NCBI RefSeq assembly: GCF_001592205.1
Contig: NZ_BCWM01000006.1
Coordinates: 1-64,000, forward strand
DNA length: 64,000 nucleotides
Direction of reading: 5' to 3'
From: Brevundimonas vesicularis NBRC 12165
Lineage (GTDB): Bacteria > Pseudomonadota > Alphaproteobacteria > Caulobacterales > Caulobacteraceae
The notes under the pieces: generated by a model
Seen by the model: only the letters and a program-made list of their open reading frames with translations
The model's database searches: none
Told to the model about the DNA's origin: nothing
Position numbers and translations under genes: made by a program
In this document: piece by piece, positions 1 through 64,000 of the stretch
Numbering within the stretch: the first letter of the stretch is position 1
Layout of the letters: each line of letters begins with the position of its first letter

Positions 1-174
1 CCTTCCGCGCGGAGCGTCACACCCTTCGTCGAAACGGTAATCTCTAATCACACTCCGGGCGAAGGCCCGGCGCTCCGCCCAGCCCTCCAGACTTCGCTGC
101 GATCGCGCGAAGGCGCCGTCGCACGTCCAAACATCCCAATTCACCCGGCCCAGAATCGCGCCTACAAACGGACC

Positions 175-1926
175 ATGGCCACGCTTCGCCCCGACACGCT
201 GGCGACCTCGCTCGCGCGCATCTTCGAAGGTCGCATGGTCGACCGGGCCAGCTGGTTCGCGCTGACCGGCGGTGAGCCGCTGTTCACCGAGGGCGATCCG
301 GCCGACACCCTGTATCTAGTCCGCTCCGGCCGTCTGGGCGTGTTTCGAATGGAGGCGGATCAGCCGCCGCACATGTTGGGCGTGGTCAAGGCGGGCGAGC
401 CGGTGGGCGAAATGGCCATGCTGGCCGGCACGCCGCACACCGCCACCGTCGTCGCCCTGAGGGACAGCGAGATTCTGGCCCTGCCGCGCGAAGCCTTCTT
501 CGAGGCCGCCCGCACCGAGCCGGACCTGATGGTCGAGCTGTCGCGGTTGATGATCCACCGCGCCCGCGAACGCACCGCCGGCGCATCCGAGCCCAGCGTC
601 TTCGGCTTCGTCTCGGCCCGTCCCCGCCCCATCCGCGCCTTTGTCGAACGCATCGCCGCCGCCATCCAGGCCATGGGGTTCACCTGTCAGGTCATAGACC
701 AGTCGGCCCTGGCCTCGGCGTCCGAATGGTTCAGCAGGGTGGAGGGCGACCACGACTATGTCCTCTATGTCGCCGAACAGGATCAGCCCGCCTGGGCCAG
801 CCTGTGCGCGCGTCAGGTGGACCGGATGTTCATCGTCGGCAGCGGCCTTCTGGCGCCGCCGTCCGCCGTGCCGCGCCGCCAGGGCTTCGGCGACGGCCGC
901 CGCCTGACCGACCTGATCCTGCTGCGCGATCCGCGCATGCATCACCCCGCCAACACGCGCGTCTGGCTGGATGCGCTACAGCCCGATCGCTGGTTCCATT
1001 GCGTCGAAGGCCTGGCCACAGACGCCGAGCGCATCGCCCGCGTCGTCACCGGCACGGCGGTCGGACTGGTTCTGTCCGGCGGGGGCGCGCGAGCCTATTG
1101 CCACATCGGCGCGATCAGAGCCCTGGAAGAGGCAAAGGTGCCCATCGACTTCGCGGGCGGCGCCTCCATGGGCGCGGTCGTCGCCGCCGGCCCGGCCCTG
1201 GGCTGGTCCTACGAGCGGCTGGATTTCGAGATTCGGCGCGCCTTCGTCGAGTCCGATCCGCTGTCGGACCTGGCCGTGCCGATCATCGCCATGTCCCGCG
1301 CCCGCAAGGTCGCCCGTCTGCTGGAACAGGCTTACGGCGACATCGACCTGGCGGACCTGGCCCTGCCCTTCTTCGCCGTCTCCTCGAACCTGACCTCGGG
1401 CCGGATCGAGGCGCATCGCACGGGCCTGATGCGGCGGGCCATGCGCGCCTCCATCGCCATTCCCGGCGTCCTGCCGCCGGTCGTCATGGACGGTCAGGTG
1501 CTGGTGGACGGGGCCGTGCTGAAGAACTTCCCCACTAGCGTGATGCGTCAACTGAACAGCGGCCCGATCATCGGTGTGGACATGTCCCAGACGCGCGGCG
1601 TCGATCCCCAGGCGCTGGAGAATCCGCCGTCCTGGTGGAAATGGGTCCTGTCCGGAGCCTGGAAGGCCGGCCCGCCCATCGTCTCGATCCTGATGCGCTC
1701 GGCCACAATCACCACCGACGTCGAGATGACACAGTCGCGCGCCGACGCCGACGTCCTGATCCTGCCCCAGGTCGCCGGCAGCGATATTCGCGACTGGAAG
1801 ACCTACGACGGCCCCGTCGCCATCGGCTACGAGGCGACAAAGGCGGCGCTCGCCGACCTTGCCTGCCCCGTCACCCAGATGCGCCACTGCCCCAGCGCGC
1901 CCCCGGCGCCCTCACCCGCCCCTTAA
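175..1926 (+). CDS. Cyclic-nucleotide-binding domain / patatin-like phospholipase (NTE/RssA type)
   Basis: 583 aa. The N-terminal ~120 residues read as a cyclic-nucleotide-binding (CAP_ED) fold, with FTEGDPADTLYLVRSGRLGV followed by a GEPVGEMAML stretch. The C-terminal half is a patatin domain: glycine-rich oxyanion motif GGGARAY, nucleophile elbow GGASMG with Ser331, and the dyad Asp445 in VDGAVLKNFP. This is the architecture of bacterial neuropathy-target-esterase-like lysophospholipases. No signal peptide or membrane segment is evident, so a cytoplasmic or membrane-associated esterase is inferred. Its stop codon overlaps the convergent pepP stop across a shared TTAA. The true lipid substrate and whether a cyclic nucleotide binds cannot be told from sequence. 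Confidence 0.9.
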   Translation: MATLRPDTLATSLARIFEGRMVDRASWFALTGGEPLFTEGDPADTLYLVRSGRLGVFRMEADQPPHMLGVVKAGEPVGEMAMLAGTPHTATVVALRDSEILALPREAFFEAARTEPDLMVELSRLMIHRARERTAGASEPSVFGFVSARPRPIRAFVERIAAAIQAMGFTCQVIDQSALASASEWFSRVEGDHDYVLYVAEQDQPAWASLCARQVDRMFIVGSGLLAPPSAVPRRQGFGDGRRLTDLILLRDPRMHHPANTRVWLDALQPDRWFHCVEGLATDAERIARVVTGTAVGLVLSGGGARAYCHIGAIRALEEAKVPIDFAGGASMGAVVAAGPALGWSYERLDFEIRRAFVESDPLSDLAVPIIAMSRARKVARLLEQAYGDIDLADLALPFFAVSSNLTSGRIEAHRTGLMRRAMRASIAIPGVLPPVVMDGQVLVDGAVLKNFPTSVMRQLNSGPIIGVDMSQTRGVDPQALENPPSWWKWVLSGAWKAGPPIVSILMRSATITTDVEMTQSRADADVLILPQVAGSDIRDWKTYDGPVAIGYEATKAALADLACPVTQMRHCPSAPPAPSPAP

Positions 1927-3728
1927 AGCGGCGCGCAGGCCCGCTTCAGCCAGTCCAGCGCCTCGCCATCCATCAACGGGCCGACCTTGGCCAGCGTTTC
2001 GGCGTGATAGGCGTCGACATAGGCCCGCTCGTCCGGCGTCAGCATCTCGACCGAAATCAGCTTGCGGTCGATCGGCGCGAACGTCAGCTGCTCGAACCCG
2101 TGCATCGGCCGCTCGCCGCCCTCGGGGACCACCGCCGGCGTCACCACCTGCAGGGTCTCGATGCGGATGCCCCAATGGCCTTCGCGATAATAGCCGGGCT
2201 CGTTGGACAGGATCATCCCTTCCAGCAGCGGCTGGGACGTGCCCCATTTCGCGATCCGCTGCGGCCCCTCATGGACCCCCAGATAGCTGCCGACGCCGTG
2301 GCCCGTGCCGTGATCGTAATCCAGCCCCGCCGCCCACATCGGAGCCCGCGCAATGGCGTCCAGCGCCATGCCGCTGGTCCCCGCCGGGAAACGGATCGTC
2401 GCCATGGCGATATGCGCCTTCAGCACCAGCGTGAACTTGTGGCGCTGATCTTCGCTCGGTTCGCCCACCGCCATGGTGCGGGTCACATCGGTCGTGCCGT
2501 CCAGATACTGACCGCCGCCGTCCACCAGCAGCAGCGAGCCCTTCTCGACCTTGCGAATGCTGGCGCCCACCGGCTTGTAATGCGGCAAGGCCCCGTTCGG
2601 CCCGGCCCCGGCGATGGTGTCGAAACTCAGGTCCTTCAGCGCCCCGGTCTGCTCGCGGAATCGCTCCAGCGCCTCGACCACCTCGCGCTCGTCCGGCAGC
2701 GTCTCCTGCACCACCGTATCGACCCAGTGCAGGAACCGGCTCAGCGCCGCCCCGTCGCGGATATGCGCCTGGCGGCTGCCCTCGATCTCCACCGCATTCT
2801 TGGCTGCGCGGGGAATGGCGCAGGGATCCATCGCCCGCACCACCGTCGCGCCTGCCGCGTCCAGCCGGTCGAAATACCAGGCCGAGGAAAGCGACGGATC
2901 GATCATGACCTTTTGGCCCGAAAGCCCGTCCAGCGCCGCCGGCAGCTGCTCGGTCGCCTCGATGCGGACATCGTCGCCCAGCCAGCCCGGCAAAGCATTT
3001 GTCACCTTGGCCGGGTCCAGGAACAGCCGCGCCTTGCCGTCCGCCGCCAGGATGGCCTGGCCGATCGGAAGAGGCGACCGGATCACGTCACCGCCGCGCA
3101 CATTGAACAGCCAGGCGATCGACATCGGCGCCGTCAGCACCACCGCGTCTGCGCCGGCGTCCGCCACGGCCTTGCCGATCCGCGCCCGCTTGGATGCATG
3201 GCTCTCGCCGGAATAGGCGTCCTCATGCGGCACGACCGGCGCCGTCGGCTGGGCCGGACGATCGGCGCCCCACGCCATATCCAGCGGATTGGCGTCCACG
3301 GGCTTCAGGGTGGCCCCCGCCTTCTGCGCCGCCGCCTTCAGGCCGACGAGAGCATCCGGGCTGTGCAGACGCGGATCATAACCGATCACCGCCCCCTTCG
3401 CCGCCGTCTCAAGATAGGCCGCCACGTCATTGAGGTCGCGCCGCTCGAAGAGGGCCGGATCGGTCTGGGCCTTCACCTGAACGGTGTAGCGACCGTCGGT
3501 GAACATGCTGCCCCGATCCTGAAACACCACCGCCGCCCCGGCCGAGCCGGTGAAGCCGGTCGCCCAGGCCAGACGCTCATTGGCGTCCGGCAGATATTCG
3601 TTCTGATGCTCGTCCTCATGGGGGATCAGAAACCCGTCCAATCCCTGCTCGGCCATTTCGGCGCGCAGCAGCGGCAGATGTTTGGCCCCAAAGGAAGGGT
3701 CGGTCGTCTCGTCGAAAGTCTGGCGCAT
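1923..3728 (-). CDS. pepP: Xaa-Pro aminopeptidase (aminopeptidase P, M24B)
   Basis: 601 aa, the length of the long (three-domain) aminopeptidase P family, which removes an N-terminal residue preceding proline. The C-terminal pita-bread domain shows the metal-ligand motifs: LLVDGGGQYLDGTTDVTRT (two Asp), HGTGHGVGSYLGVHEGP (His) and SNEPGYYREGHWGIRIE (Glu, Glu). The N-terminal creatinase-like domain includes GFTGSAGAAVV and FTDGRYTVQ. The ATG has a GAGGATC Shine-Dalgarno that overlaps the prmA stop; only 9 bp separate the two genes, so prmA-pepP is an operon. Cytoplasmic. Confidence 0.95.
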   Translation of the reverse strand: MRQTFDETTDPSFGAKHLPLLRAEMAEQGLDGFLIPHEDEHQNEYLPDANERLAWATGFTGSAGAAVVFQDRGSMFTDGRYTVQVKAQTDPALFERRDLNDVAAYLETAAKGAVIGYDPRLHSPDALVGLKAAAQKAGATLKPVDANPLDMAWGADRPAQPTAPVVPHEDAYSGESHASKRARIGKAVADAGADAVVLTAPMSIAWLFNVRGGDVIRSPLPIGQAILAADGKARLFLDPAKVTNALPGWLGDDVRIEATEQLPAALDGLSGQKVMIDPSLSSAWYFDRLDAAGATVVRAMDPCAIPRAAKNAVEIEGSRQAHIRDGAALSRFLHWVDTVVQETLPDEREVVEALERFREQTGALKDLSFDTIAGAGPNGALPHYKPVGASIRKVEKGSLLLVDGGGQYLDGTTDVTRTMAVGEPSEDQRHKFTLVLKAHIAMATIRFPAGTSGMALDAIARAPMWAAGLDYDHGTGHGVGSYLGVHEGPQRIAKWGTSQPLLEGMILSNEPGYYREGHWGIRIETLQVVTPAVVPEGGERPMHGFEQLTFAPIDRKLISVEMLTPDERAYVDAYHAETLAKVGPLMDGEALDWLKRACAPL

Positions 3729-3737
3729 GATCGATCC

Positions 3738-4601
3738 TCAGTCCTTGCGCAGTTGCAGGGCGCTCCAGGCGTCGTGATGGATGGTCTGTTCGACCGTGAA
3801 GCCCAGCGGCAGATAGGCCTCCAGCACCCGCTCCTCCTGCGTGCGCAGCAGGCCCGACAGGATCGCGACCCCGCCGCTCTTCAGCGCGGCCCCGATCTCG
3901 GGCGCCAGATGCACCAGCGGCGCGGCCAGGATGTTGGCGAACACCAGGTCATATGGCTGGTGCTGGGCGATGCGCGGATCGCTGAGACCATCGGCGAAAT
4001 AGAAGTCGCACTTGGCCTCGTTGATCTCGGCGTTCTCATTGGCGATCCGGGCCGAGGGCTCGTCGATGTCGGTGCCGACGGCGATAGGCGTGCCCGTCTT
4101 GGCCGCCGCGATCGCCAGCACGCCCGTACCGCAACCGACGTCCAGCACCTTCTCAAAGCTTTCGGTCTCCAGCAGCTTGTCGAACGCCTCCAGGCAGCCG
4201 ACCGTGGTGCCATGGTGGCCCGTGCCGAATGCGGCGCCGGCGTCGATCTTCAGCGTGACGCGGCCCTCGGGCACCTTGCCCTGATCGTGCGCGCCATAGA
4301 CGAAGAACCGTCCGGCCTCGACTGGCGGCAGCCCCGACAGCGACATGGCCAGCCAGTCGGCGTCCGCCAGCTTCTCCACCAGCACCGTCACCGGATAGCC
4401 CGCCAGCACCGCCTTCAGCCCCTCGACCTCGTCATCGGTCGTGGGAAAGGCGTCGATGCGCCAGACGTCGTTGTCCTCGTCCTCTTCCAGGATCGAATAG
4501 GTCGCGCCTTCCAGCCGCGGATCGGCGTCGACGGCCTCTGCGGCGGCCTCTGCGGCGGCGCGCGGGCCACGTGCGATTATCTGAAGTGCGGACTCGGACA
4601 T
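3738..4601 (-). CDS. prmA: Ribosomal protein L11 methyltransferase
   Basis: 287 aa, normal PrmA length. The SAM-binding class I fold is clear from [17 protein letters not shown], preceded by the family signature [14 protein letters not shown]. An [16 protein letters not shown] segment corresponds to the NxL/NPP-like active-site strand of PrmA. It trimethylates ribosomal protein L11. First gene of an operon with pepP; transcribed divergently from the Ala/Lys-rich protein at 4696, with a 94-bp shared promoter region. Confidence 0.95.
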
Positions 4602-4695
4602 TTTTCAAACACCGGTAATATGGCGAATCGTAGCGATCCGGTGCTGAACGCCCGTCGCCGCCGCGTTTTTATCAAACCGAGGGGTCGGGGAATAC

Positions 4696-5370
4696 ATGGC
4701 CAAGTCACCGTCTACGTCTAAACCAGCGTCGCCAAAGCCGGCGACCGCCGCTTCCAAGCCTAAAGCCGCGCCGAAGTCGAGCGCCGTGAAGACCGCCGCC
4801 GAGAAAACCGCTGCGCCCAAGGCTGCAGCAAAGCCGGCAGCCGCTGCGCCGAAGGCCGCCGCCGCCAAGGCAGTCGCGCCCAAGGCCGCGGCGCCCAAAA
4901 CCGCCGCCCCCAAGGCCGCCGCCCCCAAGGCCGCCGCTAAGCCGGTGGCCAAGGCCGCAGCCAAGCCGAAACCCGCCCCTGCCCCCAAGGCTGCTGCACC
5001 CAAACCGGCCGCCGTCAAGGCGGCAGTGAAGGCCGCGGCTCCGAAAGCGGCCGCGCCCAAGGCGATGGCGACCAAGCCCGCAGCGACCAAAACTGCTGCG
5101 CCCAAGGCCGCCGCTTCGAAACCCGCCGCCGCCCCGAAGGCTGCGCCTGTCGCCAAGCCGGCCACAGCGGCGCCCAAGCCTGCTGAACCCGTCGCCGCGC
5201 CCAAGCCTGCCGCCACCCCTGCACCCGCGGCGGCGTCCGCGCCTACGCCGGCTCCTGCTCCCAAGCCGGTCGAAGCCCCCAAGCCGGCGCCGGTGCCGGC
5301 TCCCGCCGCCAAGCCCGAGGAAAAGGGCTTCTTCGCCAAGTTGGGCGACATGATCTTCGGCAAGCGCTGA
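4696..5370 (+). CDS. Ala/Lys/Pro-rich histone H1-like protein
   Basis: 224 aa of extremely low complexity: almost wholly A, K and P in repeats of the AAPKAAA / KPAA kind, with a short non-repetitive tail EEKGFFAKLGDMIFGKR. Such lysine/alanine tails resemble eukaryotic H1 C-termini and bacterial H1-like nucleoid proteins, so DNA binding is inferred only from composition. The conserved-looking amphipathic tail is separate from the repeats and might be a membrane or partner docking segment. The antisense strand is also open because of codon bias; the plus frame is preferred because it has an ATG downstream of GAGGGGTCGGGG and ends immediately before a strong terminator. Confidence 0.75.
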   Translation: MAKSPSTSKPASPKPATAASKPKAAPKSSAVKTAAEKTAAPKAAAKPAAAAPKAAAAKAVAPKAAAPKTAAPKAAAPKAAAKPVAKAAAKPKPAPAPKAAAPKPAAVKAAVKAAAPKAAAPKAMATKPAATKTAAPKAAASKPAAAPKAAPVAKPATAAPKPAEPVAAPKPAATPAPAAASAPTPAPAPKPVEAPKPAPVPAPAAKPEEKGFFAKLGDMIFGKR

Positions 5371-5395
5371 TCGCACTTTTTCTCTAATCCAGCAG

Positions 5396-5428
5396 ATCGC
5401 CGGACGGCACGCCCGTCCGGCGATTTTC
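5396..5428 (+). terminator. Rho-independent terminator after the H1-like gene
   Basis: Perfect 12-bp stem (5396-5407 with 5413-5424), loop CACGC, then TTTT on the plus strand. It lies between the convergent H1-like gene and dnaE2. Confidence 0.85.
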
Positions 5429-5440
5429 GTTGTGATCGTC

Positions 5441-8400
5441 TCAGTGAAAGTCGCGCGATCCAGGCAGGATACGGACATCGCGCGGATGTCGACCGGTCGG
5501 GCTGCGCGGCGCTTGCGGGTATTTCACCGCATCCGCCCGCGACAGTTCGACCTGTAGATCATAGTCTTCAGATAGCCGGCGCAACTCGGCCGAGCGGTCC
5601 ACGACTTTTCGCACCATGATGTGCAGCACACCCTCGGCGCTTTTCTCAACCGTGCCCTCCACCTCCATCAGTCGCGCGGCCATCACCTCGCGCCGGAAGG
5701 TCTCGAACAGTCGTGCCCAGATCAGCGCATTCACCACCCCTGTTTCATCCTCCATCGTCACGAAAATGGCGTTGCCCGTGCCCGGTCTTTGTCGAACCAG
5801 CACGACCCCTGCCGCACGCACCAGACGACCATGCTTTTGGGCCATGACTTCGGCGGCGCTGAGTACGCGCTCGGCGCGGAACATCGGACGCAAGATCTGC
5901 ATTGGATGCCCCTTCAGCGACAAACGCGTCGTCTGATAGTCGGTGGCGATATGCTCCTTGAGCGGCATCATCGGCAGGTTCGCCGCCGCCTCTTCTCCCA
6001 GTTCTCTCGCCCGCGCCGCCTGAAACAACGGCAGCGGCTCATCGTCGGGCAATCGCCTGACCGCCCACAGCCCCTCGCGTCGATCCAGTCCCATCGACCG
6101 AAACGCGTCCGCATCCGCCAGCTTACGCATCGCTGCGGATTCTACACCTGTCCGTCGCGCCATCTCCTCCACGTCCATGAAGGGCGTATCGCGCGCCGCG
6201 ACGATCCGGTTCGCCCAGGCCTGATTGAACCCGTCGATCTGGCGCATCCCCAAGCGCAGAGCCATACCGCGCTCGCCCTGCTCAAGCGTATTGTCCCAGA
6301 CGCTGTGATTTACATCGATCGGCCGCACCTCGACCTTCTGCGGACTATCCTGTGCATCCCTCACCAATTGCGCCGGCGCATAGAATCCCATCGGCTGGCT
6401 GTTCAGCAGCGCACAGGCGAACACCGCCGGATGGTGGCATTTGATCCAGGACGAGATGTAGACCAGCCGGGCGAACGAAATGGCGTGGCTCTCGGGAAAG
6501 CCGTAGGAGCCAAACCCCTTGATCTGTTCGTAGCACCGCTCCGCAAAGGCCGGATCATAGCCGCGCGCGACCATGCCCTTGACCATGAGTTGCCCGAAAT
6601 AGTTCAGGTTTCCGTCGCCTCTGAAGGTCCCCATGGCCTTGCGCATGCCGTTGGCCTGTTTGTCGTTAAAGCCGGCCGCGACCATGGCGACCTTCATCGC
6701 CTGCTCCTGAAAAAGCGGCACGCCCAATGTCACCTTCAGCACGTCTTTCAACTCATCGGGATGGCCATATCCTGCGCCAGGCGATGGATAGTCGACGGTT
6801 TCCAGCCCTTGTCGTCGTCTCAAATAGGGGTGGACCATATTGCCCTGGATCGGTCCCGGCCGAACGATCGCCACCTGAATGGCAAGGTCATAGAACCGCT
6901 CCGGCTTCAGCCTTGGCAGCATGTTGATCTGCGCCCGGCTCTCCACCTGAAAGACGCCGATGGACCGCCCCTCCTGCAACATCTTGTAGGTCGGCTCGTC
7001 GGCGTCTGGGACCGTGTTTAGCTTTAATTCCTGCCTATTGTGTTCAAGCAGCAGATCGAACGCCTTGTGGATACAGGTCAGCATTCCCAGCGCTAGGACA
7101 TCGACCTTCATCAAGCGCAGCGCGTCGATGTCGTCCTTGTCCCATTCGATAAAGGTCCGATCCGGCATGGCCGCATTGCCAATGGGAACCAGTTCATCCA
7201 GTCGATCCTGGGTCAGGACAAAGCCGCCGACGTGCTGAGACAAATGCCGAGGAAACTCCAGCAGCCGCCGGGTCATGGCGATAGCGCGCGTTAAGGTCGG
7301 ATTGCCGATCTCAAGCCCGGCCTGCTCCACATGACGATCCGGGATATCCGATCCGAAACTGCCCCACTGGCTTCCCGCCAGACGCGCCGTGACGTCTTCG
7401 GTCAACCCCATCACCTTTCCGACTTCGCGAATGGCGCTGCGCGGGCGATAGCGGATCACGGTTGCGGCTATACCGGCGCGGTGGCGACCATATCTCGAAT
7501 AGATGTGCTGGATGACCTCCTCACGCCGTTCATGTTCGAAATCGACATCGATGTCGGGCGGCTCATTTCGGTCCGACGACAGGAAGCGTTCGAACAACAC
7601 ATTGTGCACACTGGGATCGACCGAGGTGATCCCAAGAACGTAACAGACGGCCGAGTTCGCCGCCGAACCTCGTCCCTGACACAGGATGCGCTGGTCATCC
7701 GCAAATCTGACGATGTCGTGGATTGTCAGGAAATAATGGGCCAGCCTTTCCTTTGAGATGAAGGCTAGCTCTTTTTTCAGAAGGTCTCGCACCTTGACCG
7801 GCACCCCATCCGAATATTTTCGGGTTTCATAGGTCGCCACCAACGAAACCAGACGATCCTGCGCTGTCATGCCGGGCGGTACAGGCTCTTCCGGATAGTT
7901 GTAGGTGAGTTGGCCAAGATCGAACCCCACCCGCGCCAGGAAGTCCTGTGTCTCGGCTATCGCCTCGGGCGCGTCGGCGAACAGGCGGCTCATCTCTGCG
8001 GTCGGTTTCAGGTGGCGTTCTGCGTTCTGATCCAGACGGCGACCTGCCGCCTCCAGGGTCACGCCCTCACGGATACAGCTCACGACATCCTGCAAGTCTC
8101 GCTGTTCCACGTCGTGATAGAGGACATCATTGACCGCCAGCAGGGGCGTTCCGGTCTCTGCGCCAAGCGCCTTCAACCTCGCCAGCCTTCGGCGGTCGTC
8201 GCCCATTCGGTGCATCGTGGCGCCCAGCCAGACAGCACCTGGAGCAGCCTCGTTCACCTGACGGAGCAAGGATTCCAATCCCTGCGTTCGACGCGGCGGC
8301 ATGACGATCAGCAGCAAGCCTTCAGGCGCTCGCAACAGATCGCCTAGACCCAGCTCGCACTGCCCCTTCTTTGCCCTGCGATTACCAAGCGTCAGCAGGC

Positions 8401-8797
8401 GACACAGACGACCCCAGCCCTGCCGATCTTCGGGATAGGCCAGGATGTCCGGCGTCCCGTCGTTGAACCGCAGCCGTGCACCCAGGATCAGCTTGAAGGC
8501 CTCGGCCCGCGCCTTGATTGTCTCCGGGTCGAGATCGACCGGGAACTTGTCCTCCACGAGTATCGTCTCGCCGGGACCGCCGCCCTGACGCACCTTGTCC
8601 GGCGGCGACCAGCCGTCTTGGCGCAGGGTCTTCAACGCACTCCATGCCCGCACCACCCCGGCCAGGGTGTTGCGGTCGGACAACCCCATGCCTGTATGTC
8701 CCCGCAGGATCGCGCTCAGCACCAGATGCTTTGGATGCGACGCCCCTTCCAGGAAGGAGAAGTTGCTGCGCGTCGCCAACTCGGCATAGGCGGTCAT
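5441..8797 (-). CDS. dnaE2: Error-prone DNA polymerase III alpha subunit DnaE2
   Basis: 1118 aa C-family polymerase. It begins with the PHP domain (MTAYAELATRSNFSFLEGAS), contains the polymerase aspartates in PPDIDVDFEHER at about residue 412, and ends with an OB fold (VFVTMEDETGVVNALIWARL). The start is taken at 8797, where its ATG overlaps the imuB stop as ATGA; a longer frame upstream is imuB shadow. Third gene of imuA-imuB-dnaE2, the SOS mutasome known from Caulobacter, in which DnaE2 extends past lesions with help from ImuB. Regulated by LexA through the box at 11073. Confidence 0.96.
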   Translation of the reverse strand: MTAYAELATRSNFSFLEGASHPKHLVLSAILRGHTGMGLSDRNTLAGVVRAWSALKTLRQDGWSPPDKVRQGGGPGETILVEDKFPVDLDPETIKARAEAFKLILGARLRFNDGTPDILAYPEDRQGWGRLCRLLTLGNRRAKKGQCELGLGDLLRAPEGLLLIVMPPRRTQGLESLLRQVNEAAPGAVWLGATMHRMGDDRRRLARLKALGAETGTPLLAVNDVLYHDVEQRDLQDVVSCIREGVTLEAAGRRLDQNAERHLKPTAEMSRLFADAPEAIAETQDFLARVGFDLGQLTYNYPEEPVPPGMTAQDRLVSLVATYETRKYSDGVPVKVRDLLKKELAFISKERLAHYFLTIHDIVRFADDQRILCQGRGSAANSAVCYVLGITSVDPSVHNVLFERFLSSDRNEPPDIDVDFEHERREEVIQHIYSRYGRHRAGIAATVIRYRPRSAIREVGKVMGLTEDVTARLAGSQWGSFGSDIPDRHVEQAGLEIGNPTLTRAIAMTRRLLEFPRHLSQHVGGFVLTQDRLDELVPIGNAAMPDRTFIEWDKDDIDALRLMKVDVLALGMLTCIHKAFDLLLEHNRQELKLNTVPDADEPTYKMLQEGRSIGVFQVESRAQINMLPRLKPERFYDLAIQVAIVRPGPIQGNMVHPYLRRRQGLETVDYPSPGAGYGHPDELKDVLKVTLGVPLFQEQAMKVAMVAAGFNDKQANGMRKAMGTFRGDGNLNYFGQLMVKGMVARGYDPAFAERCYEQIKGFGSYGFPESHAISFARLVYISSWIKCHHPAVFACALLNSQPMGFYAPAQLVRDAQDSPQKVEVRPIDVNHSVWDNTLEQGERGMALRLGMRQIDGFNQAWANRIVAARDTPFMDVEEMARRTGVESAAMRKLADADAFRSMGLDRREGLWAVRRLPDDEPLPLFQAARARELGEEAAANLPMMPLKEHIATDYQTTRLSLKGHPMQILRPMFRAERVLSAAEVMAQKHGRLVRAAGVVLVRQRPGTGNAIFVTMEDETGVVNALIWARLFETFRREVMAARLMEVEGTVEKSAEGVLHIMVRKVVDRSAELRRLSEDYDLQVELSRADAVKYPQAPRSPTGRHPRDVRILPGSRDFH

Positions 8798-10359
8798 GCG
8801 AAAACGCCATGCAGGAACCAGCGTGGCGCCGGCTCCTCGCCATAAAAACCCGAACGGAACAGCCAGAAGCGCCGCCCCTCCTGGTCCTCGACCCGATAAT
8901 AATCCCGCGTGGCCTCCAGCGGCCCATGCAATCTGCGCCACCATTCGGGCGCGATCCGTTCGGGTCCCTCGACCCGGACGAGACGATGATCCACTCGACG
9001 CCAGATGAAACGGTTCGGCGGATGGTCGGGCACCTCCGCCGTGGCGAGGATCGGTTGGGGCGGGTCGAACATCTGCAAGGGACGCAGCGGCGGGTCCACA
9101 GGATCAGGCTCGGGCCAATTGACCTGTTCGCCGGATGGCAGGGCCGCAGGAGTCAGTCGAACCGCGCGTTCGGGCCAGTGAGACTCCACAAGTTCGAACC
9201 GTCTAACAGCCTCGGGCCCCAGGCGCGCCGTCAAGCGATCCACGAGACGGCCCAGATCCTCGGCGCCCGGCGGGGTGTGCTCGAAGCCGCCCTGACGCGA
9301 AGCCAGTCGATCAGTGACAGGCGCCGAAAGGCGCAGCTGATCAAACCCGAACCCTGGATCCAGCGGCTTGGCCAGCGCCGCCAATCTTTCCCGAAACAGA
9401 CGCAGAACACCGGAAGCGTCCCGGCTCGGTCGCCCCGTTCGGACGGTGATATGGCGCACCTCCCCATCGATACGAAAGAAGCTGACACGAAAGGCGCGCC
9501 CGCCCTGACCGCGCAAATCCAACTGATCCATCACCTCGAGGAGCAGATCGCCGATGACGGCTTCGACATCGATCATTTCCGTGATCGGTTCGACCAGGAT
9601 CCGGCTCACGGCGATCATCATGACCGGCCGTTGGGGTCTTATCCGCGTATCCTCACGCCCCAGGACGCGGTTCAGCCGGGTCGCCGCCACTGCGCCAAAG
9701 CGGGCGGCGATGGGTGCCGTGGGTCGATCGTCCAGATGCGCCATGGTCTTCAGCCCGGCGCGCGACAGGGCCTGCGTCTCCTTGTCCGAAAGCTCCAAGG
9801 CCGCGACGGGAAGACGACGCAGAGCCTGACGCTGGTTGGCACCCTCGTAAATCCCACCGCTTCCAAACCGCCCCAACGCACGCGCCGCTTCCGGCGTGCC
9901 GGCCATGGCCAGCCGCACCGCCAGACCGACGCGACGCGCCCGCGCCTCGACGGCCTGCATCATTCCCAACTCGCCTCCAAACAAGTGGGCGCAACCGGTC
10001 ACATCAAGCGCCAGGCCATCCAGACCGTCCGTCGCCGCCATCGGCGTGAACCGGCCGAAATCCAGCAGAACGCGCTTCAACAGCGCCGCATCCGCTTCGG
10101 GACGATGCACGACCACGCGAAGATCCGGCGCCCTGGCTCGCGCGTCCGCCAGCGTCATTCCAGCAGACAGTCCCATCTCCAACGCCTCCCGATTTGCGGC
10201 TGCCAGCCGCAGCGCGCCCTTCACCTTCTCGACCAGCACGCTCGCCGGCTCAGCCGAAGCGTCGGATCGCCCCTCCTCGCGCCGCTGCCGATCTGTCGAC
10301 AACAGAGGAAACCAGACCGACAGGTAGCGCCGGTCGTTGCGCGTGTTGATGTCCGACAT
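8794..10359 (-). CDS. imuB: Y-family polymerase-like protein ImuB
   Basis: 521 aa from the ATG at 10359 (MSDINTRNDRRYLSVWFP). The sequence is a DinB/UmuC-like fold with palm and helix-hairpin-helix parts (VALDVTGCAHLFGGE; RAGLKTMAHLDDRPTAPIAARFG) and a C-terminal extension ending PAPRWFLHGVFA. ImuB proteins lack polymerase catalytic acidic residues and act as the adaptor binding DnaE2, ImuA and the beta clamp. The start lies inside the 3' end of imuA (about 110 bp overlap) and the stop overlaps the dnaE2 start, so the three are translationally coupled. An upstream in-frame start cannot be excluded. Confidence 0.93.
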   Translation of the reverse strand: MSDINTRNDRRYLSVWFPLLSTDRQRREEGRSDASAEPASVLVEKVKGALRLAAANREALEMGLSAGMTLADARARAPDLRVVVHRPEADAALLKRVLLDFGRFTPMAATDGLDGLALDVTGCAHLFGGELGMMQAVEARARRVGLAVRLAMAGTPEAARALGRFGSGGIYEGANQRQALRRLPVAALELSDKETQALSRAGLKTMAHLDDRPTAPIAARFGAVAATRLNRVLGREDTRIRPQRPVMMIAVSRILVEPITEMIDVEAVIGDLLLEVMDQLDLRGQGGRAFRVSFFRIDGEVRHITVRTGRPSRDASGVLRLFRERLAALAKPLDPGFGFDQLRLSAPVTDRLASRQGGFEHTPPGAEDLGRLVDRLTARLGPEAVRRFELVESHWPERAVRLTPAALPSGEQVNWPEPDPVDPPLRPLQMFDPPQPILATAEVPDHPPNRFIWRRVDHRLVRVEGPERIAPEWWRRLHGPLEATRDYYRVEDQEGRRFWLFRSGFYGEEPAPRWFLHGVFA

Positions 10360-11068
10360 TGCGCCCACCCTGTTCGAAAACTCCGCGCTCACGATCCCAT
10401 TCCATGGTCCAGGCCTTCGGCGGCGCGCCCGACCGATGCCGCAACAACTCGATCCCATAGTTCGGACGGCCGGGAGCATCCGCCTCCAAGGCTTGGGACA
10501 AGGCTGCGCGAACGCGCCAGCGGGTCTCGGCTGCGCTGGGTTGGGGTTGAGCCGCCAGTCGGGTCAGGATCGCCGTCGCCCGCCCCTGCCCCGCCGCCAT
10601 GGACAGACGTCGCGTCGCCGTCAGGCTTAGGACCCGGCTTTCGCCCCAGGTCGTAAGCAGCACCGCACCCGCTGCGCCGCATGATAGAGCCTCCTCACCC
10701 GCCGCCAGTAGGTCCTTGGCTTCCTTGACGCTCACCAAGATCACTCGTCCGGGATCCAAACCCAGTTCGCGCAATCCGGGTCCGTAAATCTGACCGGTCT
10801 CCAGCCCGGCCATGGCCTGGATGCCCCACACCAATGGTCGATCCTTCGAGGCCCGCTGAAAAAGACCCAAGGCAAACCCCAAAGCGGCCGTCGCATCCGG
10901 CGTCGTCGCCGCATAGATTTCGTGCAGACTATGGCTCGAAAGCCCGCCGATGTGACGGTCCGCTTGTGCGTGACCCAAGTCAAAGCGGTCGGCGTCGGTC
11001 GGATGACCGTCCGTTTCCATCGCCCTCAGGCGCTGACGCAATGCCTCGATACCGCGGTCGGACCGCAC
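10250..11068 (-). CDS. imuA: ImuA (RecA/SulA-like mutasome protein)
   Basis: 272 aa beginning at a GTG preceded by AAGGAG. It shows a RecA-like core without a classical Walker A (HEIYAATTPDATAALGFALG, RPLVWGIQAM, GLDPGRVILVSVKEAKDLL), the pattern of ImuA. It is first in the imuA-imuB-dnaE2 operon. ImuA is needed for DnaE2-dependent damage mutagenesis in Caulobacter. The last ~37 residues are encoded in DNA also read by imuB. Transcription is expected to be LexA-repressed. Confidence 0.9.
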   Translation of the reverse strand: MRSDRGIEALRQRLRAMETDGHPTDADRFDLGHAQADRHIGGLSSHSLHEIYAATTPDATAALGFALGLFQRASKDRPLVWGIQAMAGLETGQIYGPGLRELGLDPGRVILVSVKEAKDLLAAGEEALSCGAAGAVLLTTWGESRVLSLTATRRLSMAAGQGRATAILTRLAAQPQPSAAETRWRVRAALSQALEADAPGRPNYGIELLRHRSGAPPKAWTMEWDRERGVFEQGGRNVGHQHAQRPALPVGLVSSVVDRSAAARGGAIRRFG

Positions 11069-11072
11069 AACA

Positions 11073-11087
11073 GTTCTCCTTTTGTTC
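11073..11087 (-). promoter_or_regulatory. LexA (SOS) box of imuA-imuB-dnaE2
   Basis: On the plus strand GTTC (11073-11076), seven bases, GTTC (11084-11087): the direct-repeat GTTC-N7-GTTC LexA operator of alphaproteobacteria. It sits 4 bp before the imuA GTG and physically covers the AAGGAG Shine-Dalgarno; a TATAAG -10-like element lies just upstream. Repressor binding would therefore occupy the transcription start region. Confidence 0.88.
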
Positions 11088-11318
11088 TCTTATATGCCGC
11101 TCGCCCCACCCTCGGAGTCAAGCGCAAGCAACCTTGGCCATGGGAATTTATTCCGGCGCGCTCTGGCGGCCGAATACCGAGAATACTTGACTTTGACGCA
11201 GGGACTTCTATATCGCCCCCAGCCTCGGGACAGGTCTGCGATCCGCGCCGCCCGCTCGCCCAAAGAGGGGCGGTTCCGTCGCTGCTATGCACGCAGACGC
11301 TTTCTCTCCCAAGGATTC

Positions 11319-12884
11319 ATGACCGAATTTTCCCAACTGGGCCTTTCGCCCACGACCCTTCAGGCCGTCGCCGACACCGGCTACACGACCGCTACGCCCA
11401 TTCAGGAACAGGCGATCCCCGTCGCCCTCGCCGGACGTGATGTTCTGGGCATCGCCCAGACCGGCACCGGCAAGACCGCCGCCTTCACCCTGCCCCTGGT
11501 CGATCGCCTGTCCACCGGCCGCGCCCGCGCCCGTATGCCGCGCGCCATCGTCCTGGCGCCGACCCGCGAACTGGCCGACCAGGTCGCCGAGAGCTTCGCC
11601 AAATACGCCAAGGGCACCAAACTGAGCTGGGTGCTGCTGATTGGTGGCGTCTCCATGGGCGACCAGGTTGCGGCGCTGAACAAGGGCGTCGACGTCCTGA
11701 TCGCCACGCCCGGCCGCCTGCTGGATCTGTTCGAACGCGGCAAGATGCTGCTGACCGGCGTCGAGATCATGGTCGTCGACGAGGCCGACCGGATGCTCGA
11801 CATGGGCTTCATCCCCGACATCGAGCGCATTTTCAAACTTACGCCGCCCCGTCGCCAGACCCTGTTCTTCTCGGCCACCATGCCGCCGGAGATCACGCGC
11901 CTGACGACCGCCTTCCTCAAGGATCCGACCCGGATCGAGGCCTCGCGTCCGGCGATGACCGCCGACACCATCACCCAATATATCGTCCGTATCCCGACCT
12001 CGGACCCCAAGGCGAAGCGGACCGCCCTGCGCGCCTTGGTCGGCCGTGAGGACGTGCGTAACGGCATCGTCTTCTGCAATCGCAAATCCGAAGTCGATAT
12101 CGTCGCCAAGTCGCTGAAGACCCACGGCTTCGACGCCGCGCCGATCCACGGCGACCTGGATCAGTCGCACCGGATGAAGACCCTGGCGGACTTCCGGTCG
12201 GGCGCGTTGAAAATCCTGGTGGCCTCCGACGTCGCCGCGCGCGGCCTGGATATCCCGGACGTCAGCCACGTCTTCAACTACGACGTCTCGCACCACGCTG
12301 ACGACTACGTCCACCGCATCGGCCGCACCGGCCGCGCCGGCAAGCTGGGCCAGGCCTTCATGATCGTGACCCCGGCCGACGACAAGTCGCTGGATAAGGT
12401 GCTGAAGCTGATCAAGAAGGACCCGGAAGAGCTGTTTCTGGACGGCATCGATTTCGCCGCCATCAAGGACGGCCCACGCCGCGACGACAAACGCTCGGGC
12501 GAACGCGGTCGCAGCCGGTCGCGCACCAGCAGCGCGCCCACCCCGTCCGCCGAGCCTGTCGACATCGCCCCCGTCACCGCCGTGCCTTCGTCTCAGGCGG
12601 CCGAGGCGCCCCGCAGCCGCAGCCGCCGCAAGGCCCGCCCCGAGACGCCGGTCGAAGTTGTGGCTCCCGTCGCCGCCGCAATCGAAGCGGAGCCGACCAT
12701 CGAACCCGTCGAAACGGCCCGCGCCCCGCGTGCCGAGCGCGCAGACCGCGAGCCGCACCTACTGCAATCCGATCGTCGCGGCGATCGCAAGGCCGACAAG
12801 AGCGACACGCAGCGCCAGGGCGTGCGTGGCTTCGGCGACGACATCCCCGCCTTCCTGCGTCGGCCCGTCGTTATCCGCGCCTGA
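11319..12884 (+). CDS. DEAD-box ATP-dependent RNA helicase (RhlE-like)
   Basis: 521 aa from the ATG at 11319, preceded by AAGGA. Helicase motifs in order: Q-motif region ATPIQEQAIP, motif I AQTGTGKT (residues 46-53), PTRELADQ, motif II VDEADRMLDMGF (the DEAD sequence), motif III SAT, and HRIGRTGRAG (motif VI). The C-terminal ~120 residues form an Arg/Ala-rich disordered tail ending GDDIPAFLRRPVVIRA, common for RNA tethering in alphaproteobacterial RhlE proteins. Expected in RNA remodelling, ribosome assembly or degradosome work. A hairpin follows the stop. Confidence 0.93.
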   Translation: MTEFSQLGLSPTTLQAVADTGYTTATPIQEQAIPVALAGRDVLGIAQTGTGKTAAFTLPLVDRLSTGRARARMPRAIVLAPTRELADQVAESFAKYAKGTKLSWVLLIGGVSMGDQVAALNKGVDVLIATPGRLLDLFERGKMLLTGVEIMVVDEADRMLDMGFIPDIERIFKLTPPRRQTLFFSATMPPEITRLTTAFLKDPTRIEASRPAMTADTITQYIVRIPTSDPKAKRTALRALVGREDVRNGIVFCNRKSEVDIVAKSLKTHGFDAAPIHGDLDQSHRMKTLADFRSGALKILVASDVAARGLDIPDVSHVFNYDVSHHADDYVHRIGRTGRAGKLGQAFMIVTPADDKSLDKVLKLIKKDPEELFLDGIDFAAIKDGPRRDDKRSGERGRSRSRTSSAPTPSAEPVDIAPVTAVPSSQAAEAPRSRSRRKARPETPVEVVAPVAAAIEAEPTIEPVETARAPRAERADREPHLLQSDRRGDRKADKSDTQRQGVRGFGDDIPAFLRRPVVIRA

Positions 12885-12894
12885 TTTCGTACAC

Positions 12895-12923
12895 AACGGC
12901 GCGGTGAAACGCTGCGCCGTTTA
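12895..12923 (+). terminator. Probable terminator after the helicase gene
   Basis: 8-bp GC-rich stem (12895-12902 with 12914-12921) followed by a short T run, 10 bp past the helicase stop. Confidence 0.55.
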
Positions 12924-12994
12924 CCCTGCATTACGGAACATCCCGTAGTGTGCGCCCCTATACAGCTCCAGAACAGGAGCCTAGGGGAACAAGA

Positions 12995-14044
12995 ATGTCG
13001 AAAAAGGTCGAGACGGCGCTAAGAGCTCCTCAAGCCTATGCTTTGGTGCGCAACGTCATCGGCGAAATGGAAAAAGCCGGCGTCTGGCCGACTCCGCTGA
13101 ACTTCGAGCTTTGGCTGCACTACATCAGCGACCCCGACGGCCCCCTGGCCCAGGAAATCCGCCGTCTTCTGGCGCAGTCCGCCGTCATCACTGACAAGAC
13201 GTCCGAAATGCTGGCCGCCGAGTTCCTCCCGCGCGGCCGACTGCCGGATCAAATCCGCGACGTCGGCGCGGTGCTGGACCGCGAACTGGCCAGCGTCGCC
13301 AGCGCCATTGCAATGGCGCACAAGACCCAGCACGACTATGGCGAGACCCTTGCCGACGCCTCTCAGTGCATGGAAACGGTCGATGATCCGTCCTCGCTGA
13401 AGGATCTGGTCGGCGGCCTTTCGACCGCGACCAACCGGGTGCGCCGCGAAACGGCGATCCTCGAAAAGCGTCTGGAAAAGTCCAACAAGGAAGTCATCCG
13501 TCTGCGTGAAAACCTGGAACAGGTGCGCCGTGACGCCATGACCGACGCGCTGACCAATCTGGCCAACCGCAAGGCCTTCGATGAACGGCTTGAGGCTGCC
13601 TGCGCCGAGGACGACGGCGCGCCGCTCAGCCTGGCCATCCTGGACATCGACCACTTCAAACGGTTCAACGACACCTGGGGCCACCAGACCGGCGATCAGG
13701 TGCTGCGCTATGTCTCCACCGTCCTGTCCAACATCTGCGGCAAGACCCGATTCGCCGCTCGGTTCGGCGGCGAAGAGTTCGCCATCATCTTCCCTGGTGA
13801 AGGCGCTGGCGTCGTCATGGCGGCGCTGGAGAGCATCCGCAACGACGTGGCGTCACGCGCGCTGCGTCGTCGCTCGACCAATGACGACCTGGGCTCAGTC
13901 ACGGTCTCTGCCGGCTTCGCCCAGCGTCGAAAGGGCGAAACCGCCGCCAGCCTGCTGGAACGCGCCGACGCCGCCCTGTACGAATCCAAGCGTGCGGGTC
14001 GAAACTGTGTCACGCCCGCTTCGTCACTCGAAAAGGCGGCTTAG
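12995..14044 (+). CDS. GGDEF-domain diguanylate cyclase
   Basis: 349 aa. Start at the ATG 12995 (MSKKVETALRAPQAYALVRN) after an AGGAG/GGGGA ribosome site. The N-terminal ~190 residues are helical, with a coiled coil around IRLRENLEQVRRDAMTD, and have no recognised sensor domain. The C-terminal GGDEF domain has LTNLANRKAFDERL, ILDIDHFKRFNDTWGHQ and RFGGEEF (residues 258-262), so an active GGEEF site that would make cyclic di-GMP. The residues five positions before GGEEF are RFAA rather than RxxD, so product inhibition at an I-site seems absent. Soluble protein. Confidence 0.92.
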   Translation: MSKKVETALRAPQAYALVRNVIGEMEKAGVWPTPLNFELWLHYISDPDGPLAQEIRRLLAQSAVITDKTSEMLAAEFLPRGRLPDQIRDVGAVLDRELASVASAIAMAHKTQHDYGETLADASQCMETVDDPSSLKDLVGGLSTATNRVRRETAILEKRLEKSNKEVIRLRENLEQVRRDAMTDALTNLANRKAFDERLEAACAEDDGAPLSLAILDIDHFKRFNDTWGHQTGDQVLRYVSTVLSNICGKTRFAARFGGEEFAIIFPGEGAGVVMAALESIRNDVASRALRRRSTNDDLGSVTVSAGFAQRRKGETAASLLERADAALYESKRAGRNCVTPASSLEKAA

Positions 14045-14081
14045 GGTCTCACAAGGCCAAGCTTTCTGCCATAGTCGCCCC

Positions 14082-14834
14082 ATGCGCAGCTTCGCCTTCA
14101 ATGTCGCCTACTGGATCGTGTCGATCGGCTATGGGCTGACCGCCGCCTTCGCCGCGCTCGCCCCTGGTCGCGGCCCGGCCAGTTGGGTCATCCGCCGCTA
14201 TGTGAAGCGCATGGTCCAGGCCATGTCGATCTTCGCCGGCATCAAGCTGGACGTTCGCGGCAAGGATCGACTGCCCGCAGGCGCCTTCATCATCGCCTCT
14301 AAGCATCAAAGCTGGGGCGACGGCTTTGCGACCTACGATCAGTTCGACGACATCGCCTTCGTCACCGGCGATCACCTGGAAAAGTTTCCCCTGCTGGGCG
14401 GCGTGCTGAAGACGCTGGGCGCCATCGTGGTCAACTCCTGCGGCGGCCACGAAGCCCGCCAGGCCCTGGCCATGCGCGCCGCCGAGGCCCGCGCTGAGAA
14501 CCGCAAAATCCTGATTTATCCCGAGGGGCACCTCGCGCCCGTCGGCAAGAAGTTCAAATATCGCTCCGGCGTCTGGCACATGTACCGCGACTTCGAAGTG
14601 CCGGTCGTGCCGCTCGCTACCAACCTCGGCCTCTTCTGGCCCGAGGAAAAGTACGAGAAGCACCCCGGCACGGCGACGCTAGAGTTCCTCGACCCGATCC
14701 CTGTCGGCCTTCCCAAGGACGAGTTCCTGGCTCGCCTGGAAGCCGTGATCGAAACCCGCACCGCCGAACTCGTCGCTCAAGCCACGGGTCAACCCGTGAC
14801 GCCGGCCGTGCTGATCAATACGCCGATCAAATAG
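14082..14834 (+). CDS. 1-acyl-sn-glycerol-3-phosphate acyltransferase (PlsC family)
   Basis: 250 aa. An N-terminal hydrophobic segment (FNVAYWIVSIGYGLTAAFAAL) anchors it to the inner membrane. The catalytic HX4D box is HQSWGD in IIASKHQSWGDGF, and the substrate-binding motif is YPEGHLAP. It is expected to transfer an acyl chain to lysophosphatidic acid in phospholipid synthesis. It lies 37 bp after the GGDEF gene on the same strand. Start ATG 14082 chosen because it directly precedes the membrane segment. Confidence 0.9.
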   Translation: MRSFAFNVAYWIVSIGYGLTAAFAALAPGRGPASWVIRRYVKRMVQAMSIFAGIKLDVRGKDRLPAGAFIIASKHQSWGDGFATYDQFDDIAFVTGDHLEKFPLLGGVLKTLGAIVVNSCGGHEARQALAMRAAEARAENRKILIYPEGHLAPVGKKFKYRSGVWHMYRDFEVPVVPLATNLGLFWPEEKYEKHPGTATLEFLDPIPVGLPKDEFLARLEAVIETRTAELVAQATGQPVTPAVLINTPIK

Positions 14835-14860
14835 ATTTGCGGACAGCGAGCTCGCACGAG

Positions 14861-14890
14861 GAAGGCCGGAGCGATCTCGCTCCGGCCTTC
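14861..14890. terminator. Hairpin between convergent plsC-like gene and clpX
   Basis: Perfect 13-bp stem (14861-14873 with 14878-14890) with a 4-base loop, between two convergent genes. There is no strong T run on either strand, so it is a terminator-like hairpin rather than a textbook intrinsic terminator. Confidence 0.55.
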
Positions 14891-14914
14891 GTCATTTCAG
14901 CGTTTGTCGCCAGT

Positions 14915-16183
14915 TCAGGCGGCGCCGTCGGCCTTCTTCTTGGAGGCTTCCGAGTAGATCAGCAGGGGCTGGGCCTTGCCGTCGATGACCTCGGCGTTGA
15001 CCACCACTTCTTCGACGCCTTCGAAGGTCGGCAGTTCGAACATGGTCTCCAGCAGGATGCCTTCTAGGATCGAGCGCAGGCCGCGCGCGCCAGTCTTGCG
15101 GGTGATGGCCTTCTTGGCGACGGCGATCAGGGCGTCGTCGGTGAAGGTCAGTTCGACGTTCTCCATCTCGAACAGACGCTTGTACTGTTTGACCAGAGCG
15201 TTTTTCGGTTCGGTCAGAATGGTGACCAGCGCCGTCTCGTCCAGATCTTCCAGCGTCGCCAGAACGGGCAGACGACCGATGAACTCGGGGATCAGGCCGA
15301 ACCGCATCAGGTCGTCAGGTTCGACACCCTTCAGAATGTCGCCGGTGCGACGTTCATCGATCTCCTTGACCTGGGCGCCAAAGCCGATCGAAGCCCCTGC
15401 CCCGCGCGCCGAGATGACCTTCTCCAACCCAGCGAAGGCGCCGCCGACGATGAACAGGATGTTGGCCGTGTCGACCTGCAGGAACTCTTGCTGCGGATGC
15501 TTGCGACCGCCTTGCGGCGGCACGGAGGCGACGGTGCCTTCCATGATTTTCAGCAGGGCCTGTTGCACGCCTTCGCCTGACACGTCGCGGGTGATCGACG
15601 GGTTGTCCGACTTGCGCGAAATCTTGTCGATTTCGTCGATGTAGACGATGCCGCGCTGGGCCCGCTCGACGTTGTAGTCCGACGCCTGCAGCAGCTTCAG
15701 GATGATGTTCTCGACATCCTCGCCCACATAGCCGGCCTCGGTCAGGGTCGTGGCGTCGGCCATGGTGAACGGTACGTCGATGATGCGCGCCAGCGTCTGG
15801 GCCAGCAGCGTCTTGCCCGAGCCGGTCGGCCCGATCAGCATGATGTTCGACTTGGCCAGTTCGACGTCGTTGTTCTTCGTCGCGTGGTTCAAGCGCTTGT
15901 AGTGGTTGTGGACGGCGACCGAGAGCACCTTCTTGGCGTGCGCCTGGCCGATGACATAGTCGTCCAGCACGTCGCGGATTTCCTTGGGCGTGGGCACGCC
16001 GTCGGTCGTCTTCTTGAAGCCGATCTTGTGCTCTTCGCGGATGATGTCCATGCACAGTTCGACGCATTCATCGCAGATGAAGACGGTCGGGCCCGCGATG
16101 AGCTTGCGGACCTCGTGCTGGCTCTTTCCGCAGAACGAGCAGTAGAGGGTGCTTTTGGCGTCGGTGCCGGCTGCTTTGGTCAT
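14915..16183 (-). CDS. clpX: ATP-dependent Clp protease ATP-binding subunit ClpX
   Basis: 422 aa, standard ClpX length. The N-terminal C4 zinc-binding domain is visible ([13 protein letters not shown] and [10 protein letters not shown]). The AAA+ core has Walker A GPTGSGKT at about residues 116-123, Walker [11 protein letters not shown], and an RKS/ARG sensor region ending in [20 protein letters not shown]. ClpX unfolds tagged proteins, including cell-cycle regulators in Caulobacterales, and feeds them to ClpP. clpP is nearby on the same strand but separated by two genes and a terminator, so the two are not one transcript. Confidence 0.97.
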
Positions 16184-16377
16184 AGACCCTTATCTCACTC
16201 CCGCGGGGCGGACCGAAATGGCCCGAAACGCGCTTCCCTCACATTGATTCCAGCACTCTGGATGCGAAGGTCTTCAAAAAATGACAATCACCCATCACAC
16301 GTTCCGGAACAACCCCGAAGGCGGCAAGGGATTGTTGCAGTGCGTGGATGGATCAGTGTCGACGGGGATCAAGGCGA

Positions 16378-17025
16378 ATGTCTGACATGGGTATTGTGCA
16401 GGAAATACGCCAGTCCACGGCGAATGGACCTGCCATCGTCGCCTTCGATTTCGACGGCACGCTGACGATTCGGGACAGTTTCACTGAGTTCCTGCGTTGG
16501 CGCGCCGGTCCGGGCGCCTGGGCGCTGGGGTTGGTCAAGCTGGCTCCGGCGCTGGCTGGCTACGCCAAGGATCGCGACCGGGGCCGGATCAAAGCGGCCT
16601 CCGTAAAGGAATTCCTGCTTGGTGTGGGCCGCCAGACGCTCGAAGCGGAAGCCGCAGCCTTCGCCGAAGAGATCTGGCCGCGGTTCATGCGACCCGATGC
16701 GCTTGAGGTGTGGAACGACTGGGGCGACCGCGGCGCGCACCGCGTCATCGTGACCGCGTCTCCTACGACGACCGTCGCGCCGTTCGCCCGCAAGCTCGGG
16801 GCCGAGGCCCTGCTGGGCACCGAGTTCGTCTTCGACGCCAACGATCGAATCACTGGCGACTTCGCCGGCCCCAACTGTCGGGGTGAGGAGAAGGTGCGGC
16901 GGCTGAAGGCGGCCTATGGCGAGAACATGACCCTGACTGCCGCCTATGGCGACACCTCGGGTGACACCGAGATGCTGGCGATGGCCCAGCAGCCGGGTTT
17001 CCGGGTCTTCCGTCAGAAGCCCTGA
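16378..17025 (+). CDS. HAD superfamily (IB) phosphatase
   Basis: 215 aa. HAD motif I is AFDFDGTLT with nucleophile Asp24 and Asp26; motif II is VTASPTTTV; motif IV is YGDTSGDTEML. The helical cap between motifs I and II and the SerB-like layout fit HAD-IB (phosphoserine phosphatase-like or lipid-head-group phosphatases). Substrate unknown. Start ATG 16378 taken; ATG 16387 is an alternative. Convergent with the small gene at 17029 with 3 bp between them. Confidence 0.85.
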   Translation: MSDMGIVQEIRQSTANGPAIVAFDFDGTLTIRDSFTEFLRWRAGPGAWALGLVKLAPALAGYAKDRDRGRIKAASVKEFLLGVGRQTLEAEAAAFAEEIWPRFMRPDALEVWNDWGDRGAHRVIVTASPTTTVAPFARKLGAEALLGTEFVFDANDRITGDFAGPNCRGEEKVRRLKAAYGENMTLTAAYGDTSGDTEMLAMAQQPGFRVFRQKP

Positions 17026-17028
17026 GGC

Positions 17029-17349
17029 TCAGTTCCCGTCGGCGTCCACATCGAACACCATCGCCTTGCCGCGCGAAGCCGGATCCCAGCCGGCCTCGAT
17101 CGCTGAGGCGATAGCGGTGCGGACGGCGTCGACATTCACGCGCTGCTTCTCCACATCCGGTCGGCCATTGGGCCGAAGCGGCGGCGGAAACTGCACAATC
17201 GCTTCGCGCTTGAAGTCCGCGTGACGAAGGGAGACGGCCATGCCCTCCCAGACGTTGCCGCCCTTGGGCTGAGGTTGGCGACGAAGCTCCCAGACGTAGC
17301 TTTCGCCATCGACATCGACCGTGCCGCTTTGATCTCGTGTAAACTGCAT
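17029..17349 (-). CDS. Conserved hypothetical protein, 106 aa
   Basis: A 106-aa soluble protein starting MQFTRDQSGTVDVDGESYVW, with a likely beta-rich N-terminal half and a helical region (VDAVRTAIASAIEAGWDP). It has no signal peptide, membrane segment or catalytic motif. It lies between the clpP terminator and the HAD gene. The ORF has normal codon bias, so it is believed real; I do not recognise a family with a known function. Confidence 0.7.
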   Translation of the reverse strand: MQFTRDQSGTVDVDGESYVWELRRQPQPKGGNVWEGMAVSLRHADFKREAIVQFPPPLRPNGRPDVEKQRVNVDAVRTAIASAIEAGWDPASRGKAMVFDVDADGN

Positions 17350-17370
17350 GGCGGTTCCGATAGCACAAAA

Positions 17371-17403
17371 TGAAAAGGGCGCGCCGCAACGGGCGCGCCC
17401 TTT
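17371..17403 (-). terminator. Intrinsic terminator of clpP
   Basis: Perfect 12-bp stem (17374-17385 with 17392-17403); read on the minus strand it is followed by TTTTCATTTT. It lies 18 bp past the clpP stop. Confidence 0.85.
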
Positions 17404-17421
17404 CGTCTTTCGACAGCTGTC

Positions 17422-18069
17422 TTAGTTGCCGGGCGTCTTCACGCCGTCGGCGTCAGCCTGCTCGCGGCGATCATAGACGTGGTCCACGATGCCCCAGGCC
17501 TTGGCTTCCTCGGCCGACATGAAGTGGTCGCGGTCCAGCGTCTTTTCGACCTCCTCATACGTGCGGCCGGTGTGATGGACGTAAATCTCGTTCAGACGAC
17601 GCTTGGTGTACCGGATGTCGGCGGCATGCAGTTCGATGTCCGACGCCTGACCCCGGAACCCGCCCGAGGGCTGGTGCACCATGACTCGCGCATTCGGCAG
17701 GGCGATACGTTGGCCAGCGGCGCCCGCCGTCAGGATCAGCGAGCCAGCCGACGCCGCCATACCCATCACCACGGTCGAAACCGGGCTCTTGATGTATTGC
17801 ATGGTGTCGTAGATCGCGAGCGCCGAGGTCACCTGACCGCCGGGGCTGTTGATATACATGCTGATCTCCTTTTTCGGGTTCTCCGATTCAAGGAACAGCA
17901 GCTGGGCGCAGATCAGCGACGCCATACCGTCCTCGAACGGTCCCGTCAGGAAGATGATCCGCTCGCGCAGCAGGCGCGAGAAGATGTCGAAGGAGCGCTC
18001 GCCGCGGCTGGATTGCTCGACCACCATGGGGACGAGGTTCATGTTCATGAGTTCGATGGGGTCGCGCAT
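17422..18069 (-). CDS. clpP: ATP-dependent Clp protease proteolytic subunit ClpP
   Basis: 215 aa S14 serine peptidase. The catalytic triad is Ser107 (MGMAASAGS), His132 (VMVHQPSGG) and Asp181 (LDRDHFMS). The N-terminus includes [20 protein letters not shown], the conserved ClpP start region including the propeptide. It forms the tetradecameric chamber served by ClpX. The start at 18069 gives [11 protein letters not shown]; an internal ATG (MNMNLVP) is possible. The gene is followed by a strong terminator. Confidence 0.97.
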
Positions 18070-18177
18070 TTAGCCTTCTCGTAATGTGGCCTCGTTCGGG
18101 CCTTCTGCGACTCACGTGTCGCACTGTCTGTCACGAGATATCGCGTTGCTAACGCCACCGCGCAAGGCGCAGCAGTG

Positions 18178-19068
18178 CTATTCCTCATCCAAGGATCGTC
18201 GACGTCGCAAGCCATCCGCCAACGATCGTTCCATGTCGTCCTTTTGCGACGCAAAGTTTGCGGCATTGGCGTCGCTATCATAGAGGGCGCTCAGATAGCT
18301 GTGATCCCATTCGGTCATGCCATGAAGTGCGGCGCCGGGCGCAAAAAGATTGAGCACGGTATCGTGCGCCGTAAAATCTGCTTGAGGGTCAATCTGCGCC
18401 AGAGCGACCATCGCGATGTAGTCGGCCAAGCTTGACGCGGGTATCTGGGCTGTCTGCGTGACATCGATGACGATGATCACCCACGCCATGTCGTAGCGTA
18501 CGTTCGCACGCAGTCGCGTAACGACACGGTCTGCAACCACTGGCGGGACTTCCCCATCCAATGCGATTGCAAGCTTGCCGGTATCATCACTGACCGGCAT
18601 CGCCACATGCCACCAACGAACAGCCGCATCGGAATTTTGAAAGCGGCGCAGCGCCGACCGGCCCAAATCCGTTCCGCTATCGCCCGGATGGAAGGTTCGA
18701 AAATCATCTCGAACCAATCCCTGCGCTGTAAGGTCAGCGGCGTCCGTCGCGACAATGATGATATTCGCGCGACACGCCCCATCACCGACGCGAACGCGCA
18801 GCGATCTCGCTTCGTCTCGAACGCGATCTGAGATGATCGACGACAAGCCCCGTTCAAGATTGACCACAGCGGGGCAGATCGCCTGGTTCCAGCGCGCGAG
18901 CGTCGCCTGCGGAAACGGCGCCGAAACGGCGGCGACGAATGCCTTGGCCTGCGTCTCAACAGGCGTGCTCTGCACTACGATATCGGGCAGAACGACCGGG
19001 GAGGGATCTGACGATGACTGGGGAAGGACCAACGCCGCGGCAGCAGCCAAAGTCACCAGACTAGTCAT
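18178..19068 (-). CDS. Secreted protein of unknown function between tig and clpP
   Basis: 296 aa. An N-terminal signal peptide (MTSLVTLAAAAALVLPQSSS) indicates export. The mature part has two cysteines (AICPAVVNLE and DGACRANIII) that could pair, and repeated short motifs on metal-free, beta/alpha-looking segments (RANIIIVATDAADL, MAWVIIVIDVTQT). The start is set at ATG 19068 because GGGGGA is 6 bp upstream; a TTG 6 bp earlier is less likely. Codon use is somewhat less GC-biased than its neighbours. I do not recognise the family by function. Confidence 0.75.
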   Translation of the reverse strand: MTSLVTLAAAAALVLPQSSSDPSPVVLPDIVVQSTPVETQAKAFVAAVSAPFPQATLARWNQAICPAVVNLERGLSSIISDRVRDEARSLRVRVGDGACRANIIIVATDAADLTAQGLVRDDFRTFHPGDSGTDLGRSALRRFQNSDAAVRWWHVAMPVSDDTGKLAIALDGEVPPVVADRVVTRLRANVRYDMAWVIIVIDVTQTAQIPASSLADYIAMVALAQIDPQADFTAHDTVLNLFAPGAALHGMTEWDHSYLSALYDSDANAANFASQKDDMERSLADGLRRRRSLDEE

Positions 19069-19089
19069 CGCCAATCCCCCTGAAAACGA

Positions 19090-20433
19090 TCAGCCTTCGT
19101 CGTCTTCCTTCAGCAGCTCTTCCTTCGTGATCGGCTTGTCGGTCACGTCGGCGACGCCCACGATCAGGTCGACGACCTTCTCTTCATAGATGGGCGCGCG
19201 CATCTGGGCGGCGGCGTTGGGGTTCTGGCGGTAGAAGTTCAGGACGGCCTGTTCCTGGCCCGGATAGTTGCGGGCTTCCTGTAGGATGGCGGCGTTCAGT
19301 TCCTGGTCGGTGACCTGGACGTTGTTGGCGCGACCGATTTCGGCCAGCACCAGGCCCAGACGCACACGGCGTTCGGCGATCTTGCGGTATTCAGCCTTCA
19401 GATCTTCGTCCGACTTGGCGGCGTCTTCTTCCGGCAGACGACCAGCGGTCTTGTCAGCCTCGACCTGCTGCCAGATGCCGTCGAACTCGGCGTCCACCAT
19501 CTTCGGCGGCAACGGGAAGTCGTGGGCCTCATCCAGCTGGTCCAGCAGGGCGCGCTTCAGCTTGAAACGGGCCGCGCCGGCGTACTGCTGGTCCAGGTTG
19601 GACTTCAGCAGTTCCTTCAGCTTGTCCAGCGACTCCAGACCGATGCGGGTGGCGAAATCGTCGTCGATCTTGGATTCGGCTTCCGCCTTGATGGCCTTCA
19701 CCTTGATGTCGAAGGTGGCCTTCTTTCCGGCCAGATGAGCGGCTTGATAGTTCTCGGGGAAGGTGACTTCGATGGTCTTCTCTTCGCCGACCTTGGCGCC
19801 CGTCAGTTGCTCTTCGAAACCGGGGATGAAGCGGCCCGAGCCGATCACCAGGTCCGCGTCCTCGGCGGCGCCGCCTTCGAAGGGCTCGCCGTCCAGCTTG
19901 CCCAGGAAGTCGATCGTCAGCTGGTCGCCCTCGGCGGCCTTGACGGTCTTGCCCTTCTTGTCTTCGTAGGTCTTGGCCTGACCGGCCAGTTCCGTCAGGG
20001 CCTCGTCCAGATCGGCGTCCGACGCTTCGTAGGTCGGGCGCTCCAGCTTCAGGGTCTTGGGATCGACCGGCTCGAAGTCCGGCATGATTTCCAGCGACAT
20101 TTCATAGGCCAGGTCTTCCTGACCGGCGATGACCTTGTCCATGTCCGAGGTCAGCTTCATCTCGGCCGGCGCGGCGGGACGGATCTTGGCCTCGTCGAGC
20201 GCCTTCTGGCTGGTTTCGTTCAGCTCGGCGTTGATGATCTCGCCCATGAACTCACGGCCGAAGGTCTTCTTGACGTGGGCGACCGGCACCTTGCCCGGAC
20301 GGAAGCCCTTCAGCTTCACTTGCGGGGCGACTTCCTTGACGCGGGCTTCGAGCTTTTCGTTCAGCTCCGCGACGGGAATGGTGACCGCGATCACGCGGCT
20401 GAGGCCTTCGTTCGACTTTTCGACGACTTGCAT
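19090..20433 (-). CDS. tig: Trigger factor (ribosome-associated chaperone / PPIase)
   Basis: 447 aa. The N-terminal ribosome-binding domain carries the signature GFRPGKVP ([19 protein letters not shown]), the central part is an FKBP-type PPIase domain ([20 protein letters not shown]), and the C-terminus is helical, ending in an acidic tail. It binds at the ribosome tunnel exit. Start ATG 20433 ([13 protein letters not shown]) matches family N-termini; an upstream extension is not expected. The tig-clpP-clpX neighbourhood is conserved but here interrupted by a secreted unknown. Confidence 0.96.
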
Positions 20434-20624
20434 GGTCGGGATTCTGACGCTCTGGGGCGCATGAGCCATCGAGACGGCCGGCGCGGAATGGATAAAGCAA
20501 GAAGGCCGCCCCGTGTGGAGCGGCGCCTCGAAGCCCGCCCTTATGTCGAGAAGGGCCCGAAAGGTCAACGCGGGCGTAGTCAGAGCCGGTGGTTTCGCGG
20601 CCTTTGCGTGGCTATGTTGACCAA

Positions 20625-21326
20625 ATGAGCCAACCCGCCTCCCCCATCGGCGTCTTCGTCACGCCCGTCACCCCGCTTCAACAGAACTGCACGACCGTCT
20701 GGTGCACCGCCACCAACAAGGCCGCCGTGATCGATCCTGGCGGTTCGGTCGATGCAGTCCTGGGCGAGGTCACGCGGCGCGGCCTGACGCTGGATCGGAT
20801 CTGGATCACCCACGGCCATCTGGATCACGCGGGCGGCGCAGCAGAAATGCAGGAAAAGACCGGCGCCCAGATCACCGGCCCTCAGAAGGCCGACCAGTTC
20901 TGGATCGACCGAATCGTGGAAAGCGGCCGGATGTACGGCCTGCCTGACGCCCGCCCCTTCACGCCCGACCGCTGGCTGGAAGATGGCGACACGGTATCGC
21001 TGGGGAAAACGACCTGGGACGTGCGCCATTGCCCCGGCCATACCCCCGGGCACGTCATCTTCTTCAATCGTGCGGCGCGATTCGCTCAGGTGGGCGACGT
21101 TCTGTTCAAGGGTTCGGTCGGCCGCACCGACTTCCCTATGAGCGACCCGCCCGCCCTGATCCGCTCCGTGATCGAAAAGCTCTGGCCGCTGGGCGACGAC
21201 GTCACCTTTGTGCCGGGCCACGGGCCGATCTCCACCTTTGGTGAAGAGCGACGGACCAATCCGTTCGTGTCTGACGCCGCAATGCGACAGGCCCCGATCC
21301 AGCGTGAGCCGTCGGGGCCTGCCTGA
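20625..21326 (+). CDS. MBL-fold metallo-hydrolase (glyoxalase II-like)
   Basis: 233 aa. Metal-binding motif THGHLDH (His63, His65, Asp67, His68) plus downstream [11 protein letters not shown] (His) and FVPGHGPIS (His) define the metallo-beta-lactamase fold. The layout with AVIDPGG and [14 protein letters not shown] is that of small glyoxalase II-like hydrolases (YcbL type). It probably hydrolyses a thioester such as a glutathione adduct. Start ATG 20625 chosen at [17 protein letters not shown]. Divergent from tig. Confidence 0.9.
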
Positions 21327-21344
21327 GCCTGCTGATCGTGTGGC

Positions 21345-21638
21345 TTATCGGCGCAGGATCATCCCGATGATGACGCCGATGCCCAGTGCATAGAGCGTGG
21401 CCTTCATCGGATTGTCCTGAATGTCTTCCTGCACGCGATGAACGCGTCCGGAAATCCTCTCACGCACCAGGCCCGCATCTTCTCTGACGGCCTGACGGAC
21501 TGAAGTGGTCTTGCCAAAGCTGCGGCCCTCACCTTGGGCAAGAATTGCGTCGGCCTGTCGGTCCAGACGTTGGGTCAGATCATCGTCCTCCAGGACGATG
21601 TGGTCGGGTGATGTCGCGCTTATCGGGGTGTTGGTCAT
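21345..21638 (-). CDS. ElaB/YqjD-like (DUF883-type) membrane-anchored protein
   Basis: 97 aa. The N-terminal two thirds is charged and helical (VRQAVREDAGLVRERISGRV), and the C-terminus is a single membrane anchor with a Gly-rich motif, ALGIGVIIGMILRR. That tail-anchored layout is shared with E. coli ElaB/YqjD, small stationary-phase inner-membrane proteins reported to bind ribosomes. Start ATG 21638 has GGAGATCGAGATG just upstream. Family assignment is by pattern, not by alignment. Confidence 0.7.
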   Translation of the reverse strand: MTNTPISATSPDHIVLEDDDLTQRLDRQADAILAQGEGRSFGKTTSVRQAVREDAGLVRERISGRVHRVQEDIQDNPMKATLYALGIGVIIGMILRR

Positions 21639-21741
21639 CTCGATCTCCGTGGTTCGCTGAACAAACCGGTGTTGCGACCCATGGTTCCTTTTTGAACGCG
21701 GGCGATCAGGGTGCGTTGGTTGATCGCACAAGGAGCCGCTC

Positions 21742-21903
21742 ATGACCTATATCGAACCCACTCCGACCACGCCGCAACCCGAGATCCAGCCTGAGCCGAC
21801 GCAGCAGCCGGAAATACAGCCTTCAGACACGCCCGATGAAGTTCCCCCGATGGAACCGGATGGTGGCGGCGAAGGTGATTCGCGGCCTTACGGCGCTGGG
21901 TAA
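21742..21903 (+). CDS. Small Pro/Gln/Glu-rich protein, 53 aa
   Basis: A 53-codon ORF starting MTYIEPTPTTPQPEIQPEP and ending GDSRPYGAG, with an AAGGAG Shine-Dalgarno 7 bp before the ATG. It contains a QPEIQP repeat and is acidic and presumably unstructured. Function unknown. Convincing mainly because of the ribosome site and the neighbouring small stress-type genes. Confidence 0.55.
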   Translation: MTYIEPTPTTPQPEIQPEPTQQPEIQPSDTPDEVPPMEPDGGGEGDSRPYGAG

Positions 21904-22019
21904 AGTCAAACTCACGAGCCCTTGAGGATCGCGACAGTAAAACGGAGTTCCCGACGGAACCGTCACCGAGTCACTGGGTTCACTTCAGCAAGCGCAACGG
22001 CAGCACTGAAAGGAACACG

Positions 22020-22241
22020 ATGGACAGCCAACCCACACGCCCCTCCGGCGTTTCCAAGCGAGGTTTCGCCTCCATGGATCCCGAACGTCAGCGCGAAATC
22101 GCGCGCAAAGGGGGCGCAAGCGTCCCCAGCGAAAAACGCAGCTTCTCCCAGGACCGCAGCCTCGCCGCACAGGCGGGCCGCAAGGGTGGAGAAGCGTCGC
22201 ACGGAACCAAGAAAGACGCGGACGCCGCCGACGGGCAGTAG
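22020..22241 (+). CDS. KGG-motif general stress protein (YciG/GsiB-like)
   Basis: 73 aa hydrophilic protein with the tandem signature of the KGG family: RGFASMDPERQREIARKGG, then RSLAAQAGRKGGEAS. KGG proteins (E. coli YciG, Bacillus GsiB, fungal con-10) are small, disordered and stress-induced. It is followed 21 bp later by a strong terminator. Start ATG 22020 after AAAGGAACACG. Confidence 0.85.
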   Translation: MDSQPTRPSGVSKRGFASMDPERQREIARKGGASVPSEKRSFSQDRSLAAQAGRKGGEASHGTKKDADAADGQ

Positions 22242-22262
22242 TCGGCGGAACTCGATACAAAC

Positions 22263-22297
22263 AAGGGCGGCCCATCGATCGATGCGCCGCCCTTTTT
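22263..22297 (+). terminator. Intrinsic terminator of the KGG gene
   Basis: 9-bp stem (22263-22271 with 22286-22294) ending in TTTTT. It lies between the KGG gene and the convergent egtB-egtD gene. Confidence 0.85.
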
Positions 22298-22325
22298 ATT
22301 GCCCGCGATCAGCCGCGCATTCGGC

Positions 22326-24485
22326 TCAGGCGCGCAGGACCGCCAAGGCGACGCTCGGCGCCGGAGAGGTGTCGATGCGGACAACCGTCCAGCCGGAGGC
22401 GGCCGCCATGGCTTGGATCGATTCAGGCGTGAACTTGCGCGAGCTTTCGGTGTGGATCGTCTCGCCGGTCATGAAGCGGAATGTCCGATCTCCCACGTGC
22501 GCGGTCGTCGGCGCAATCGCCTGCAGATGCATTTCCATTCGCGAGGCGTCCGGGTTCCACACGGCGCGGTGAACAAAGGCGTCCACATCGAAATCAGCAT
22601 CCAACTCGTGATTGGCGCGGATCAGAACATTGCGATTGAAGGCCGCCGTGACGCCCTGGCTGTCGTCATAGGCGGCGACCAGGATCGCAGGATCTTTGAC
22701 CAGATCGACGCCCAGAATGAACAACGCCCCCTCGCCCAGCATCCGACGCGCCGCCGCCAGGAATTGCTCGGCCTCTTCCGGTTGCAGATTGCCGATGGTC
22801 GAGCCGGGGAAGAAGCCGATCCGTCGCCCCGACGGAAGATCGTCGGGCAGCGGGGCCAGATGTTCGAAGTCGCCCAGAACCGGCTGCACGCGCAGGTTTG
22901 GATAATCAGCACGGACGCGAATGGCGGCGTCCATCAGAGCACTCTCGCTGATGTCGAGCGGAACGTAGGCGCCGAGGTCGGTGGCGGCGTCCAACAAAAT
23001 CCGCGTCTTCTCGCTGGCGCCGGATCCGAATTCGACCAGCACCGCGTCGGGGCCAAAGTCGGCCGTCAACTCTGCTGCGCGATCGCGCAACAGCGCCATT
23101 TCCTGCCGGGTCGGATAGTATTCGGGCAGCACGGTGATGTCTTCGAACAGACGTGACCCGTCCGCGTCATAGAACCACTTCGGCGGCACGGCCTTTTGCG
23201 CACGCGACAGCCCTTCGATCATATCCTTTCGAAAGGCGGCGGTTTGGGCGTCGTCCGCTGCGGCGTCTCGCGCCACGGTCCGATCTTCAGCCAGTCTCAA
23301 ACCCATGAAGGCCCACCTCTGTTGGGGATAGAAGAAGTTGCGATAGGTGATGCGGTCATGGCCCGGCGGCGTGGCGAAAGATCCGCCCCGCAGCACCATC
23401 TGATTGGCCATGAACTTGCCGTTGTACTCGGCGGCGGTGCCCGGCGTCGGCTGAAAACCGGGATAGGGCGCATAGGCACTGGACGTCCACTGCCACACTT
23501 CGCCAGCCAGGTTCGAGAACGCATCAGGCGAAGAGGCGGCGGCATGTTCCCATTCCGCCTCGGACGGCAGCCGCTTGCCGGCCCAACGGGCATAGGCGTC
23601 GGCCTCGTAAAAGCTGATGTGGCGAACCGGAGCGGCAGGATCGACAATTGTACGCCCCGTCAGACCCATCACGGTCCAGGCGCCATTAGCCAAACGCCAA
23701 TACAGCGGCGCGGTCCAGCCCTCAGCCTTGACCGTCGCCCAGCCGTCCGACAGCCACAGGTCGGAACGCGAATAGCCGCCATCCTGGATGAAGGCGATCC
23801 AGTCCCCGTTCGTCACCAGATCCGCAGCCAGAGCGAACGGCTCCAGCCACACACGGTGCGCCGGCCCCTCATTGTCGAAGGCGAAGCCCGATTGGTCGTG
23901 GCCGATCGTCACCAGACCGCCGTCGAACGCCACCGTTCCACCGCGCGTGATCTGGAGCGTCTCGGCTCTGGGCTCGATCTCATAGGCGGCGGGGTCGAGC
24001 GGAGAGCGCGACATCAGGTTCAGCATATCCATCAGGAAAAGCTCCTGATGCTGCTGGTCGTGGTGCAGCCCCAGCTCGAACAGATAGCGTTGATGGCCGC
24101 TGGTCTCGCCCTGCGCCAACCAGGCGACCATGCGGCGGTCGATCTCTCGGCGATAGGCCAGGACCTCATCGACGGAGGGGCGAGTCATCAGCCCGCGCTG
24201 GTCCCGCCTGACCCGCTCGCCCAAGGCCTCATAGTAGGAGTTGAACAGCTGCTGAAAACGCGGATCGACAGGCTGGTATTCAGGATCGGACGACAGGATC
24301 ATCGCCTCGAAAAACCAGCTGGTGTGCGCCAGATGCCATTTCCCTGGGCTGCAATCCGCCATCGACTGAGCTGACAGATCCTCGGCAGACAAACCTTCAA
24401 CCAAAGCGATCATGCGCGCGCGAACAGACTTGAACCGCGCCACGTCTGACGCAACCCGCGGGTCGGGCTCGGAGCGCGCATTCAT
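22326..24485 (-). CDS. EgtB-EgtD fusion: ergothioneine biosynthesis sulfoxide synthase + histidine N-methyltransferase
   Basis: 719 aa in one frame. Residues 1-400 are EgtB: a DinB-like helical part with GKWHLAHTSWFFE and the iron motif HDQQHQE (HxxxHxE), followed by an FGE-sulfatase domain (LPSEAEWEHAA, GEVWQWTSSAYAPYPGF, LRGGSFATPPGH). Residues about 405-719 are EgtD: PKWFYDADGSRLFEDITVLP, SAM-site EFGSGASEKTRILL and GFFPGSTIGNLQPEEA. Together they would trimethylate histidine and add the cysteine sulfur as a sulfoxide. The start is set at ATG 24485; a GTG at 24584, 3 bp after the acyl-CoA dehydrogenase stop, would add 33 residues. The domain order is opposite to fungal Egt1. Confidence 0.92.
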   Translation of the reverse strand: MNARSEPDPRVASDVARFKSVRARMIALVEGLSAEDLSAQSMADCSPGKWHLAHTSWFFEAMILSSDPEYQPVDPRFQQLFNSYYEALGERVRRDQRGLMTRPSVDEVLAYRREIDRRMVAWLAQGETSGHQRYLFELGLHHDQQHQELFLMDMLNLMSRSPLDPAAYEIEPRAETLQITRGGTVAFDGGLVTIGHDQSGFAFDNEGPAHRVWLEPFALAADLVTNGDWIAFIQDGGYSRSDLWLSDGWATVKAEGWTAPLYWRLANGAWTVMGLTGRTIVDPAAPVRHISFYEADAYARWAGKRLPSEAEWEHAAASSPDAFSNLAGEVWQWTSSAYAPYPGFQPTPGTAAEYNGKFMANQMVLRGGSFATPPGHDRITYRNFFYPQQRWAFMGLRLAEDRTVARDAAADDAQTAAFRKDMIEGLSRAQKAVPPKWFYDADGSRLFEDITVLPEYYPTRQEMALLRDRAAELTADFGPDAVLVEFGSGASEKTRILLDAATDLGAYVPLDISESALMDAAIRVRADYPNLRVQPVLGDFEHLAPLPDDLPSGRRIGFFPGSTIGNLQPEEAEQFLAAARRMLGEGALFILGVDLVKDPAILVAAYDDSQGVTAAFNRNVLIRANHELDADFDVDAFVHRAVWNPDASRMEMHLQAIAPTTAHVGDRTFRFMTGETIHTESSRKFTPESIQAMAAASGWTVVRIDTSPAPSVALAVLRA

Positions 24486-24587
24486 GTCAGCTGTCCCGTC
24501 CGACACCAGCCCCAGCGCCTTGTCAGTGCCGAACAAACGCACCAACAAGGCCAAGGTTCCCAAGCACTTGGCGTTCGGGATCACGCA

Positions 24588-25814
24588 TCAGCGCATCGGG
24601 CGGCCGCCATGTTTGGCGTATTCCAACCGCGCGATGGTGCGATTATGGACCTCGTCCGGGCCGTCGGCAATGCGCAAGGTGCGAACACCCGCGTAAAGCT
24701 CGGCCAGAGGCGTGTCGCCTGACACACCGGCGCCGCCGAACGCCTGAATGGCGTCGTCGATGATCCGCAAGGCCATCTTCGGCGCGGCGACTTTGATCTG
24801 GGCGATCTCGGAACGCGCGTTCTTGGCTCCCGCCTGATCCATCATCCAGGCGGCCTTCAGCACCAGCAGGCGGCACATCTCGATGTTGGTGCGCGCCTCC
24901 GCGACGCGCTGTTCCCAGACCGAATGCTCGGCCAACTGCTTCTTGAACGCCGTTCTGTTCAACAGCCGCGTCACCATCAGTTCTAGCGCCCGCTCGGCCG
25001 CACCGATCGTGCGCATGCAGTGGTGAATACGGCCCGGGCCAAGCCGCCCCTGAGCGATCTCGAAGCCCCTGCCCTCGCCGGCGATCAGGTTCTCGACCGG
25101 CACGCGGACATTTTCCAGCACGACCTCGGCGTGGCCGATCGGCTTTTCGTCATAGCCGAACACCGACAGCATCCGCTCGACGCGGAAGCCAGGCGTGTCG
25201 GCGGGCACGATGATCTGCGACTGCTGGGCGTGGGATGCGGCGTCCGGATCCGTCTTGCCCATGACGATGGTCACGGCCAGATTCGGATGGCCCATATTGG
25301 TCGACCACCACTTGCGGCCGTTAATGACATAGTGTTCGCCGTCCCGCTCAATCCGGGTCTGGATGTTGGTGGCGTCGGATGAGGCGACCTCAGGCTCGGT
25401 CATCAGGAAGGCCGAACGGATTTCGCCGGCCATCAGGGGCTTCAGCCAGCGCGCCTGCTGTTCGGCGTTCCCGTACATATGGAGCACCTCCATATTGCCG
25501 GTGTCGGGGGCGTTGCAGTTGAACACCTCGGCCGACCACAGATGCCGCCCCATCAACTCGGCCAGCGGCGCGTATTCCAGATTGGTCAGACCCGCCCCCC
25601 CATTCTCACCTTCATGGGCGCCGGGCAGGAACATGTTCCACAGCCCGGCCTCTTTCGCGGCCGCCTTCATCGTCTCCATGACCGGCGGCTGACGGTTCGA
25701 ATCCTCGCGCACCTGGGCGAAATATTCGGCTTCGCGCGGGATGACCTGCTCGTCCAGGAAGCGACGGACGCGGGCGTGCCAATCCAGGGCGCGGTCGGAA
25801 TGTTTGAAGTCCAT
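24588..25814 (-). CDS. Acyl-CoA dehydrogenase (ACAD10/11-like)
   Basis: 408 aa. Flavoprotein fold: [18 protein letters not shown] (FAD/substrate site), [15 protein letters not shown], then the C-terminal helical domain ending [40 protein letters not shown], the typical end of the family. It oxidises an acyl-CoA at alpha-beta; substrate length unknown. Start ATG 25814 after AGAGGAAA. It is just upstream of the egtB-egtD fusion on the same strand, but no metabolic link is implied. Confidence 0.93.
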
Positions 25815-25859
25815 GTCGTTTCCTCTTTCCCGTTCGCGCCTCTGCCGGACGCTCGATAC

Positions 25860-25894
25860 GAAAACGGCGCGGCCCCTGGTCGGGAGCCGCGCCG
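25860..25894 (-). terminator. Terminator between SCP2 gene and acyl-CoA dehydrogenase gene
   Basis: 9-bp GC stem (25865-25873 with 25886-25894), read on the minus strand into GTTTTCG. It separates the SCP2 transcript from the downstream dehydrogenase. Confidence 0.7.
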
Positions 25895-25919
25895 CCATAA
25901 CTGGTTGTTCAGACCGGCA

Positions 25920-26225
25920 TCAGCGCTTCAGCAGCGGAGCCAGCTTCTGGGCGATCATCATGTCGCCGGCGATTTTCAGCTTGCCCTGCATGAAGGCCAT
26001 CATCGGGTCCAGCTTGCCTTCCGACAGGGCCATGAAGTCATCCCACTTCATCGAGACGGTGGCGTCGGCGGGCTTGTCCTCGTTCGTCACCGTGTTCGGC
26101 GTGGAGGCGCCGTCGATGTAGATCTTGCCCTCGTCGCCGAGGTCGAGCTTGACGGTCTTGCCGAGGCCGGAGTTGTCGCCGACGGCGCCGCGGATGTGTT
26201 CGGTGACTTGTGCGAGGTCGGGCAT
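25920..26225 (-). CDS. SCP2 sterol-binding domain protein
   Basis: 101 aa, a stand-alone SCP2 fold: KTVKLDLGDEGKIYIDG, ATVSMKWDDFMALSEGKLDPMMAFMQGKLKIAGDM. Such proteins bind hydrophobic ligands (fatty acyl-CoA, sterol-like lipids). The adjoining acyl-CoA dehydrogenase suggests a lipid-carrier role. Start ATG 26225 with GGGAGACGCC upstream. Cytoplasmic. Confidence 0.92.
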   Translation of the reverse strand: MPDLAQVTEHIRGAVGDNSGLGKTVKLDLGDEGKIYIDGASTPNTVTNEDKPADATVSMKWDDFMALSEGKLDPMMAFMQGKLKIAGDMMIAQKLAPLLKR

Positions 26226-26310
26226 TGGGGGCGTCTCCCTGTTGGACGTTGTGAACTACGGGTTAGCCCGCATCGGCGGGGGCGCCAAGATCACGTCGGG
26301 GAAAGCTCGG

Positions 26311-26421
26311 TCACTTCTCGTCAGCGGATCTGGAATACAGGCTGGCTGCGCCTAGCGCGACCATGAAGAAGGCGAACGCCGTCACGATAGCGGCGACGAA
26401 GGGAACAGCGGATTGCGGCAT
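26311..26421 (-). CDS. Small single-span membrane protein, 36 aa
   Basis: A 36-aa ORF, MPQSAVPFVAAIVTAFAFFM followed by VALGAASLYSRSADEK. One hydrophobic span of about 22 residues and a short charged tail. The AGGAGA ribosome site is correctly spaced before the ATG. Function unknown. Confidence 0.55.
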   Translation of the reverse strand: MPQSAVPFVAAIVTAFAFFMVALGAASLYSRSADEK

Positions 26422-26487
26422 TGGAAATCTCCTCTGCCGCCGTTCTGAGCCCTATCGCGCCAGCGCGCCTTGATCAGGATCAAACCC

Positions 26488-26766
26488 TTATTTGTCGGGA
26501 TCGCCGTCGCGGAATCGCCACTTCATCACCAGCACGCCGGACGCCATCACCAGGGCGCATGCGTTGGCGACCGTAACAGGCCAGGCCTGCGTCATGACGC
26601 CATAGACGACCCACAGCACGAAGCAGGTCACCGTCAGGGAGTAGGTCTTCAAGCTGACCGACGACGCGTCGCGCTCCTTCCAAATCTTGACCGCCTGAGG
26701 CGCGAAGCTGGTGATCGAGCAGATCGCAGCCGCTGAGCCGACGATATTGGCGATCAGGTCGCTCAT
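26488..26766 (-). CDS. SemiSWEET-type transporter (PQ-loop, MtN3/saliva family)
   Basis: 92 aa with three membrane spans: ANIVGSAAAICSITSF, SLTVTCFVLWVVYGVMT and VANACALVMASGVLVMKW. The PQ motif is in SFAPQAVKIWK. SemiSWEETs dimerise to form a sugar channel. Sugar specificity is unknown. Confidence 0.88.
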   Translation of the reverse strand: MSDLIANIVGSAAAICSITSFAPQAVKIWKERDASSVSLKTYSLTVTCFVLWVVYGVMTQAWPVTVANACALVMASGVLVMKWRFRDGDPDK

Positions 26767-26838
26767 GCCGTAATCGTCGACATGACGTTGAGGCTAAATC
26801 TGCACATGCCGCACTCTCAGCGGCCGCCCCAGTGAATG

Positions 26839-28332
26839 TCAGCGTCGAACGCCAGGCGGCGGCCGTCTGGCCTGGGTCACCTGTTCGAAGGCGTAACCCA
26901 GCGAAAGGATGCGCGCATCGTCCCACTTCCCGCCAAGGAAGCTGATTCCCACGGGCCTCCCCCGATCAAAGCCCATCGGCACGGTCAGGTGCGGATAGCC
27001 GGCGACGGCGGCCAGTCGGCTGGCCGATCCCTGCATATCGTCGTCGTCCTTGGGATCGTTGGTCCAGGCGCGCGACGTGGTGGGCGCGATCAGGGCGATC
27101 ACGCCATTGTCCCTCATCAGTCGATCGATGCCCTCAGCCCCTGCCAGCCTAAGCGAGGCTGCGCGCGCCTCCAGATAGTCAGCGTCGGTCAAATCGCCCA
27201 TCGCCTGGGCGCGCTCGAAGATGTCCTGACCGAACAGCACCGTCTCGCGCGGTTCGGCGGCGTTGAAGGCGATGACGTCGGCCAGGGTGCGGGTGCGGAC
27301 CTGCTCCGGGTCCGTCGAGGCCAGATAGGCGTTCAGATCGTGCTTCAGCTCATAGAGCAGCACCTTGAACTCGGCCGCGCCTATGATCCGGCCGTCCGGT
27401 CCATCCGGCAGATCGACCAGGACAGCGCCGGCATCGCGCAAGGCCTTCAGGTTCTGCTCGAACACCGCCTGCGTTTCGGGCGAGTAGCCTTTCAAAAACC
27501 GCATCACCCCGATCCGCGCACCGCGCAGCGCGTTGGCGTCCAGCTCGGCGGCGTAGTCGATTTTGTGCGCATCGGCCTCGACCGTCGCCGGATCGGCCGG
27601 ATCGGACCCGGCGATGACCGTCAACACCCTGGCCGCATCCCTGACAGTGGTCGCCATCGGCCCGGCCGTGTCCTGCGAATGACTGATCGGCACGATGTGG
27701 GTGCGCGAGACCAGGCCAACGGTCGGCTTGAACCCGACCACGCCGTTGACCGACGCCGGGCAGGTGATCGACCCGTCCGTCTCCGTTCCGATGGCGACAG
27801 GCGTCAGCCCCAGCGCCACCGCCGCCCCGCTGCCGGACGACGATCCACAAGGCGTGCGCGCGGGATCATAGGGATTCAGCGTCTGGCCGCCGACAGCGCT
27901 CCAGCCGCTGATCGAGTCCGATGAGCGGATATTGGCCCACTCCGACAGGTTGGTCTTGCCGACGATTACGGCCCCGGCGGCGCGCAGTCGCCCGACCAGC
28001 GGCGCGTCCCGTCCCGGCGCATTGTTTGCCAGCGCCAACGATCCGGCGGTGGTCGGCATGTCCGCCGTCTCGATATTGTCCTTCAGCAGGATCGGCATGC
28101 CGGAAATCGCAGACACGCCCCGGCTGGGTGATGTCGCGGTCCAGACCAGCACCGAATGGGCGCTGTCGTTCGCCCGCCCCGCCGCGACCACGGCGGATGC
28201 AGTTGGATAGGCGCCCTGACCGGTCGCGCAACCCGCAAGGGCCAGCGCGACCGCAGCCGCCAGAATCAGTCGGCCTTGGGTTCGGCCCGCTTGCCGATCG
28301 TGCGGTCCAGGAAGTCGAGATAGGTGCGCCAT
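26839..28332 (-). CDS. Amidase-signature family protein (putative lipoprotein)
   Basis: 497 aa. A signal segment ending LALAGC points to lipidation and export. The amidase triad is recognisable: Lys in ILLKDNIET, cis-Ser in [13 protein letters not shown] (Gly-Ser-rich signature), nucleophile Ser in [16 protein letters not shown]. The first ATG (28332) lies inside the end of the upstream DPP gene (67 bp overlap). No later ATG, GTG or TTG precedes the signal peptide, so translational coupling or a CTG start is implied. Substrate unknown, likely an amide in the periplasm. Confidence 0.88.
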
Positions 28333-30515
28333 TGTTGCAGTTGCCTCGGATCGCCGCGGACACCGTGCCGCTGGCCGGGATAGAGCATCATCTCGAACGG
28401 CACGCTCTTGGCCTGCAAGGCGTCGATGACGCGCGTCGCATTGCCGAAGATGACGTTGTCGTCGGCCATGCCGTGCAGCAGCAGCAGCCGCCCCGTCATG
28501 TCATCCAGCCGCGGCAGGACGTCGGTGGCGGCATAGCCCTCCGGATTGGCCTGGGGCGTGGACATATACCGTTCGGTATAGTGAGTGTCGTACAGGCTCC
28601 ATTCCGTCGGCGCCGCGCCCGCCAGAGCCGAGGCCAGGCCGGCGTCCTTGTCCGTCAGTGTCAGCAGGCTGAGGAAGCCGCCGAAGCTCCAGCCCATCAC
28701 CGCGATATGGTCGGCATCGACGTAAGGCAGGGTCTTCAGCCATTGCGCGGCCTGGGCCTGATCCTCGACCGCCGGAATGCCCAGACGGCGATAGATGCTG
28801 GTCTCGAACGCCTGCGACCGGTCACCCTCGCCGCGATTGTCGACGCGGAAGACGATGTAGCCCGCCTCGGTCAGCAGTTGGTTGGTCAGCGGCTGCCAGC
28901 TCTTCTGCACGCCTGCCCCGGTGCCGGGGCCGCCATAGACCTGCATCACCACCGGATACTTCTTGGACGGATCGAAGTCCGGCGGCGTGGTCATGCGCCA
29001 CACCAGGGTCTGACCATGGCTCTGCATCGTGCCGAACTCGGGCGTGCGCAGGCGCGAGACGTAAGGGGCGAACGGATGGCTGGCGTCGAGCTTGTTCTCT
29101 TCGATCCAGCGTACGCGCGTGCCGTCGATGCGGTACAGCGCCGACTGCGTCGGGGTCGCCGGGTCCGAATAGTTGCCGACATAGGCCGTCGCCGGCCCGT
29201 TAACCGACACCGTCCACCAGCCGCCGCCCGGCGTCACCGCGACCGGATCGACCGTGCGGTTCAGGTTGGCGCGGAACATCTGCTGCTCGATCGGCAGCTC
29301 CTTGCCGTCGCGCATCGAGGCGGTGAAATAGACATCGCCGGTCTGTTCGTTGACGCCGTCCAGATGTTTGACCGGATAGTCGCCGCGCGTGATGGCCCGT
29401 AGGCGACGCCCGTTGCGGTCGTACAGATACAGGTGCCGCCAGCCCGAATCCTCATTGGACCAGATGAACCGGCCGTCAGACAGGACGCGGAAGTCGTCGT
29501 TCAGATCGACCCAGGCCTGCGCCTTCTGGCTCAGGATCATGCGTGACGCGCCGGTCGTCGGATCGACGCTCAGCAGGTCCAGTGTCTTCTGGTCGCGCGA
29601 CTGGCGCTGGACATACAGGGTCTTGCCGTCGCCGGACCAGTTCACCCGCGCCAGATAGATGTCGGTGTTGGATCCCAGGTCCACCTTGACCCGGCCCCCG
29701 CCCTGCAGGTCGCGCACATACAGTTCGACCACCGCATTGGGCCGGCCCGCACGAGGATAGCGCTGCTCCACCATCGTCGCGCCGCCGCCGGTGATCTCGA
29801 AGCGCGGCACGATATCGACCGGGCTTTCGTCCACGCGCGTCATGGCGATGTAGCGCTCGTCGGGGCTCCACCAGTATCCGGTGTCGCGATCCATCTCCTC
29901 CTGGGCGATGAACTCGGCCGTGGCCCAGGTGATCAAACCCGCGCCGTCGTCGGTGATCGGCGTCTCCTTGCCGCTCGCCAGATCATAGACGACCAGATTC
30001 TGATCGCGGACATAGGAGACGTAGCTGCCCTTGGGCGACACCTTGGCGTCGATCTCGTCGGCGGGCGTCTCGGTCAGGCGGCGCACCTTGCCGTCCGCCC
30101 GGTTCGCCAGAAAGATGTCGCCTTCCAGCGGCGCCAGGATGTAGCGGCCCTGCTGGTCCCACGAATATTCGACCACGCCGCGCGCGCTGATCCGCATCCG
30201 CTCGCGCCGAGCTTTCTCGGCCTCCGACAGTTCGCCGGCGTCGGGAACCAGCGCCCGTGCATCGATCAGCTTGTAGGGTTCACCCTCACCCGTCGGCGCG
30301 GCCCACAGGTCCTGCACATCCACATTGTCCTCGCGCGAGCGCAGGAAGGCGACCAACTGGCCGTCAGGCGACAGGCTGACCCCCTTGGCCACCGGCCCGT
30401 TCAGGCTGGGGCTGGAAAACACCCGCTCGGGCGTCAGGATGTTGGAGGGCGTCTCCTGCGCAAGCGCCGAACTGGCGGACAGGAGGATGGTCGAGGCGAG
30501 AAGAAGGGTGCGCAT
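28266..30515 (-). CDS. S9B dipeptidyl-peptidase IV-like protease (secreted)
   Basis: 749 aa. Signal peptide MRTLLLASTILLSASSALAQ. The N-terminal beta-propeller carries the DPP-IV substrate-binding double Glu in EFIAQEEMDRDTGYWWSPDE. The C-terminal alpha/beta hydrolase has nucleophile Ser610 in MGWSFGGFLS, Asp in HGMADDNVIFG, and His in YPGQRHGV. It would release X-Pro dipeptides from peptide N-termini in the periplasm. It overlaps the start of the amidase gene and is divergent from fpr. Confidence 0.94.
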   Translation of the reverse strand: MRTLLLASTILLSASSALAQETPSNILTPERVFSSPSLNGPVAKGVSLSPDGQLVAFLRSREDNVDVQDLWAAPTGEGEPYKLIDARALVPDAGELSEAEKARRERMRISARGVVEYSWDQQGRYILAPLEGDIFLANRADGKVRRLTETPADEIDAKVSPKGSYVSYVRDQNLVVYDLASGKETPITDDGAGLITWATAEFIAQEEMDRDTGYWWSPDERYIAMTRVDESPVDIVPRFEITGGGATMVEQRYPRAGRPNAVVELYVRDLQGGGRVKVDLGSNTDIYLARVNWSGDGKTLYVQRQSRDQKTLDLLSVDPTTGASRMILSQKAQAWVDLNDDFRVLSDGRFIWSNEDSGWRHLYLYDRNGRRLRAITRGDYPVKHLDGVNEQTGDVYFTASMRDGKELPIEQQMFRANLNRTVDPVAVTPGGGWWTVSVNGPATAYVGNYSDPATPTQSALYRIDGTRVRWIEENKLDASHPFAPYVSRLRTPEFGTMQSHGQTLVWRMTTPPDFDPSKKYPVVMQVYGGPGTGAGVQKSWQPLTNQLLTEAGYIVFRVDNRGEGDRSQAFETSIYRRLGIPAVEDQAQAAQWLKTLPYVDADHIAVMGWSFGGFLSLLTLTDKDAGLASALAGAAPTEWSLYDTHYTERYMSTPQANPEGYAATDVLPRLDDMTGRLLLLHGMADDNVIFGNATRVIDALQAKSVPFEMMLYPGQRHGVRGDPRQLQQWRTYLDFLDRTIGKRAEPKAD

Positions 30516-30623
30516 GGGTCGGGACGCTAGCGGTGCTTCTGCAAGCCGTCACGAGGAAATGTCGTCGCCGTGTGAAAGGCTTGTCCTTCCCTGCGAGGGG
30601 TTCTCAGATTAGAGAGACGCACG

Positions 30624-31439
30624 ATGACAGACGCCGCCCTCTCCCCCGCCCCCGTGAAAGCCAGTCCGTTTAACGAGCTGGAGGTTCTGTGGGTGCGCCA
30701 CTGGACCGACAGCCTGTTCAGCTTCGGCGTCAAACGGCCCGAGGACTTCCGCTTCCGCTCGGGCGAGTTCGTGATGATCGGCCTGCCGGGCGAAGACGGC
30801 GGAAAGCCTGTCCTGCGCGCCTATTCCATCGCCAGCCCTTGCTGGGCCGAAGAGCTGGAGTTTTTCTCGATCAAGGTCGCCGACGGCCCCCTGACCTCGC
30901 GCCTGCAGAAGATCCAGCCCGGCGACACCGTCCTGATGGGCAAGAAGCCGACCGGCACCCTGGTTCTGGACGCCCTGACTGGCGGCGAACGCCTGTTTCT
31001 GATCGGCACCGGCACGGGTCTGGCGCCTTGGCTCAGCGTCGCGCGCGATCCAGAGACCTATTCCCGCTTCGGCCATGTCTATGTGATCCACACGGTCCGC
31101 AGCGTCGCCGACCTGGCCTACCGCGACTTCTTCACCCGCGATATCCACGACGATCCTCTGATCGGCGACGAGGCCAAGGCCCAGCTGACCTACTATCCGA
31201 CGGTCACCCGCGAAGCGTTCGAGACGCCGGGCCGGATTACCGACCGCATCAAGTCCGGCGACTTCTTCCGGGACCTGGGCCTGCCCGAAGGGTTCGACCC
31301 CGCCCGCGACCGCGCCATGCTGTGCGGCTCCATGGCCATGATCAAGGAAGCCGGCGAACTGCTGGAGACCTATGGCCTGAAGGAAGGCTCCAACGCCGAA
31401 CCGGCGGACTACGTGCTGGAGCGGGCCTTCGTTGGTTGA
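30624..31439 (+). CDS. fpr: Ferredoxin--NADP(+) reductase
   Basis: 271 aa. The FAD-binding motif is RAYSIASP and the NADP-binding motif is LIGTGTGLAPWLS; the C-terminus ends in YVLERAFVG, the usual family ending. It transfers electrons between NADPH and ferredoxin or flavodoxin and contributes to oxidative-stress responses. Start ATG 30624 follows AGAGAGAC. A chorismate mutase gene follows 40 bp later. Confidence 0.93.
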   Translation: MTDAALSPAPVKASPFNELEVLWVRHWTDSLFSFGVKRPEDFRFRSGEFVMIGLPGEDGGKPVLRAYSIASPCWAEELEFFSIKVADGPLTSRLQKIQPGDTVLMGKKPTGTLVLDALTGGERLFLIGTGTGLAPWLSVARDPETYSRFGHVYVIHTVRSVADLAYRDFFTRDIHDDPLIGDEAKAQLTYYPTVTREAFETPGRITDRIKSGDFFRDLGLPEGFDPARDRAMLCGSMAMIKEAGELLETYGLKEGSNAEPADYVLERAFVG

Positions 31440-31479
31440 CAGCCTTGGCTTGGGCGGCCTGACCCGCTAACCCGACGCC

Positions 31480-31812
31480 ATGTCAAAGCCTGCCCTAGTC
31501 GCCGTCGACGCGCGCGTCGATCCGTCCGAATGCCAGTCCATGGCCGAGGTCCGCCAGGGCGTTGACGCCTTGGACCGCGCCCTGGTCGCCCTGCTGGCCG
31601 AGCGTCAGCGCTACATGGACGCCGCCGCCCGCATCAAGCCCGACCGCGACGCCGTCTTCGACCAGGCCCGGATCGACGACGTGGTCGCCAAGGTTCTGGT
31701 CTCCGCCCAGGCCCACGATCTGTCGCCCGACATCGCCGAACCCGTCTGGCGCCTGCTCATCGACCGCTGCATCGCCCACGAGTTCGCCACCTATGACCGC
31801 ACGCGCAGCTGA
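31480..31812 (+). CDS. Chorismate mutase type II (AroQ)
   Basis: 110 aa helical domain. Family pattern: VRQGVDALDRALVALLAERQ (first helix, Arg and Asp), AARIKP (Lys), and the third helix VWRLLIDRCIAHEF. It converts chorismate to prephenate for Phe/Tyr synthesis. The protein is a stand-alone mutase without a dehydratase. Convergent with the HPt gene, 15 bp apart. Confidence 0.9.
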   Translation: MSKPALVAVDARVDPSECQSMAEVRQGVDALDRALVALLAERQRYMDAAARIKPDRDAVFDQARIDDVVAKVLVSAQAHDLSPDIAEPVWRLLIDRCIAHEFATYDRTRS

Positions 31813-31827
31813 ACGTAACAGGCCCAA

Positions 31828-32181
31828 CTAGGTCTTGAGACTTCTCAGCATGATTTCGTGGCGATAGGCCGCGACATCAGCCAAGGCCGCCTCCAGCGCA
31901 TCGCGCACCCGCTCCACAGCCGGCGCGGCCAGCTTCTGATCCACTGCTTCCGCCTCGGCGCAGATCGCCGCCAGGTCTCGCGCGCCGATGCCCGCCGCCG
32001 CGCCTCGGATCGTATGGACCCCGTCGCGCCAGCCCTCGACCTTGGGATCCAGCATGACGGACCAAAGGCCGGCCTGATTGACGAACAGGCCCAAGACTTC
32101 CTCGTTGATGGCGTCGTCCCCGCCCGTCATGCCGTTCAGCACGGCGAAATCGACGGCGCCCGTCAGATCGCGCAACGCCAT
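31828..32181 (-). CDS. HPt (histidine phosphotransfer) domain protein
   Basis: 117 aa helical protein. The phosphorylatable His56 is in GVHTIRGAAAGIGA, the HPt helix motif HxxKGxxxxxG with Arg in place of Lys. It would relay phosphate between a hybrid kinase and a response regulator; no partner lies in the window. The start at 32181 overlaps the permease stop by one base (TGATG), so expression is probably coupled to the transporter. Confidence 0.82.
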   Translation of the reverse strand: MALRDLTGAVDFAVLNGMTGGDDAINEEVLGLFVNQAGLWSVMLDPKVEGWRDGVHTIRGAAAGIGARDLAAICAEAEAVDQKLAAPAVERVRDALEAALADVAAYRHEIMLRSLKT

Positions 32182-33593
32182 CAGGCCGCCGTCTCCTCGC
32201 CCTTGGCGAGGCGGGAGTTCCGCGAGGACCAGGCGAAATAGATGGCCAAGCCGCCGACGTTCCAGACCACGAAGCCGATCTGCGTCACCGGCTTCAGGCT
32301 CAGGAAGAAGACCAGGCAGCCGATCACGCTGACCGCTCCAACGACCGGCCATAGCGGCGCCTTGAACACCCGCTTGCGACCCGGCTCGCGGATGCGCAAC
32401 ACGATCAGGCAAACCCCGACCGAGCAGAAGGCCGCCAGCGTCCCGGCGTTGGCCAACGACGCCAGTTCGTCCAGCGGCAACAACCCCGCCAGAATCGCCA
32501 CGCCGATGGCGGTGAACACAGTCACCACCGCCGGCACGCCCCGGCTCGATACCTTGGCCAGGCGACGCGGCAGCAGGCCATCGCGCGCCATGCCTAGGAA
32601 GATGCGGCTTTGCCCGAACAGGAAGGCCAGCAGGACGGTCGGAAGCGCGATCACCGCCGCAGCGGCGATCCACTGGGCCGCCGTCCCCTGCCCCATCTGG
32701 CGCAGGATCAGGGCCAGCGGCTCGGGACTGCTGGCGAAGGTCGCGACAGGCCGCGCACCGATGGCCGCGGCCGCGACGACCAGATATAGCGCCGTGCAGA
32801 TGAGCATGGAGCCGACAATGCCGATGGCCAGGTCACGCTCAGGCTTCTTGGTCTCTTCGGCCGCCGTCGAGATAGCGTCAAAGCCGTAGAAGGCGAAGAA
32901 GATGATCGCCGCCGCCGCCATCACCCCCGTCTGGACGAAGGGCGCGCCGAAGCCGTTGGGCATGAAGGGCGTGAAATGCTCGGGCTTGAACGCCGGCAGG
33001 GCGATGGCGACGAACACCACCAAGGCCGCGATCTTGATCAGAACCAGCACCGCGTTCAGCGTCGCACTCTCCTTGGTGCCGAGCAGAAGCAGGCCCGTCA
33101 CCACCCCGATGATGGCCACGGCCGGCAGGTTGATGATGCCCCCCGCATGCGGCCCAGCAACCAACGCCGTCGGCAGATCGATCCCCAGCCCGCTCAGAAA
33201 GCCCACCGCATAGCCGGACCAGCCCACCGCCACAGCGCTGACGACCAGCGAATATTCCAGGATCAGGCTCCACCCCACAATCCAGGCGATCAACTCACCC
33301 AGCACGGCATAGGAATAGGTGTAGGCGCTGCCCGCCGTCGGCATCATGGTCGACAGCTCGGCATAGGCCAGGGCCGCGCAGGCGCAAACCAGTCCCGCAA
33401 GGCCAAAGCTGATCAACACGGCCGGACCGGCCAACCCCGCCCCAACCCCAATCAGCGTCAAAATGCCGGTGCCGACAATGGCCCCCACGCCCAGGGCCAG
33501 CAGGTGCGGCCAGCTCAACGTCGGCTTCAGCCGCGGTCCGTCGTGCGGCGCCATCATGGTGTCGATTGATCGACGACGGTTCCAGAAGGCCAT
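32181..33593 (-). CDS. APC-family amino acid permease
   Basis: 470 aa with about 12 membrane spans. The N-terminal substrate region has GVGAIVGTGILTLIGVGAG, the APC signature GAIVGTGI. The pattern of cationic amino acid transporter-like permeases (LGVCLIVLRIREPGRKRVF) is visible in the C-terminal half. It imports an amino acid using proton motive force. Start ATG 33593 after GGGGGAG. Followed by an HPt gene with a one-base overlap. Confidence 0.93.
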   Translation of the reverse strand: MAFWNRRRSIDTMMAPHDGPRLKPTLSWPHLLALGVGAIVGTGILTLIGVGAGLAGPAVLISFGLAGLVCACAALAYAELSTMMPTAGSAYTYSYAVLGELIAWIVGWSLILEYSLVVSAVAVGWSGYAVGFLSGLGIDLPTALVAGPHAGGIINLPAVAIIGVVTGLLLLGTKESATLNAVLVLIKIAALVVFVAIALPAFKPEHFTPFMPNGFGAPFVQTGVMAAAAIIFFAFYGFDAISTAAEETKKPERDLAIGIVGSMLICTALYLVVAAAAIGARPVATFASSPEPLALILRQMGQGTAAQWIAAAAVIALPTVLLAFLFGQSRIFLGMARDGLLPRRLAKVSSRGVPAVVTVFTAIGVAILAGLLPLDELASLANAGTLAAFCSVGVCLIVLRIREPGRKRVFKAPLWPVVGAVSVIGCLVFFLSLKPVTQIGFVVWNVGGLAIYFAWSSRNSRLAKGEETAA

Positions 33594-33747
33594 GATGTTC
33601 GCTCCCCCGCCGCTTGCCGCGGCTGATTCCACGGGGACCATACTCCGTCGCAGAAAGTTTGCGAAAGCGCTTGCCAACCCCCAAACCTCTGGGTAGTAGG
33701 AGCGCCCTTCGGCAAGGCCTCGCCCCCGAAGACGCAGACGATCGGTC

Positions 33748-33823
<76 letters not shown>

Positions 33824-34014
33824 TCGTCCCTCAATAAAATCAGACACTTACAGAAAGATGTCGACAGACCTTCGGTCTAGCTTGGCTGTTTAGAACGGTT
33901 TCTAGAACGGCGGATTTGCGCACCATTATGCGCGCCACGACCGGTTAGTTACGGGGTGCACCCACCGTTCTCATGCGGGAGAATCAGTCTCCTCAGCGTG
34001 TATTGGAGCCGCCG

Positions 34015-34269
34015 ATGAAATCGCCAACCGATGGGATCGCCAGGTTTTTACGGACGCCGGAAGCCGGCAGACTTTTGGGTCTCTCTGGCCGCACTCTCGA
34101 GAAGCATCGGACCTACGGGACGGGTCCGCGCTACAGGAAGCTCGGAGGACGCGTCGTCTACTCAGAAGAAGAACTACGTGCTTGGGCGGACACGGGGCTG
34201 CGTCGATCGACGGCAGAGAGCCTGAGCGGCCCTTCGGCCGCGAAGCCAGGGCCGCACACCAGCAACTAG
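34015..34269 (+). CDS. AlpA/MerR-type helix-turn-helix DNA-binding protein
   Basis: 84 aa. One winged helix-turn-helix domain: FLRTPEAGRLLGLSGRTLEK, then RTYGTGPRYRKLGGRVVYSEEELRAWAD. This is the excisionase/AlpA-like pattern of small regulators often beside replication or excision genes on integrative elements. The start is ATG 34015 with a GGAG site; an in-frame ATG at 33973 is the alternative. It begins 191 bp past the tRNA-Lys. No integrase is seen nearby, so the element may be decayed or its partner genes lost. Confidence 0.8.
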   Translation: MKSPTDGIARFLRTPEAGRLLGLSGRTLEKHRTYGTGPRYRKLGGRVVYSEEELRAWADTGLRRSTAESLSGPSAAKPGPHTSN

Positions 34270-34361
34270 GCTTACCCCGCTCTCGCACCGCGGTCGACCC
34301 GGCAGGATCTCCTAAGAGCTCGTCGCGGTCCGCTAGCGGGTGAAGTGCGCCCCGCCTCCCG

Positions 34362-35126
34362 CTAATGAGAACCGGCTGAACCAGCGGCGCCAAGCTCCAT
34401 CGCCAGCATCCAGACTGCCATGGCGATCATCATCAGATTTTCCGTCAGCGACAGGAAGCCGAGCGGCACATTGCTATCGCCGCCGACACAGGCGCACCTC
34501 AACTCGCGCTTGTCGATGTAAACTGCTTTGAAGACGGAGACCGCGCCGATGCCACCGATGAACAGGGCGACAGGAACCGACAGCCATGTCAGCGCCCCCG
34601 CAACCATCAGGGCGCCCGCTCCAAACTCGGCGAAGGGATAGATCTTTCCGTACGGGACCCATCTTTTGGCAAGCAGGTCGTAGTTCAGGAACATGGTCGA
34701 GAAACTCTCGACGTTCTGAAGCTTCAGCATAGCGAGGGCCATCATCGAGAAGCCAATGAACCATTCGCCCGCCCTGAGCGTCACGGGCGTGCCATAGACC
34801 GCAAGGCTCAACATAGCGGCCATCACGGCCGTCGTCAGAAACACGACCAGCACTGGCGTGTAGGTGGTGGCCTTGGGGTCCTGGACCTTGAGCCCCAAGA
34901 ACCGGCGCAGATCGTCGTGCCCTCCGATCCGCTTTCCGTCAATAAACACCTGAGGCGTGGTCTTGACGTCATGCTCCGCCTTGAAGGCATCGGTTTGCTC
35001 GCGGGTTGTCAGCCAGCGGTCATCCACGCGATAGCCTCTGCTTTTAAGTAAGTGACGCGCTTTGAGCCCCCAGGGACAGGTGTGCTCTGGCATCACCATT
35101 CGGTAGATGATGGCGGTCTTCGTCAT
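34362..35126 (-). CDS. Glutaredoxin-MauE/DoxX fusion membrane protein
   Basis: 254 aa. The N-terminal ~85 residues form a glutaredoxin-like fold (TTPQVFIDGKRIGGHDDLRR is the TP motif and GG turn) with active-site HTCPWGLKA, a single Cys17 and no second Cys. Residues about 95-250 form a MauE-type membrane domain with four spans and a Cys pair (RCACVGGD). Such pairs shuttle reducing power across the membrane. Start ATG 35126. Divergent from a MerR regulator with a mer-type operator between. Confidence 0.82.
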   Translation of the reverse strand: MTKTAIIYRMVMPEHTCPWGLKARHLLKSRGYRVDDRWLTTREQTDAFKAEHDVKTTPQVFIDGKRIGGHDDLRRFLGLKVQDPKATTYTPVLVVFLTTAVMAAMLSLAVYGTPVTLRAGEWFIGFSMMALAMLKLQNVESFSTMFLNYDLLAKRWVPYGKIYPFAEFGAGALMVAGALTWLSVPVALFIGGIGAVSVFKAVYIDKRELRCACVGGDSNVPLGFLSLTENLMMIAMAVWMLAMELGAAGSAGSH

Positions 35127-35161
35127 TCTTGCCTCCGAGATCTTCTGAATCCGAGGCAGAC

Positions 35162-35193
35162 ATCCTAGCTTCCGTACCATGATACGGAGTCAA
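35162..35193 (-). promoter_or_regulatory. MerR-type operator/promoter
   Basis: On the minus strand: -35 TTGACT (35193-35188), dyad TCCGTA/TACGGA with 6-bp spacer (35171-35176 and 35183-35188), -10 TAGGAT (35167-35162), 20 bp apart. The long spacer with the dyad between the boxes is the MerR-family design, and it closely matches the mer operator pattern known from Tn21/Tn501 (recalled, not aligned). It drives the glutaredoxin-MauE gene and abuts the merR-type start. Confidence 0.85.
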
Positions 35194-35195
35194 GC

Positions 35196-35609
35196 ATGAG
35201 AACGCGGACGATTGCAGGCTTGGCGCAGGACAGCGGGGTGACGGTCGAGACTGTGCGCTTCTACCAACGCCTCGGTCTGCTTCAGACGCCTGAGCGCTGG
35301 TCAAAGGACGGGCCCGGGACCGGCATTCGACGATACGGGGACGACGAGGTCCGGCGCCTGCGGTTCATCAAATCCGCAAAGACCGCAGGGTTCACGCTGG
35401 CCCAGATCAAGGAGTTGCTCGCACTTGACGCCGGACAGGATCGTGCGCGGGCACGTGTCCTGGCGTCGCAACGCCTTACGGCTCTAGATCAAACGATCTC
35501 CGAGATGCAGCAGGCCCGGGCGGCCTTGAGCCGTCTCGCCCGGGCGTGCGCCGCCAGCGACAAGGGGCCCTGCCCGATCATCGCCGCCTTTCAGGCGGAT
35601 CTGCCCTGA
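35196..35609 (+). CDS. MerR-family transcriptional regulator
   Basis: 137 aa. The N-terminal winged HTH is MerR-like (GVTVETVRFYQRLGLL, GIRRYGDDEVRRLRFIKSA). The C-terminal effector region keeps two cysteines (RACAASDKGPCPII), equivalent to Cys117 and Cys126 of mercury MerR. The position of the third mercury ligand (Cys82) is occupied by Arg in LDAGQDRARAR, judged by alignment to recalled Tn501 MerR. It probably senses a thiophilic metal or thiol stress rather than classical Hg(II). Divergent from the glutaredoxin-MauE gene across the shared operator. Confidence 0.9.
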   Translation: MRTRTIAGLAQDSGVTVETVRFYQRLGLLQTPERWSKDGPGTGIRRYGDDEVRRLRFIKSAKTAGFTLAQIKELLALDAGQDRARARVLASQRLTALDQTISEMQQARAALSRLARACAASDKGPCPIIAAFQADLP

Positions 35610-35951
35610 TCGCGCGAAGCCGGATGCTCGCCAGCGTGCCCTACCCCTTCAATGCGGATCGGGGCATTCAAAACGCATAGCGCCACGAACGAGAACACGG
35701 TCGCCGGAGGCATTTCTCCGATGGCGTGTATCGCGCACCGCCAGTGCGTCTGCTGTCGATGCGAGCGACATCTCCCGCGCAGGCCCCCACAACCGCAGAT
35801 AATAGGGAGCTGCGCAAAAATTCACCCCAGCAAGCCTCTCCGACAGCAAAAATAGAAACAATCTTCCCCCGGCGCGAGGGGAGATCTGGGCCGCCGCGTA
35901 GGTCAGATCGTGGGGCCGCATTTTGGCCTGCAATCTGACACGGAGAAGCCT
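35610..35951. other. Intergenic region, 342 bp, no gene seen
   Basis: Contains no supportable ORF on either strand; slightly more AT-rich near 35810-35870. It presumably holds the promoter of the TonB receptor at 35952. No cobalamin-riboswitch box was found by eye. Confidence 0.6.
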
Positions 35952-38930
35952 GTGGCCACGCAATCAATCCGACGCCTACTGACCACCTCGTCCATAGTCT
36001 CGGGTGTCGCGGTGTTTGCAACCGCGCTGGCGGCGGGGCCGACCTGGGCTCAGGCTCAGGATCCAACTTCCGCCGAAGCCGCGACCGAGATCGATACGGT
36101 CGTGGTCACAGGCTCGCGCATCGCTCGGCAAGACTATGTCGCCAACAGCCCGATCGTCACCGTCACCCAGGAAGACATCCGCGCGACCGGCTCGGTGAAC
36201 ATCGAGAGCCTGATCAACGATCTGCCGCAGTTCACCCCCTTGGGTAACGCGGCCTCGAACAGCCCGAACCTGGGCGGCCAGGCGAATGTCCAGCTACGGG
36301 GGCTGGGATCGACCCGAACCTTAGTGCTTCTGAACGGGCGGCGGGTGGTGCCGTCCAACGCTTCTTCAGTCGTCGATCTGAATCTGCTGCCGACCGCACT
36401 GATTTCCAGCATCGAGACGATAACCGGCGGCGCGTCTTCGACCTACGGGTTAGACGCCGTGGGTGGCGTCCTGAACTTCCTTCTCAATCAGAATTTCGAA
36501 GGAGCGCAACTGGATGTGCAGTATGGCGCGTCTTCACGAGGCGACGCTGCGGCAGAGGCGGTCAGCCTCACCGTCGGCGGCGACATCGCCGAAGGCCGAG
36601 GTCATGCGGTGTTTTCCGCAAGTTACTCGAACCGCGAGTCGGTGCTCAACGCAGACCGCTCCTTCGCCGCGATCTCAGGTTTTGCGGGCACCTCGCCCCT
36701 GGGTTCGACGGTGTTCGACGCGACCAATCTTCCTTCGGCGCTCGCAGTCACCGGCGCGGTTCCGGGCGCTTCGCGCGGCGATACGTTCGGCTTCAACAAC
36801 AACGGGACCCTGTTCACCTACCAAGGCGCCCGGGATTACGTCAGCCCGGGAGGCCTCGATTATGAAGGTTTCCGGACGCCTGGCCCGCTCCAGCAGACGG
36901 ATTTCACCTACACGACAGGTGATCGCAACTACATGATCATCCCGCAGACGCGATATAACGTCTACGCCGCTGTGGACTACGAGCTCGCGCCGGCGGCCGA
37001 ATTCTATGCGGACTTCCTGTTCTCTCAGTACGACAGTGGAAACCAGTTGGCTTCGAACCCGGCGACGGGACCCACGACCGGGTTTCGCGTCCCGTCGACC
37101 AACCCCTTCATCCCCGCTGAACTGCGCGGCCTGTTGAACTCGAGGCCGAACCCTGCCGGCAGCTTCCGGCTCGACAAGCGTTTCAACGAGCTCGGCCCGC
37201 GCCGCCAGAACGAGGAGTACTCGGTCTATCAGTTCACCACCGGACTACGGGGCGACCTGATCGGCCTTCGTGACTGGACCTACGACGCCTACATGTCATA
37301 CGGGCGTGTGGACAATGACACGGTCTACACCGGCTATCTGGCGCGGTCAGCTGTCCAGCGGCTGCTGGACGCGCCTGACGGCGGCGCGTCGCTTTGCGCG
37401 GGCGGCTTCAACCCGTTCGGCTTCAACCCCTTGAGCGCCTCGTGCATCGCCTATGTCGGTCGTGTGGCGAAGAACTCGACCACGAACGATCAGAGCGTCG
37501 CCGAGCTCAACCTGCAGGGCGGCGTCCTGACGCTCCCGGCCGGCGAAGTCCGGGTCGCGGTCGGGGCCGCCTATCGTGAACAGAACTACGCCTTCGTCCC
37601 CGATAATCTGCTGCTGAGCACCTTCACCCTGAATGGGGTGACCGGACCTGAACTGGCCGGTAACTCCAGCACGCCCCTGTCAGGGTCGGACCAAGTTTCC
37701 GAGTTCTACGGCGAAATCCTGATCCCGCTTCTCAGTCACCTCCCCTTCGTGCAGAGCCTTGAGACCAATCTGGGCTACCGGGTATCCGACTACGACACCA
37801 TCGGCCGGGTGAGTTCCTACAAAGCTGATCTCAGCTGGGAGATGTTCAGCGGGTTGCGGTTGCGCGGAGGCGTCCAGCGGGCGGTCCGCGCGCCATCGAT
37901 CGGCGAGCTGTTCTCGGCGCAGAACCTGAGCTTCCCGTCGATCGGCGTGCCTGTCTCCTCGACCGGGGTCCGTCAGTTCTCAGGCGATCCCTGCGACATC
38001 CGTGGCGCGTATCGCGCACCGGGCGCTGCGAATGCGACCGCTGTCAGAACCCTGTGCCTGGCGCAGAACGTCCCGACCCAGGTTATCGACACCTACACCT
38101 TCTCCAACTCCCAAGTGTCGGGTCTCACCGGCGGCAACCCCTCGCTTCAGGAAGAAACCGCAGACTCGTTCACGGTGGGCGTCATCTGGCAGTCCCCGTT
38201 CTCCAATCCCTGGCTCAGCCGTCTGTCCGGCTCGATCGACTACTACGACATTTCGATCGAGCAAGTCGTGGGAACCGTCTCGACAACCGAGCAGCTCCGT
38301 CGCTGCTTCAACCAGGACGGGGCCTCGAACCCCAACTACGATCCGAACAATCTGTTCTGCCGGCTGTTCAGCCGTGATCCGAACTCGGGGCAGATCACGA
38401 GCACCTTCGAAACGAACGCCAACCTCGGCACGCTGCAGACAAAAGGCATCGATTTCCAGATCGACTGGAACCTCGAGCTCGACGAAATCGGCGCGCCCAA
38501 CTGGGGTGCACTGGCGTTCAACATCACCGGCACGAAACTCGAGGAATGGCAGCGCCAGGACATTCCGGGTGGCCCGTTCACCGATCGCAAGGGTACCGCA
38601 TCGAACAGTTTCGGACTGACGTTGCCGGAGTGGAAGTTCCTCTCGACGCTGAACTGGATCCAGGATCCGTGGAACATCGGCGTCCGGTGGCGCCATCAAG
38701 GAGCGGTCGAGAACTTCAACAACCGCACCCAGGATCTTGGGGCCTTCAACTATTTCGATCTGAATGCGGCCTACCGCATGAACGAAAGAGTGTCGCTCCG
38801 GGCGGGCGTGAACAACCTCACCGACGAACAGCCCCCGGTCTATGCGCCGGCGATCGCTGCAAACACTGACCCCTCGACCTACGACCTGATCGGCCGGCGC
38901 TACTACGTCGGCCTGACCGCTCGCTTCTAG
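35952..38930 (+). CDS. TonB-dependent outer-membrane receptor
   Basis: 992 aa. Starts at GTG 35952 with GGAGAAG upstream. Signal peptide ends near GPTWAQAQ. A TonB-box-like stretch (EIDTVVVTGSRI) precedes the plug domain (NIESLINDLPQFTPLG, RGLGSTRTLVLLNGRRVV). The beta-barrel ends with YDLIGRRYYVGLTARF. It lacks the STN signalling domain, so it is a plain transport receptor. It precedes a DUF4198 protein, 106 bp downstream on the same strand. The substrate is unknown; a metal chelate is an inference from its surroundings. Confidence 0.92.
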   Translation: MATQSIRRLLTTSSIVSGVAVFATALAAGPTWAQAQDPTSAEAATEIDTVVVTGSRIARQDYVANSPIVTVTQEDIRATGSVNIESLINDLPQFTPLGNAASNSPNLGGQANVQLRGLGSTRTLVLLNGRRVVPSNASSVVDLNLLPTALISSIETITGGASSTYGLDAVGGVLNFLLNQNFEGAQLDVQYGASSRGDAAAEAVSLTVGGDIAEGRGHAVFSASYSNRESVLNADRSFAAISGFAGTSPLGSTVFDATNLPSALAVTGAVPGASRGDTFGFNNNGTLFTYQGARDYVSPGGLDYEGFRTPGPLQQTDFTYTTGDRNYMIIPQTRYNVYAAVDYELAPAAEFYADFLFSQYDSGNQLASNPATGPTTGFRVPSTNPFIPAELRGLLNSRPNPAGSFRLDKRFNELGPRRQNEEYSVYQFTTGLRGDLIGLRDWTYDAYMSYGRVDNDTVYTGYLARSAVQRLLDAPDGGASLCAGGFNPFGFNPLSASCIAYVGRVAKNSTTNDQSVAELNLQGGVLTLPAGEVRVAVGAAYREQNYAFVPDNLLLSTFTLNGVTGPELAGNSSTPLSGSDQVSEFYGEILIPLLSHLPFVQSLETNLGYRVSDYDTIGRVSSYKADLSWEMFSGLRLRGGVQRAVRAPSIGELFSAQNLSFPSIGVPVSSTGVRQFSGDPCDIRGAYRAPGAANATAVRTLCLAQNVPTQVIDTYTFSNSQVSGLTGGNPSLQEETADSFTVGVIWQSPFSNPWLSRLSGSIDYYDISIEQVVGTVSTTEQLRRCFNQDGASNPNYDPNNLFCRLFSRDPNSGQITSTFETNANLGTLQTKGIDFQIDWNLELDEIGAPNWGALAFNITGTKLEEWQRQDIPGGPFTDRKGTASNSFGLTLPEWKFLSTLNWIQDPWNIGVRWRHQGAVENFNNRTQDLGAFNYFDLNAAYRMNERVSLRAGVNNLTDEQPPVYAPAIAANTDPSTYDLIGRRYYVGLTARF

Positions 38931-39036
38931 CCCTGACCGCGGCTCGCCGGATCGGTCTCTGCCGCTGACCCTACCACCACGCCGCTCGGCGATCCGCCGG
39001 CGGAATACCTGAATTGATCGAGAAGGATCGAATGAC

Positions 39037-39840
39037 ATGAAAAAGCGTCTACTACTGGCGGTGACCGCCGGCCTGGGACTATTCGCCAGTGCGGCTGCCG
39101 CGCACGATTTCTTTCTCGTGCCGGATCGCTTCGCCGGCCCGAGGACGCAGCCGCTGATCGTTCACGCGACTTCCTCTTCGGATTTCCCGGCGCTCAATGT
39201 GAGTTCCCCGCAAAGCCGCGTTGGTGCGGTCCGTGCCTCGGTCGGCGGTCATCCCGCGTCCGTGACCATCCAGGACCGGGCAGCCCAGTCCCTTCGGCTG
39301 GCCGTCTCCAGCGAGCGCCCCGGCATGGCAGTGGTCACGCTGCAAACCATCTGGGGCGAGTCGAGCTGGCGGCCGGATCAGGTGGACACCTATCTGGAGG
39401 AGCATCCCTTCAAGGTTGAGGAGGTTGCGGCGGTCCGGCGCTTGCTTCCCGAAGGTTCCACGCTGAACATCCAGTCCCGCCGCCTGGCCAAGACGCTCGC
39501 CTGCTTTGAGACCTGCGACCCGACCGGGACGGGGCCGACGGGTCTGGAAGTCGAGTTTCTTCCGGAGTTCGACGCCGGCCACGCGTCGCCAACGCGGTTC
39601 CAGCTTGTCAGAAACGGCCAGCCGCTGACGTCACACCCTGTCACCGTGAGGTTCGGGCACGGGCAAAGACATGAAGCGATGACCGATCAGGAGGGCCGGC
39701 TGAGCCTTCCCGAAGGGGTGACCGGCCCTGTCATGCTCGTTGCCGCAACCCTGAACGTGCCGAGCCAAGCGGGCGGGAGGTTCGTCACGAACAACGCGTC
39801 CCTGACCTTCAACGCGACTGCAGACCACACCGGCCACTGA
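39037..39840 (+). CDS. DUF4198-family periplasmic protein
   Basis: 267 aa. Signal peptide MKKRLLLAVTAGLGLFASAAAAHDFF. The mature N-terminus with HDFFLVP and the C-terminal half with TDQEGRLSLPE match DUF4198, found with nickel/cobalt or other metal transporters. Two cysteines (ACFETCD) could bind metal. The C-terminus is His-bearing (ATADHTGH). It lies after the TonB receptor, so it may take a ligand from it. Start ATG 39037 after AGAAGGA. Confidence 0.82.
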   Translation: MKKRLLLAVTAGLGLFASAAAAHDFFLVPDRFAGPRTQPLIVHATSSSDFPALNVSSPQSRVGAVRASVGGHPASVTIQDRAAQSLRLAVSSERPGMAVVTLQTIWGESSWRPDQVDTYLEEHPFKVEEVAAVRRLLPEGSTLNIQSRRLAKTLACFETCDPTGTGPTGLEVEFLPEFDAGHASPTRFQLVRNGQPLTSHPVTVRFGHGQRHEAMTDQEGRLSLPEGVTGPVMLVAATLNVPSQAGGRFVTNNASLTFNATADHTGH

Positions 39841-40171
39841 CCTGAGGTCATCGATGGGCGGCCCCTGCTGCTGCGGTCGCGGGGGCTCGCCCTCTTCCGG
39901 TGGGACCTCTCGCGAGCCTGGGTCGTCCATCGCACGACGCCACCCGGTCTGACTGGAGCCGCATCCCGGCCTGCCATGTTGGAGCGACGCCTTTGGACCG
40001 GCGCGGCGACCGGCTTCCTGATCGCGCTCCAGCCGATCCGACCACACGGACCTTTTTCACCGGATCATGACGAGAGCTCAGAGGGGGAGTGCGATCGGAC
40101 GAGGGGACTGAACGTCCGCTGCGTAAGACGATGAGTGAGCGGGACATCGCCTGTCCGCCGGGCCGCGAAGC
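39841..40171. other. Intergenic region, 331 bp, no gene seen
   Basis: No ORF with a ribosome site and normal codon use on either strand. It probably holds the promoter for the acyltransferase at 40172. Confidence 0.55.
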
Positions 40172-41293
40172 ATGACATCCATATCGCCGACGACTGAAGG
40201 CTATCCCGTCGATCTACGAGCCCTCACGAGCCTGCGGGCATTCCTCGCCATGGGCGTAGTTCTGTTCCACTACCAGCTGCAGTGGGACCCGGCACTCGGC
40301 TATAGCCCGATCATCGAACGCAGCCGACTGGCGGTCGACGCCTTCTTCATCCTGTCCGGTTTCATTCTGTTCCACGTCTATGGGCCGTCGTTCGCGGACG
40401 GGACGTTCAGCTATCGGCGCTTCATCGTCGCGCGGCTGGCCCGGCTATATCCGCTGCACCTGATCATCTTGCTGGGAGTGTTGGCCATCGTCGCCAGCGC
40501 GTTCGCTATGGGCGTTGGCTTCGATGCGAGCACTTACACCGTCGCGGGATTCCTCAAAACCCTCATCCTCGTTCAGGCCTGGTTTCCCGACGCCGTCGGG
40601 AACAACTGGAGCGGCCCGAGTTGGTCGCTATCGGCTGAGTGGTTCGCCTATCTCCTGTTCCCCGCGTACGCCCTTCTGGCCACCAGGCTCGGCCGCCGAC
40701 CCTGGCGAATGCTTCTGGTGGGCGTGATCGGCTATGTCGTGATCGACACCGTCTACGGAGCGCTCTTCGGCAAGACCCTGCCGCGCGCCGAGGTCAATCT
40801 GGGCATCTTGCGTATCGCCCCGGCCTTCCTGATTGGCATGGCGCTCCACGGCTTGGGCCACCGCCTCACCGTCAGCCGCCGCCGGGCCGTCGCGGCGACC
40901 TTCGTCTCGACGATCCTGCTCCTGACCGCGATGCAATTGTCTCTCGACGACAGGATCGTCGTCGCGCTGACCGCCCCTCTGATCCTCAGCCTGTCCCTGC
41001 TCGGCCGCACCGGCAGCGAAGGCTTTCTCGCGTCCCGGCCTCTGGTCTTTGCTGGGGAGGTCTCGTTTGCCCTCTATTTAGTCCACATGCCCATCGTCGT
41101 GGCCTGGAAGGGCATCGTGGCAGAACTGCGCGGCATCGACAGCGCCTTCCGGATCACCCCCGCTGAACTGACGGGCTTGTTTGTGGTGACGGTTCTCGTC
41201 GCGATCGCCCTCCATTTGCTGGTCGAGAAGCCCGGCCGCCTGTGGGCCCGCTCCCGGCTGGATCCAGACCGCAAATCGGTTGTTGCAGTGTGA
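40172..41293 (+). CDS. Acyltransferase 3 family membrane protein (OafA-like), copy 1
   Basis: 373 aa with about ten membrane spans. The family signature is near the start: LRAFLAMGVVLFHYQLQW with the catalytic-type His, then VDAFFILSGFILFHVYG and FIVARLARLYPLH. It transfers an acyl group to a sugar or lipid substrate at the cytoplasmic membrane; the acceptor is unknown. It is closely similar to the acyltransferase at 47850. Confidence 0.88.
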   Translation: MTSISPTTEGYPVDLRALTSLRAFLAMGVVLFHYQLQWDPALGYSPIIERSRLAVDAFFILSGFILFHVYGPSFADGTFSYRRFIVARLARLYPLHLIILLGVLAIVASAFAMGVGFDASTYTVAGFLKTLILVQAWFPDAVGNNWSGPSWSLSAEWFAYLLFPAYALLATRLGRRPWRMLLVGVIGYVVIDTVYGALFGKTLPRAEVNLGILRIAPAFLIGMALHGLGHRLTVSRRRAVAATFVSTILLLTAMQLSLDDRIVVALTAPLILSLSLLGRTGSEGFLASRPLVFAGEVSFALYLVHMPIVVAWKGIVAELRGIDSAFRITPAELTGLFVVTVLVAIALHLLVEKPGRLWARSRLDPDRKSVVAV

Positions 41294-41621
41294 AGCTAGG
41301 GCTGGCGCTTTGTTTGGAGTTTGAGCATCCATGCGTCCGCGGCCCTAGTGTCATCGCACATCGCCAACCCCATCCACGTTGTGCGGCTGCGATATGTTCG
41401 CAACGACGCCGAGGAGACCCTGACAAATGACGAACTCCGGGATCTGATGAACCCGGTGCCCCCGTCGTGCCGCCACATTCTGTCTCGCCCCGGGTCGTAC
41501 GCCTGAGTCCAGGCGGAGCGATCATCCACGCTTGGGCATCGCGAGGCTGCCGGACGCCTGGAAGATTTCAAGCGTCTGCGGATTTTCCGCGCCCTCTAGC
41601 GAACGGCCTCTATCGCGTAAG
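41294..41621. other. Intergenic region, 328 bp, no gene seen
   Basis: Short open frames here have no ribosome site and no recognisable family. It lies between the plus-strand acyltransferase and the terminator of the minus-strand copper operon. Confidence 0.5.
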
Positions 41622-41651
41622 AAAAAGCCGCGCCCAGGACCGAGCGCGGCT
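41622..41651 (-). terminator. Intrinsic terminator of the copper operon
   Basis: 8-bp stem (41626-41633 with 41644-41651); read on the minus strand it runs into TTTTT. It is 26 bp past the end of the CopC-like gene. Confidence 0.8.
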
Positions 41652-41676
41652 CTCGCAACGGCAAGGGTCTGTGGGT

Positions 41677-42081
41677 CTAGTGAACCATGAACCGAACGGT
41701 CCCGTTCATCTCATGGCCATCTGCGCCCTGCGCCGACCAGGTCAACACATGATTGCCCTTGCCGATCGTCGGCAAAGGCACGCTGATGGTCATGGCCGGT
41801 TCCGCAGCCGGAAGGGCGACGTCCACGGCGGCCTCATCACCCGTCTTTACGCTGAGCGTCGTCAGACGCATGGCATGCGGAAAGGTGGCGCTGAAAGACG
41901 TCGGCGCCACAGCGCCCATCCAGCCGTCGCTCGGGGTGGTTTGCACCCCGGAGGCCGGGGCGCTCATCGCCATCCCCGACATGTCGTGGCCGGCATGAGG
42001 GTTGGACGCCGTCTGGGCATGAACCGCGCCGGCGGCGGTCGTCATCGCCAGTGCGACGGCCAAGGTGATCAAGGTACGCAT
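41677..42081 (-). CDS. CopC-like periplasmic copper-binding protein
   Basis: 134 aa. Signal peptide ending VHAQTAS. N-terminal Met/His motif PHAGHDMSGMAM, then a CopC-like beta-sandwich (VAPTSFSATFPHAM, DGHEMNGTVRFMVH). It would bind copper in the periplasm. Last gene of copA-copB-lipoprotein-copC-like on the minus strand, followed by a terminator. Called CopC-like rather than copC because a second, more canonical copC lies at 52931. Confidence 0.82.
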   Translation of the reverse strand: MRTLITLAVALAMTTAAGAVHAQTASNPHAGHDMSGMAMSAPASGVQTTPSDGWMGAVAPTSFSATFPHAMRLTTLSVKTGDEAAVDVALPAAEPAMTISVPLPTIGKGNHVLTWSAQGADGHEMNGTVRFMVH

Positions 42082-42094
42082 CGGGAAGGCTCCT

Positions 42095-42409
42095 TTAGTT
42101 CGGTGAATGATCCATGCCGGGCATCTCGGCGGGCATGTTCGACATGTCGTGCTCCGCCGGCGGCGGGGAGGCGGACGGCGAGGCTCGCTCGCGGTTCGGA
42201 GCCGGAGCGCGAGCGGCCGGGCCCGACGTCGCGGTCTGCGACGGCGCGGCCGGAGCAGCCCCCGGCGTCGGCTCGGACGCGACGGCGGGTGGGGCTTCGA
42301 CAGGCACGGGCTGGGCTTCGGCCGGAGCCTGGGCTGGGGTGTCCGCCGCCGGCTGGCAGGCCGCCAGCGCCGCAGCCGAGGCCAGCAGGCTGATGGTCAG
42401 TATTCTCAT
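42095..42409 (-). CDS. Met/His-rich lipoprotein of the copper operon
   Basis: 104 aa. Lipobox LAAC (MRILTISLLASAAALAAC). The middle is Pro/Ala-rich, the end HDMSNMPAEMPGMDHSPN is Met/His-rich and would bind Cu(I)/Cu(II). No close functional name recognised; an accessory copper-binding role is inferred from the motif and operon. Start ATG 42409 with AAGGAGAA. Confidence 0.7.
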   Translation of the reverse strand: MRILTISLLASAAALAACQPAADTPAQAPAEAQPVPVEAPPAVASEPTPGAAPAAPSQTATSGPAARAPAPNRERASPSASPPPAEHDMSNMPAEMPGMDHSPN

Positions 42410-42425
42410 AGTCTTCTCCTTCGGT

Positions 42426-43871
42426 TCAGAACCAGGCCCGGAGGCCGACCACGATCCGCGTGTCCTCTGAGCCGCGACCGGAGGCCTCCAGATAATCCGC
42501 AGTTCCGCCAAAACTCTTCGACCATTCGATCCCGACATAGGGCGCGAACTCCCTGCGGATCTCGTAGCGGAGACGGGCGCCGAGCTGGACCGAGGTCAGT
42601 CCGGTCCCCATTGCAAGCTCGGGGACATCTGAAGCCGAGAAGGCGACCTCGACGCTAGGCTGCAGGATCCAGCGGTTGGTAATGCGCTGATCATACTCAG
42701 CCTCCGCCCGCGCCGTCAGCTCTCCCTTCGTCGACAGGAAGGCGGCGGCGTCGACCTCGAACCAGTAGGGTGCAAGCCCCTGGATGCCGACCACGAGGTC
42801 CGTTCGGTCGGCGCCCTCGGGCCGGTAGGTCTGGCGCACACCGGCCTGCACGTCAAAGAACGGGCGGATGGCACGGCTGTAGAGCGCCTGAAGCTCAGCT
42901 TCCTCCAGACCGCCGCCGAACTCGCCCTCCCCTTCCGATTTCCACCAGAAACGATTGATGTCGCCACCCGTCCAGCCCTGAGCATCCCAGGAGTAGCTTT
43001 CCTCACCGTCTGAAGAGCCCGCTTCCAGTTGGTCGATGATTACGGCGGTCGTCCTGATATCGCCGTTCTCCACGAGAAGCTGCGCGCGCGACGCCATCAT
43101 CTCGCTCGGATCGAACAGCAGGTCCGCCGCATGGGCGGGCCAACCGAGAGCGGCCACGGGGATAGGGTCTTGCGGCGGCCGGCCGGGATTATTCGCGCTC
43201 GTGGGGACGTCGGGCGGCATCGCCATGGCCCCCATCCCGGCCATGTCGTGGCCGGCGTGAGGATCCGATGACGACTGCGTCGGCATCTGGCCCATATTCA
43301 TGGTGGACATGTCATGACCCGCCGCCGAGGTAGCTGGCGTCGCGGACGTCTGCCCCGCGGTCATACCTGACATGTCATGGCCTGCATGCGGATCGGCGGC
43401 AGGCTGAGCGGGAGCCGGAGTTCCCATGTTCATGGTGGACATGTCGGGGCCCGCCGCCGGAGTAGCCGGCGTCGCGGGCGTCTGCCCTGCGGTCATACCC
43501 GACATGTCATGGCCTGCATGCGGATCGGCGGCGGGCTGAGCGGGAGCCGGAGTTCCCATGTTCATGGTGGACATGTCGTGACCCGCATGCGGGTCGGCGT
43601 CAGGCTGGGTCGGAGCCCCCATGTCCATCGTGGACATGTCGTGGCCGGCCATCGGCGCCACGCGTTGCGGTACGGTTCCAGGCGGACAGACTGGCGCACC
43701 GGGTGCGCCCACCCTGGAGAGGTCTCCATCCGGCGCCCCGCGACGCACGCAACCTGTCGGCAGGGGAACGGCCTGGACCCTGGCCGCCGGGGTGTGACCA
43801 GCATGCGACTGCGCGTAGGCCGGAGCGGCCGCGAGCAACAGGGGTACGAGAGCTACAGCAGTCTTGATCAC
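42426..43871 (-). CDS. copB: CopB: outer-membrane copper-resistance protein
   Basis: 481 aa. GTG start at 43871 overlaps the copA stop as GTGA. Signal peptide VIKTAVALVPLLLAAAPAYA. The N-terminal third carries many HDMS(T/G)M motifs in tandem (DPHAGHDMSTMNMG), then the CopB barrel: DRTDLVVGIQGLAPYWFEVD, LTARAEAEYDQRITNRWILQ and RIVVGLRAWF at the end. CopB is thought to bind or export copper at the outer membrane. The repeats are recorded separately. Confidence 0.92.
   Translation of the reverse strand: MIKTAVALVPLLLAAAPAYAQSHAGHTPAARVQAVPLPTGCVRRGAPDGDLSRVGAPGAPVCPPGTVPQRVAPMAGHDMSTMDMGAPTQPDADPHAGHDMSTMNMGTPAPAQPAADPHAGHDMSGMTAGQTPATPATPAAGPDMSTMNMGTPAPAQPAADPHAGHDMSGMTAGQTSATPATSAAGHDMSTMNMGQMPTQSSSDPHAGHDMAGMGAMAMPPDVPTSANNPGRPPQDPIPVAALGWPAHAADLLFDPSEMMASRAQLLVENGDIRTTAVIIDQLEAGSSDGEESYSWDAQGWTGGDINRFWWKSEGEGEFGGGLEEAELQALYSRAIRPFFDVQAGVRQTYRPEGADRTDLVVGIQGLAPYWFEVDAAAFLSTKGELTARAEAEYDQRITNRWILQPSVEVAFSASDVPELAMGTGLTSVQLGARLRYEIRREFAPYVGIEWSKSFGGTADYLEASGRGSEDTRIVVGLRAWF
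43233..43583 (-). repeat. Tandem 132-bp repeats in copB (44-residue Met/His unit)
   Basis: Two near-identical units (43583-43452 and 43451-43320) and a partial third to 43233. Each codes for a 44-aa unit with HDMSTMNMG and DPHAGHDMSGM motifs. Nucleotide identity between units is very high by eye. Confidence 0.85.
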
Positions 43872-45682
43872 GAGGCTGCTCCATCCAACGGACGCACGGT
43901 GACGACGTTGAACATGCCGGCATGCATGTGCATCAACAGGTGGCAGTGGAAGGCCCAGTCTCCGGGCGCGTCGGCAGTCAGGTCGAAGGTGACCTTGCCC
44001 CCCGGCGCCACATTGACCGTATGCTTCAAGGGCTGGTGGCCTTCCGGCCCGCCCGTGACGAGTTCGAAGAAGTGGCCGTGCAGGTGGATCGGGTGCGCCA
44101 TCATGGTGTCGTTCACCAGCGTGACACGGACGCGTTCGTCGCGCTCGAAGCGGATGGGCTCGACCAGCTCGGAGAATTTCCGCCCGTCGAAGCCCCACAT
44201 GAACCGCTCCATGTTCCCGGTCAGATGGATCTCCATCGTGCGGGAGGCCGCGCGCCGGTCCTTGTTCGGCGCGAGAGACACCAGGTCGGTATAGACCAGC
44301 ACCCGGTGCGGAACGTTTTCCAACCCCGTGGGACGCTCTCCCAGACGGTTGATCGGCGACATGTTGACCATATCGACGCCGACGCCGACTGCCATGTTCG
44401 GTGGCGCGTTCTCCGGATCGCGCATGTTCATGCCCGACATCGAACCGTGGTCCATTCCGGCCATGGCGTCCGGGCCCTGCGTGCCGCTCATCGCGCCATG
44501 GTCCATACCAGGCATGGACCCGTGGTCCATACCCGCCATCGAGCCGCCGCCATGGTCCATGCCGGCCATTCCTCCCATGCCCATATCGCGCATGGTCAGG
44601 TTGGGAACCTCGCGTAGCGGCGGAACCTCCGCCGTCATACCGAGACGGGGCGCCAGAGTGGCCCGCCCCATGCCCGATCGGTCGATCGCCTCTGAAACAA
44701 TCGTATAGGCGCGGTCCTCGGTCGGCCGGACGATCACGTCATAGGTTTCGGCCACCGAGATCTGGAACTCGTCGGTCTCCACGGGCCGGACGTTGTCGCC
44801 ATCGGCCTGGACCACGGTCATCGCCAGTCCCGGGATACGAACATTGAAGATGGACATGGCCGAGGCGTTGATGACCCGAAGGCGGACGCGCTCGCCCGGC
44901 CGGAACAGGCCGGTCCAATTTTCTTCCGGGCCATGCCCGTTGATCAGATAGGTATAGGTGGAGCCGTTGACGTCGAGAATGTCCCGGGGGTCCATGCGCA
45001 TGCCCCCCCACATCCGGCGTTCCTCCAGGCTCATCCGGTCGCTGCCGTCGATCAGGCCGGTAAGCGATGTCCGCTGGCGATTGAAGTAGCCCGGATTCTT
45101 CTTGAGCTTTTCGAGGATTTCGTGGGGGTTCATGAAGCTCCAGTCCGAGAGCACCAGCACATGCTCTCGATCGTAGCCGACGGGGTCGGCCCCGGCCGGA
45201 TCGATAACGATCGGACCATAGTGTCCCAAAGCTTCCTGCAGGCCGGAGTGACTGTGATACCAGTAGGTCCCGGACTGGATGATCGGGAACTCATAGACGA
45301 AGGTTTCGCGAGGCCGGATGCCGGGGAAGCTGACGCCAGGGACGCCATCCATCTGGAAAGGCAACAGCAGGCCGTGCCAATGGATCGAAGTGTCCTCGTC
45401 CAGACCGTTATGAACCGCGAGACGGACGTTCTGGCCCTCACGCAACCGCAGCAACGGGGCGGGAAGGACCCCGTTGATCGTCGTCGCCATAGCGGTTCGA
45501 CCGCCAACGGTGAAAGGCGTGTGTCCGATGGTTAGGTCCACATTGGGGCCGGTCAAGGTCGGCAGATCCGCCCTCAGCCCCTGCGATCCGGTTTGCGCCC
45601 ACGCGGGCATCAGGCCCTGCAGGGCCAGCGCGCCGCCGCCAACGGCCGCGCCACGCAAAAGGGCTCGACGATCGAGCTTCAT
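43868..45682 (-). CDS. copA: CopA: periplasmic multicopper oxidase
   Basis: 604 aa. Tat signal with twin arginine: MKLDRRALLRGAAVGGGALA. Copper ligands: HWHGLL, WYHSHSG, HPIHLHGHFFEL and WAFHCHLLMHMHAGM. A Met-rich insert near residues 370-430 (GSMAGMDHGSMPGMDH) is the CopA/PcoA hallmark and binds Cu(I). It oxidises periplasmic Cu(I). First gene of the copA-copB operon; start ATG 45682 with GGAG. Confidence 0.95.
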   Translation of the reverse strand: MKLDRRALLRGAAVGGGALALQGLMPAWAQTGSQGLRADLPTLTGPNVDLTIGHTPFTVGGRTAMATTINGVLPAPLLRLREGQNVRLAVHNGLDEDTSIHWHGLLLPFQMDGVPGVSFPGIRPRETFVYEFPIIQSGTYWYHSHSGLQEALGHYGPIVIDPAGADPVGYDREHVLVLSDWSFMNPHEILEKLKKNPGYFNRQRTSLTGLIDGSDRMSLEERRMWGGMRMDPRDILDVNGSTYTYLINGHGPEENWTGLFRPGERVRLRVINASAMSIFNVRIPGLAMTVVQADGDNVRPVETDEFQISVAETYDVIVRPTEDRAYTIVSEAIDRSGMGRATLAPRLGMTAEVPPLREVPNLTMRDMGMGGMAGMDHGGGSMAGMDHGSMPGMDHGAMSGTQGPDAMAGMDHGSMSGMNMRDPENAPPNMAVGVGVDMVNMSPINRLGERPTGLENVPHRVLVYTDLVSLAPNKDRRAASRTMEIHLTGNMERFMWGFDGRKFSELVEPIRFERDERVRVTLVNDTMMAHPIHLHGHFFELVTGGPEGHQPLKHTVNVAPGGKVTFDLTADAPGDWAFHCHLLMHMHAGMFNVVTVRPLDGAAS

Positions 45683-45822
45683 ACCTTACTCCGTAATCCT
45701 GTAGCCGACGTGCGGACGCCGACCCTCTGAAGTACCTACGCGTCCAGGACGCCCATCCCTCGTGACAGGCTGCCGCAGCCTGCTGACGGAAATCGACCGC
45801 CGGTCATCGGTTCCGCGTCGGC

Positions 45823-46389
45823 TCACAGGGTCATCCCCTGGGCGGTCAGAACCTCGGCCAGCTTGCGCCTTGCGCGTGCGACGCGCGTTTCGACCGTCTT
45901 GACGGACACCCCGAGGATGGCGGCGGCTTCGGCCTGGCTGCGTTCCTCGATCGCGGTGAGAAGAAGCGGCTCCTTGAGCTGCGGCGGAAGGTCGGCGATG
46001 GCTCTTTCGAGGCGACCCGCGTCCTGAGCCGCCTCGTGTTCCGCCTCAGGGTTCCGCGCCGTGTCAGGCACGGCGAGCGCTTCCGTATTCCCCAGGTCGC
46101 TCACACCAATCAACCAGCGCCGAACGCGCCGTCGTCGGCTCCAGTCCCGGCATTTGTTGATCGCGATCGTATGCAGCCAGGCTTCAAACGGTCTTTCGGG
46201 ATCATAACGACGAATGGCCAGCCAAGCCGCCGCATAGGCCTCCTGAACGAGATCATAGGCTTCTTCGGCATCTCCGACGTAGCGGCGCACGAAGCGATAG
46301 AGGCTCGCCTTGGTGGCCGTCATCAGCTCCCCGAAAGCGGCGACGTCGCCCTCGGCGGCCCTTGCGGCGAAGCTGTCGGGCTCGCTCAC
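45823..46389 (-). CDS. ECF sigma factor (CnrH-like)
   Basis: 188 aa with region 2 (FVRRYVGDAEEAYDLVQEAYAAAWLAIRRYD) and region 4 (LKEPLLLTAIEERSQAEAAAILGVSVKTVETRVARARR). GTG start 6 bp after the end of the sensor gene. Third gene of a Y-X-H cassette with a single-span anti-sigma-like protein and a periplasmic metal sensor, the same gene order as cnrYXH. It probably directs the copper genes downstream on the same strand or its own promoter; no target promoter was identified. Confidence 0.9.
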   Translation of the reverse strand: MSEPDSFAARAAEGDVAAFGELMTATKASLYRFVRRYVGDAEEAYDLVQEAYAAAWLAIRRYDPERPFEAWLHTIAINKCRDWSRRRRVRRWLIGVSDLGNTEALAVPDTARNPEAEHEAAQDAGRLERAIADLPPQLKEPLLLTAIEERSQAEAAAILGVSVKTVETRVARARRKLAEVLTAQGMTL

Positions 46390-46395
46390 CGAGGC

Positions 46396-46836
46396 TCAGT
46401 CGCCTTCTGTCGACAGGGCCTCGACGATGCGCCTATCGAACCGTTCTGCTTGGGCGGGCGTCATGACCGTGCGCATCTCGAAAATGTGGGCGATGGTTTC
46501 CTGCTGAAGGTCGCCCATGGCGTCGTGAAAATGGTTGACGGCCGGCTGGACGCGGCGACTGTCGCCGTCACTGGCGGCGATCGCCCCCGCAAGTTCGCGG
46601 TTGGAGGCCTGAACCCGACGCTCGAGGGTCACCCGTCGGGCCGCGAAACGGTTCTCGATCTCTTCGATTCGCTCCAACTGGCTCTTGTCGAGGTCGAGAT
46701 CGCCGTGGACGATCTCGTGCAAGGACGGTTGGGTGTGACGTTTGAGAATCCAGCTTGCCCCGCCCCAGGCGCCAGCTCCGCTTGCTGCCACCGCCAGCGC
46801 CGCCGTGAGCGCGATCGACTTCCAGCCTGCCGACAT
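46396..46836 (-). CDS. CnrX-like periplasmic heavy-metal sensor
   Basis: 146 aa from ATG 46836 (a TTG just upstream is less likely). One N-terminal span (IALTAALAVAASGAGAWGGA) with a periplasmic helical domain. The metal-site residues His40, His44, Glu61, His117 and Met121 show exactly the spacing of CnrX ligands His42, His46, Glu63, His119 and Met123. That strongly supports a CnrX-type Ni/Co/Cu sensing fold. It overlaps the anti-sigma gene by one base (TGATG). Confidence 0.85.
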   Translation of the reverse strand: MSAGWKSIALTAALAVAASGAGAWGGASWILKRHTQPSLHEIVHGDLDLDKSQLERIEEIENRFAARRVTLERRVQASNRELAGAIAASDGDSRRVQPAVNHFHDAMGDLQQETIAHIFEMRTVMTPAQAERFDRRIVEALSTEGD

Positions 46837-47102
46837 CAACCGGCCTCCAGACGCGCCAGAGGCGAAAGCGAAGCCGAGGTGAACACCGCCATCTCCGAAC
46901 GGGGCGGCTGCAACAGGGTCGCGCCGACGCCACCGTTCGCGATGCCCACGCTCAGCGCGAACGCGACCGCAACGACCCGGAATCGCGTCTGAGCCCGCTC
47001 GGAGCGCAGTTCCCTGACCCGCGCCCAGACGCTCGTTTCCAAATCATCCAGCGAGGCTCCTCCGGCCGGCGCGTGCGTCAGCCAATCATCCAGCTTGTTC
47101 AT
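46836..47102 (-). CDS. CnrY-like anti-sigma factor
   Basis: 88 aa with a cytoplasmic N-terminal ~40 residues (MNKLDDWLTHAPAGGASLDD), one membrane span (RVVAVAFALSVGIANGGVGATLL) and a short periplasmic tail. Size, topology and position before the sensor and sigma genes match CnrY, which holds the sigma factor until the sensor binds metal. Sequence similarity to CnrY is too weak to claim by eye; the call rests on context and topology. Confidence 0.7.
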   Translation of the reverse strand: MNKLDDWLTHAPAGGASLDDLETSVWARVRELRSERAQTRFRVVAVAFALSVGIANGGVGATLLQPPRSEMAVFTSASLSPLARLEAG

Positions 47103-47260
47103 GATGCGTCGCCTTATTCCACGCCCCCATAAAACACTACGCGGTGCAGGATCGAGCCCCTCGCTCCGGCCGCATCGATATTTCGACACAAACCGGCGAG
47201 GGGCGCATCTCGTCCGCGCGTAACACTCCAATAGCAGGCATTTGGCGGGAGGGGCGAACG

Positions 47261-47875
47261 ATGACGGGGCGTTGGATCGCGATCGTTCTGATCTTGGGCG
47301 CCCTGTTCGAGGCCGCCACGCCCGTCAGCGCTCACGAGGACCATGCGCCCTCCTCCGCCGTCGCGGCGGCGGCCGGACCCGCCGGAATGGCGGGCATGGA
47401 TCACGGCATGGAGATGGACGGCCCGCCCAAACCCATTCCTCAGCGCGTCGTCAGCTGGCTCGGTCGCTGGCATCCGGCGGCGATTCACTTCCCGATTGCC
47501 CTGTTCCTCGCCACCGGCGTGCTCGAGGCAGCCGCCTTGTCGCGGCGCCGGGCATGGCTGGCGGACGGCACGCGGGTGCTCATAGGTCTGGCGTCGGTGT
47601 CGGCGATCGGCGCGGCGTCGCTCGGTTGGCTCGCGATGGGACTGCCCGGCCCTGGGGAGGATCTCACTCACACACTTCATCGCTGGATCGGGACCGGCAT
47701 CGCAATCGCCGGCCTCCTGGCCTGGTGGGTCAAAGAACGCACCATTCAAACCAACCGGCCCGCCTGGGCGAGACCGGTCTACGCCGTGCTTCTGGTCTCG
47801 ATCATCGCCGCCGTCCTGCTCAACGGCTTTCTGGGGGGAGTGCTGAGCCATGGCGTCGACCATCTCCGCTTCTAG
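47261..47875 (+). CDS. DUF2231-like membrane protein with Met/His-rich loop
   Basis: 204 aa. Signal-like first span, then a Met/His patch (AGMAGMDHGMEMDGPP) and four spans. WHPAAIHFPIALFL is the DUF2231 signature His motif. The neighbouring genes suggest a copper-associated membrane role; function unknown. Start ATG 47261 with GGGAGGGG. Divergent from the anti-sigma gene. Confidence 0.75.
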   Translation: MTGRWIAIVLILGALFEAATPVSAHEDHAPSSAVAAAAGPAGMAGMDHGMEMDGPPKPIPQRVVSWLGRWHPAAIHFPIALFLATGVLEAAALSRRRAWLADGTRVLIGLASVSAIGAASLGWLAMGLPGPGEDLTHTLHRWIGTGIAIAGLLAWWVKERTIQTNRPAWARPVYAVLLVSIIAAVLLNGFLGGVLSHGVDHLRF

Positions 47876-49010
47876 GCGCCATCCTTTCCCCGACGTTCTG
47901 GCGCCGCTGACCAGTGTGCGGTTCTTTCTCGCTCTCGGCGTCGTGCTGTTCCACTACCAACTGGCCTGGACCCTGCCGCCCGAAGCCTCAGGTCTGCTTA
48001 ACCGCGCCCGTCTCGGGGTCGACGTCTTTTTCATCCTCTCCGGCTTCATTCTGACGCATGTCTACCTGCAGGGAGATCAACCGCCGTCCTTTCGCCGCTT
48101 CATCGTGGCGCGCTTTGCCCGCATCTATCCGGCTCATATCTTCATCCTTCTTGGGATGCTGGCGCTCGTCGGCGGCGCGAACTTGGTCGGCGTCGGATTG
48201 GAACCGGGCCGTTTCAACGCGCCGGATTTCATCCAGACCCTGTTACTGACCCAGGCTTGGCTTCCGCGTCAGTCGATGACCCTGTGGAACGGCCCGGCCT
48301 GGTCCCTGTCCGCCGAATGGTTCGCCTATCTGGTCTTCCCGGCCTACGCCTGGATTGCGTTGCGCCTGCGTGAACGGCCGCTTGTGCTGGTCGGTCTGGC
48401 GATCGTCAGCTTCGGTGTCATCGACTTCCTCTACGGTCGCGCCTACGGTGTCGTCCTGCCCCGCGCCGAAGACAATCTCGGCATCCTGAGGATCATCCCT
48501 GAATTCCTCTACGGGATCGGCCTTTACTATCTCGGGCAACGCGTCCGCCTCTCGGCCCGAACCGCGATCACGGTCTGCATCGCCATGACCCTACTGCTGT
48601 TGGTCGCGATGCAGATCCCATTGGACGACCGGGTGATCGTGGCTCTGGCCGGCCCCTTCCTTCTGTCGCTCGCCCTGCTCGCAAAGTCGGGCGTCAGGAT
48701 CTTCCTCGACCGACCGGCTTGGCTTTTCGCCGGCGAGGCCTCCTATGCGCTCTATCTCGCGCACATCCCGATCCTGATGGTCTGGCGCAACGCGATCCAG
48801 GCTCTGACAGGGCTGGATGGCTCGTACCGCATGGGCCTTCCTGAGCTCGCGGTCCTGCTCCTGACCACGCTCGCCGCAGCCGCTCTCATCCATGTGCTGG
48901 TCGAGCGACCCGGCCGATCCGTGATCCGTCGATGGCTGGACCGCAAAGCCCTCGCTTCGCCCGGCGAGACCCGTCGAAGCCTCAACAGCGACCAAGGAGA
49001 ACCATTCTGA
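47850..49010 (+). CDS. Acyltransferase 3 family membrane protein, copy 2
   Basis: 386 aa with about ten spans. LTSVRFFLALGVVLFHYQLAW carries the active-type His, followed by VDVFFILSGFILTHVYL. It is very like the protein at 40172 (shared FHYQL, SGFIL, SAEWFAYLVFPAYA). It overlaps the DUF2231 gene by 26 bp and the next gene by one base, so it is part of an operon of copper-associated genes. Confidence 0.87.
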   Translation: MASTISASRRHPFPDVLAPLTSVRFFLALGVVLFHYQLAWTLPPEASGLLNRARLGVDVFFILSGFILTHVYLQGDQPPSFRRFIVARFARIYPAHIFILLGMLALVGGANLVGVGLEPGRFNAPDFIQTLLLTQAWLPRQSMTLWNGPAWSLSAEWFAYLVFPAYAWIALRLRERPLVLVGLAIVSFGVIDFLYGRAYGVVLPRAEDNLGILRIIPEFLYGIGLYYLGQRVRLSARTAITVCIAMTLLLLVAMQIPLDDRVIVALAGPFLLSLALLAKSGVRIFLDRPAWLFAGEASYALYLAHIPILMVWRNAIQALTGLDGSYRMGLPELAVLLLTTLAAAALIHVLVERPGRSVIRRWLDRKALASPGETRRSLNSDQGEPF

Positions 49011-49501
49011 TGACGCGCGCCTTCATGATCTTGGCCTTCGCCCTGACGGCTCCGGCCGGTGCGGCGTTCGCCCATGACGAACCCGCCGCAGCGACGGTGT
49101 CGCGCGCGGCCGCCGAGCCGGCCCAGGCGTTGCAAGGCTATCGTGCCGCCATCGAGGCGCTCGACGGCCGGGCGGGCGCCGCCTTCTTCTGGCCCGAGGG
49201 ACAGGTGCTCGAGCAGGGCGGTGTGGAAGGTTCCTACACCAACTATCTGTCGCACCATCTCGGGCCTGAGTTGGAGGCCTTCTCGGCGTTCAGCTTCAGC
49301 AACTATGACGTCGATCTCCGGACGGTCGGCGATATCGCCTACGCTACGGAAACCTACAGTTACCGGATCTCCTTCAAGGATTCGAGCCGTGCCGCCATCG
49401 AACGACGCGGCGTCGCAACCAGCGTGCTGGAACGGCGACGCGGCGAATGGCGCATCATCACCTATCACTCCTCCTCGCGCACACCGCGTGCGGGTGGCTG
49501 A
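49010..49501 (+). CDS. Secreted DUF4440/SnoaL-like protein
   Basis: 163 aa. Signal peptide MTRAFMILAFALTAPAGAAFAH. The mature part looks like a NTF2/SnoaL-like fold (YRAAIEALDGRAGAAFFWPEG, ATSVLERRRGEWRIITYHSS). It starts by one-base overlap with the acyltransferase stop. Periplasmic; function unknown. Confidence 0.75.
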   Translation: MTRAFMILAFALTAPAGAAFAHDEPAAATVSRAAAEPAQALQGYRAAIEALDGRAGAAFFWPEGQVLEQGGVEGSYTNYLSHHLGPELEAFSAFSFSNYDVDLRTVGDIAYATETYSYRISFKDSSRAAIERRGVATSVLERRRGEWRIITYHSSSRTPRAGG

Positions 49502-49585
49502 CGCCGGGCATAGCCCCCCTTGCTAATCGGCGAGGTGGCGGACCGCTTGCGGTCCGCCCCGTTAACCGTTTCAGAAAGTCACATC

Positions 49586-50062
49586 ATGTCTCATTCCACG
49601 ATCTTTGCCCGTCGCGGGTTTCTTGGCTCTGTCATTCTGGTCGCCGCCCTCCCGACTATGGCCTGCGCCCGGCTTCGCGACCCCAGTGTGATGACGGTCT
49701 ACAAAACGCCGACCTGCGCGTGTTGCGACGCTTGGGTGGAACACCTTCATCGGGCCGGAATTCGTACGACAATCAACGTCCTTCCTGATCTCCGTGGCTT
49801 GCGCAGCAGTCACGGGATGCCGGAGGCGCTGGCGTCATGTCACTCCGGCCTGATCGACGGATATTTCATCGAGGGCCATGTACCGGCGGAGGATGTGCGT
49901 CGCCTCCTTACCGAACGCCCCGACGCCGTCGGCATCACCGTTCCGGGAATGCCGCTAGGCTCGCCGGGGATGGAAACCGACGCCGGAGATCGGGACGCCT
50001 ACGACACCCTTCTGGTCCTCAGATCCGGCGAGACGCGTGTTTTCGCTAGCCACAACGCCTGA
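49586..50062 (+). CDS. DUF411 (CopG-like) metal-binding protein
   Basis: 158 aa. N-terminus MSHSTIFARRGFLGSVILVA with twin Arg and a possible lipobox Cys27 (LPTMAC). Metal motif KTPTCACCDAW has Cys44, Cys46 and Cys47. Later GYFIEGHVPAEDVRRLL matches DUF411. DUF411 proteins bind copper in the periplasm and accompany cop genes. Start ATG 49586. Confidence 0.88.
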   Translation: MSHSTIFARRGFLGSVILVAALPTMACARLRDPSVMTVYKTPTCACCDAWVEHLHRAGIRTTINVLPDLRGLRSSHGMPEALASCHSGLIDGYFIEGHVPAEDVRRLLTERPDAVGITVPGMPLGSPGMETDAGDRDAYDTLLVLRSGETRVFASHNA

Positions 50063-50070
50063 AGGTCAAG

Positions 50071-50793
50071 ATGAAGACGCTCCGTATCTCGACCCAGTTG
50101 CACAAATGGGTGGCTCTCGCTGTCGGCATCCAGGTTTTGTTCTGGGTCGCGGGCGGACTGGTGATGACCGCCATTCCGATCGAGACGGTGCGCAGCGAAC
50201 ATCATGTGCGCGAGCGTCCGCCGACAGCGCTGGATCTCGCACAGGTCCGCCCGGTCGCGGAGATCGCAAACGCGCGCAGCCTGACCCTGTCAAAGGCCGA
50301 GTTGCGAGAGACGCCCCGCGGACCGGCGTGGATGCTGAGCCCTGTCCAGGGCGCTGCGCTGACGGTGTCGGCACGCACCGGTGAAGCGTTTCCCACGATG
50401 ACGCCGGACGTCGCTCGCAGGATCGCAACCGAAGCCTACAGGGGGCAGGGCGCGGCCACCGGCGCGACGTTGCTTGCTATAGCGCCCCAGGAAACGGGTC
50501 GCGAGGGCCCGATCTGGCGCGTGGATTTCGACGACATGGAGCGGACCACCTTCTATCTGTCGCCCCAGACGGGCGAAGTGGTTACACGTCGATCCAATGT
50601 CTGGCGCGTCTACGACTTCTTCTGGCGCCTTCACATCATGGACCTGGAGAAGGGCGAAAACTTCAACCATCCGCTGATCATCATCGTCACCTTCCTGACC
50701 TTCACTATCGTCATCACCGGTTTCATCCTGCTCTGGATCAGACTGGCGAGAGATTTCACCCTCTGGCGCGCTCGCCGACGCGATCCGCGCTGA
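50071..50793 (+). CDS. PepSY-domain membrane protein
   Basis: 240 aa with an N-terminal span (LHKWVALAVGIQVLFWVAGG) and a C-terminal span (PLIIIVTFLTFTIVITGFILLW) flanking two PepSY-like periplasmic segments (AELRETPRGPAWMLSP; TFYLSPQTGEVVTRR). Similar to the PepSY-associated membrane proteins of iron and copper reductase systems. Eight bases after the DUF411 gene. Confidence 0.82.
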   Translation: MKTLRISTQLHKWVALAVGIQVLFWVAGGLVMTAIPIETVRSEHHVRERPPTALDLAQVRPVAEIANARSLTLSKAELRETPRGPAWMLSPVQGAALTVSARTGEAFPTMTPDVARRIATEAYRGQGAATGATLLAIAPQETGREGPIWRVDFDDMERTTFYLSPQTGEVVTRRSNVWRVYDFFWRLHIMDLEKGENFNHPLIIIVTFLTFTIVITGFILLWIRLARDFTLWRARRRDPR

Positions 50794-50847
50794 GGCACCG
50801 CGTCGATCAACCCCGTTTTCCGCACGCCTCATCCTCAAGATGATCCG

Positions 50848-51987
50848 ATGACCGCGTCCACGCCGCCGACGACCGTACTGCGCCCGCCCCCGATCGGCCG
50901 GGGCGGTTGGCTGGATGCCCTACGCTTCATCGTCGGTGCGATGATCGTCCTCTACCACTTCCGCAACGTCGCGCCGCTGCCCTTGCCTGATCTTCATCCG
51001 GTTTTTGATCGCGGCTATTTGCTGACGGACTTCTTCATCATCGATTCCGGCTATGTCCTCGCGCGGGTTTACGCCGACAGGCTCGCGCAGCACCGCATCC
51101 CGCTGCCCGCCTTTTACAAGCAGCGCTTCCTGCGAGTCGTGCCCGCGCACATGGCCGTGAGTCTCGGCTTGGCCGCGCTCGTCCTCGCCGCTGCCTTGGC
51201 CGGGCAAGCGCCCAGCCATCCGGAATGGTTCGACTGGTCCTCATGGCCCGCCCAGTTTTTCCTCGTGCAGGCCTACGGCGTTCCGGGGGGCGAAGGCTGG
51301 AACGCTCCGACCTGGACGCTTTCGGCGCTTCTGGGCTGTTATCTCGCCCTGCCTTTCTTGGCGCGCGTGGCCAAAGACCATTCTCCGTGCTTGATCCTCG
51401 CGGCGGGCATCGGCGGTCTGCTGCTGGCGAATCTCACCACCCATGCGCTCTTTGGCCTGCCCGTCTACGAAATGCCGTTGCGTCTGGGTTTCGTTCGGGC
51501 GTTTCCGCTCTTCGTTCTCGGCGTAGCCGTCGCCCTTTTCGCCCGTCAGGTCTACTGCTCTCCGCGGTTGGCCGTGGCGCTGACGGGTCTGGCGCTCATT
51601 GGTCTGATCCTGCTGCAGGCGTGGGGGCGCTATAGCCTGCCCACGCTGGGCCTGCTTACCCTGCTGATCTTCGCCGCCGGGGCCCTGCCCGTCCGGCGGA
51701 AGTCGCGGGTGGTCGAGCATCTGGCGCTGATGGCCTTCTCGATCTTTCTGACGAACGAAGTGGTGAGGATCGCCTGGTTCGGCGTTCTTGACGCCGCCGG
51801 CTGGTCTGGATGGAGTCCGGCGGCTCGTTGGGCCGCCTGGGCCGCCGGATTGGCAGCCGCATTCATCGCCGCAGCGATGTTCCGGTATGGGTTCGACCGG
51901 CCGACACAAGCCTGGGTCAACCGGACCGAAAGCCGTAGAGGCGGCCTTCCGGATCAGAAGAGCGAGCCCCCCGCACCAGCGCTCTGA
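50848..51987 (+). CDS. Acyltransferase 3 family membrane protein, copy 3 (divergent)
   Basis: 379 aa, about ten spans. WLDALRFIVGAMIVLYHFRN carries the motif His in a less conserved form than copies 1 and 2 (FHYQ). TDFFIIDSGYVLARVYADR replaces the FILSGF motif. Distant paralogue, possibly acting on a different acceptor. It ends 15 bp from the convergent copD. Confidence 0.82.
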   Translation: MTASTPPTTVLRPPPIGRGGWLDALRFIVGAMIVLYHFRNVAPLPLPDLHPVFDRGYLLTDFFIIDSGYVLARVYADRLAQHRIPLPAFYKQRFLRVVPAHMAVSLGLAALVLAAALAGQAPSHPEWFDWSSWPAQFFLVQAYGVPGGEGWNAPTWTLSALLGCYLALPFLARVAKDHSPCLILAAGIGGLLLANLTTHALFGLPVYEMPLRLGFVRAFPLFVLGVAVALFARQVYCSPRLAVALTGLALIGLILLQAWGRYSLPTLGLLTLLIFAAGALPVRRKSRVVEHLALMAFSIFLTNEVVRIAWFGVLDAAGWSGWSPAARWAAWAAGLAAAFIAAAMFRYGFDRPTQAWVNRTESRRGGLPDQKSEPPAPAL

Positions 51988-52002
51988 GGCGGGGGGGCCC
52001 TC

Positions 52003-52926
52003 TTACATCACCATGGCGGCCGGCGGCGCCTGGGTGCCCATGATCGCCACGGCGAACAGGAGGGCGAGCGCGAGGCCGCTCTCGAGGACCAGGCTCCTGC
52101 GAAGCCGCTGGAGCGCATGTGGGCGCGCCCAGTCGTCATCGAGGCTGGCTCCGAGGTTGGGGGTCAAAACGAACCGGTTCGAAGCCGCCAGCAACAGCAT
52201 CAGGCCAAACACCGCGAGCTTGAACAGAAGGAGCCAGCCGTAGGGCGTCGTCACAAGCCCTGGAAGCCCGTCAATACCGATGAGGAACCAGCTATTGATC
52301 AGGCCGGTCGCCGTGAGCAGCGCGACGGCAAGGGTGCCCAAACCTGAAAACCCCTCAAGCGCGGCGTGGGTCAAGGGCGCTCCGGCGGCATGGCCGTGTC
52401 GGGGGCGGAGCATCAGGGTCAGGGCGGCGAGGCTGCCTAGCCATAGGCCGGCGGCGAGTGCGTGCACGACGTCAGCAACGAGATGCGGCCAGCGCCCGGC
52501 GCCTTCGGTGGCGCCGCCGTGACCGGTCCAGGCGAGGCTCGCAGTCACGACGCCGCCGAGGATCATCAGGCTCGCCCAGGCCGCGCGCGAAGGCTTCAGG
52601 ATCACCACCAGCACAGCGGCCAAGGCGGCTCCGGCCGCACGAACAAGGAAGGCGATGCCGAGGCCGGTGCCAAGTGCGACGTAGGACAGGGATTCGGGTT
52701 TCAAGGCCTCGCTGACCGAGCCGGCCATGACCGCGGTCTGAACGACCAGGGCGGCCAGGGCGGCGACGCTCGTAAGGGCGCCAGCGATCGCGAGTGTCGT
52801 TCGCGGCCATCTTTCGATGGCCGCGTTCGACAGGGGCATCCTGAACGCGAAGAAAAGGGGGACGCCAAACAGGAGGGTAGCGCCGATATACTGCCCCAAC
52901 CTCAGCAGGATGACCGTTGTTTCCAT
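52003..52926 (-). CDS. copD: CopD: copper-resistance membrane protein
   Basis: 307 aa with about eight spans. CopD domain: HLVADVVHALAAGLWLGSLAALTL with conserved His, followed by FSGLGTLAVALLTATGLINSWFL and PYGWLLLFKLAVFGLMLLLA. It probably moves copper into the cytoplasm with CopC. It begins 4 bp after the copC stop. Confidence 0.92.
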   Translation of the reverse strand: METTVILLRLGQYIGATLLFGVPLFFAFRMPLSNAAIERWPRTTLAIAGALTSVAALAALVVQTAVMAGSVSEALKPESLSYVALGTGLGIAFLVRAAGAALAAVLVVILKPSRAAWASLMILGGVVTASLAWTGHGGATEGAGRWPHLVADVVHALAAGLWLGSLAALTLMLRPRHGHAAGAPLTHAALEGFSGLGTLAVALLTATGLINSWFLIGIDGLPGLVTTPYGWLLLFKLAVFGLMLLLAASNRFVLTPNLGASLDDDWARPHALQRLRRSLVLESGLALALLFAVAIMGTQAPPAAMVM

Positions 52927-52930
52927 GGGA

Positions 52931-53293
52931 TCACCGAACGACGAAGTTGGTGGTTCCCGTCATGCGGTGACCGTCGGGCGAGGCGACCCGCCAGTTGACG
53001 GTGTAAGCCCCGGCGGGCAGCGCACGCGCAGGGGCGCCGGACACCGTCTTGCCATCGTCGGAGACTTGCGTCCGCACCGGGATCGTCGCGCCGGCCGCAT
53101 TGACCACGTCGAAGCCCGAGAAGGCCGGCACCATGCGTTCGCTGAAGGTCAGGGTGATGGTGCGCGGAGCGCTCACCGTCGACCCGGCCGCCGGAGTCGC
53201 CGACACGAGACGCGCATGCGCATCGGCCTGACTGGCGAACAGAGAGAGCGCGGCGATGGAAGCCGCGAAGGTTGCAATCTTGAAGCGGGTCAA
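52931..53293 (-). CDS. copC: CopC: periplasmic copper-binding protein
   Basis: 120 aa. TTG start with a clear AAGGAG site 7 bases upstream; no ATG is available. Signal peptide ends at SQADA, giving mature HARLVSATPAAG with His1 as a Cu(II) ligand. The end DGHRMTGTTNFVVR contains the conserved DGH motif. Delivers copper to CopD. Confidence 0.93.
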   Translation of the reverse strand: MTRFKIATFAASIAALSLFASQADAHARLVSATPAAGSTVSAPRTITLTFSERMVPAFSGFDVVNAAGATIPVRTQVSDDGKTVSGAPARALPAGAYTVNWRVASPDGHRMTGTTNFVVR

Positions 53294-53407
53294 CTGTAAC
53301 TCCTTTGGAACTCGACGCCCCTACACCTGATACGCGGACGGCGGACATACCCCTCAACAAGTCGGCGACTTCTATACCGCCCGAACGCCCGCGTCGCTGA
53401 ATCCCAG

Positions 53408-53869
53408 TCAGGTCTCCGCCAGGAGCGCTTTCATTTGAGCGATCTCCTCTCGTTGCGACCTGACGATGTCGTCGCACAGGGAGACGATCCGTGGATCACT
53501 GAGCTTGGCCTGCTCGCACATCAGAACGGCGCCGGAGTGATGCGGGATCATCGATCGAAGGAACTCGTGATCGCCCACGAAAGCCTGTGTCCGCATGCCC
53601 CAGAACGCGAACAGGAAGATTACGACCGCGCCCGCGGCGATGGCGAGATTGACCTTGCCCGAGGGGTACATGCCGCGCATGAAGCCCAACATGAGCAGGC
53701 CCATGGGCGCGACCATCATCAGGGTCATGTAGACGTTGTTAAGGTTGAGATAGAAATGATCGAGCGAGGCGATCATCGTATACATCACCAGAAACATGAT
53801 GACGAAGTCGATGCCGATCTCGATAAAGAAACTCTTGTAGAGGTTCTTTCCTTGCTGATGCTCTTGCAT
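53408..53869 (-). CDS. DUF305 membrane protein
   Basis: 153 aa with three membrane spans and a C-terminal DUF305 domain: FLRSMIPHHSGAVLMCEQAKLSDP, where His-His and Met-Cys are candidate metal ligands. DUF305 proteins often accompany copper genes. Start ATG 53869 with AGGAGG. Confidence 0.87.
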   Translation of the reverse strand: MQEHQQGKNLYKSFFIEIGIDFVIMFLVMYTMIASLDHFYLNLNNVYMTLMMVAPMGLLMLGFMRGMYPSGKVNLAIAAGAVVIFLFAFWGMRTQAFVGDHEFLRSMIPHHSGAVLMCEQAKLSDPRIVSLCDDIVRSQREEIAQMKALLAET

Positions 53870-54307
53870 GATGTCCTCCTTCTGCTGTCGCGAGGCTCAG
53901 TCTCACCAGACACTCGCGCGAGCGTCCGCGACATTGGTCGCGACATGATGCGGAAGGCGGCGTCCACCGGACGACGCGAACCGGTCATTTGGCTTGCCGG
54001 CCATCAAAAGTCATACGCGCGGGGGCGACGCCGCACTCGCCGCCAGGCTGGTTTATTTTCCAACGGCGCGAACATTCATGCAGGCAACCTGCAAAATGAC
54101 ACCGCCATAGGAGACGAATTTAATGTCCGGGTAGACTCTCCGGGAAGCCTAGCCGTAGGTTTCATGCTGGCGGGTCCCGGAACGGATAGACGCTGATCCT
54201 GAGCCGGGGGACGCTTTGCGTCGGCGGCGATCAGGGCTGAAACGCCCGGCTTCCGTACAGAAGTTCCAGGCCCGCCCCCTTCCCTCCGCGGCCCCCTCGT
54301 GCGGCGT
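53870..54307. other. Intergenic region, 438 bp, no gene seen
   Basis: No supportable ORF. Locally AT-richer near 54040-54130. It separates the metal block from the lasso-peptide block. Confidence 0.55.
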
Positions 54308-54550
54308 TCAGTCGCTGTCCGGATCGATGATGCCGGCACGTACCGCGACCGCAACCGCTTCGATCCGGGTCCGCACCCTGAGCTTGGCGCAGGTCTTCTC
54401 GAGGTAACTGTCCACGGTCCTGTGCGAGAGGCCGACGATCTGCCCGATATCGACGGAGCTCTTGCCGCGGCTGACCCAGAGCAGGCATTCGGTCTCGCGC
54501 GCGCTCAGGGGCGTCATCGGTCGAGGTTCTGACGGGGATGCACAGTCCAT
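54308..54550 (-). CDS. Small LuxR-type HTH protein (80 aa)
   Basis: 80 aa, almost entirely a LuxR/NarL winged HTH: LSARETECLLWVSRGKSSVD and LSHRTVDSYLEKTCAKLRVR. It has no sensory or receiver domain. Start ATG 54550 with AAGGAG. It is divergent from the FecI gene, so a regulatory role in the lasso-peptide block is possible but not shown. Confidence 0.8.
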   Translation of the reverse strand: MDCASPSEPRPMTPLSARETECLLWVSRGKSSVDIGQIVGLSHRTVDSYLEKTCAKLRVRTRIEAVAVAVRAGIIDPDSD

Positions 54551-54889
54551 GGCTGCTCCTTGACGTGTTTCGCGCACGTTGGGCGGGAATCCCCATTTCA
54601 GGCAACGACAGTGAATTGCGGGCCGCCCGCAATAATCTTGCGGAACGAAGGCGCCAGCTCCCGCGCACCCAGCCGACTTGCGCGCCCGCCGCCTTTGATT
54701 CATGGTTCGCCTGCCGGCGTCCGCGCTGGTGGGGCCTGGAATCCCCTGTGCGACATCTGATCATCGACGACCCCGCGCCGCGCGCGGATGTCGGTTGCCG
54801 ACGGCTCCGGAGGCATGCGCTCGCGCGCGTGCGCCCGGTCGCGCGGCCGCGCCGGGATTCCAGACCTCTCGTGAAGAGGCCGGAGAGGC
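54551..54889. other. Intergenic region, 339 bp, no gene seen
   Basis: No ORF with a lasso-precursor shape (leader, then Gly-led core with an acidic residue at 7-9) was found by eye on either strand. It probably carries the promoters of the small LuxR gene and of fecI. Confidence 0.5.
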
Positions 54890-55381
54890 GTGGTGACAGA
54901 GGCGAAACAGCTCGGCGTGGATGGACGGGACGGCCTGAACCGCCTGTACCGGCAATACGCCCCCTGGCTGAGCCGTCGGCTGCGGTCGCGCATTGGGCCG
55001 GACGACGCCGCTGACGTGGTTCAGGAGACCTACATCCGCGCCGCGCCCTACGCCCTGGCGGACATCCGGCATCCGAAGGCCTTCCTTCTGCGGATCGCCA
55101 TGAACCTTCTGCGGGACGAGCGCCGACGGCAGTCGCGCCAGCCGCAGCAGAACGAGGCCGAAGCGCCTCCGCAAGGCGAGGCCGCGACCCAGTTCGACGA
55201 GCTTCTTCTATCGCAGGTCATCCATTCGATGCCGCCGCTCTACCGGAACGTCTTCGTTCTCAACCGCTTTGGCGGTATGACTTATCCAGAGATCGCCCGG
55301 ACGCTCGAGATCAGTGTGCAGACGGTGCAATGGCGAATGGCCAGGGCGATCGAGTACTGCGCGTCTCGGCTGGACCTTTAG
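54890..55381 (+). CDS. FecI-type ECF sigma factor of the lasso-peptide locus
   Basis: 163 aa. Region 2 (LYRQYAPWLSRRLRSRIGPD with DVVQETYIRAA) and region 4 (MPPLYRNVFVLNRFGGMTYP, LEISVQTVQWRMARAIEYC). GTG start with GGAGAGG. It precedes FecR by 9 bp and is followed by a TonB receptor with an STN domain. In FecIRA systems outer-membrane substrate binding activates such a sigma factor. Confidence 0.93.
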   Translation: MVTEAKQLGVDGRDGLNRLYRQYAPWLSRRLRSRIGPDDAADVVQETYIRAAPYALADIRHPKAFLLRIAMNLLRDERRRQSRQPQQNEAEAPPQGEAATQFDELLLSQVIHSMPPLYRNVFVLNRFGGMTYPEIARTLEISVQTVQWRMARAIEYCASRLDL

Positions 55382-55390
55382 GCAAGACGG

Positions 55391-56368
55391 ATGACGATCG
55401 AGGGTGACGTCGACACGAGACGGAAGGAAGCGGCTGACTGGTTCGCGCGGCTCAACCAGCGCACGGTCACGACTGCGGATGTGAGAGGTTTCAGCGACTG
55501 GCGTCGCGATCCTGAGAACGCGCGCGCCTTCAGCCGTGTCGAGGCGATGTGGGAGGCTGCCGGGACCCTGGCGAAAAATCCCGATATGGCCAACCTGACG
55601 CGGGAGGCTGCAACGGCGGCCAAGCCCGTCCGGAAGCCGAGGCTGGCGACGGGCCGTCTGATCCCGATCGGGGTCGTCGGCGCGCTGACCCTGGCGCTGG
55701 GCGCGGGCGGCGTCCTGTGGATGTCGCAGCAGCCGACGCGCTACGCGACCGCGGTCGGCGAGCAACGCACGATCCAGCTTGAAGACGGATCGCGCATCAT
55801 CCTGGACACCGGCTCCGAGGTCGCGGTGCGGTTTACCGGAGGGCGTCGCTCGGTGACGCTCAACAACGGCCAGGCGATGTTCGACGTCGAAGGCGATCCG
55901 GCTCGACCCTTCATCGTGGCCGCCGGCGACACCCGGGTGACGGCGATCGGCACCCGGTTCGACGTGCGCCGATCGGGGGCGGGCGCCCGCGTCATTCTCG
56001 TCGAGGGTCGGGTCGACGTCAGACGAGAGGCCGCGGCGGACGGCCGCTGGGCCTTGTCGCCCGGTCAGGAGGTCACGACCTCGGCGCCCCGCCCGACGAT
56101 CGCCACGGCCAATGTCCCGGCCTCCACGAGCTGGACCAGCGGGCGGCTGACGTTCGAGAACACGCCCATCGCCGAGGCTGTGGCGGAGGTGAACCGCTAC
56201 AGCCGCGAGCCGATAGAGCTCCGCGACAGCCGGATTTCCTCGGTGCAGGTCAGCGGTGTCTTCAACGCCGGCGACATCGACGGCTTCGTGGCCGCACTGA
56301 GCGACCTTTACGCCCTCCAGGCCACCAGGGCCGAGGATGGCCGCATCGTCCTCAGCGGACCCGCCTGA
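55391..56368 (+). CDS. FecR-type transmembrane anti-sigma regulator
   Basis: 325 aa. N-terminal cytoplasmic helical part (EAADWFARLNQRTVTTADVR, with WR residues typical of FecR), one membrane span (LIPIGVVGALTLALGAGGVL), and the periplasmic FecR domain (TVGEQRTI-like: TAVGEQRTIQLEDGSRI; LNNGQAMFDVEGDPARPFIV). The C-terminus resembles an STN-partner region (ISSVQVSGVFNAGDID). Mediates signal from receptor to sigma factor. Confidence 0.93.
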   Translation: MTIEGDVDTRRKEAADWFARLNQRTVTTADVRGFSDWRRDPENARAFSRVEAMWEAAGTLAKNPDMANLTREAATAAKPVRKPRLATGRLIPIGVVGALTLALGAGGVLWMSQQPTRYATAVGEQRTIQLEDGSRIILDTGSEVAVRFTGGRRSVTLNNGQAMFDVEGDPARPFIVAAGDTRVTAIGTRFDVRRSGAGARVILVEGRVDVRREAAADGRWALSPGQEVTTSAPRPTIATANVPASTSWTSGRLTFENTPIAEAVAEVNRYSREPIELRDSRISSVQVSGVFNAGDIDGFVAALSDLYALQATRAEDGRIVLSGPA

Positions 56369-56460
56369 AAATTTATCCGTACCCGACTTAGAGGAAACCC
56401 CGCGACCCAACGTCTCCTCCCCGTCCCGCACATCCGCGGGTAGAAAAACGGGGGATGGTC

Positions 56461-59415
56461 ATGGGCCAAGGATTCACGTCGACCGCGCTTGCCGCACTGA
56501 TGATGGGCGTCGCCACGCCGGTCATCGCACAGTCGAGCGATGTCGCGCGCCGCTTCGAGATCGCGGCTGGCCCGCTGGATCGCAGCCTTCCTGAGTTCGC
56601 TCGCCAGAGCGGGCTGCAGATTCTCTATCCCAGCGCACTCGTGGCGGGGCGGCAGTCGCCCGCCGTCAACGGCGACCTGACGTCAGAGGCGGCGCTCACG
56701 CTGCTCCTTCGCGATTCCGGACTGACCTATCGCCAGAGCCGCCCGACCGTGTTCGTCCTCGTCGATCCCTCGGCCCGCGCCGAAGCGTCCGGGGTCGAGG
56801 CGGTTGAGCTCGACGAGGTCGTGGTCACCGGCACCTATCTGCGCGGAGCCGACAGCCCGTCCCCCGTGACCGTCATCACTCAGGCCGACGTCGCGCGACA
56901 AGGCCGGGCGACCGTCGCTGAAACATTGGCCGCTATGCCGCAGAATTTCACCGGCTCAGCCTACGAAGGCTCGGCCAATACCGGGGCCGACCGCTCTGGG
57001 CGCAACATCGGATCCGCGACCGGCGTCAATCTCCGTGGCCTCGGGGCCGACGCGACTCTGGTGCTGGTCAACGGGCGACGGGTCGCCGGAACGGGCAGCG
57101 CCGGGGACTTCGCGGACATCTCCAACATCCCGTCCAGCGCCATTTCGCGGGCCGATGTCCTGCTCGACGGCGCCTCGGCCCTCTATGGCGCGGACGCGGT
57201 CGGCGGCGTGGTCAACATCATCCTCAGATCCCGCTTCGAAGGCGCAGAGACCCGGGCCCGCGTCGGCGGAACGAGCGACGGCGGCGCCGAGGAGTTCCTC
57301 TTCTCCCATGCTGGAGGTCTAAGCTGGGGAAGCGGCAGCATCGTCGCCGCCTACGAGTATCACGATCGCAGCGAGCTCCAGGGGGCAGACCGCGACGCTA
57401 CCGCAGACGCCGACCTGCGCCGGTTTGGAGGAACCGATCGCCGGCTCCTCACGGCTTCACCCGGAAACATCGTCCGCCTCGACGCCGCCACCGCGACCTA
57501 CATTCCGCTCTTCGCGATTCCTTCCGGCCAGAATGGCATTGGTCTCGCGCCCGGCGACTTCCTGGCCGGGCGGATCAACAGGACGAATCAACTCGAAGGT
57601 CAGTGGTTCCTGCCGGATCAGAAGCGTCAGAGCGTCTTTCTGGCGGCGAGGCAGAACCTCCCGGCCGGGTTCAGCCTGGACGGCGATGTCCGATACACCG
57701 AGCGAGACTTCTTCCTGAAGACCAGCGCGGACGCGGGGACCTTCACCGTCACCGCCGCCAATCCCTACTTCGTGTCGCCGAACGGCTCGACCTCCCATGA
57801 CATCGCCTACTCGTGGGTCAACGATCTGGGACCGGGCGTGTCCGAAGGGAGCACCGAGAGCGTCGGCGGTGCGATCGGTGTATCGGGCGGACTCCTCGGC
57901 TGGAATGTCTCCGCCTACGCCAGCGGCGCACAGGAGATCACCGACCGCCGTCTGTCCAATCGTGTGCAGACAACCTTCCTGCAGGAAGCACTGGGCGCAA
58001 GAGCGGATCTACCGACCACGACTTTCAGGACAGCGACGGACGGATTCTTCAACCCGTTTGGCGGCCCGGCCGCGAACTCCGCGACGATCCTGGCGCACAT
58101 CGGCTCGGGCTACACCGATACCGACTACGTCAGCACGGTGTCGTCCTTCAACATCAAGACGGATGGGACGGTCTTCGAGTTGCCCGGTGGTCCGCTGCAG
58201 GCTGCGTTCGGCCTGGACTTCCGCGCCGAGCGGTTCGAGTCGGGTGGCGAGAGTTTTCTGTCCGGAACCGCTCCGCGCGTGACCGCCCCGATCTCATTCG
58301 AACGAGACGTTTCCTCCGCTTTCGCCGAAGTCCGCGTTCCGATTTTCGGCCCGACCAACGCCCGCCCCGGCCTGGAACGGCTGGAACTGTCGCTGGCGGG
58401 GAGAGTGGAAGACCACGAGGGTGTGGGGAGGACGAGCAATCCCAAGCTCGGCGTGCTCTACGGCCCAACGCCCGATCTGGTGTTGCGAGCTTCCTGGGGG
58501 ACGTCTTTTCGCGCGCCATCCCTCAGGGAGTTGCAGAGCACCTATCAGATCGGCCCGTCGTTCCTGAACCGCGGCGGCGGCAACGTCCTGACCCTCATCC
58601 AGTACGGTGGAAACCCCGACCTCAGACCGGAAACCGCGGAGTCGATCACAGCGGGCTTCGTCTGGACGCCGGCCGCCTACGACGGTCTCCGCCTCGAAGG
58701 CAGCTGGTTCCGCACGCAGTTCAACGACCGCATCGGCAATCCGGTTCTTCAGAACCTCGTCAACGCGCTGAACGACCCGGCGCTGGCCCCCTTCGTTCGC
58801 TATGTCACCCCGACCACGTCTGCGGATGACCGAGCCCTGGTCCAGTCGCTTCTGGACCACCCCGGCAACTTCAATCCGACGGTCTTCCCGGCGACCTCCT
58901 ACGGCGTCATCGTGGACAATCGTTTCGTCAATGCGGCGAGCGTCGAAGTCGAGGGACTGGACTTGTCCGCGCGCTACCAGTTCGATCTCGCCGCCGGTCA
59001 GGCGATGATCGACACGACCATCACCCATCTGCTGACCAATAATCGGCAGATCACCGCGGCCTCCCCCACCGAGCACCTGCTCGGGGATCCGAACTTCCCG
59101 GCCAGATGGCGGGGGCGTGCCGGAACGCAGTGGATCCGCGGTCCGATCACTCTGGGACTGGCCGCGAATTATGTCAGCGGCGGCACCGACCCGTTGACCA
59201 ATCGCGGGATCGACGACTGGACCACCTTCGACGGTCAGGTGCGATACGATTTCGCGGCGGGTTGGGGGGAAGATCTTTCGCTCAGCCTCAATGTGCTGAA
59301 CCTCTCCAATGCGGCGCCGCCCTTCTACGACTCCCCCAACGGTCTCGGTTTCGACGGCGCCAATACCAATGCGCTCGGACGCCAGGTCTCCCTCCAGCTC
59401 GTCAAGCGCTGGTGA
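56461..59415 (+). CDS. TonB-dependent receptor with STN domain (putative lasso-peptide receptor)
   Basis: 984 aa. Start ATG 56461 with GGGGGA at 6-bp spacing; an ATG at 56455 overlaps that site. Signal peptide ends at VIAQS. STN domain (FEIAAGPLDRSLPEFARQSG, LLLRDSGLTYRQS), TonB box near VELDEVVVTG, plug with GLGADATLVLVNGRRVAGTG, and barrel ending LGRQVSLQLVKRW. STN plus FecI/FecR makes it a signalling receptor. The isopeptidase starts 6 bp later, so its cargo is probably the local lasso peptide. Confidence 0.92.
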   Translation: MGQGFTSTALAALMMGVATPVIAQSSDVARRFEIAAGPLDRSLPEFARQSGLQILYPSALVAGRQSPAVNGDLTSEAALTLLLRDSGLTYRQSRPTVFVLVDPSARAEASGVEAVELDEVVVTGTYLRGADSPSPVTVITQADVARQGRATVAETLAAMPQNFTGSAYEGSANTGADRSGRNIGSATGVNLRGLGADATLVLVNGRRVAGTGSAGDFADISNIPSSAISRADVLLDGASALYGADAVGGVVNIILRSRFEGAETRARVGGTSDGGAEEFLFSHAGGLSWGSGSIVAAYEYHDRSELQGADRDATADADLRRFGGTDRRLLTASPGNIVRLDAATATYIPLFAIPSGQNGIGLAPGDFLAGRINRTNQLEGQWFLPDQKRQSVFLAARQNLPAGFSLDGDVRYTERDFFLKTSADAGTFTVTAANPYFVSPNGSTSHDIAYSWVNDLGPGVSEGSTESVGGAIGVSGGLLGWNVSAYASGAQEITDRRLSNRVQTTFLQEALGARADLPTTTFRTATDGFFNPFGGPAANSATILAHIGSGYTDTDYVSTVSSFNIKTDGTVFELPGGPLQAAFGLDFRAERFESGGESFLSGTAPRVTAPISFERDVSSAFAEVRVPIFGPTNARPGLERLELSLAGRVEDHEGVGRTSNPKLGVLYGPTPDLVLRASWGTSFRAPSLRELQSTYQIGPSFLNRGGGNVLTLIQYGGNPDLRPETAESITAGFVWTPAAYDGLRLEGSWFRTQFNDRIGNPVLQNLVNALNDPALAPFVRYVTPTTSADDRALVQSLLDHPGNFNPTVFPATSYGVIVDNRFVNAASVEVEGLDLSARYQFDLAAGQAMIDTTITHLLTNNRQITAASPTEHLLGDPNFPARWRGRAGTQWIRGPITLGLAANYVSGGTDPLTNRGIDDWTTFDGQVRYDFAAGWGEDLSLSLNVLNLSNAAPPFYDSPNGLGFDGANTNALGRQVSLQLVKRW

Positions 59416-59421
59416 TCCGAC

Positions 59422-61812
59422 ATGCGCATCACTGTGTTGTGCGCGCTTGGCGCGCTCGTGCTCGCATGCCCGTCGCGCGCTGTTACGGAGCCCCTCACCC
59501 TCGACACGCTGCTCGGCCTGGAGACTTTCGGACGGATCGAGATCGATCCCTCGGGCTCTGTCGCCGTCTTCGAGGAGCGGCGCGCGCGTGGAAATCTTCC
59601 GCAGTACGATCTGCAGCCCGAAGGCTTTCTCCGGTACGCAAATCTTTACCGGCTTGACCTCGACAGACCCTCCGGGATCAAGCCGCTGCTGCCGATGGAA
59701 GAGGACGCGGGCTACACCATGGGGCCCTTCTCGCCCGACGGCTCTCAGCTCGTCGTGTATCGTCTCCAGGGGCACGTGTTCCGGCTCGGCATCGTCGATC
59801 TGGGAACCGGAGTCGTCGCCTGGAGCGACCTCTCTCCCGAAAGCGGCGCCTGGGGGCGATCGGTGCAGTGGATCTCGGACAGCGAGCTGCTGGTGCTCGG
59901 TATGCCTGACGGCGATCTGCCGCCGCGCCTCGCGATCCAGATCGTCACCCAGACCCGCCTCCCCGATCTGTGGGCCCGGGCCGCACGGGGTCAGTCGGCC
60001 TTCGTGTCCGCCGGCCAGGGGGCGCCCGAGGAAATCCGCGAGTCCCGCATCCTCTGGCGCGTGAATGCGGATACGGGCGCCGCCACGGTCCTGACCGACG
60101 GCGACTTCCTTGACTTCGAAGCCTCCCCGGACGGGAGCCATGTCGCCGTGCTCAAGGACGGCCCTCTGGCCGCTCCCCCGGGCCTGGACGCCTCGACCGA
60201 GTTTCGCCGGGCGCGGTCGTTGCGTCTGCTGAACACGCGGACGGGTTCGTGGGTAGACCCGCCCGAGGCCGTGGACATCTCCACCAGCCTTCTCGGCTGG
60301 TCGGCGGATTCCTCGGCGTTGCTGGTGAGCGTCGTCGGCGCCGATCCTGCCCGTCTCCTCTCGATCTCGCCGACTGGCCAGGTTCAGGATCGAACTCCGA
60401 CCGGCGTGTCGCCGGACAAAGAGCCCGACGTCTTCGGAAGCCCGACAGCGCACGCGGCCTGGCTTGGCGGCGAAGTCGTCGTTCGCGGCGCCCGCGACGG
60501 GCAAATGGCATGGTGGTCCGGACGCGGGACCGGGGTCGTCGCTGTGAACAGCCTGAGCAACACAGCGCGCGTGGTCGCCCGTGGACGACAGTCCGCGCTT
60601 TTCGAGGATCGAGGGCGCGTCCTTCGCCTCAGCTCCGACCTGTCGTCCGAGGATCTCGGCCAGACCGGCAGGATTTCACGCTCTCTCGGCATCTTCGGGT
60701 ACAGACGCCAGACCGACCCGATGGGCGAGAGTGCGACGGAGGTGGTGGGAGACGGCGGCCGGTTGTGCCGGGTCTTCGCCGATGTCCAGGCCCAACCGCC
60801 GGCATGCGTGGCTGCGAGACCCGGCGCCAGCGTCAGTTGGGAGCGCAGGGTCAGCGTCGGGATCGGAAGTGAAGGTCGTCAGCTCAACCAGCTCGAGGTC
60901 CGCAGTGACGCGGGTTCCGAGGTCGTAAGGCGTCTCAATCCGGAGCTCGACACGGTCTTTGTACCGGAGGCCCGCCTGATCACCGGTCCAGACGGCGCCC
61001 GGGGCTGGCTGTTCCTGCCCGAGGCGACCTCCGGTCAACCGCCACCGGTGATCGTCATTCCCTACCCCGGAACGACCTATTCCACCGCTCCGGCAAAGAT
61101 GCGCCCGGAGATGGTGCAGATGACCCAGAACGGGGGGCTGCTTGTCGCGGCGGGCTATGCGGTCATCTACCCCGATCTACCGACGAACGCCGAGCCGTCG
61201 GTTGGTATCGCGGACAGGATTCTGGCCGTTGTCGACGCCGCCGCCGCCGACGGTTCGATCGATGCCGATCGGATCGGGCTCTGGGGTCATAGTTTCGGAG
61301 GCTGGTCGGTCATGATGAGCGCCGCCCAATCGCCCCGTTTCAGCGCAGTCGTAGCCCTCAACGGGCCCTACAATCTGCAACTGTCTCTTGCCGACATGGC
61401 CCAGAGCCAGCGCATCCTCGGCGGAAACACCATCGACGCCGTAAGTGGCGCGCGATGGCTCGAAACCGGGCAAGCAGGGATGCTCAGACCGTATTGGATG
61501 GATCCCGAGCGATATCGGCGAGGCAGCCCCTTCGAGCAAGCCGACCGCATCAGGACCCCGATCCTTCTTTTCCACGGCGAGTTGGACTTCCTCGGGTTTC
61601 ACACCGAGCAGATGTACGCCGCACTCGTTCGTCTCCACCGACCGGTCGCGTTGACCTATCTGTTCGGCGAGGACCACAGCGTTCACAACCCGGGTAACGC
61701 CCGGGTCTACTACGATCAGCTGACGGCCTGGTTCGACCAGTATCTCAGGCCCGACGAGAGGCGATCCGGGCCTTCCACCGCCGAAGCCAGGCTTCGGTCA
61801 GCGCCAGGGTGA
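59422..61812 (+). CDS. Lasso peptide isopeptidase (S9 prolyl-oligopeptidase-like, AtxE type)
   Basis: 796 aa. Signal peptide MRITVLCALGALVLACPSRA. An N-terminal propeller-like region precedes the alpha/beta hydrolase. Nucleophile Ser624 is in LWGHSFGGWSV, Asp722 in FHGELDFLGFH, His752 in GEDHSVHN. In the asticcacaulis-type lasso clusters such S9 enzymes cut the isopeptide ring bond, linearising the peptide. Coupled 6 bp behind the TonB receptor. The 3' end overlaps the convergent C gene by 68 bp. Confidence 0.9.
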   Translation: MRITVLCALGALVLACPSRAVTEPLTLDTLLGLETFGRIEIDPSGSVAVFEERRARGNLPQYDLQPEGFLRYANLYRLDLDRPSGIKPLLPMEEDAGYTMGPFSPDGSQLVVYRLQGHVFRLGIVDLGTGVVAWSDLSPESGAWGRSVQWISDSELLVLGMPDGDLPPRLAIQIVTQTRLPDLWARAARGQSAFVSAGQGAPEEIRESRILWRVNADTGAATVLTDGDFLDFEASPDGSHVAVLKDGPLAAPPGLDASTEFRRARSLRLLNTRTGSWVDPPEAVDISTSLLGWSADSSALLVSVVGADPARLLSISPTGQVQDRTPTGVSPDKEPDVFGSPTAHAAWLGGEVVVRGARDGQMAWWSGRGTGVVAVNSLSNTARVVARGRQSALFEDRGRVLRLSSDLSSEDLGQTGRISRSLGIFGYRRQTDPMGESATEVVGDGGRLCRVFADVQAQPPACVAARPGASVSWERRVSVGIGSEGRQLNQLEVRSDAGSEVVRRLNPELDTVFVPEARLITGPDGARGWLFLPEATSGQPPPVIVIPYPGTTYSTAPAKMRPEMVQMTQNGGLLVAAGYAVIYPDLPTNAEPSVGIADRILAVVDAAAADGSIDADRIGLWGHSFGGWSVMMSAAQSPRFSAVVALNGPYNLQLSLADMAQSQRILGGNTIDAVSGARWLETGQAGMLRPYWMDPERYRRGSPFEQADRIRTPILLFHGELDFLGFHTEQMYAALVRLHRPVALTYLFGEDHSVHNPGNARVYYDQLTAWFDQYLRPDERRSGPSTAEARLRSAPG

Positions 61813-63460
61813 GCAATCGGGAGAAGCCACCCCGCCAGACCAGGGCCTCGCGGGTCATTTCGTCCGCGAGCCCCCGAGGCAGGAGCTCCGCTGCGGCCAG
61901 TTCCCCTTCCAGGAGATAGCCTCGAAGGAAATCGAGCTTGCCGGCGACGGCTTCACCGTAGAACGCGCCCAGCTCTCCCTTGGAACGTCGATGGAAGATG
62001 GCGGCAGGGATGGCGTCGGCATAGGCTGCCCGCGCCGCAGACCGGTCGCGTCCTCCCCATGTCAAATCGACGGAGGACCAGGCGAGCCCCGCTTCCACAA
62101 CAGGTTGGCTGAGAAGCGGGTTCACGCAGGGCCCATTTCGGCTCCGAACCGCGTGCCCCTGGAATGCCTGGGAATTCACCAGTCCAAGGATCTGCATCAC
62201 CTTCCCTGGAGGAACGCCCTTGAGCGCTTCGAGCCAGGGATGCCGCCGCTCACGCAACGCAAGGGAATGAGCGCGTCGCGTCTGCAACCAGGTTCTGGGC
62301 CAGAGCGACTGACCGGTCCATCGCGCAGCATCATGGAGAACCTGTGCCCGCGCGCGCATGCGCCGTTCCAGCACTTCGTCGAAAGCGATCAGGAACGTCG
62401 GCATCTGGAAGAACACCACGTCACCGCCCTGGCCGGTCAAAGAGCCCCAGGCGCCCGAACTTTCCACACGACCCGCGATGTCGTCATTGTAGTCAGTATC
62501 GATATCGTTGGTTGCCGGCCGAAAGGCGTCTGTTGATCGAGCCAGACGCGCTGGAGACAGGGTCAGGCCGCTGCGCCTCACTGCCGTCAGGTCGTATCCG
62601 TGCCGTTCCACGACGGGCCGCGCGAACGCCCGCTCGTCGCCTTCCGGATCGCCAACGAAGTGATTGACCCATTGGGCGACGCGGGCACGCTGTTGATCCG
62701 TGAGCGCGCCGGCCACGATCGCCGAATCCAGACCTCCGCTGACCTCGGCGATCCACACCCGCTCTCCGGCCAGCGCCTGGACCGTCCGATCGACCACTTC
62801 ACGAAGGTCGGGTCGCGCCTTCTCCCTGGCGTTCCGATAGATGTCTGCGGGGCTCCAGATTTGCCGGGAAGCGACGCCGCCTCGGCCAGCGACCGTGAGA
62901 CCGCCTGCCGCGACCGGTGTGAGTCCGGACAACGCCAGTTCGTGGCGATAGCCGCCACCTCTTGCGAGCAGCCCCCGCATCGATTGCCAATCGATGGCGA
63001 GCTCGTCGGGCAGCAGGCCGTCCAGGGCGGGCGGCGCGGTCGGCGCCACCACGCTCACGCCGCCCTTGCGCCACACTACGGCCTCGACGGCTCCAGAGGG
63101 GTCTCGCAGAATCGCCGCGCCACCGGGGGTCCGCCGGATCAGGACGTAGCGTCCCCAGTGGGTGGAAACGACTGTCGCTGCTTGCTTCGCGTCGAGCACA
63201 CGGCAGGCCAGAACGCCGCGTTCGGCCGCCGACAACGGACAACCAGTCTGGTCGAACATCTCTCCGACCACGGCGCCGTGGCCGTCGAGAGCGGCTACGA
63301 TCTCAACCCGGGACGTCGCGGGCGCGTAGACGGCGATGAAGGGGTGAAAGACGCGGCGACTCCAGCCGGCCCCGGCGAGGCGTCGAGCCACCTTCTGGCT
63401 CAGCGCCTCCAGCGCCGCCGCATCGTCTCCCACCAGAACGACGTAGGCGTCCGCGCTCAT
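61745..63460 (-). CDS. Lasso peptide C protein: asparagine-synthetase-like macrolactam synthetase
   Basis: 571 aa. Start ATG 63460, 2 bp after the B stop. An N-terminal glutaminase-like region (GRYVLIRRTPGGAAILRDPSG) lacks an N-terminal catalytic Cys. The ATP-pyrophosphatase motif is VSGGLDSAIVAG, with downstream SLTGQGGDVVFF. The acidic substrate carboxylate is adenylated and joined to the N-terminal amine of the core, making the ring. The gene order B-C on the minus strand is convergent with the isopeptidase. Confidence 0.92.
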   Translation of the reverse strand: MSADAYVVLVGDDAAALEALSQKVARRLAGAGWSRRVFHPFIAVYAPATSRVEIVAALDGHGAVVGEMFDQTGCPLSAAERGVLACRVLDAKQAATVVSTHWGRYVLIRRTPGGAAILRDPSGAVEAVVWRKGGVSVVAPTAPPALDGLLPDELAIDWQSMRGLLARGGGYRHELALSGLTPVAAGGLTVAGRGGVASRQIWSPADIYRNAREKARPDLREVVDRTVQALAGERVWIAEVSGGLDSAIVAGALTDQQRARVAQWVNHFVGDPEGDERAFARPVVERHGYDLTAVRRSGLTLSPARLARSTDAFRPATNDIDTDYNDDIAGRVESSGAWGSLTGQGGDVVFFQMPTFLIAFDEVLERRMRARAQVLHDAARWTGQSLWPRTWLQTRRAHSLALRERRHPWLEALKGVPPGKVMQILGLVNSQAFQGHAVRSRNGPCVNPLLSQPVVEAGLAWSSVDLTWGGRDRSAARAAYADAIPAAIFHRRSKGELGAFYGEAVAGKLDFLRGYLLEGELAAAELLPRGLADEMTREALVWRGGFSRLLTLALTEAWLRRWKARIASRRA

Positions 63461-63462
63461 GG

Positions 63463-64000
63463 TCACATCACCATGATCGGCCGGTAGATGGTCAGGGTGT
63501 CCGGCGCCTGGCTGACGCAATGGTCCCCCACCTGGAGCCAGCAGTGCGCGAGGAATGGCCACACCCGCACGCCGAAGACCCAGTCGGCGTCGAGGTCGGC
63601 GGCGTTCAGGAACCGGAGCAGGAGCTCGGCCTGAAACAGACAGGCGCCGACGACAGGCGCATAAGGAAGCATCCGGTGAAACACGCCGACCCTCGCCGCG
63701 ATTGCGGCCAGGTCGTCACGACGTCCGCCACGTCCGGAGACATTCTGCGACAGCGCCTGCAGCGTTGGCTTGCGCCGAGCCGTATCGGCCCAGAGCAGCG
63801 CGAACGTCGCCATGTCTGCGGTGGAAGGCGTTCCGACCTCGACATCCGGGAGACGATGCAGCGGGATCGGCGGCGGTGGGCGGCGCGGACCCGTTGGCGC
63901 ATCCGCGTGCAGCAGCTCGTTCGCCGCCAGATCGAGCATGAGATCCATTGGGGCCAGCAACGATCCGCCGTCCACCTGGACCTGACTGCAATCCGGAACC
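63463..64000 (-). CDS. Lasso peptide B protein (leader peptidase), partial at the right edge
   Basis: The reading frame stays open to the window edge, so the true start is outside (a GTG at 63975 exists but need not be the start). The protease part has Cys112 (PVVGACLFQAELLLRFL, counted from that GTG) and His144 (WPFLAHCWLQVGD) with the 32-residue spacing of McjB. The usual Asp position after WLQ is occupied by VSQ. The C-terminus reads YRPIMVM, as in other B proteins. It removes the leader of the precursor. Confidence 0.9.
   Translation of the reverse strand, partial: VPDCSQVQVDGGSLLAPMDLMLDLAANELLHADAPTGPRRPPPPIPLHRLPDVEVGTPSTADMATFALLWADTARRKPTLQALSQNVSGRGGRRDDLAAIAARVGVFHRMLPYAPVVGACLFQAELLLRFLNAADLDADWVFGVRVWPFLAHCWLQVGDHCVSQAPDTLTIYRPIMVM

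Follow-up and report, generated by a model that had tools for sequence, protein, structure and literature searches.

Isopeptidase-type lasso peptide clusters are described in a review as having an almost constant architecture, with a GntR regulator, a TonB receptor and a sigma/anti-sigma pair (PMC9266682). According to the same review, the biological role of their products is not known; astexin-1 has a narrow activity and the other known isopeptidase-type lasso peptides have no antimicrobial activity (PMC9266682), and siderophore-like roles have been proposed (PMC9266682; PMC11006600).

The original prediction, made from a stretch of 64,000 nucleotides of Brevundimonas vesicularis (the window), described a lasso locus arranged as in Caulobacteraceae and sphingomonads, with astexin as the example. 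The architecture given in the review agrees with this arrangement (PMC9266682), but the nearest characterised cluster found is that of the caulosegnins, not that of astexin. All three caulosegnin I-III cores of Caulobacter segnis (sequences from PMC12427821) are encoded at a single locus (L136, genome G185), one of 115 hydrolase-family neighbourhoods. L136 shares with the present locus the order sigma, FecR, receptor, S9 hydrolase, lasso C, lasso B, precursors, GntR and HTH, as well as the short leader type and the S9 family, at identities of 38% for C, 36% for B, 30% for the hydrolase and 42% for the receptor. The cores differ, those found just past the window end beginning with Ala and having 21-22 residues, whereas the caulosegnin cores begin with Gly. 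On its FecI side L136 also has genes for TraG, for an S26 peptidase and for a DUF2840 protein; its conjugation genes are of another kind, and on the opposite side of the module, compared with those next to the window.

Organisation of the lasso module

Profile searches found the FecI, FecR, STN-receptor, hydrolase, C and B genes each where the original prediction had put them. On the plus strand, a FecI-like ECF sigma factor (54890..55381; PF04542, PF08281) is followed by a FecR-like anti-sigma factor or signal transducer (55391..56368; PF04773, PF16220) and by a TonB-dependent receptor with an N-terminal STN domain, a plug and a barrel (56455..59415; PF07660, PF07715, PF00593), which by their Pfam domains make up a complete Fec-type cell-surface signalling set. 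The next gene on this strand encodes an S9-family beta-propeller and alpha/beta hydrolase, the presumed lasso hydrolase (59422..61812; PF00326). The minus strand carries lasso C, an asparagine-synthetase-like cyclase with the motif SGGLDS (61745..63460; PF00733), and lasso B, of 221 amino acids (contig 63463..64128; PF13471), whose start at 64128 takes the gene past the window end at 64000. The convergence of B and C on the FecI/FecR/receptor/hydrolase set is confirmed, and the hydrolase and lasso C genes overlap at their ends by 68 bases. Lasso B scores 54.6 bits with profile NF033537 (cut-off 33), and its residues C163 and H195 are conserved in all 28 aligned proteins. Lasso C scores 56.5 bits with NF033561, under the cut-off of 300. 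As for the ATP-dependent cyclisation that the original prediction requires of C, the sequence evidence is the motif SGGxDS, present in 32 of 32 aligned lasso C proteins.

Upstream of lasso B lies a GntR regulator (contig 64631-65212, minus strand), followed on the plus strand by an HTH regulator and then by GerE2, ahead of virB1. The low-confidence predicted structure of the GntR protein (pLDDT 71.6) gave FadR/VanR-like matches at E of about 3e-4, and the sole match among defence-system models was a marginal one of Csa3 to this protein (E 7e-4). Within the module, nothing encoding a dedicated ABC exporter was observed. Conserved stretches precede the receptor gene, but they yield no defensible motif for a FecI promoter.

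Immediately outside the module, a LuxR/GerE-type DNA-binding protein, GerE1, is encoded on the minus strand (54308..54703; PF00196, 49.1 bits). It is a conserved gene of the surrounding element, with counterparts that tblastn detects in the corresponding position of other loci, and its true start probably lies further in, inside the longest ORF.

Precursors and distribution

The original prediction proposed looking for a precursor beyond position 64000, and two ORFs were found there on the minus strand, A1 (contig 64432-64560) and A2 (contig 64214-64333), so that lasso B does have lasso precursors nearby. A precursor was taken to be a leader and core with Thr at position -2 and the ring acid at core position 7-9. 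The predicted cores, AGVLGEFIELNPAERYDITVGA and AAMDGELVELNSHLKWDMPVG, both run from Ala1 to a ring acid at Glu9, behind a leader with Thr at -2, and lasso B and C would produce lasso peptides from them. The search patterns gave ORFs in 83 of the 104 loci with lasso B, and a handful of the 136 ORFs obtained resemble chance matches. Since Ala1 and Glu9, like Gly and Thr-2, belonged to the search pattern, independent support comes from the conserved remainder of the leader and from the recovery of the known caulosegnins. Leaders were truncated to begin at their last Met.

The S9 hydrolase family of the window occurs in 83 of the 299 genomes of its taxonomic family. Among 115 fetched loci, lasso C accompanies the hydrolase in 112, always on the opposite strand, lasso B in 106 and the receptor in 113; these frequencies rule out a chance assembly. 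Outside the family, a sample of 384 genomes of the class gave no hydrolase match at E<=1e-50. Two plasmid records of Polymorphobacter (Sphingomonadales) carry the hydrolase at 34% identity, and the family is therefore not strictly confined to one taxonomic family. Gene set, paired precursors and conserved synteny together support the predicted locus for lasso peptide biosynthesis, signalling and degradation.

A hydrolase family apart from Atxe2

The hydrolase had been called an isopeptidase on its GHSFGG motif. The motif is present and the S9 triad is intact (S624, D722, H752); across 112 aligned hydrolases, Ser and His are invariant and the acid is always Asp or Glu (9 Glu). Membership in the Atxe2 family, on the other hand, was rejected on score: the protein reaches 54.6 bits against the NF033523 cut-off of 400, and only residues 599-776 are matched. 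Its role as an isopeptidase would thus be by analogy. The genome itself has no Atxe2-family match at E<=1e-80.

The AF2 model (pLDDT 86) has an S9 fold of beta-propeller and alpha/beta hydrolase. With this model, Foldseek placed the lasso isopeptidase SpI-IsoP (5jrl) at rank 18, with the same fold and 14% identity, and the closest solved structures were S9 carboxypeptidases (8wt1); the 50 entries listed by VIA-align included neither SpI-IsoP nor any other lasso isopeptidase, which speaks neither for nor against the assignment. In a quick tree the two hydrolase families form separate clades, and constraining them together was only just rejected (p-AU 0.0497), which suggests that two families may have been recruited independently. 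A relative adjoining lasso B and C is labelled by NCBI as a "prolyl oligopeptidase family serine peptidase". Alongside Atxe2, these proteins would add another family of lasso hydrolase candidates, one overlooked by current annotation. A stretch resembling a signal peptide is found at the N-terminus of the window enzyme. That the cell re-imports and then hydrolyses its own putative peptide, as originally proposed, is plausible.

A module inside a conjugative element

Past the window, a type IV secretion system (T4SS) operon runs on the plus strand from virB1 (66343), virB3 (67455) and virB4 (67783) to virD4 (75833). The element genes comprise virB1/3/4/6/8/9/10/11, virD4, ArdC and a ParB-like gene, and a MobA/VirD2-like relaxase is encoded at C6:88874-89830, as it also is in 20 of 20 genomes searched; T4SS, coupling protein and relaxase of a conjugative element are thus all present. 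The order GerE1, FecI to GntR, HTH and VirB4 is kept in 17 of 20 loci of named genomes, one more being cut before FecI, and 26 of the 28 VirB4 genes with at least 77% identity lie no more than 12 kb away from the hydrolase gene. Type strains in which the module adjoins virB include B. aurantiaca DSM 4731, B. lenta DSM 23960 and B. variabilis DSM 4737. From this gene order, the module looks to be embedded in a conjugative element and to adjoin its T4SS, an arrangement that is new here. Integrases of one family (79-93% identical pairwise) are found 43-65 kb from virB4 in all four single-contig relatives and at the second copy within the same genome (C4); none was found on C6, and a comparison of the integrase side with the far side in the four relatives gave no convincing direct repeat as an att site. 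On a Polymorphobacter plasmid, the same kind of module is next to an unrelated F-type tra operon.

Beyond the named loci, a conjugation gene lies within 20 kb of at least 62 of the 115 hydrolase-family loci and within 45 kb of at least 80, counts that partly omit TraG places on contigs lacking a lasso locus and use coordinates transcribed by hand. The TraG search gave at least 150 places and was repeated in the 67 genomes with a still-unlinked locus. The crude expectation for 20 kb is 3%, calculated for a random position at a density of roughly 3.5 conjugation genes in 4.3 Mb, a null that ignores the clustering of mobile genes; the link might reflect nothing more than shared residence on mobile islands. 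Among the matches listed, 35 of the 115 loci lack a conjugation gene within 45 kb, and for 20 of these the whole contig shows none, so the module can occur without such a neighbour.

Atxe2 loci were considered as a negative control and dropped, as TraG/VirD4 genes occur near them too. None of 37 lies within 60 kb of a window-type VirB4, five being in genomes that have one. Any TraG/VirD4 (PF02534) is found within 20 kb of at least 8 of the 37 and within 45 kb of at least 20; the link therefore holds for both classes and is not special to the hydrolase family of the window. Close up it is weaker for the Atxe2 type: within 10 kb, among the matches listed, 0 of 37 Atxe2 loci have such a neighbour versus 41 of 115 hydrolase-family loci.

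Exclusion between like element types was also considered and set aside. In each of the 34 pairs that share a genome the two copies differ, with identities of no more than 62%. Most cross-genome pairs differ as much (only 2.6% reach 60% identity), so nothing follows for exclusion.

Cassette exchange and a shared palindrome

Elements whose T4SS are nearly identical carry different cassettes of precursors, receptor barrel and enzyme between conserved flanks, which is also new here. Domain-wise identities put one boundary of the variable cassette between the STN/plug part of the receptor and its barrel; the exchange changes the parts that determine specificity and leaves FecI/FecR and the T4SS flanks intact.

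Both ends of the module carry the same palindrome, CCGCAA-N5-TTGCGG, a further new observation. One copy, CCGCAATAATCTTGCGG, lies at 54627..54643 (no strand) in the GerE1-FecI region and its twin at contig 65291-65307 in the gap between GntR and HTH; over the contig stretch from 54 to 112 kb these two are the only perfect CGCAA-N5-TTGCG sites. The copy in the GerE1-FecI region is conserved in 17 of 19 element loci and in 7 of 8 further loci, and the second is mostly limited to the element lineage of the window. We infer a palindrome-binding protein, with GntR and HTH as candidates.

A possible role in transfer

These observations lead us to a tentative reading, which we would put a little short of even: a caulosegnin-type lasso module built into a conjugative element, self-sensed and read together with the transfer genes. 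Mechanistically, lasso B would trim the two precursors and lasso C would cyclise them to Ala1-Glu9 lasso peptides, which would leave the cell. The STN receptor would bind or import the peptide and signal through FecR to FecI, which in turn would drive the receptor/hydrolase operon, while the secreted S9 hydrolase would open the lasso and so end the signal. GntR and the divergently transcribed HTH protein, whose gene opens the T4SS operon, would share a palindromic control region. Given this shared palindrome and the second copy at the other module end, peptide status and transfer genes are likely read jointly, in which case the peptide would report an element of the same type in the cell itself or in its neighbours. 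The lasso peptide would then be a self-sensed signal of the element, tied to its transfer, and the peptide system would affect that transfer.

It is quite possible, if short of probable, that the module is passenger cargo, an ordinary caulosegnin-type locus that serves the host as a siderophore-like or scavenging system and happens to travel on conjugative elements, as the neighbouring copper genes do, while being functionally unconnected with transfer. The module is flanked by copper-type genes, siderophore-like roles have been proposed in the literature (PMC9266682; PMC11006600), and the 35 loci with no listed conjugation match within 45 kb point the same way. However, the site between GerE1 and HTH/virB1 is fixed in 17 of 20 named loci, where cargo sites would vary, the palindrome is common to the module and the transfer-side regulators, and FecI/FecR and the T4SS flanks are kept while the specificity parts are swapped. 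The same diversified cassettes, which resemble toxin and immunity, and their cognate hydrolase would also be consistent with a weapon: a lasso toxin of narrow spectrum, aimed at close relatives, that helps the element persist, the host being protected by periplasmic hydrolysis. The narrow activity reported for astexin-1 agrees with such a weapon, but the other known peptides of the isopeptidase type have no antimicrobial activity (both PMC9266682), and a signalling receptor and sigma/anti-sigma pair would be superfluous for plain immunity; we regard it as improbable.

The module has no visible exporter gene and adjoins T4SS genes of several kinds, and the T4SS might accordingly export the lasso peptide in place of the absent ABC transporter. 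With a relaxase and coupling protein of its own, however, a role in DNA transfer suffices to account for the T4SS, and many loci have no T4SS nearby. To our knowledge T4SS export of a lasso peptide is without precedent, and we give this explanation very little weight.

Extended from this locus, the reading of a self-sensed module tied to transfer would cast the lasso peptides of the isopeptidase type in Caulobacteraceae as pheromones that belong to conjugative elements. Each element would owe its peptide type to an exchangeable cassette of precursor, receptor barrel, hydrolase and GntR effector, sensing would run through the TonB receptor, FecR and FecI and the GntR effector domain, the readout would fall on transfer regulators through the shared palindromic operator, and the S9 enzymes would form a second family of isopeptidases, distinct from Atxe2. 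In this full form the proposal is unlikely. The question raised is whether the peptide governs how its own element transfers or is expressed; if it does, it would be the first lasso pheromone, as far as searches of the open-access literature show. The strong and repeated link to conjugation, the cassette exchange between near-identical elements and the operator at both ends make the role of the peptide experimentally addressable.

Comparison with known systems

The Atxe2 clusters (astexin, benenodin, sphingopyxin) likewise have B and C, GntR, a TonB receptor, a sigma/anti-sigma pair and an S9 hydrolase, as reviewed (PMC9266682). They differ in the enzyme, that of the window falling far under the NF033523 cut-off with only its hydrolase part matching.

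Conjugative elements with peptide pheromones are exemplified by pCF10 and by PhrI of ICEBs1, and exchangeable signal/receptor cassettes by agr. The present locus would have in common with these systems a short, element-borne peptide paired with its own sensor, and specificities of signal and sensor that change jointly between conserved flanks. In those Gram-positive systems the peptides are linear or thiolactone, whereas sensing here would be of a putative threaded lasso, through a TonB receptor of the outer membrane together with an ECF sigma factor.

The lasso module and its surroundings

Family searches on contig C6 (NZ_BCWM01000006.1), part of a 3,358,429-base genome in 42 contigs whose named near relatives are Brevundimonas and other Caulobacteraceae, identified from position 54890 a plus-strand set encoding an ECF sigma factor (FecI), FecR, an STN-plug-barrel TonB receptor and an S9 hydrolase. 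The lasso C and B genes lie opposite these on the minus strand, with the 3' ends of the C and hydrolase genes overlapping by 68 bases. The B gene (63463-64128, minus strand, 221 aa) is complete only past the window end; upstream of it, on the same strand, are the precursor genes A2 (64214-64333; leader MKATTRVLRLGQARCLTR, core AAMDGELVELNSHLKWDMPVG) and A1 (64432-64560; leader MTTKSISRLVRLGAARKLTR, core AGVLGEFIELNPAERYDITVGA), both preceded by a Shine-Dalgarno-like stretch and each predicted to yield an Ala1-Glu9 ring.

After the precursors comes a GntR-type regulator gene (64631-65212, PF00392) and, divergent from it, the gene of a helix-turn-helix (HTH) protein, which found no match in a Pfam search and which we take to be XRE-like; NCBI names the corresponding gene of a Polymorphobacter plasmid 'helix-turn-helix transcriptional regulator'. 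A LuxR/GerE gene (GerE2) shares the direction of the HTH gene, and a virB operon also points away from GntR (SLT/VirB1, VirB3, VirB4, VirB6, VirB8, VirB9/CagX, VirB10/TrbI, VirB11, VirD4 and LPD7), followed by a relaxase gene (C6:88874-89830) and genes for ArdC and a ParB-like protein. The LPD7-domain protein (PF18821, C6:77680-78321) is encoded directly 3' of virD4. Adjoining the module at 52003-53869 are genes assigned by eye (CopC-like, CopD-like and a DUF305-like protein), presumably of copper-resistance type and probably cargo of the element.

The same genome holds a paralogous module on contig C4, with the same gene order and adjoining a paralogous type IV secretion system (T4SS), relaxase, ArdC and ParB-like gene; its cores, AVSRGEFDELNPVLKYTIPPSE and AILMGPFTELNPARHWTMPPE, differ from the window pair. 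Two pieces of the window, 42415-43217 and 50881-51922, also occur on C4. A third B gene (C26:24883-25215, within the fetched locus L005, C26:15000-34000) belongs to a different cluster. This one has a precursor-like ORF (core GASRGSQLDATFPTGTPFGELTFS) and encodes an asparagine-synthetase-like protein and an ABC transporter, and no hydrolase of the window family was among the matches there. Glycosyltransferase-like and polysaccharide-type genes surround it.

A hydrolase family that accompanies lasso genes

The window hydrolase scores 54.6 bits against the model of Atxe2, the astexin-type isopeptidase family (cut-off 400), and a search of its genome with this model found nothing at E<=1e-80. Used as a query, it returned 115 matches at E<=1e-60 in 83 of the 299 genomes of the window's family. 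The neighbourhood of each of the 115 was retrieved, with contig ends limiting 17 of them to less than 19 kb. Lasso C occurs in 112 of the 115, always on the strand opposite to the hydrolase and in 110 within 3 kb of it; the other counts are 106 for B, 113 for the receptor, 107 for FecR, 104 for FecI, 105 for GntR and 92 for the HTH gene. The recurrence of C, B, receptor, FecR and FecI marks this, from gene neighbourhoods, as a lasso-associated hydrolase family of candidate isopeptidases. One single-contig genome carries a broken copy (L031, genome G159), with hydrolase and C and without receptor, FecR, B or T4SS.

Across 112 aligned hydrolases the nucleophile and the histidine of the triad are invariant, with Asp in 103 and Glu in 9 as the acid. 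An AF2 model (pLDDT 86) displays an S9 propeller and hydrolase fold; its closest solved chains are S9 carboxypeptidases (8wt1), and the lasso isopeptidase SpI-IsoP (5jrl) ranks 18 at 14% identity. The window family and Atxe2 form separate clades, and a joint clade was just rejected on a quick tree (p-AU 0.0497), which makes an origin separate from Atxe2 likely, short of proof.

The motif R-L-[IV]-R-L-G-x-A-[KR]-x-L-T-x precedes the core and is common to 136 precursor-like ORFs from 83 loci. YxxP is a leader motif of lasso precursors; it appears in 0 of these 136 ORFs in the leader as cut here. Eight loci (L006, L034-L040) encode an identical pair of cores. Locus L136 (genome G185) encodes GAFVGQPEAVNPLGREIQG, GTLTPGLPEDFLPGHYMPG and GALVGLLLEDITVARYDPM, matching caulosegnins I-III as tabulated in PMC12427821; because one enzyme set makes the caulosegnins, according to an excerpt of PMC13352647, the B/C type is anchored by this locus.

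Setting in a conjugative element

Searching the 299 genomes for VirB4 homologues with an identity of 77% or more gave 28 places, of which 26 lie no more than 12 kb, and 27 no more than 60 kb, from the hydrolase gene; the one remaining place is only partly matched and comes from a genome that is 83% complete. Among 20 loci from named genomes for which there is a close relative (L064-L083), 17 keep the full order GerE1-FecI-FecR-receptor-hydrolase-C-B-GntR-HTH-GerE2-VirB1-VirB3-VirB4, where GerE1 is the LuxR/GerE gene outside FecI. L077 is cut before FecI with the other genes of the order kept, and the cut in L080 falls after the hydrolase. The L078 module (Brevundimonas albigilva) has been cut out of its element: its hydrolase, C, B and receptor are 94-100% alike to the C4 copy, and beside it there are no GntR, HTH or T4SS genes. 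The L080 contig is labelled as a Pseudanabaena biceps plasmid, yet bears a Brevundimonas-type module (FecI 84%), likely through contamination of the cyanobacterial assembly.

All 20 genomes searched for the relaxase have it. The single-contig genomes G122, G151, G288 and G252 each carry an integrase at a distance of 43-65 kb from virB4, and pairwise identities among these four integrases and the one beside the C4 copy are 79-93%; no att repeats were found in these four relatives, and no integrase on C6.

The link extends beyond one element type. Counting TraG/VirD4 (PF02534) and VirB4, a conjugation gene lies within 10 kb in 41, 20 kb in 62 and 45 kb in 80 of the 115 hydrolase loci (20 have none on the contig), against roughly 3.3% (20 kb) and 7.3% (45 kb) expected for a random position, a null that ignores mobile-gene clustering. 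The distances group at 8-10 kb (virB4, the window's element type) and 4-8 kb on the A/B side, and at 10-14 kb on the FecI side. In the caulosegnin locus, genes for TraG, an S26 peptidase and DUF2840 stand upstream of FecI, and the Polymorphobacter plasmid has an F-type tra operon (TraL, E, K, B, DsbC) on the FecI side of its module. The link reaches the astexin-type class too: 0, 8 and 20 of 37 Atxe2 clusters have a conjugation gene within 10, 20 and 45 kb. TraG (PF02534) is close by in Atxe2 locus L204, and a ParB-like gene in L205.

Presumed peptide-specific parts change between conserved flanks

Between the related elements L033 and L040, VirB4 (99%), VirB3 (99%), VirB1 (95%), the HTH protein (97-98%), FecI (98%) and FecR (94%) are constant, while the hydrolase (54%), C (66%) and B (50%) diverge and the cores differ. 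Two proteins are split: the receptor (STN 95%, plug region 86%, barrel 70%) and GntR (HTH part 91%, effector part 65%). DNA identity runs at 90-96%, falls to 51-74% from the receptor barrel to GntR and returns to 94-99%. L038 and L054 share VirB1 (100%) and VirB4 (97%), yet have hydrolases 28% and FecI 68% identical. With peptide types defined by cores and hydrolase identity ahead of the VirB4 tree, the C tree recovers them as clades of seven, two and four loci, all with 100/100 support, and the VirB4 tree rejects each of the three (p-AU 8e-13, 0.007 and 4e-6). The changing parts (barrel, hydrolase, B, C and the GntR C-terminal part) are those presumed to touch the peptide; the constant ones (STN, FecR, FecI and the GntR DNA-binding part) would form the signal relay.

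A palindrome at both module ends

The palindrome CCGCAA-N5-TTGCGG stands in the GntR-HTH gap. Over C6 54-112 kb only two perfect CGCAA-N5-TTGCG sites exist, at 65291 (GntR-HTH) and 54627 (GerE1-FecI region); one-mismatch sites of all spacings are no commoner than in shuffles (13 vs 9-19). With at most one mismatch allowed, 19 element loci contain 21 sites in the GntR-HTH region (19/19 loci, a circular count because the motif was discovered there), 18 upstream of FecI (17/19 loci) and 4 in the other 355 kb. Of the two loci lacking a FecI-upstream match, L006 is cut at that point, a one-mismatch site being present on contig C4 at 197359; there is no site in L053. Eight more loci, taken from genomes unused before, include 7 with the FecI-upstream site and 7 with the GntR-HTH site. 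Outside the 19-locus set (L052-L054 and L057 being counted in both), it occurs upstream of GntR in 32/78 loci (11.6 per 10 kb vs 0.5 elsewhere); ahead of FecI the count is 15/83, 8 of these 15 with VirB4. Given the palindrome at both ends, a single regulator (GntR or the HTH protein) probably acts at the two ends alike when the module sits in the window's element type.

Discussion

The best supported reading is a lasso module of known kind inside a conjugative element, with control common with the transfer genes and interchangeable specificity cassettes. This anatomical part is far surer than the full statement, in which the peptide would act as a signal that the element itself senses, with a tie to transfer, and to which we give a probability approaching even. 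Its nearest rival, that the module is passenger cargo of the element, is a real possibility that we consider doubtful on balance.

Among titles and abstract starts in the open-access literature, we found no report linking isopeptidase-type lasso clusters to conjugative elements. Conjugative plasmids of cyanobacteria carry natural-product clusters, as PMC8600333 reports, and for a Sphingomonas lasso cluster with an isopeptidase and a TonB receptor, an excerpt of PMC11006600 suggests a siderophore-like role.
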